Source of the DNA: Chloroflexota bacterium | GTDB taxonomy: Bacteria > Chloroflexota > Dehalococcoidia > UBA3495 | Assembly (NCBI GenBank): GCA_022563275.1 | Contig: JADFNR010000057.1 | Coordinates: 6,740-20,856 of the forward strand | DNA: 14,117 bases | Direction of reading: 5' to 3' | Shown: positions 1 to 14,117 of the stretch, piece after piece | How the letters are laid out: each line of letters opens with the position of its first letter | Numbering within the stretch: the first letter of the stretch is position 1 | Notes under the pieces: generated by a model | What the model was told of the DNA's origin: nothing | Databases searched by the model: none | What the model saw: the letters and a program-made list of their open reading frames with translations, nothing else | Position numbers and translations under genes: made by a program

Positions 1-1819
1 AGCAACGGCCCATGCGTGTCAACAGGTCGCCAACGCCCAGGACGGTGATACCGGAACTGGGACTGGACAGGGGCACGTCGTTGCGCCGTTGGGTTAGCGG
101 CGGTTCGGTCTCATGACCTATCTGCGCCAGACGGTGGGACAGCAAGCTCTCGGCGATGTTTCCCGAGCCCAGGTTAGCCAACAGGTCGTCCATGGTGTCG
201 ACCTTAAACAGGCCAAGAATGGTTTCATCATCGACCTTCTGGTTGAGCCGCCGCAGCTCACGCCGCATGACGTCCTTTCCCCGTTGGATGTTGGTGCCCC
301 GTTCTTGTTTACGGAACCATGCGCGGACGCTTTGCCGCGCGCCGGCCGAGCGGACGTAACCCCGGTTGGGGTTCAGCCAGTCAAGGCTGGGGCCTCGGTC
401 TGACTTTGAGGCGAGGACCTCCACCGTGTCGCCGTTCTCCAAGGAAGTGTCCAAGGAAACGAGTTTGCCATTCACCTTGGCGCCGATGCAACGGTGCCCC
501 AATTCAGTGTGAATCTTGTAGGCGAAATCCACCGGCGTGGAGCCGGCGGTAAGTTCAACGATCCGGCCTTTGGGCGTGTAGACAAAGACCTGGTCGTGGA
601 AGATGTCCTGCTTTACTGATTCGATGAACTCGGCAGTCCCGGATACTTCCCGCTGCCACTCCAGCAACTGGCGCAGCCAGGTCATCTTTTCCTCGAACCG
701 CTGGTCGCCGGAGTTGCCCTCTTTGTAGGCCCAGTGGGCCGCGACGCCGTACTCAGCGATCCGGTGCAACTCATAGGTCTTGATCTGCACTTCCAGAGGT
801 GTCCCGCCTTCACAGATGACGGTGGTGTGCAGCGCCTGGTACATGTTCTGTTTGGGATTGCCGATATAGTCGTCGAACTGCCCAGGGATGGGATGCCACA
901 TCTGGTGGACCACGCCCAGGGCCTTGTAACAATCCGCGGTCTCGTCGACCAGCACCCGCAAGGCGAAGAGGTCGTAAATGTCGCCAAAATCCTTGCCCTG
1001 CGCCTGGTACTTCTGCATCTTCAGGTAGGTGCTGTAGATGCCCTTGGGCCGGCCGATAACTTCGGCGGTGATGTCGTACTCGGCCAGCGCATCCCGAAGA
1101 CCGGTGGAAACTTCCTCGATATAATCCTCGCGCTCCGTACGTTTGGAGGCCAATATCTTGGAGATCTCCCGGTACTTCTCCTCGTTGAGGTGCCGGAAGG
1201 CCAGGTCATCCAACCGCCATTTGATCTCCCATATTCCCAGGCGGTGGGCCAGAGGAGAGTAGATGTCCAGGGTCTCCTGGGCGATGCGCTTCCGCTTCTC
1301 CGGAGGCAGGGCGTCCAGGGTCTTCATGTTATGCAGGCGGTCGGCCAACTTGATCAGCACCACCCGGATGTCCTCCGCCATGGAGACCAGCATCTTGCGC
1401 AGGCTCTCGGCGTGGAGATGCTCCGCGTCGTCCATGAGGTTGGCGACGTCTTCAACGGGTGGCTGGAGCTTGTCGTCCATGCGGGTCAATTTGGTGACCC
1501 CGTCCACCAATTTGGTCACTTCCGGCCCAAAGCGCCGGTCGATCTCTTCCAGTGAAACGCCGCAGTCTTCGACTACGTCATGGAGCAGGGCGGCGACTAG
1601 GGTGTGGGAATCCAGGTGGAGGTCGGCGAGGAAGAGGGCGGTTTCCAGAGGGTGGGCGATGTAAGGCTCGCCCGACTTACGTGTCTGGCCTGCGTGGCAT
1701 TCATCGGCGTAGACGTATGCCTGCCTTACGAGTTCGGTGCTATCTTCAGGCAGGTAGTTGCCAACCCTTTCGATAAGGGTCTTTGAAGCTTCTGAAGCTA
1801 CCCTATCTTTAGCTACCAC
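1..1819 (-). CDS. rel: RelA/SpoT-family (p)ppGpp synthetase/hydrolase, 3' end cut by window edge
   Basis: Long RSH stringent-response enzyme that makes and degrades (p)ppGpp. 606 uninterrupted codons are visible; the frame runs off the left edge at ...GVGDLLTRMGRC, just inside the conserved Cys region before the C-terminal ACT domain, so roughly 120-180 residues are missing. Hydrolase domain (about 30-200): H56 in YIAHP, HD at 80-81 followed by VVED, and ADRLHNM at 159-165, all intact. Synthetase domain (about 250-365): GRPKG at 256-260, YDLFALR at 282-288, Q314-F-D-D, the YQALHT block near 327, and EVQIKT around 343. TGS domain about 408-470 (VFVYTPKGRIVELTAGSTPV). Start: GTG at 1819 is the first usable start after an upstream TAA, with a weak AAGAG 4 nt before it; no ATG occurs before residue 165. 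Odd: the usual bifunctional RXKD motif reads QFDD, and the His after GRPK is Gly. The identification is firm; the start is moderately sure. Confidence 0.95.
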   Translation of the reverse strand, partial: MVAKDRVASEASKTLIERVGNYLPEDSTELVRQAYVYADECHAGQTRKSGEPYIAHPLETALFLADLHLDSHTLVAALLHDVVEDCGVSLEEIDRRFGPEVTKLVDGVTKLTRMDDKLQPPVEDVANLMDDAEHLHAESLRKMLVSMAEDIRVVLIKLADRLHNMKTLDALPPEKRKRIAQETLDIYSPLAHRLGIWEIKWRLDDLAFRHLNEEKYREISKILASKRTEREDYIEEVSTGLRDALAEYDITAEVIGRPKGIYSTYLKMQKYQAQGKDFGDIYDLFALRVLVDETADCYKALGVVHQMWHPIPGQFDDYIGNPKQNMYQALHTTVICEGGTPLEVQIKTYELHRIAEYGVAAHWAYKEGNSGDQRFEEKMTWLRQLLEWQREVSGTAEFIESVKQDIFHDQVFVYTPKGRIVELTAGSTPVDFAYKIHTELGHRCIGAKVNGKLVSLDTSLENGDTVEVLASKSDRGPSLDWLNPNRGYVRSAGARQSVRAWFRKQERGTNIQRGKDVMRRELRRLNQKVDDETILGLFKVDTMDDLLANLGSGNIAESLLSHRLAQIGHETEPPLTQRRNDVPLSSPSSGITVLGVGDLLTRMGRC

Positions 1820-1921
1820 TGTACTCTTGATAATAATACACAGGCCTTATTGAAGTCTAGGCTAGCCATTAACTATGCCGACTGGTCTGGGCTGTCCGCA
1901 AGCCGTGGGCGGGAATCAGGT

Positions 1922-1965
1922 ATCCCCCTCCCGATTCGAATCGGGATAAACGGGGCTAGGGGGAT
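1922..1965. repeat. Compound hairpin with CCCGATTCGAATCGGG core
   Basis: A perfect 16-bp palindrome CCCGATTCGAATCGGG (1930-1945) lies inside an outer inverted repeat, ATCCCCCT (1922-1929) pairing with AGGGGGAT (1958-1965). Strongly foldable on either strand. The core matches two other palindromes in this window (2081-2096 and 4555-4570), which suggests a small dispersed repeat family. It could also act as a bidirectional terminator, although there is no T-run. Confidence 0.7.
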
Positions 1966-2080
1966 TTCCGCACCTTTCATCCATCAAATTTCGGAACACC
2001 AACCTCACTCCCGTTCCACCCACTTCCACCAATATCAGGACGTTCGAGGGCAGCCAAATCCCCCCCAACCCCCCTTAAAT

Positions 2081-2096
2081 CCCGATTCGGATCGGG
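2081..2096. repeat. Palindromic repeat CCCGATTCGGATCGGG
   Basis: Second copy of the CCCGAT...ATCGGG palindrome: 6-bp arms around a TCGG tetraloop, preceded by C-rich tracts (2060-2074) and followed by GGGAGCTTTTG. It lies 18 bases past the stop of the CMD-family gene (minus strand), so besides being a repeat copy it may help terminate that transcript; on the plus strand a short T-run (2103-2106) follows. Confidence 0.6.
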
Positions 2097-2114
2097 GGGA
2101 GCTTTTGTTTCCAC

Positions 2115-2675
2115 TTAAATTGGCAGCGGCGGCTCGGTGAGATTAGCCGGAAGGCCGACGTCGAAGGCGTTGATGTTGAAGGCCAGAGACGAGTAATAGC
2201 CCATGAGGTTGGTCAGTTCCACCAGACCGCGGACGCCGAACTGGGAGTGGGCGGCGTCGAAGGCCGGCTGGCTGACCCTGCGGGTGCGGAAAAGCTCTTG
2301 CCCAAAATTGACCACCGCCGACTCATCGGCCGACAGAGCTGGCAGGTCTTTTTTGTCACGGAGGTTGTCCACCAATTCGTCGCTGAGACCCGCCTGGCGG
2401 CCGAAGGCGGCGTGGGCGTTCCAGATGAACTGGCAGTCCATCTCCCGGGCGGTCAAGATCATGGCCAGTTCGCGCACGTTGGCCGGCAGACTGGACTCGT
2501 CACCCCGGATGTAGGCGCGGAAGTGCTCGCCCCGTTTGGCGAGTTCGGGGACGTTGATCATGATGGAGATGGGTCCGATGTCCGGCACGCTGCCGCGCTG
2601 GCTGACCAATTCGTCGAACGCCGCCAATTGGTCCTGGGGCACGCTTTCTCTGCTGGCTGTGGGTATTCGCGACAC
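2115..2675 (-). CDS. Carboxymuconolactone decarboxylase / AhpD-like family protein
   Basis: 186-residue all-helical CMD-superfamily protein. The region at about 66-105 (VRELAMILTAREMDCQFIWNAHAAFGR in part) has the family pattern E78..C81...W85..H88 followed by a G-L-S helix. The peroxidase-type CxxC of AhpD is absent: only one Cys (C81) is present, so this is more like the decarboxylase/unknown branch than a true alkylhydroperoxidase. Start: GTG at 2675 has GGGAGG a few bases upstream; the open frame extends further upstream to 2783 but that extension lacks family character. It is divergent from the MFS exporter, with 134 bases between starts. Substrate unknown. Confidence 0.85.
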   Translation of the reverse strand: MSRIPTASRESVPQDQLAAFDELVSQRGSVPDIGPISIMINVPELAKRGEHFRAYIRGDESSLPANVRELAMILTAREMDCQFIWNAHAAFGRQAGLSDELVDNLRDKKDLPALSADESAVVNFGQELFRTRRVSQPAFDAAHSQFGVRGLVELTNLMGYYSSLAFNINAFDVGLPANLTEPPLPI

Positions 2676-2705
2676 TTGGGCCTCCCGTTTTTGACGATTT
2701 TTATG

Positions 2706-2720
2706 CGCCGGTTCCCGGCG
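2706..2720. promoter_or_regulatory. Perfect inverted repeat in the divergent CMD/MFS intergenic region
   Basis: CGCCGG (2706-2711) and CCGGCG (2715-2720) around a 3-base centre, in the 134-base gap between two divergent genes. It could be an operator shared by both genes or a 5'-leader hairpin. No regulator gene adjoins it and no clear promoter boxes were identified, so function is a guess. Confidence 0.3.
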
Positions 2721-2809
2721 GGCACCACATGATACAACAGCAGGTCCCGATTTAGGTGTTGGGCGGCAGGTGTGGCAAGGCATCCAAAACTAAAGTAATC
2801 TTAACCGGT

Positions 2810-4366
2810 ATGTCTTCGATCGATCCCAATCGCGATTCAGGCAACCCCAACTCCGGTCCGGTCAAACCCAACGTGGACAGAGGCGCCTCTCTAGCCCGGA
2901 GCGCCAGGTTTAAATATTGGGTCTTTGGCGCCCTCGGCATCGGCATCTTCGCCTCGGTGGTGGACCACGGCAGCGTCAACGTGGCGTTGCCGACCATCGC
3001 CAGCGAATTCGATACAGACCTCCCCACCATCCAGTGGGTGGTGATTATTTACGCCCTGACCATCGCCGCCCTGCTTCTACCCATGGGGCGGCTCGCGGAC
3101 CTCATCGGGCGCAAGAAGGTCTACATCGCCGGGACGATGGTGTTGGCTCTCGGCGCCGTCTTGTCTGGATTGGCGCCGTCTTTGGAGATAATGTTCCCCT
3201 CCCGTGTCTTACAGGGGGTTGGGGCCGCCATGACCCAGGGCACCGGCATGGCCATCATCACCTCGGCTTTCCCCGCCAACGAGAAGGGCCGGGCCATTGG
3301 ACTATTCATGACAATGGTGGGGGTGGGCGCGGTTGCCGGACCGGCCATCGGAGGCGTGGTGGTGGACTCCTTTGGCTGGCGGGTCGTGTTCTTCTTGACG
3401 CTGCCATTGGAGGTCATCGGTGTGGCCGCCACGGCCTGGGTGATGCGAGGCTGGTCCGAGGTGCAGGAGGCCAGAGGCGCCCGGTTCGACTGGCTTGGCG
3501 CCGCACTGTCGACCGGTGTTTTGGTCGTCCTGCTGCTGGCCATGACCACGGGTAATAAGGCCGGCTGGTTATCGCCGCTCATCATTGCCGCCTTCACCGG
3601 CGCGGTGGCCATGCTGGCCGCGTTTATCTGGTGGGAACTGCGCACCGACGCGCCGATGCTGGACCTGAGGTTGTTCAAGGGGAAGACCTTTACCCTTGGG
3701 GTTTCAGCGGCATTTCTGACCTTCTTGGGCTCCTCGGCGGTCCTGTTCATGATGCCTTTTTACCTGCAGAACGTTCTGGGCTACAGCGCTAAGACGGCGG
3801 GCTTCGTCGTGGTGCCCGGAGCTCTCTGCATGGCGGTCTTGGGGACGGTGAGCGGGGTGCTCTCGGACCGGTTCGGCTGGCGTCCCTTCACCGTGGGCGG
3901 CTTGGCGTCTTCGGCGGCGGGGCTATTCTTATTGTCCCGGGTCACCGAGAATTCGTCCCTGTGGATGGTGGTGCCGGCGCTGATGCTGATGAGCAGCGGC
4001 ATGGGCATCTTCTATTCGCCCAACTCCAGCTCGGTCATGAGCGCCGTTGGCATAGCGCGGTACGGAGTGGTGTCCGGGTTCTTGAATCTGGTGCGGAACG
4101 CGGCTAATGTCACCAGCATCGCCTTTGCGACGATCATCGTGACCGCCACCATGGCATCGCTGGGCTTCGAATCCAGCCTGGAATCGGTGCGCGGCGACGC
4201 CGAGGGCGTGGGCCATGCGTTTACCGTGGGGCTCCGTTACTCTTTCTTGACCATGATGGCCATAGTGCTGGTGAGCATGACCCTCTCGGCGTTTCAACCG
4301 AACCATGCTGCAGAACAAGATTCGCCGGGGTCGGGCGACTTGGAGGAGTCACAAGCCGAGGTCTAA
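2810..4366 (+). CDS. MFS drug exporter, DHA2 (EmrB/QacA) type
   Basis: 518-residue inner-membrane major facilitator protein, the length usual for 14-TM DHA2 drug:H+ antiporters. A hydrophilic N-terminus (1-34) precedes TM1 (about 36-60, ending VDHGSVNVALPTI, the DHA2 form of motif D1). Motif A is G93RLADLIGRKK, and motif C is the GVGAVAGPAIGG stretch at 171-182, the antiporter signature. Further hydrophobic helices continue to about 490, followed by a charged tail ending SQAEV. ATG at 2810 is preferred; the open frame reaches back to a TTG at 2756, but that extension is hydrophilic and non-conserved. Its stop (4364-4366) overlaps the stop of the convergent MerT-like gene, with no terminator visible between them. 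Substrate cannot be read from sequence. Confidence 0.92.
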   Translation: MSSIDPNRDSGNPNSGPVKPNVDRGASLARSARFKYWVFGALGIGIFASVVDHGSVNVALPTIASEFDTDLPTIQWVVIIYALTIAALLLPMGRLADLIGRKKVYIAGTMVLALGAVLSGLAPSLEIMFPSRVLQGVGAAMTQGTGMAIITSAFPANEKGRAIGLFMTMVGVGAVAGPAIGGVVVDSFGWRVVFFLTLPLEVIGVAATAWVMRGWSEVQEARGARFDWLGAALSTGVLVVLLLAMTTGNKAGWLSPLIIAAFTGAVAMLAAFIWWELRTDAPMLDLRLFKGKTFTLGVSAAFLTFLGSSAVLFMMPFYLQNVLGYSAKTAGFVVVPGALCMAVLGTVSGVLSDRFGWRPFTVGGLASSAAGLFLLSRVTENSSLWMVVPALMLMSSGMGIFYSPNSSSVMSAVGIARYGVVSGFLNLVRNAANVTSIAFATIIVTATMASLGFESSLESVRGDAEGVGHAFTVGLRYSFLTMMAIVLVSMTLSAFQPNHAAEQDSPGSGDLEESQAEV

Positions 4367-4708
4367 AGCGGATTGTTGCCCAGCAGACCGGCGAACCGCA
4401 GACCCCACAACGTGACGGCCAATACTGTGGAAACGATCAACGTGTACGTTGCCCGGTTCTTCCACGCTGGTCCCCACCAACTGCCGTGGGATGGCGCCAG
4501 CCACCAACCCCGCGCCAACATGAGCACGGTGACCGCCAAGAAGGGCCAAGTAAGCCCCGATTAATCGGGGCAACGCAGGCGCGAAGGCCAGCCCGGCTGA
4601 GGTCCCACCCAGCAGGCCGAGCAGGCCCGGCACCACTCATCACCAGGGAAGTGGCAGCAGTCCGCTGAGCAGGCTTACGAAGGGTTTTTCAATTTGAAGT
4701 AGTTTCAT
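4363..4708 (-). CDS. MerT-like membrane protein with tandem TGA (Sec-Sec) and a +1 frameshift
   Basis: Last gene of the leftward operon. ATG at 4708 follows GGAG (TTGGAGAACC). It reads MKLLQIEKPF...LLPLPW, then TGA TGA (4642-4637), then VVPGLLGLLGGTSAG. MerT mercuric transporters have a Cys-Cys pair in TM1 followed by a Pro and a Gly-rich stretch here, so both TGAs fall on the metal-binding pair (Sec23-Sec24). A SECIS-like hairpin follows. The frame then shifts at or near the palindrome 4555-4570: the MerT-like remainder (TM2 LTWPFLAVTVLMLARGWW; loop; NRATYTLI and TM3; end LLGNNPL, TAG at 4363-4365) is in the next frame. Dropping one G of GGGG gives 114 residues, close to MerT (about 116). 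The NRATYTLI block resembles the RATYKLI I recall from Tn501 MerT. The second Cys pair of MerT's cytoplasmic loop is absent. It may be an assembly error, a damaged gene, or recoded. Confidence 0.68.
4554..4571. repeat. Perfect 18-bp palindrome inside the MerT-like gene
   Basis: GCCCCGATTAATCGGGGC is its own reverse complement. The inner 16 bp resemble the intergenic palindromes at 1930-1945 and 2081-2096 (CCCGATT..AATCGGG). It lies exactly where the MerT-like frame breaks. Removing the 16-bp unit CCCCGATTAATCGGGG, or one G of its GGGG run, would restore one continuous frame, since 16 leaves remainder 1 on division by 3. Confidence 0.75.
4596..4642 (-). promoter_or_regulatory. Putative bacterial SECIS element of the MerT-like gene
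   Basis: After the tandem UGAs (4642-4637) the mRNA can fold CGGGCC (4629-4624), loop UGCUC (4623-4619), GGCCUG (4618-4613): six pairs including one G-U. The loop starts 16 nt after the first UGA (13 after the second), and its second base is G, as in the other two candidates of this operon. An alternative, mutually exclusive hairpin follows: GCUGGG (4613-4608), loop UGGGAC, CUCAGC (4601-4596), also with G at loop position 2. Two UGAs with two possible hairpins is suggestive but unproven. Confidence 0.5.
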
Positions 4709-4782
4709 GGTTCTCCAACTCGTTGGTGGGCCAGTGGCGGTAACAAGCGCTCTCGAAGGGCGCTCTTCTGACCCTGCTCACG

Positions 4783-5334
4783 TCACAGGGCCTTTTCAAT
4801 CTCGGTCCGCAACACGTCGTACGGCGTGGCGCCGGCGTCGCGGTAGGAGATGCGTCCCTGCCGGTCGATGATGATCGTGGTGCCCAGGCTGGTCACCTGA
4901 AACGACTTGACCAACCGCTGGTCAACGTCGTTGGCCCAGGAAACTTCCGTAGCGCCCTTGCTATACCAGTAGTCGCGCCAAGCCTCCACCGGGATCCATG
5001 GGGCAGTGTTGATGGCCAGCACCTGGACCCCTTGAGACCTGAATTCTTGCTGCACCCGTCCTAGGGCTGGAGCCTCCAGCCCGCAGGTGGGTCAACCAGG
5101 GAAAGAGAAATAAAGCACCACAGTGCTGCCCAGATAGTCGTCCATGGCCAGGGAGACCACCGGAACCGCATCGGTGGACCGGGCGGCGGTCTGCGGGCCC
5201 ACATTGGCTGCGCCGCCGCCTGCATCCCCTCCGCAGGCCATCAGCGCCGCGGCTGTGATCAACATCAGGCCGATCAGGGTCTTGGCGTTAGCCAATTTCG
5301 CCTTAGATAGGCCCCTCTCAGCTTTTACTATCAT
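4783..5334 (-). CDS. Thioredoxin/TlpA-like lipoprotein redoxin with in-frame TGA (Sec) in a UxxC motif
   Basis: 183 residues if TGA at 5094-5092 is read as selenocysteine. N-terminal signal with a hydrophobic stretch (about 19-33) and lipobox LMAC at 31-34, so C34 would be lipidated and the domain anchored outside the membrane. The redoxin fold follows: VVLYFSFPG-U81-PTC84-GLEAPAL, where the family has CPxC; then VQVLAINTAP, and GTTIIIDRQGRISYRD near 151-166. The usual cis-Pro before the TT strand is missing (TSLGTT), an oddity. Start: ATG 5334 overlaps the end of the upstream small gene by 17 bases; TTG 5340 is possible. Without Sec insertion the product would end at residue 80, just before the catalytic motif, leaving a useless N-terminus, while the fold continues in the same frame to TGA at 4783. 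Likely role: thiol/selenol reductant or peroxidase outside the membrane. Confidence 0.85.
5064..5094 (-). promoter_or_regulatory. Putative bacterial SECIS element of the redoxin gene
   Basis: UGA (5094-5092), a 9-nt spacer, then a perfect 7-bp stem GGGCUGG (5082-5076) / CCAGCCC (5070-5064) closing a 5-nt loop AGGCU. The loop starts 16 nt after UGA and has G as its second base. This fits the general bacterial SECIS pattern recognised by SelB (short stem directly after UGA, G among the first two loop bases). It is the cleanest of the three candidates. Confidence 0.72.
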
Positions 5335-5482
5335 GCCCAATGGGATGGTCCAAGCCTTTTTTCTGTTCCTCAGTATCCAAAGCCCGCTTTTCCGGCCTCC
5401 GAAACACCTGGACGCCCAGCCAGATGGCGGCGGGAATCAACAAGCAACAGACGATAGGCAGCGCAACGAATAAACTACTCAT
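5318..5482 (-). CDS. 54-residue single-span membrane protein with a Cys-Cys pair
   Basis: Small gene between the two redox genes. ATG at 5482; TGA at 5320-5318. Residues 4-26 form one transmembrane helix (SLFVALPIVCCLLIPAAIWL in part) with a vicinal pair C12-C13, and residues 27-54 a charged tail (FRRPEKRALDTEEQKKGLD...). No family recognised. The Cys pair in a membrane helix recalls the metal-binding CC of MerT, but here Cys codons are kept (TGT TGC). It starts 35 bases after the glutaredoxin stop and overlaps the redoxin start, so it is almost certainly co-transcribed and perhaps translationally coupled. It may bind metal or partner the MerT-like protein (inference). The terminal TGA looks like an ordinary stop: a TAA follows four codons later. 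Confidence 0.75.
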   Translation of the reverse strand: MSSLFVALPIVCCLLIPAAIWLGVQVFRRPEKRALDTEEQKKGLDHPIGHDSKS

Positions 5483-5517
5483 TGACGCTTGTCCTGCTCA
5501 AAAGATCGCTTCATTTT

Positions 5518-5760
5518 TTATCCTTGCTCGCCCAATAATTCTTCGAACCGTGCGCGGTCGAACCCAACCACGACTTCGCCATCGATGACAGTGACCGGGG
5601 TGGTCAACACCCCGATCTTCAATAGTTCGTTCATGGCCGATTTGTCATTCAGCACATCTTTTTCCACAAAGGGGACATTCCGCTGCGAAAGATACTCTTT
5701 CGTCATCTCGCAAAAGTGTCAACCGTCCGGCTGCGTGTAAACGAAAATCTCTCTTGCCAT
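5518..5760 (-). CDS. Glutaredoxin/NrdH-like protein with in-frame TGA (Sec) in a UxxC motif
   Basis: 80 residues if TGA at 5721-5719 is selenocysteine, the normal size of a small glutaredoxin. It reads MAREIFVYTQPDG-U14-HFC17-EMTKEYLSQ: beta1, then UxxC in place of CxxC, then helix 1. The rest is classic: VPFVEKDV, then GVLTTPVTVIDGEVVVGFD at 50-68 with the TTPV cis-Pro motif, then FEELLG. ATG at 5760 has a strong GAGGAG 5-6 bases upstream, while the alternative in-frame ATG after the TGA would delete beta1 and the active site. Stop TAA at 5520-5518. It lies 38 bases downstream of the MerR-like gene. Cytoplasmic; likely reduces disulfides or metal/selenol adducts for the operon. The match of start, SD, motif and fold across the TGA makes a pseudogene unlikely. 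Confidence 0.87.
5686..5721 (-). promoter_or_regulatory. Putative bacterial SECIS element of the glutaredoxin gene
   Basis: UGA (5721-5719), a 16-nt spacer, then a perfect 6-bp stem CGAAAG (5702-5697) / CUUUCG (5691-5686) closing a 5-nt loop AGUAU. G is the second loop base; the loop starts 22 nt after UGA. Loop size and G position are the same as in the redoxin candidate. A competing pairing (UGCGA upstream with UCGCA) exists and would need a folding calculation. Confidence 0.65.
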
Positions 5761-5798
5761 GGGTCTCCTCTCGGTTGACTGGGAGCCGGAATGCCTGC

Positions 5799-6242
5799 CT
5801 ACGCAAGGTTATTTATGGTTGGGGCGGGTTGCTGGCGTTTGATGTTGCTTTGTTCAATTATGGTGCAAATGTCCCCGCCCAGAGACCTACAATCGACCAA
5901 TCCGACTGTGCGGTCTCTCAGCGCAACCAAGTCGCCTTTGAAGGACTGGAGGGCATCAATGGTTGTCTCCACTTCCGCGATCTTCCTTTCCATCAGGTCA
6001 CGTACATGAACGCACGTCGACTCTTCGGCGTCGTGCAACTGCAAGATGCCCATGATTTCATGCAGGGACAGGCCGAGGAGCTTGGCTTTCAGGATGAATT
6101 CCATCCTGCTCACCGACTCGTCATCGTAGGAACGATAGCCAGAGGCGAGCCTGGCCGGTTCTGGCATCAGACCCTCGGCTTCATAAAACCTAATGGTCTT
6201 GGCGTGGGCGCCGGTGACCTTGGCCAACTCTCCGATCTTCAC
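5799..6242 (-). CDS. MerR-family metal-responsive transcriptional regulator
   Basis: 147-residue first gene of the leftward operon. N-terminal winged HTH of the MerR family: KIGELAKVTGAHAKTIRFYEAEGL at residues 2-24 (part) and SGYRSYD at 34-40. A dimerising coiled-coil helix follows (about 78-112). Cysteines at 77, 118 and 126 match the metal site of MerR/ZntR-type sensors; a Cys at the first position (Ser in the Cu(I) sensor CueR) points to a divalent metal such as Hg, Zn, Cd or Pb, and the C-X7-C loop is CueR/ZntR-like. GTG at 6242 is used because TGA lies two codons upstream; AGGAG sits 8 bases before it. It probably represses and, when metal-bound, activates the promoter at 6272-6303 and so its own operon. 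Confidence 0.92.
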   Translation of the reverse strand: MKIGELAKVTGAHAKTIRFYEAEGLMPEPARLASGYRSYDDESVSRMEFILKAKLLGLSLHEIMGILQLHDAEESTCVHVRDLMERKIAEVETTIDALQSFKGDLVALRDRTVGLVDCRSLGGDICTIIEQSNIKRQQPAPTINNLA

Positions 6243-6271
6243 CAGTCATTCTCCTTTTATCGTTGATGAGG

Positions 6272-6303
6272 ATTGTAAACCTTCCAGTAGGATGGAAGGT
6301 CAA
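6272..6303 (-). promoter_or_regulatory. MerR/CueR-type promoter and operator of the selenoprotein operon
   Basis: Reading leftward: -35 TTGACC (6303-6298), a 20-bp spacer, -10 TACAAT (6277-6272). The overlong spacer is the hallmark of MerR-family promoters. It contains a perfect inverted repeat, ACCTTCCA (6279-6286) and TGGAAGGT (6293-6300), with a 6-base centre, very like the known CueR/copA operator arms (ACCTTCC...GGAAGGT). Transcription would start near 6265, about 23 bases before the GTG of the MerR-like gene. Confidence 0.85.
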
Positions 6304-6564
6304 GTAAGTAAACGGCGAGTCTGGCAGGCGTTCAGGTCCTTCGACCCGCTCAGGACGAGCGTTCGCCGCCGATTCTACACCTGTTCCGGTCATGTGAATA
6401 CCAGATTCTCGTTTTGGAGTGAACCGGTTCGATGGGACGTCTGCCCGCTGGCAACCACTAAACCGAGACGCTCCCCACCTCCTTGCCGGTCGGCTTTCTT
6501 CTTTCACAAATTTCTAGTTGTAATGGGTGTAATATGTCATCAATCACCGCCAATGTGGGGTTAA
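6304..6564. other. Intergenic region between divergent metal operon and LAL regulator
   Basis: About 260 bases with no supported gene. It holds the short inverted repeat at 6336-6356 and an A/T-rich patch near 6500-6540 (TAGTTGTAATGGGTGTAATAT) that may contain the promoter of the downstream regulator, but no boxes with good spacing could be assigned. Confidence 0.4.
6331..6361. repeat. Short inverted-repeat element (GTCCT...AGGAC)
   Basis: GTCCT (6336-6340) and AGGAC (6352-6356) flank TCGACCCGCTC. The consensus GTCCTTCGAC..GCTCAGGAC is a type of short intergenic palindrome that I recognise from many bacterial genomes as a dispersed repeat. Only one copy lies in this window, so the repeat status rests on recall. 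Confidence 0.4.
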
Positions 6565-9513
6565 GTGAACCATCGAGCGGGGACAGCTAGCATATTCGTC
6601 GGCCGCGAGCAAGAAATGGCCGTGCTTAATGAGGCCCTGGACGACGCCATGTCCGGCCACGGCCGATTGGTGATGCTCGCCGGCGAGCCAGGCATTGGGA
6701 AGACCCGGACCGCTCAGGAGTTGGCTTCCTACGCCGAAGCCCAGGGTGCCCGAGTCCTTTGGGGCTGGTGTTACGAGCAAGTGGGCGCTCCACCCTACTG
6801 GCCCTGGGTCCAGCCCATCCGTTCCTACGTCCAGAATACCGATCCCGACCAGCTACGGTCCCAGATGGGCCCTGGCGCCGCTGACATCGCGGAAGCGATC
6901 CCAGAGATTCGGGACAAATTACCGGACCTGGCGAGACCTCCGGCCCTGGAGCCGGATCAAGCCAGATTCCGCCTCTTCGACTCCTTCATCACCTTCTTCA
7001 AGCGAGCGGCCCAGACGCAACCATTGATGCTGGTGTTGGACGATCTGCACTGGGCGGACAAGGACTCACTGCTGCTGTTAGAGTTTCTGGCTCGCCAGAT
7101 GGAAGGGAGCCGGCTATTGGTGGTTGGCTGCTACCGGGACGTAGAACTGTCGCGGCAGCACCCCCTTTCCGAGACCCTCTCGGAGCTTGCCCGAGAGCCG
7201 GTTTTTCGTCGCGAGTTGCTCCGGGGCCTGAGCCGGGACGACACTGGACGTTATATCCAGGCGGTAATCGGTCAAAGCCCCCCTCGAGACCTGGTGGACA
7301 GGATACATGCCCACACCGAGGGCAACCCCTTTTTCATGACCGAGGTATTGAGACTGTTATCGGACCGAGGGGAACTGATTACGGAACAGGCCGACGGCGT
7401 GCAGGACATCAGCGTGCCGGAGGGGGTGCGGGAGGCTATCGGCCAGCGCCTCAATCGATTGTCGGAACTCTGCAACCAAATGTTGACCACGGCGTCAGTT
7501 ATTGGCCGGCAGTTCAATTTCAGGCTCTTGGACGCGGTGATCGGCGGTATGACCGAAGAGCAGGGATTAGCAGCAATCGACGAAGCGGTGAGCGCCCGTT
7601 TGATCGAGGAAGTCCCCGGCGGCACGGAGCGGTTTCAATTTAGCCACGCCCTGGTACAGCGGACCCTGGCCGATGAGTTGACCACCACAAGACGGGTCCG
7701 CTTACACGCCCTGGTAGCAACGTCCATGGAAGAGCAGTACGGCGGCGACGCTGAGGCCCACGCCGCCGAGTTGGCCTACCACTTCGCCCAGGCTGAGCCG
7801 GTGCTTGGCCCTGAAAAGCTGGTGCGCTATTCATTGTTGGCCGGAGAGCGGGCCCTGGCCGCCTACGCCTGGGACGAGGCGCTGGTTCAATTTGAGCGAG
7901 GGTTGGCGGCTAAAGAAGGACAGCATCCAATGGACGCTGTCACGGCGGCCTTGCTCTTCGGCCTGGGCCGTGCCCAAGCCGCCACGTTCGAAAGGCACCA
8001 GTACCATGAGGCGTTGAATAACCTGACTCGCGCCTTCGACTACTACGTGGAGGTTGGTGACGTACCTCGAGCTGTGGCCATCGCTGAGCACCCCATCCCC
8101 CTTGTGGCGGGGGAGGCGGCCGAGAGGGTTCAGCTTCTCCCCCGGGCCCTGGGGTTGGTTCCGCCCGATTCCCACGAAGCGGCACGCCTCATGTCACGCT
8201 ATACCAAGCCCCTTGTAGGCGCCGAGAGGGCCTCGGAAGCCCTCGGCCGTGCCCTAACTATAGCTCGGCGAGAGGGGGACATCGCTCTGGAGATTCGTAC
8301 TCTGATCAACACCAGCCGCCTGGTCCGCAGCCTCTACCGGCATCAGGAGAGCCTGGAGATGTCCTTGCAGGCTATCGATCTGGCCCGGCGCACCAATGAC
8401 CTCCACTCTGAGGTGGTCGCCTGCTTTTGGGCCGTGATGGCTCAAAGCAACGTTGGCGACCTTGAGGGGATGAGGCTGACAGCGGCGACCGGTCTCCAAG
8501 CTGCGGAGAGGCTGCACGACCGCTCGTGGCTGGCCCTTTCGCTTTGGAGCAGCCAAATGGCGGCCAAGCTGGAAGGCGCCTGGGAGGCCGCCCGCGACTT
8601 CGGCGACCGCGGCATGACAGTTTCGCCTCGGGAGTGCCGCATCCTTTACATTCGCATACTGGTGGAGTACGAGGTGGGTGACTTCGACCAGGCAGAGGCA
8701 TATCTAGAGAAGCTCCTAGATGGCATGCGTCAGACCAGTCCGGGGAGCAACGCTGAATATTCATACGTATCTTGTTTAATACCCATGGTTGCCTGTACCA
8801 CCGGCAAGTCCGGGCGATTGGACGTTGCTGAGGAGACCGCCAAAGCTGTTCTTTCATCAAGCGATACTGATCGTTTTGGTGAGTTTCCTCTGTTCGCCCG
8901 AACTGGCCTGGGCCTGATGGCGGTACTTGAGGGCGACGCCGCAGCGGCAAGAGAGCAGTACGACGCCTTGGAGTCCCTGCGGGGCCTCATGTTGGTGCTT
9001 GGCGGCATGGCGAACGACCGCCTCTTGGGTCTGCTGTCTCAAACCATGGGCAACTTGGATCAAGCGGCGGTCCACTTCGAGGACGCCCTGGCCTTTTGCC
9101 GCAAGTCCGGATACCGGCCAGAGCTGGCCTGGACCTGCCATGACTACGCCGATGCCGTGCTCCAGCGTAATGGTGATGGAGACCGCTCCCGAGCAATTTC
9201 CTTGCTGGACGAGTCAATCGCCATCTCCGGCGAGTTGGGTATGAAACCCTTGATGGAGCGGGTCAAGGGCCTGCAAGAAAGCTCCTTGGCCCAGCAGGTC
9301 CGGGAACCAGCCTACCCCGATGGCTTGTCTCATCGAGAGGTAGAGGTGTTGCGTCTCGTCGCCGCAGGCAAAAGCAACCCGGAGATCGGCCGAGAACTCT
9401 TCATCAGCTCCAACACCGTGGCCAACCACGTTCGAAACATCCTCAACAAGACCAACACTCCAAACCGCATAGCCGCCGCCGGCTACGCCATGCAGCGCGG
9501 CCTTACCTCCTAG
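6565..9513 (+). CDS. Large ATP-binding LuxR-family (LAL) transcriptional regulator
   Basis: 982 residues, the usual size for LAL/MalT-like STAND ATPase regulators. The N-terminal AAA/NB-ARC-like ATPase begins FVGREQEM at 11-18, with Walker A GEPGIGKT at 40-47 and Walker B LMLVLDDLHWAD at 154-165; EGNPFFMTEVLR follows in the C-terminal part of the ATPase module. A long helical TPR-like region (about 390-900) with many A-x-E/A-L helices probably senses a ligand or partner. The C-terminal LuxR HTH spans about 922-982 (SHREVEVLRLVAAGKSN..., ISSNTVANHVRNILNKT). The start is taken at GTG 6565 because the next ATG (6616) would cut into the FVGRE motif; GGGG lies a few bases upstream. It could regulate the secreted protein downstream. 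The signal is unknown. Confidence 0.93.
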   Translation: MNHRAGTASIFVGREQEMAVLNEALDDAMSGHGRLVMLAGEPGIGKTRTAQELASYAEAQGARVLWGWCYEQVGAPPYWPWVQPIRSYVQNTDPDQLRSQMGPGAADIAEAIPEIRDKLPDLARPPALEPDQARFRLFDSFITFFKRAAQTQPLMLVLDDLHWADKDSLLLLEFLARQMEGSRLLVVGCYRDVELSRQHPLSETLSELAREPVFRRELLRGLSRDDTGRYIQAVIGQSPPRDLVDRIHAHTEGNPFFMTEVLRLLSDRGELITEQADGVQDISVPEGVREAIGQRLNRLSELCNQMLTTASVIGRQFNFRLLDAVIGGMTEEQGLAAIDEAVSARLIEEVPGGTERFQFSHALVQRTLADELTTTRRVRLHALVATSMEEQYGGDAEAHAAELAYHFAQAEPVLGPEKLVRYSLLAGERALAAYAWDEALVQFERGLAAKEGQHPMDAVTAALLFGLGRAQAATFERHQYHEALNNLTRAFDYYVEVGDVPRAVAIAEHPIPLVAGEAAERVQLLPRALGLVPPDSHEAARLMSRYTKPLVGAERASEALGRALTIARREGDIALEIRTLINTSRLVRSLYRHQESLEMSLQAIDLARRTNDLHSEVVACFWAVMAQSNVGDLEGMRLTAATGLQAAERLHDRSWLALSLWSSQMAAKLEGAWEAARDFGDRGMTVSPRECRILYIRILVEYEVGDFDQAEAYLEKLLDGMRQTSPGSNAEYSYVSCLIPMVACTTGKSGRLDVAEETAKAVLSSSDTDRFGEFPLFARTGLGLMAVLEGDAAAAREQYDALESLRGLMLVLGGMANDRLLGLLSQTMGNLDQAAVHFEDALAFCRKSGYRPELAWTCHDYADAVLQRNGDGDRSRAISLLDESIAISGELGMKPLMERVKGLQESSLAQQVREPAYPDGLSHREVEVLRLVAAGKSNPEIGRELFISSNTVANHVRNILNKTNTPNRIAAAGYAMQRGLTS

Positions 9514-9823
9514 CGGCCTTCAAACAGTGCCTTTCACCGGGCACGGCAGCCTGACCTCCTAGCCAACCCTGACTACACGACCCCCTTCGATGCGCCACTC
9601 CACGGGTGGGCATAGTCAACATCGACTACCGACCGTCTTCTCGACAATTTCTATTTAATCCGAAAAACCATCTGGTCTGAGGGTGTACATCAGAGTCCGG
9701 GGCCGTAGCATGCTCCCAACCCCAGAATGGCGTCGATGGATCGGAGCCGGAGGTCGCCATACCAAGTTACTGGTCCAGGCTGGACAGGGGCGAGCACGAC
9801 CAAACAATTAATAGGAGGACATC
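9514..9823. other. Intergenic region upstream of the secreted protein gene
   Basis: 310 bases with no gene seen. A weak hairpin just past the LAL stop (GTGCC...GGCAC near 9530) lacks a T-run. A palindrome with 6-base arms, GTCCAG (9773-9778) / CTGGAC (9780-9785), lies about 28 bases before the AGGAGG of the next gene and could be an operator. A TATTTAAT patch near 9652-9659 might be a -10 region, without a convincing -35. Confidence 0.4.
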
Positions 9824-10456
9824 ATGCAAGGAAAATTTAGACTGGCCTTAATGACCCTAGCCGTTGTCGGCCTGCTGGCCGGCGTGTTAGCTATCTCTAG
9901 CAACGTTTTCGCCGGGGTCAGCGCCGCCGCCAAGGATAACGTTCCCGTCTTCGACCTCACGGACCATGGTGTCGTGGTAATGAACCCACAAAACAGGGGC
10001 ACGTCGGACCTGGTTAGGACCGTGGACGGCATATCGATGAACATCGACACCAGCGATCTCCCGATCGGGGCGAATAGTGTTTGGTGGGTCATCTTCAACG
10101 ATCCCTCGAAGTGCAGCAATGGCGAATGTGGCGAGAACGACGTCCTGCCACCCCCTGGTAACGTTTCCGCGGGGGTCTCCGTCTTTTGGGCGGGGATCGG
10201 CGCCATCGTCGGCCCAGATCGCATGGCCCATTTCAGTTCCAGTCTTGGCTTGGGAGAGGAGAGCGCTCCGGGGGAGTTCTTGTGGGGACCAGGACTGACC
10301 AACCCTTTGGGAGCTGAAGTTCACCTGATCGTACGCTACCACGGACCGGCGCAATGGGAGGATCCTGTCGCTCTGACTGAGCAGATCTCTACATTCGGAG
10401 GGAGCTGCGACCTTTTTGAATGCTATGACGTGCAGGCGGCGATACATAAGCCGTAA
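9824..10456 (+). CDS. Secreted protein of unknown function
   Basis: 210 residues. A signal peptide is clear: K4/R6, a hydrophobic core at about 7-26, and an A-G cleavage site near 30-31 (NVFAG). The mature part is a probable beta-rich extracellular domain with WWVIFNDPSKCSNGEC (part) around 87-102, a GIGAIVGPD turn, and AEVHLIVRYHGP around 164-175. It has four cysteines in two CxxxxC pairs (C97/C102 and C195/C200) that could form disulfides. I have seen similar AEVHLxxRxHGP proteins annotated only as hypothetical secreted proteins. A very good AGGAGG (9813-9818) precedes the ATG by 5 bases, suggesting strong translation. It follows the LAL regulator on the same strand. Confidence 0.85.
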   Translation: MQGKFRLALMTLAVVGLLAGVLAISSNVFAGVSAAAKDNVPVFDLTDHGVVVMNPQNRGTSDLVRTVDGISMNIDTSDLPIGANSVWWVIFNDPSKCSNGECGENDVLPPPGNVSAGVSVFWAGIGAIVGPDRMAHFSSSLGLGEESAPGEFLWGPGLTNPLGAEVHLIVRYHGPAQWEDPVALTEQISTFGGSCDLFECYDVQAAIHKP

Positions 10457-10500
10457 CGACGCCAAATAGCCCTGATGAGACATTCCTGGCGCAGTGGGTC

Positions 10501-10528
10501 CGAGGCCCCGCCGCGAGGCGGGGCCTCG
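10501..10528 (+). terminator. Strong GC-rich hairpin after the secreted protein gene
   Basis: A perfect 12-bp stem (CGAGGCCCCGCC at 10501-10512 and its complement at 10517-10528) closes a GCGA tetraloop of the GNRA class. It lies 44 bases after the stop at 10456. There is no T-run, so it may be a terminator of the kind used in GC-rich bacteria or an mRNA-stabilising 3' hairpin that separates the highly translated upstream gene from the DUF1059 gene. Confidence 0.6.
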
Positions 10529-10617
10529 GCGCGACTCGCCGATAGAGTCCACTATTGGGGTGTTCCGAAGTGGGCATCACCTAGTGATCCCAATGAACAT
10601 CCAGAAAGGAGACCGAG

Positions 10618-10794
10618 ATGTCGAAGGCCTTTACCTGCCGCGACATCGGAATGGACTGCGAATGGAAGACTCGCGTGGAGACCGAGGGCGAGCTTTTGCG
10701 GTTGATAGGGGAGCATTTTGCGCAGGCCCACAAGATCACCGACACCCCGCCAGATCTGCTCACTCAAGTGAGGCGAGCGATCAAAGAAGAGTAA
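10618..10794 (+). CDS. DUF1059 family small protein
   Basis: 58 residues: MSKAFTCRDIGMDCEWKT, then ETEGELLRLIGEHFAQAH, then a C-terminal helix LLTQVRRAIKEE. The pattern C-R-D-x-G-M-D-C with a following E-x-E-L-L...H...H is what I know from DUF1059 proteins, whose function is undescribed; the two Cys (C7, C14) and two His (H33, H38) might bind a metal (inference). ATG 10618 follows AAAGGAG with a 6-base gap. The gene sits between a strong hairpin upstream and a terminator-like hairpin downstream, so it may be its own small transcript. Confidence 0.85.
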   Translation: MSKAFTCRDIGMDCEWKTRVETEGELLRLIGEHFAQAHKITDTPPDLLTQVRRAIKEE

Positions 10795-11275
10795 TTCTGG
10801 ACTTAATGGTGGTCCAGGAGTTTAACCGGAAGAACACTTGAGAACATTCCGCTGCTATGGGAGAAGCCGAATCTCAAGGAGCGACGCCCAATTCCGGATG
10901 GCTTTTTGCAGGCGGCTTATGACGATCCTCAGAAGCCCGGGACAGTGACAGGTATAGTTCCGCAGCCCCAATTCATGGGGCTTTTCAGGTTATGGACGCC
11001 CATTCAGGCTCACCGATTTCGCCGGAAGACAAAAGCCCGAACATGATGAGGGTTCCGGACTAGTATTGACGGGTTGTTGGCGTCGGACTAGACTCCGGGT
11101 CCACCAGAAATTGGTAGCACGCTGCACTAGATAGCCGACTAAGCCAATCGCCGACCGCTAGAACGACAATTCTCGAAGCCAAAACGTATGTAGGTGGCGA
11201 TTGCTCAGCCCAGGACGAACGGCATGGGCGTCTTTTTCGTTCGCAGTGAGATTGCCGGACCGCATTTAGCAGCGC
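10795..11275. other. 480-base region without a supported gene
   Basis: Between the DUF1059 gene and the cupin gene (convergent). Apart from the terminator-like hairpin at 10964-10985 I see no RNA gene or repeat. A plus-strand open frame (10806-11045) reading ...NIPLLWEKPNLKERRPIPDGF... has no start codon and no recognised family; it might be a decayed gene. Confidence 0.5.
10964..10985 (+). terminator. Rho-independent-like terminator
   Basis: Perfect 7-bp stem AGCCCCA (10964-10970) / TGGGGCT (10976-10982) with a 5-base loop ATTCA, followed directly by TTTC to give a run of four T. It lies about 170 bases after the DUF1059 stop, in the right orientation for that gene. The T-run is short, so confidence is moderate. 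Confidence 0.5.
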
Positions 11276-11638
11276 CTACTCGTCCACCAGGGTGCGGGTC
11301 ACGTCCACGGTGGCGTAGGACCAGGCGATCTTGAAGGGGATTTCACCGGTGTTGATCAGACGGTGGTGGGTGCCCGGCGTGATGAAGGCGGCGTCGTACT
11401 GCCGCACGGGATTCTCCTGGCCGTTGATCATCAAGATGCCCTCGCCCTCGATGACGATCACCGACTCTTCGGCGTTGTGGTAATGGGTGCTATTGGAGGT
11501 CCCAGCCTGAAAGGTGGTGATGCCGCTTGATATCTCGGTGGCGCCGACCTCTTTGGTCACGCTGCTGGCAACGGACACTCCCGGAGCGCGTTGCACGCTG
11601 GTGACTTCCTCTCTTCTTATCACGCGTGGCTCTGGCAT
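11276..11638 (-). CDS. Single-domain cupin protein
   Basis: 120 residues with one cupin beta-barrel. Motif 1 is GTSNSTHYHNAEESVIVIEG (H-x-H...E) and motif 2 is ITPGTHHRLINTG (P-G-x-x-H...N), so the metal-binding His/His/Glu/His set is present. ATG at 11638 is chosen because AAGGGAG lies 6-7 bases upstream; an in-frame ATG at 11665 would add nine residues (MDNRIREIP). It is encoded just after the HpaB-type gene (12 to 39 bases, depending on start), so probably co-transcribed. It may act on, or sense, the aromatic product of that enzyme; this is inferred from neighbourhood only. Confidence 0.88.
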   Translation of the reverse strand: MPEPRVIRREEVTSVQRAPGVSVASSVTKEVGATEISSGITTFQAGTSNSTHYHNAEESVIVIEGEGILMINGQENPVRQYDAAFITPGTHHRLINTGEIPFKIAWSYATVDVTRTLVDE

Positions 11639-11677
11639 AGGTATCTCCCTTATCCGGTTATCCATCTCTGATTGCCC

Positions 11678-13132
11678 CTAATCTTGGGCCAGGAATTCCC
11701 GCACCGTGGCGCTGGCGGGCTCCCGGTCGGTCATGTTGTACAGGATGACGGCATTGCGTATCGAGTCGGCCTGAAAGAACCGCTCGTACAGTATCTGACG
11801 CGCCCCAAAGTCGCTGCAGCTAACGTCCCAGGCCAACCGGAACAACCGCACCCGGTCCCGGGCTGACGCGGTGTCGGTCTCCAGGTAGCGGTTGATGTCC
11901 TCAGCCAACGGGCCCTCCATGTCGGCCTCGGTGGGGATGGCCATCAGACTGCTGGAACCCAGCAGGTGCAGAATCTCCGCCATCCGGGGGTACATGCGGA
12001 TGAACATGTTGCGGGCCACCTGCAAAGGCAACTCGGCTGGACACATGACGCCCCACTGGTCGATCTTGGCGTCCACCTCCGCCGCCCGCAAACAGGCCCT
12101 GGTGACCTCCAGGTTCTCGATGATCTCCGCGATCAGGGTCTGGGCCTGGACCTGGTCGTTGGAGCCCAGGGTCTCGGTCATGAGATTGGCCAGCCCTAAC
12201 ACGAACTCGCACTTGGCCAGGTTCTTGGTCACGACTTGCTGCCCCGCGTGCCGGTGCCGGTTGGTGGCCATCTGCATATCGTTGCAGAGGGCAACGTCGC
12301 CCAGGAGGAACACCCGTTCCCAGGGCACGAATACGTTGTCGAAGAAGGCCACGGCATCCATCTCTTCGAAGCGCGAGCCCAGGGGATGGTCGAAATGGGA
12401 ACGGCCGTGGTCGAAGCTCTCCCGGCATTGGAACTTCAGTCCTGGGGTGTCGCAGGGGATGGCGAAGGCGAATGACGTGGGACTGGGCGCGTTGTCCGGC
12501 AGCATGTGGGACGCCGTTGGGTACAGGGCGATCTCTTCGGACAGCGGGGCCAACGTGGCCAGCACCCGCGCTCCATGGACGATGATTCCGGCGTCGGTCT
12601 CTTTCACCACCGAGAGGGCGATGTCGGTCCGGTCTTCCAGGGGAGTGGCGCCCGGCGTCCGGTTGCGCTGCAGGTTCAACAATGTGTGGGTCAGGACCAG
12701 GTCGTTCTCCCGGATGTGCTCGTAGTAGTTCTGGATATTCTGTTTGAACTCGGGCCGGTTCTGGGCGAAGTAGTCCCCGGCGGCGGCCATGGCCATCATG
12801 TTCACGTTCATGAAATCGGGGCTGCGGCCCATCATCCCGCAGGTGGCTTTGGCCCAATGGTGCATCATCACCCGCCGCCGTTCCAGGTCCTCGATGGTCC
12901 TGGGCGTTAAGAACGACAGGCCCACGCGGTCACCGGTGGTGGGAGAGGTGTAGGTCATCTCGTCCCGGAGTTTGACGTCGTGCTGCATGTCCAGCAGCTT
13001 GGCCATGGTCTGCACCCCGTTGCGCAGGCCGGGGTGGGTGGTGATGTCTTTGACCTTCTTGCCGTTGAGGTAGACTTCGGGCGGGCGGTCCTTGAGGGCT
13101 TTGATGTATTCCGCTCCCGTTCTGGCTGGCAT
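11678..13132 (-). CDS. HpaB-type FADH2-dependent monooxygenase (4-hydroxyphenylacetate 3-hydroxylase family)
   Basis: 484 residues, usual for the large oxygenase component that hydroxylates phenolic substrates with reduced flavin supplied by a separate reductase. Family landmarks: RTGAEYIKALKDRPPEVYLNG at the N-terminus (part), the HHWAKATCGMMGRSPDFMN block at 91-109, SHFDHPLGSRFEEMDAV in the middle, and FFDNVFVPWERVF after it. It lacks the multiple Cys of 4-hydroxybutyryl-CoA dehydratase (only C98 in that region), so the monooxygenase branch is favoured. ATG 13132 is preferred over ATG 13138 because GGAGG stands 7 bases before the former and overlaps the latter. No HpaC-type reductase is in the window. 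Divergent from the ABM gene. Substrate unknown. Confidence 0.9.
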   Translation of the reverse strand: MPARTGAEYIKALKDRPPEVYLNGKKVKDITTHPGLRNGVQTMAKLLDMQHDVKLRDEMTYTSPTTGDRVGLSFLTPRTIEDLERRRVMMHHWAKATCGMMGRSPDFMNVNMMAMAAAGDYFAQNRPEFKQNIQNYYEHIRENDLVLTHTLLNLQRNRTPGATPLEDRTDIALSVVKETDAGIIVHGARVLATLAPLSEEIALYPTASHMLPDNAPSPTSFAFAIPCDTPGLKFQCRESFDHGRSHFDHPLGSRFEEMDAVAFFDNVFVPWERVFLLGDVALCNDMQMATNRHRHAGQQVVTKNLAKCEFVLGLANLMTETLGSNDQVQAQTLIAEIIENLEVTRACLRAAEVDAKIDQWGVMCPAELPLQVARNMFIRMYPRMAEILHLLGSSSLMAIPTEADMEGPLAEDINRYLETDTASARDRVRLFRLAWDVSCSDFGARQILYERFFQADSIRNAVILYNMTDREPASATVREFLAQD

Positions 13133-13198
13133 GGTCATTCCTCCGTGGCAGGGCCGCTGGAGACTCCGGCCATGCGGTTATCTCCGGTGGACGGTGAG

Positions 13199-13249
13199 AT
13201 GGTACCACGCTCCACACTCGTTGCCACCTGACCTTAAAGAGGGTACCAT
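13199..13249. promoter_or_regulatory. Widely spaced inverted repeat in the HpaB/ABM divergent region
   Basis: ATGGTACC (13199-13206) and GGTACCAT (13242-13249) are exact complements separated by 35 bases, in the 170-base gap between divergent genes. This could be a paired operator for both promoters, but each half contains the common 6-bp palindrome GGTACC, so chance is possible. Confidence 0.25.
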
Positions 13250-13301
13250 GCGCCTGCCCAGAGGCAGCGATGTGCCGCCACCATCAGTTGGAGATGAAGA
13301 T

Positions 13302-13619
13302 ATGTATGTGATCATCGTGCCCATCCAGATCCAGCAAGGACACCGGGAAGAGTTCCTGGAGGCCCTGATGGTGGACGCCAAAGGGGCCAACGATGACGAG
13401 CCGGGCTGTCTGCGGTTCGACGCGGTCCAAGACGCCGAAGACGACCACCGCATCTGGCTTTATGAAGTGTACAAGGACGAGGCTGCCTTCCAGGACCACC
13501 TTAAAGCGCCCCACTTCGCCGTATTCAAGGAGGCGGCCGATAAATGGCGGGTGGACGGCATCCAAGGGTCCGCCCGGGGCAGCATCAACCTTTATCCCAC
13601 CGACGCCGAGTGGCGGTAG
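13302..13619 (+). CDS. Antibiotic biosynthesis monooxygenase (ABM) domain protein
   Basis: 105 residues forming one ferredoxin-like ABM domain: YVIIVPIQIQQGHREEFLEAL, then DEPGCLRFDAVQD, then RIWLYEVYKDEAAFQDHLKAPHFAVF (quoted in parts) with the typical H..A/P.H segment, and a C-terminal tail. Cofactor-free oxygenases and related dimeric enzymes have this form. ATG 13302 has TTGGAG 8 bases upstream and matches the usual N-terminus; the frame also allows an earlier ATG at 13248 with GAGGG upstream, adding 18 residues with no family match. It is followed 60 bases later by the RidA-like gene on the same strand, and divergent from the HpaB-type gene; together they suggest an aromatic or heterocycle pathway. 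Confidence 0.87.
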   Translation: MYVIIVPIQIQQGHREEFLEALMVDAKGANDDEPGCLRFDAVQDAEDDHRIWLYEVYKDEAAFQDHLKAPHFAVFKEAADKWRVDGIQGSARGSINLYPTDAEWR

Positions 13620-13679
13620 ACGGCCTGTGCCGTTCTGGGTTTGCAGGCGTGAACAACGAGATGTTTTAGGAGGGCCGTG

Positions 13680-14075
13680 ATGTCTAAGACCATCCTTCAG
13701 AGCGCCAAGGTAGCCGCGCCCGGCGGGATAATGTCCCAGGGAGTGGAGGTTCCGGCCGGCAAGATGGTGTTTGTCTCGGGTCAGGTGGCGCGGGACTTGG
13801 ACGGCAGCGTGGTCGGCGTGGGCGACGTTTCCGCCCAGACCCGCAAGGTGTTGCAGAACATGCAGTCGGTCCTGGCGGAGTCCGGGGCCACCATGGACGA
13901 CGTGGTGAAGGTCACGGTGTTCGTCACCAACCTGGAGAAGCATTTCGCCGACATCCACAAAGTCCGGGGCGAGTTCTTCAAGAGCGGCTATCCGGCCAGC
14001 ACCATGGTGGAGGTTAAGGCTCTGGTCCATGAGGACATGCTGATCGAGATTGAAGCGATCGCGGTGGTGTCGTAG
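13680..14075 (+). CDS. RidA/YjgF-family protein lacking the usual catalytic Arg
   Basis: 131 residues, the standard length of the trimeric RidA fold. VFVSGQVARDLDGSVVG near 24-40, the QTRKVLQNMQSVLAESGATMDDVVKVTVFVTN stretch (in parts), and a C-terminal YPASTMVEVKAL...LIEIEAIAVV. Canonical imine deaminases have P-A-R-T-x-V-E-V at this point; here the Arg is Ser (PASTMVEV), so classic enamine/imine deaminase activity is doubtful, and it may belong to a Rid subgroup with another role. ATG 13680 is 6 bases after AGGAGG (13668-13673); the in-frame GTG one codon earlier is too close to it. Confidence 0.9.
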   Translation: MSKTILQSAKVAAPGGIMSQGVEVPAGKMVFVSGQVARDLDGSVVGVGDVSAQTRKVLQNMQSVLAESGATMDDVVKVTVFVTNLEKHFADIHKVRGEFFKSGYPASTMVEVKALVHEDMLIEIEAIAVVS

Positions 14076-14117
14076 CCGTCAGCTAACAGCTATCAGCGGT
14101 CAGCTTTCAGGAATCAA
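14076..14117. repeat. Short CAGCT/CAGC-rich repeat at the right edge
   Basis: The 42 bases after the RidA-like stop contain GTCAGCT twice (14079-14085 and 14099-14105) with related CAGCTATCAGC between. This looks like the edge of a simple intergenic repeat of the AGCTGATAGC type; it is cut by the window end, so its extent is unknown. Confidence 0.4.

Follow-up and report, generated by a model that had tools for sequence, protein, structure and literature searches.

The window (the whole stretch of DNA analysed, 14,117 nucleotides) carries five genes read leftward, in the order MerR, glutaredoxin-like protein (Grx), small membrane protein with a vicinal cysteine pair (CC membrane protein), TlpA-like lipoprotein and MerT-like protein (Table 1). 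As proposed in the first-pass annotation, they lie behind one MerR-type promoter and three of them contain four in-frame TGA codons: one in Grx, one in the TlpA-like gene and two, adjacent, in the MerT-like gene. ARAGORN detected no tRNA gene in the window, and the Rfam scan of the window gave five matches, all far under the gathering scores.

Table 1. Positions of the genes and sequence elements in the window
Feature	Position	Strand	Details
MerR-type promoter	6272..6303	(-)	TTGACC, 20-bp spacer, TACAAT
Promoter dyad ACCTTCCA/TGGAAGGT	6300-6279	(-)	8-bp arms, inside the 20-bp spacer
MerR-family metal sensor	5799..6242	(-)	GTG start
Glutaredoxin-like protein	5518..5760	(-)	predicted Sec at TGA 5721-5719, GUHFC
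SECIS-like hairpin of Grx	5686..5702	(-)	7-bp stem, GUA loop
54-aa membrane protein	5318..5482	(-)	single hydrophobic stretch with vicinal Cys pair and Pro, VCCLLIP
TlpA/AhpC-TSA-like predicted lipoprotein	4783..5334	(-)	predicted Sec at TGA 5094-5092, GUPTC
Covarying SECIS stem-loop of TlpA	5064..5082	(-)	8 bp
MerT-like gene, N-terminal part	4571..4708	(-)	predicted Sec-Sec at TGA 4642-4640 and TGA 4639-4637, PWUUVVPG
16-nt palindrome, site of MerT-like frame loss	4555..4570	(.)	same palindrome, same place in L002
MerT-like gene, C-terminal part	4363..4554	(-)	frame differs from N-terminal part

The window thus has the MerR-type regulator and the long-spacer promoter of a mer operon. This promoter layout is present in 8 of the 11 loci examined (window counted), with a 20-bp spacer in the related loci L001, L002, L062, L108, L101 and L057 and a 19-bp spacer in L005; we take the operator of the window to resemble that of copper-type MerR regulators. 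C77 and C126 of MerR are invariant, and C118 is kept in 8 of the 10 aligned sequences. None of the NCBIfam cut-offs for MerR subtypes is reached, the best match being CadR-PbrR (107.3 of 151.45 bits) and TIGR02051 MerR scoring 90.1 of 150.85. In L108, the alignment of MerR is split over two reading frames. Between the window, L001 and L002 the whole-gene dN/dS is 0.07-0.35 for MerR, Grx and TlpA, and 0.21-0.58 for the CC membrane protein.

In-frame TGA codons of the TlpA-like and Grx genes

For TlpA, the 27 homologues covering the site have either TGA (15) or Cys (12) and no other residue, and the dN/dS 3' of the TGA is 0.08-0.22 (window, L001, L002). The hairpin following this codon has a z of -2.85, with 2 of 200 shuffles equally good. 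All eight pairs of its stem are formed in 14 of the 15 TGA forms, against only 1-6 of 8 in all 12 Cys forms. Over 13 TGA forms the covariation score of the stem is 0.313 versus 0.114 in shuffles, none of the 500 shuffles reaching 0.313; three pairs are altered on both sides, which 9 of 500 shuffles attain.

Grx matches the glutaredoxin model PF00462 above its gathering score (52.3 vs 22.9 bits). Its site is TGA in six homologues and Cys in two, never Trp, and the dN/dS 3' of the TGA is again low (0.05-0.13; window, L001, L002). The SECIS-like hairpin has a z of -2.69 (4 of 200 shuffles equally good); 95.2% of the stem cells are paired over six sequences, in which covariation is absent.

Genes for tRNA-Sec(UCA) and selB were present in the genomes of all five relatives first found. 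At 1e-60, no selB match was obtained for 5 of the 31 genomes in which the MerT-like family occurs. The prediction that the four UGAs are read as selenocysteine (Sec) is strongly supported by these comparisons of sequences, because the TlpA and Grx sites alternate between TGA and Cys only, the SECIS of TlpA covaries, dN/dS is low past the TGAs and relatives possess tRNA-Sec(UCA) and selB. The first-pass annotation had argued that the TGAs were not placed by chance and belonged to selenoproteins; the alternation in TlpA and Grx, the covariation and the coding constraint bear out both points. It had further placed every TGA at a reactive or metal-binding Cys of the family, expected the sites to alternate only between TGA and Cys, and seen a SECIS-like hairpin after each. 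All this holds for TlpA and Grx. For the MerT-like gene the placement at a Cys relies on weak similarity to MerT models, Cys-Cys forms did not turn up, and no convincing hairpin follows the double TGA.

The MerT-like gene

Judged from its sequence, the MerT-like gene represents a family not described before. Its members miss every cut-off of the MerT models (PF02411, NCBIfam): NF033556 weakly matches 17 of 23 members (E up to 0.1), NF033560 three of 23 (best E 4.4e-6) and Pfam MerT one of 23, at E 0.11. Three members taken singly score 12-20 bits against a 180-bit cut-off, with a match beginning at residue 22 or 23. A PDB profile search with the family returned only matches at E 0.4 or worse, and its AlphaFold model is weak (pLDDT 60, pTM 0.37). 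The vicinal ligand pair, predicted to be Sec, occupies residues 23-24 in the first helix, as delimited by hydropathy; a second conserved Cys pair, on the cytoplasmic side, is absent from the family, whose alignment (A5) shows no other conserved Cys at all.

TGA-TGA is present in 25 of the 26 codon-checked genomes, and the gene of the remaining genome (G572) is degenerate. An intact Cys-Cys form was found neither in the codon-checked genomes nor among the database relatives, so the Cys position was deduced from the MerT models. The family is constrained in a single frame on both sides of the double TGA, and the dN/dS 3' of the TGAs in the N-terminal part is 0.04-0.12 over 21 codons (window, L001, L002). 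No unusually stable fold follows the two codons in the window (z +0.50 and -0.01), nor does a convincing consensus SECIS stem over 25 sequences.

An intact Sec-Sec MerT-like protein had been announced for the window; this did not stand, since the frame is broken at the palindrome, as it is in the genome G002. The double-TGA frame continues to 4349 while the conserved C-terminal half lies in another frame, ending at 4363. After the break the dN/dS is 0.53 between the window and L002; for the C-terminal part it is 0.09 between the window and L001, where the gene is intact. Stops or frame breaks affect the MerT-like genes of G559, G566, G567, G571, G572 and G406, and the copies of G572, G566, G567 and G571 are degenerate. 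An abundant mobile repeat as the nature of the palindrome found no support (exact copies: one in G001, two in G002, none in G003-G005). We did not adopt a programmed frameshift at this site either: among the loci fetched only the window and G002 have the palindrome in the MerT-like gene, the frames of other relatives are uninterrupted and several copies are plainly decayed.

Protein-database searches with single window proteins yielded one and two relatives, so few because the TGA makes gene callers truncate the predicted proteins. Among 120 listed database relatives of the MerT-like protein (of 164 found), 118 do not span the double TGA and most begin just after it, e.g. P0034 (86 aa) on the L001 contig. 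Such truncated entries would also be expected if the TGAs were true stops, leaving either pseudogenes or, in line with the annotation by gene callers, short proteins whose translation restarts behind the double TGA, and the codon directly after it is indeed GTG in 14 of 25 genes. But this codon is GTC, GTA, GTT, ATA or ATC in the 11 others, the constraint runs in one frame before and after the TGAs, and the covarying SECIS of TlpA is restricted to TGA forms; true termination is thus very improbable. Reading of UGA as tryptophan would agree with two JGI-predicted relatives, P0006 and P0009, which show WWW at the site, probably the gene caller's code-4 reading. It is hardly credible in these organisms, because UGA serves as the stop codon of two genes in the operon, homologues show Cys rather than Trp at the TlpA and Grx sites, and relatives have tRNA-Sec(UCA) and selB.

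Association with mercuric reductase

No MerA is encoded in the window, and in its closest two genomes, G001 and G002, no MerA match passes the curated cut-off. In other relatives MerA belongs to the same cluster (L061, L062, L108 and L054; that of L003 is partial and below the cut-off). The same promoter and MerR head two MerA operons carrying Sec-Grx and Sec-TlpA (L062 and L108), the same promoter precedes the MerA operon of L057, and the Sec-Sec MerT-like gene also appears in L062 and in the ArsR-headed L061. Of 250 genomes in the order, 16 have a MerA that passes the cut-off and 31 a member of the MerT-like family. Eight genomes have both versus 2.0 expected (p 1.5e-4, a statistic that ignores kinship), and in six of these eight the gap between the two genes is 7-776 bp. 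Neighbourhoods with TlpA, CcdA, Trx and HMA proteins were noted in L003-L005 and L108. By ORF reading, the MerT-like gene is flanked in G558 by a CsoR-like regulator on one side and a P-type ATPase gene on the other, and has a P-type ATPase neighbour in G141.

The gene set likely handles mercury, with selenium replacing sulfur, since in some relatives these genes adjoin the one for mercuric reductase. The Hg-like function under a MerR sensor suggested at first gains support from relatives that share promoter and regulator and have MerA in the cluster. A complete Hg pathway is not supported for the window itself. We propose that the gene set is probably a selenocysteine version of a mer-type system, its four predicted Sec standing at the hand-over points of a Hg(II) relay. 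Selenols have a higher affinity for Hg(II) than thiols do. Binding of Hg(II) to MerR (C77/C118/C126 set) would turn transcription on; the Sec-TlpA lipoprotein, outside the membrane, would capture or free Hg(II), which the CC membrane protein and the MerT-like protein would carry across. The cytosolic Sec-Grx would then release it to mercuric reductase, the ion being handed from one selenol/thiol pair to the next. The Sec-Sec pair in the first membrane helix would act as Cys24-Cys25 of MerT. With chances a little better than even, we further propose that Chloroflexi rebuilt the mer relay on selenium and that its transporter family exists only with vicinal Sec-Sec, a diselenol metal gate beside mercuric reductase.

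Other soft metals are possible because of the gene neighbours in G558 and the copper-type-like operator. The operon could serve copper, silver or another thiophilic element, MerR sensing another ion, with TlpA, CcdA, Grx and HMA proteins acting as chaperones of that ion and maintaining thiols in reduced form; the neighbourhoods of L003-L005 and L108, the CsoR-like and P-type ATPase neighbours in G558 and G141 (ORF reading) and the best match of MerR, CadR-PbrR below its cut-off, are consistent with this. We regard it as unlikely given the MerA genes over the curated cut-off in the same clusters, those of L062, L108 and L057 sharing the promoter of the window, and the eight shared genomes versus 2.0 expected. 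Somewhat less unlikely, though still doubtful, is a decaying mer remnant, the lineage of the window having lost MerA and the operon being lost from the MerT-like gene onward. The broken frame in the window and G002, the four degenerate copies, the lack of MerA over the cut-off in G001 and G002 and the dN/dS of 0.53 past the break point to it. Against it, MerR, Grx and TlpA remain constrained over their whole length, the C-terminal part still has a dN/dS of 0.09 between the window and L001, and the L001 gene is intact although its genome yielded no MerA. For the relay proposed here, the sequence suggests that the pathway looks impaired in the window's own lineage: as the MerT-like frame is broken and MerA was not found, the window copy may be a remnant, or serve Hg-binding and redox defence only.

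Known systems and significance

With the mer operon (MerR-MerT-MerP-MerA) the gene set shares the MerR sensor, the promoter layout, the presence of MerA in relatives' operons and two adjacent ligand residues, 23 and 24 of the MerT-like protein as compared with Cys24-Cys25 of MerT (PMC5715351). It differs by having Sec for Cys and TlpA-like and Grx-like selenoprotein partners, by the lack of MerP and MerA in the window, and by a MerT-like protein devoid of the second conserved Cys pair. Sec-containing MerT-like proteins (PF02411, ABB16073.1; NF045683, a MerT/CopZ fusion) are also MerT-like membrane proteins with a predicted Sec. According to Table 1 of PMC13188914 they contain one Sec, in C/SxxU, whereas the family described here has two adjacent Sec and matches none of the curated cut-offs. 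The SAO and Tso operons of Haft and co-workers, SAO being linked to organometals (PMC13188914), also group several selenoprotein genes; they involve other protein families, and the accessible text of that paper describes no mer-type regulator-transporter-reductase set. UXX-star and YruB-type proteins (NF041212, TIGR02196) are glutaredoxin-like too. The Grx of the window, with Sec at the first active-site Cys, scores 54.6 bits against a curated cut-off of 66 for the first model and 67.6 against 88.55 for the second, and sits in a mer-type operon. The literature searched contained no description of the operon or of the adjacent Sec-Sec family; PMC12013261 and PMC9879109 fell outside its scope, and an earlier mention there is possible.

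If the proposed relay is true, selenium is put to work on the mercury ion itself. Mercury toxicity is often attributed to captured selenoproteins. Decoding of adjacent Sec-Sec, if true, would offer a test of how SelB and SECIS serve two consecutive UGA codons. Finally, because database entries for the MerT-like genes are truncated proteins, counts of mercury handling in this uncultured group are probably too low.

Operon layout and close relatives

The first-pass annotation had described five leftward genes behind one promoter and four in-frame TGAs in three of them, and this is what the window contains. The genes encode a MerR regulator, a glutaredoxin-like protein (Grx), a 54-aa membrane protein with a Cys pair (CC), a TlpA/AhpC-TSA-like lipoprotein (TlpA) and a MerT-like membrane protein. 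The intergenic gaps are, in this order, 38, 35, -17 (an overlap) and 74 bases. The CC and TlpA genes terminate with UGA, there an ordinary stop.

Features of the operon in the window
Feature	Position	Strand	Remark
MerR	6242-5799	minus	over the cut-off of three Pfam MerR models
Grx	5760-5518	minus	PF00462, 52.3 bits (cut-off 22.9)
TGA of Grx	5721-5719	minus	GUHFC
CC	5482-5318	minus	no Pfam family over cut-off
TlpA	5334-4783	minus	over Pfam cut-off in PF00578 and PF08534
TGA of TlpA	5094-5092	minus	GUPTC
MerT-like	from 4708	minus	no Pfam family over cut-off
Two TGAs of MerT-like	4642-4640 and 4639-4637	minus	PWUUVVPG
Palindrome, 16 nt	4570-4555		MerT-like frame with both TGAs lost here

In the species-genome collection, the TlpA alignment picked out five loci, each in a Chloroflexi MAG; a relative in the protein database (P0064) is labelled SAR202. 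At 1e-15 the TlpA profile matches 22/393 genomes in the class sample, and at 1e-22 it matches 10/250 in the order. The suggested search for the same gene order was positive: the related loci L001 and L002 (genomes G001 and G002) carry the five genes, all four TGAs and the same downstream MFS gene, and the window therefore probably originates from a close relative of these organisms. The cupin gene adjoins MerR in L001 and L002 and lies 5 kb off in the window.

Predicted selenocysteine at the TGA codons

The window carries a genuine mer-type operon of selenoprotein genes, made of known parts in a new form. Among homologues covering the TlpA site, TGA occurs in 15 (the window and 14 genomes), a Cys codon in 12, one of them a neighbouring paralogue (L038), and no other codon; L035, L036, L041, L042 and the fragment L052/L066 do not cover the site and are excluded. 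The database homologues P0007 and P0008 also have Cys. The Grx site is TGA in 6 and Cys in 2. The alternation with Cys only, on which the original proposal depended, is thus observed for TlpA and Grx.

A SECIS-like hairpin had been claimed after every TGA, which holds in part. For TlpA, an 8-bp stem beginning 9 nt past the TGA is complete in 14/15 TGA forms (G079 has 5 pairs); the 12 Cys forms have 1-6. In the 13 aligned TGA forms (G137 and G079 left out) 104/104 cells are paired, and the covariation score is 0.313 vs 0.114 in shuffles (reached by 0/500); three pairs change on both sides, a number reached by 9/500 shuffles. The 7-bp Grx stem is 95.2% paired across 6 sequences, in which no covariation was found. 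For the double TGA of the MerT-like gene, the search gave no convincing stem.

Among the window, L001 and L002, dN/dS downstream of the TGA is 0.05-0.13 for Grx, 0.08-0.22 for TlpA and 0.04-0.12 for MerT-like (21 codons); the TGA-free CC gene is looser (0.21-0.58). Of the Sec machinery, tRNA-Sec (ARAGORN-confirmed, anticodon TCA) and selB are over cut-off in 5/5 relatives' genomes checked. Since the tRNA-Sec control search matched 14/14 genomes at E 0.001, with 5 over cut-off, this gene was counted by cut-off and ARAGORN alone. Two further predicted selenoproteins lie in a mer-type cluster of G003 (L003:6820-7781): a CcdA/DsbD-like protein (VGUTGP), in which TGA takes the place of the second membrane Cys, and a metal-binding HMA protein whose CxxU motif reads DCDGU.

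The double-TGA MerT-like family

The family profile, built from the intact L001 protein and P0006, matches 9/393 class-sample genomes and 31/250 of the order, some matches being fragments. A selB match at 1e-60 is found in 26/31 of the latter and selB is over cut-off in 209/250 genomes of the order, hence there is no enrichment beyond the order level. The pair is TGA-TGA in 25 of the 26 genomes checked codon by codon; G572 has TTA-TGA in a degenerate copy. Outside this count, G435, G489, G406 and G567 show two TGAs in their rows, the G571 copy is degenerate, and G141 (L106, about 4200-4280, minus) has TGC-TGA (Cys-Sec) in a broken frame adjoining a P-type ATPase gene. Among the 120 listed of 164 database relatives none shows Cys at the pair site: two span it, both with WWW, and for the other 118 it is not shown, most beginning just past it. 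The JGI-predicted full-length relatives P0006 and P0009 read WWW where codon-checked DNA has a Trp codon followed by TGA TGA, the gene caller probably having translated with code 4. In contrast to TlpA and Grx, no intact Cys-Cys form was found in the 26 genomes or the 120 listed relatives, and the expected TGA/Cys alternation does not extend to this family. It is apparently obligate for Sec-Sec, the most unusual part of the operon.

Its sequence resemblance to MerT is modest: 17/23 members match a MerTP model at E up to 0.1, 3 of 23 another MerT model (best E 4.4e-6) and one the Pfam MerT (E 0.11). In MerT, Cys24-Cys25 hand Hg(II) to Cys76/Cys82, then to MerA, the mercuric reductase (PMC5715351). 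The predicted Sec-Sec pair occupies residues 23-24, within the first hydrophobic stretch, a location in agreement with Cys24-Cys25, but the second Cys pair is missing, and for this reason the family was not filed as MerT. An ocean survey (PMC2398784) lists MerP and a putative mercuric transport protein in Sec form; a review (PMC13188914) does so for MerT, with one Sec in C/SxxU, and for further metal proteins, and PMC9312934 lists a putative mercuric reductase with Sec. The relevant passages of these three describe neither an adjacent Sec-Sec in a MerT-type transporter nor an operon like this one.

One correction to the first-pass annotation is that the MerT-like gene of the window is not intact: beyond the palindrome its conserved C-terminal half continues in a different frame, ending at 4363. 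The palindrome occupies the identical place in L002 and is absent from it in L001, where the gene is intact. Exact copies are rare (one elsewhere in G001, two in G002, none in G003-G005); those of G001 and G002 that lie outside this gene (L068, L069) adjoin other near-palindromes. Over the 63 codons past the break dN/dS is 0.09 (window-L001), 0.53 (window-L002) and 0.21 (L001-L002), values that would fit either recent damage or a locally relaxing constraint. The MerT-like genes of G559, G566, G567, G571, G572 and G406 likewise carry stops or frame breaks. Four copies (L110 and others at L119, L124 and L143; two from G569, one each from G572 and G566) are flanked by the cupin and MFS genes that in L001 and L002 enclose the complete operon, but have no adjoining MerR, Grx or TlpA match; those of G572 and G566 are decayed.

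Evidence for and against a mercury role

The Hg-like function proposed at first is favoured by MerA and the shared promoter in relatives' clusters; against it, the window has no MerA and a broken MerT-like frame. We infer a mercury role for the window operon from these relatives.

Gene content of relatives' clusters
Locus	Genes	MerA
L062	MerR, Sec-Grx, MerA, Sec-Sec MerT-like, CC, Sec-TlpA	over cut-off
L061	ArsR, Sec-Grx, MerA, Sec-Sec MerT-like, Sec-TlpA	over cut-off
L108 (G004)	MerR (aligns in two frames), Sec-Grx, MerA, HMA, CcdA, Trx, CC, Sec-TlpA	over cut-off
L003	ArsR, MerA, Sec-CcdA, Sec-HMA, CC, Sec-TlpA	partial, 405.7 bits, under cut-off
L054	ArsR, MerA, CC, Sec-TlpA, CcdA	over cut-off

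MerA is over cut-off in 9/18 genomes searched and in 16/250 of the order. Of these 16, the MerT-like family is also present in 8, against an expectation of 2.0 (p 1.5e-4), and Sec-TlpA in 4, against 0.64 (p 0.0019), both uncorrected for kinship; in 6 of the 8 the MerA-to-MerT-like gap is 7-776 bp. Conversely, 23/31 MerT-like-bearing genomes are without MerA over cut-off. In G001 and G002, MAGs that may be incomplete, the best MerA matches, of 401 and 383 bits, likewise stay under the cut-off of 454. By reading of ORFs, one MerT-like member stands next to genes for a CsoR-like regulator and a P-type ATPase.

The window promoter, with its 20-bp spacer, also precedes MerR in L001, L002, L062, L108, L101 and L057, and with a 19-bp spacer in L005; the pattern search gave no match in L102, L136 and L073. 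All 10 aligned MerR regulators, among them one annotated as Hg(II)-responsive, share C77 and C126.

At a very contig end of G432 (L107:3165-4481), the MerA active site reads GTSVNVGU, AGC and TGA replacing two Cys codons, which is either a Sec-MerA or a sequence error. A CPCH motif (ACPCHL) occurs in small membrane proteins that adjoin MerA or TlpA (L102:5385-5729 and L066, about 2480-2720, minus); these are perhaps additional mercury transporters.
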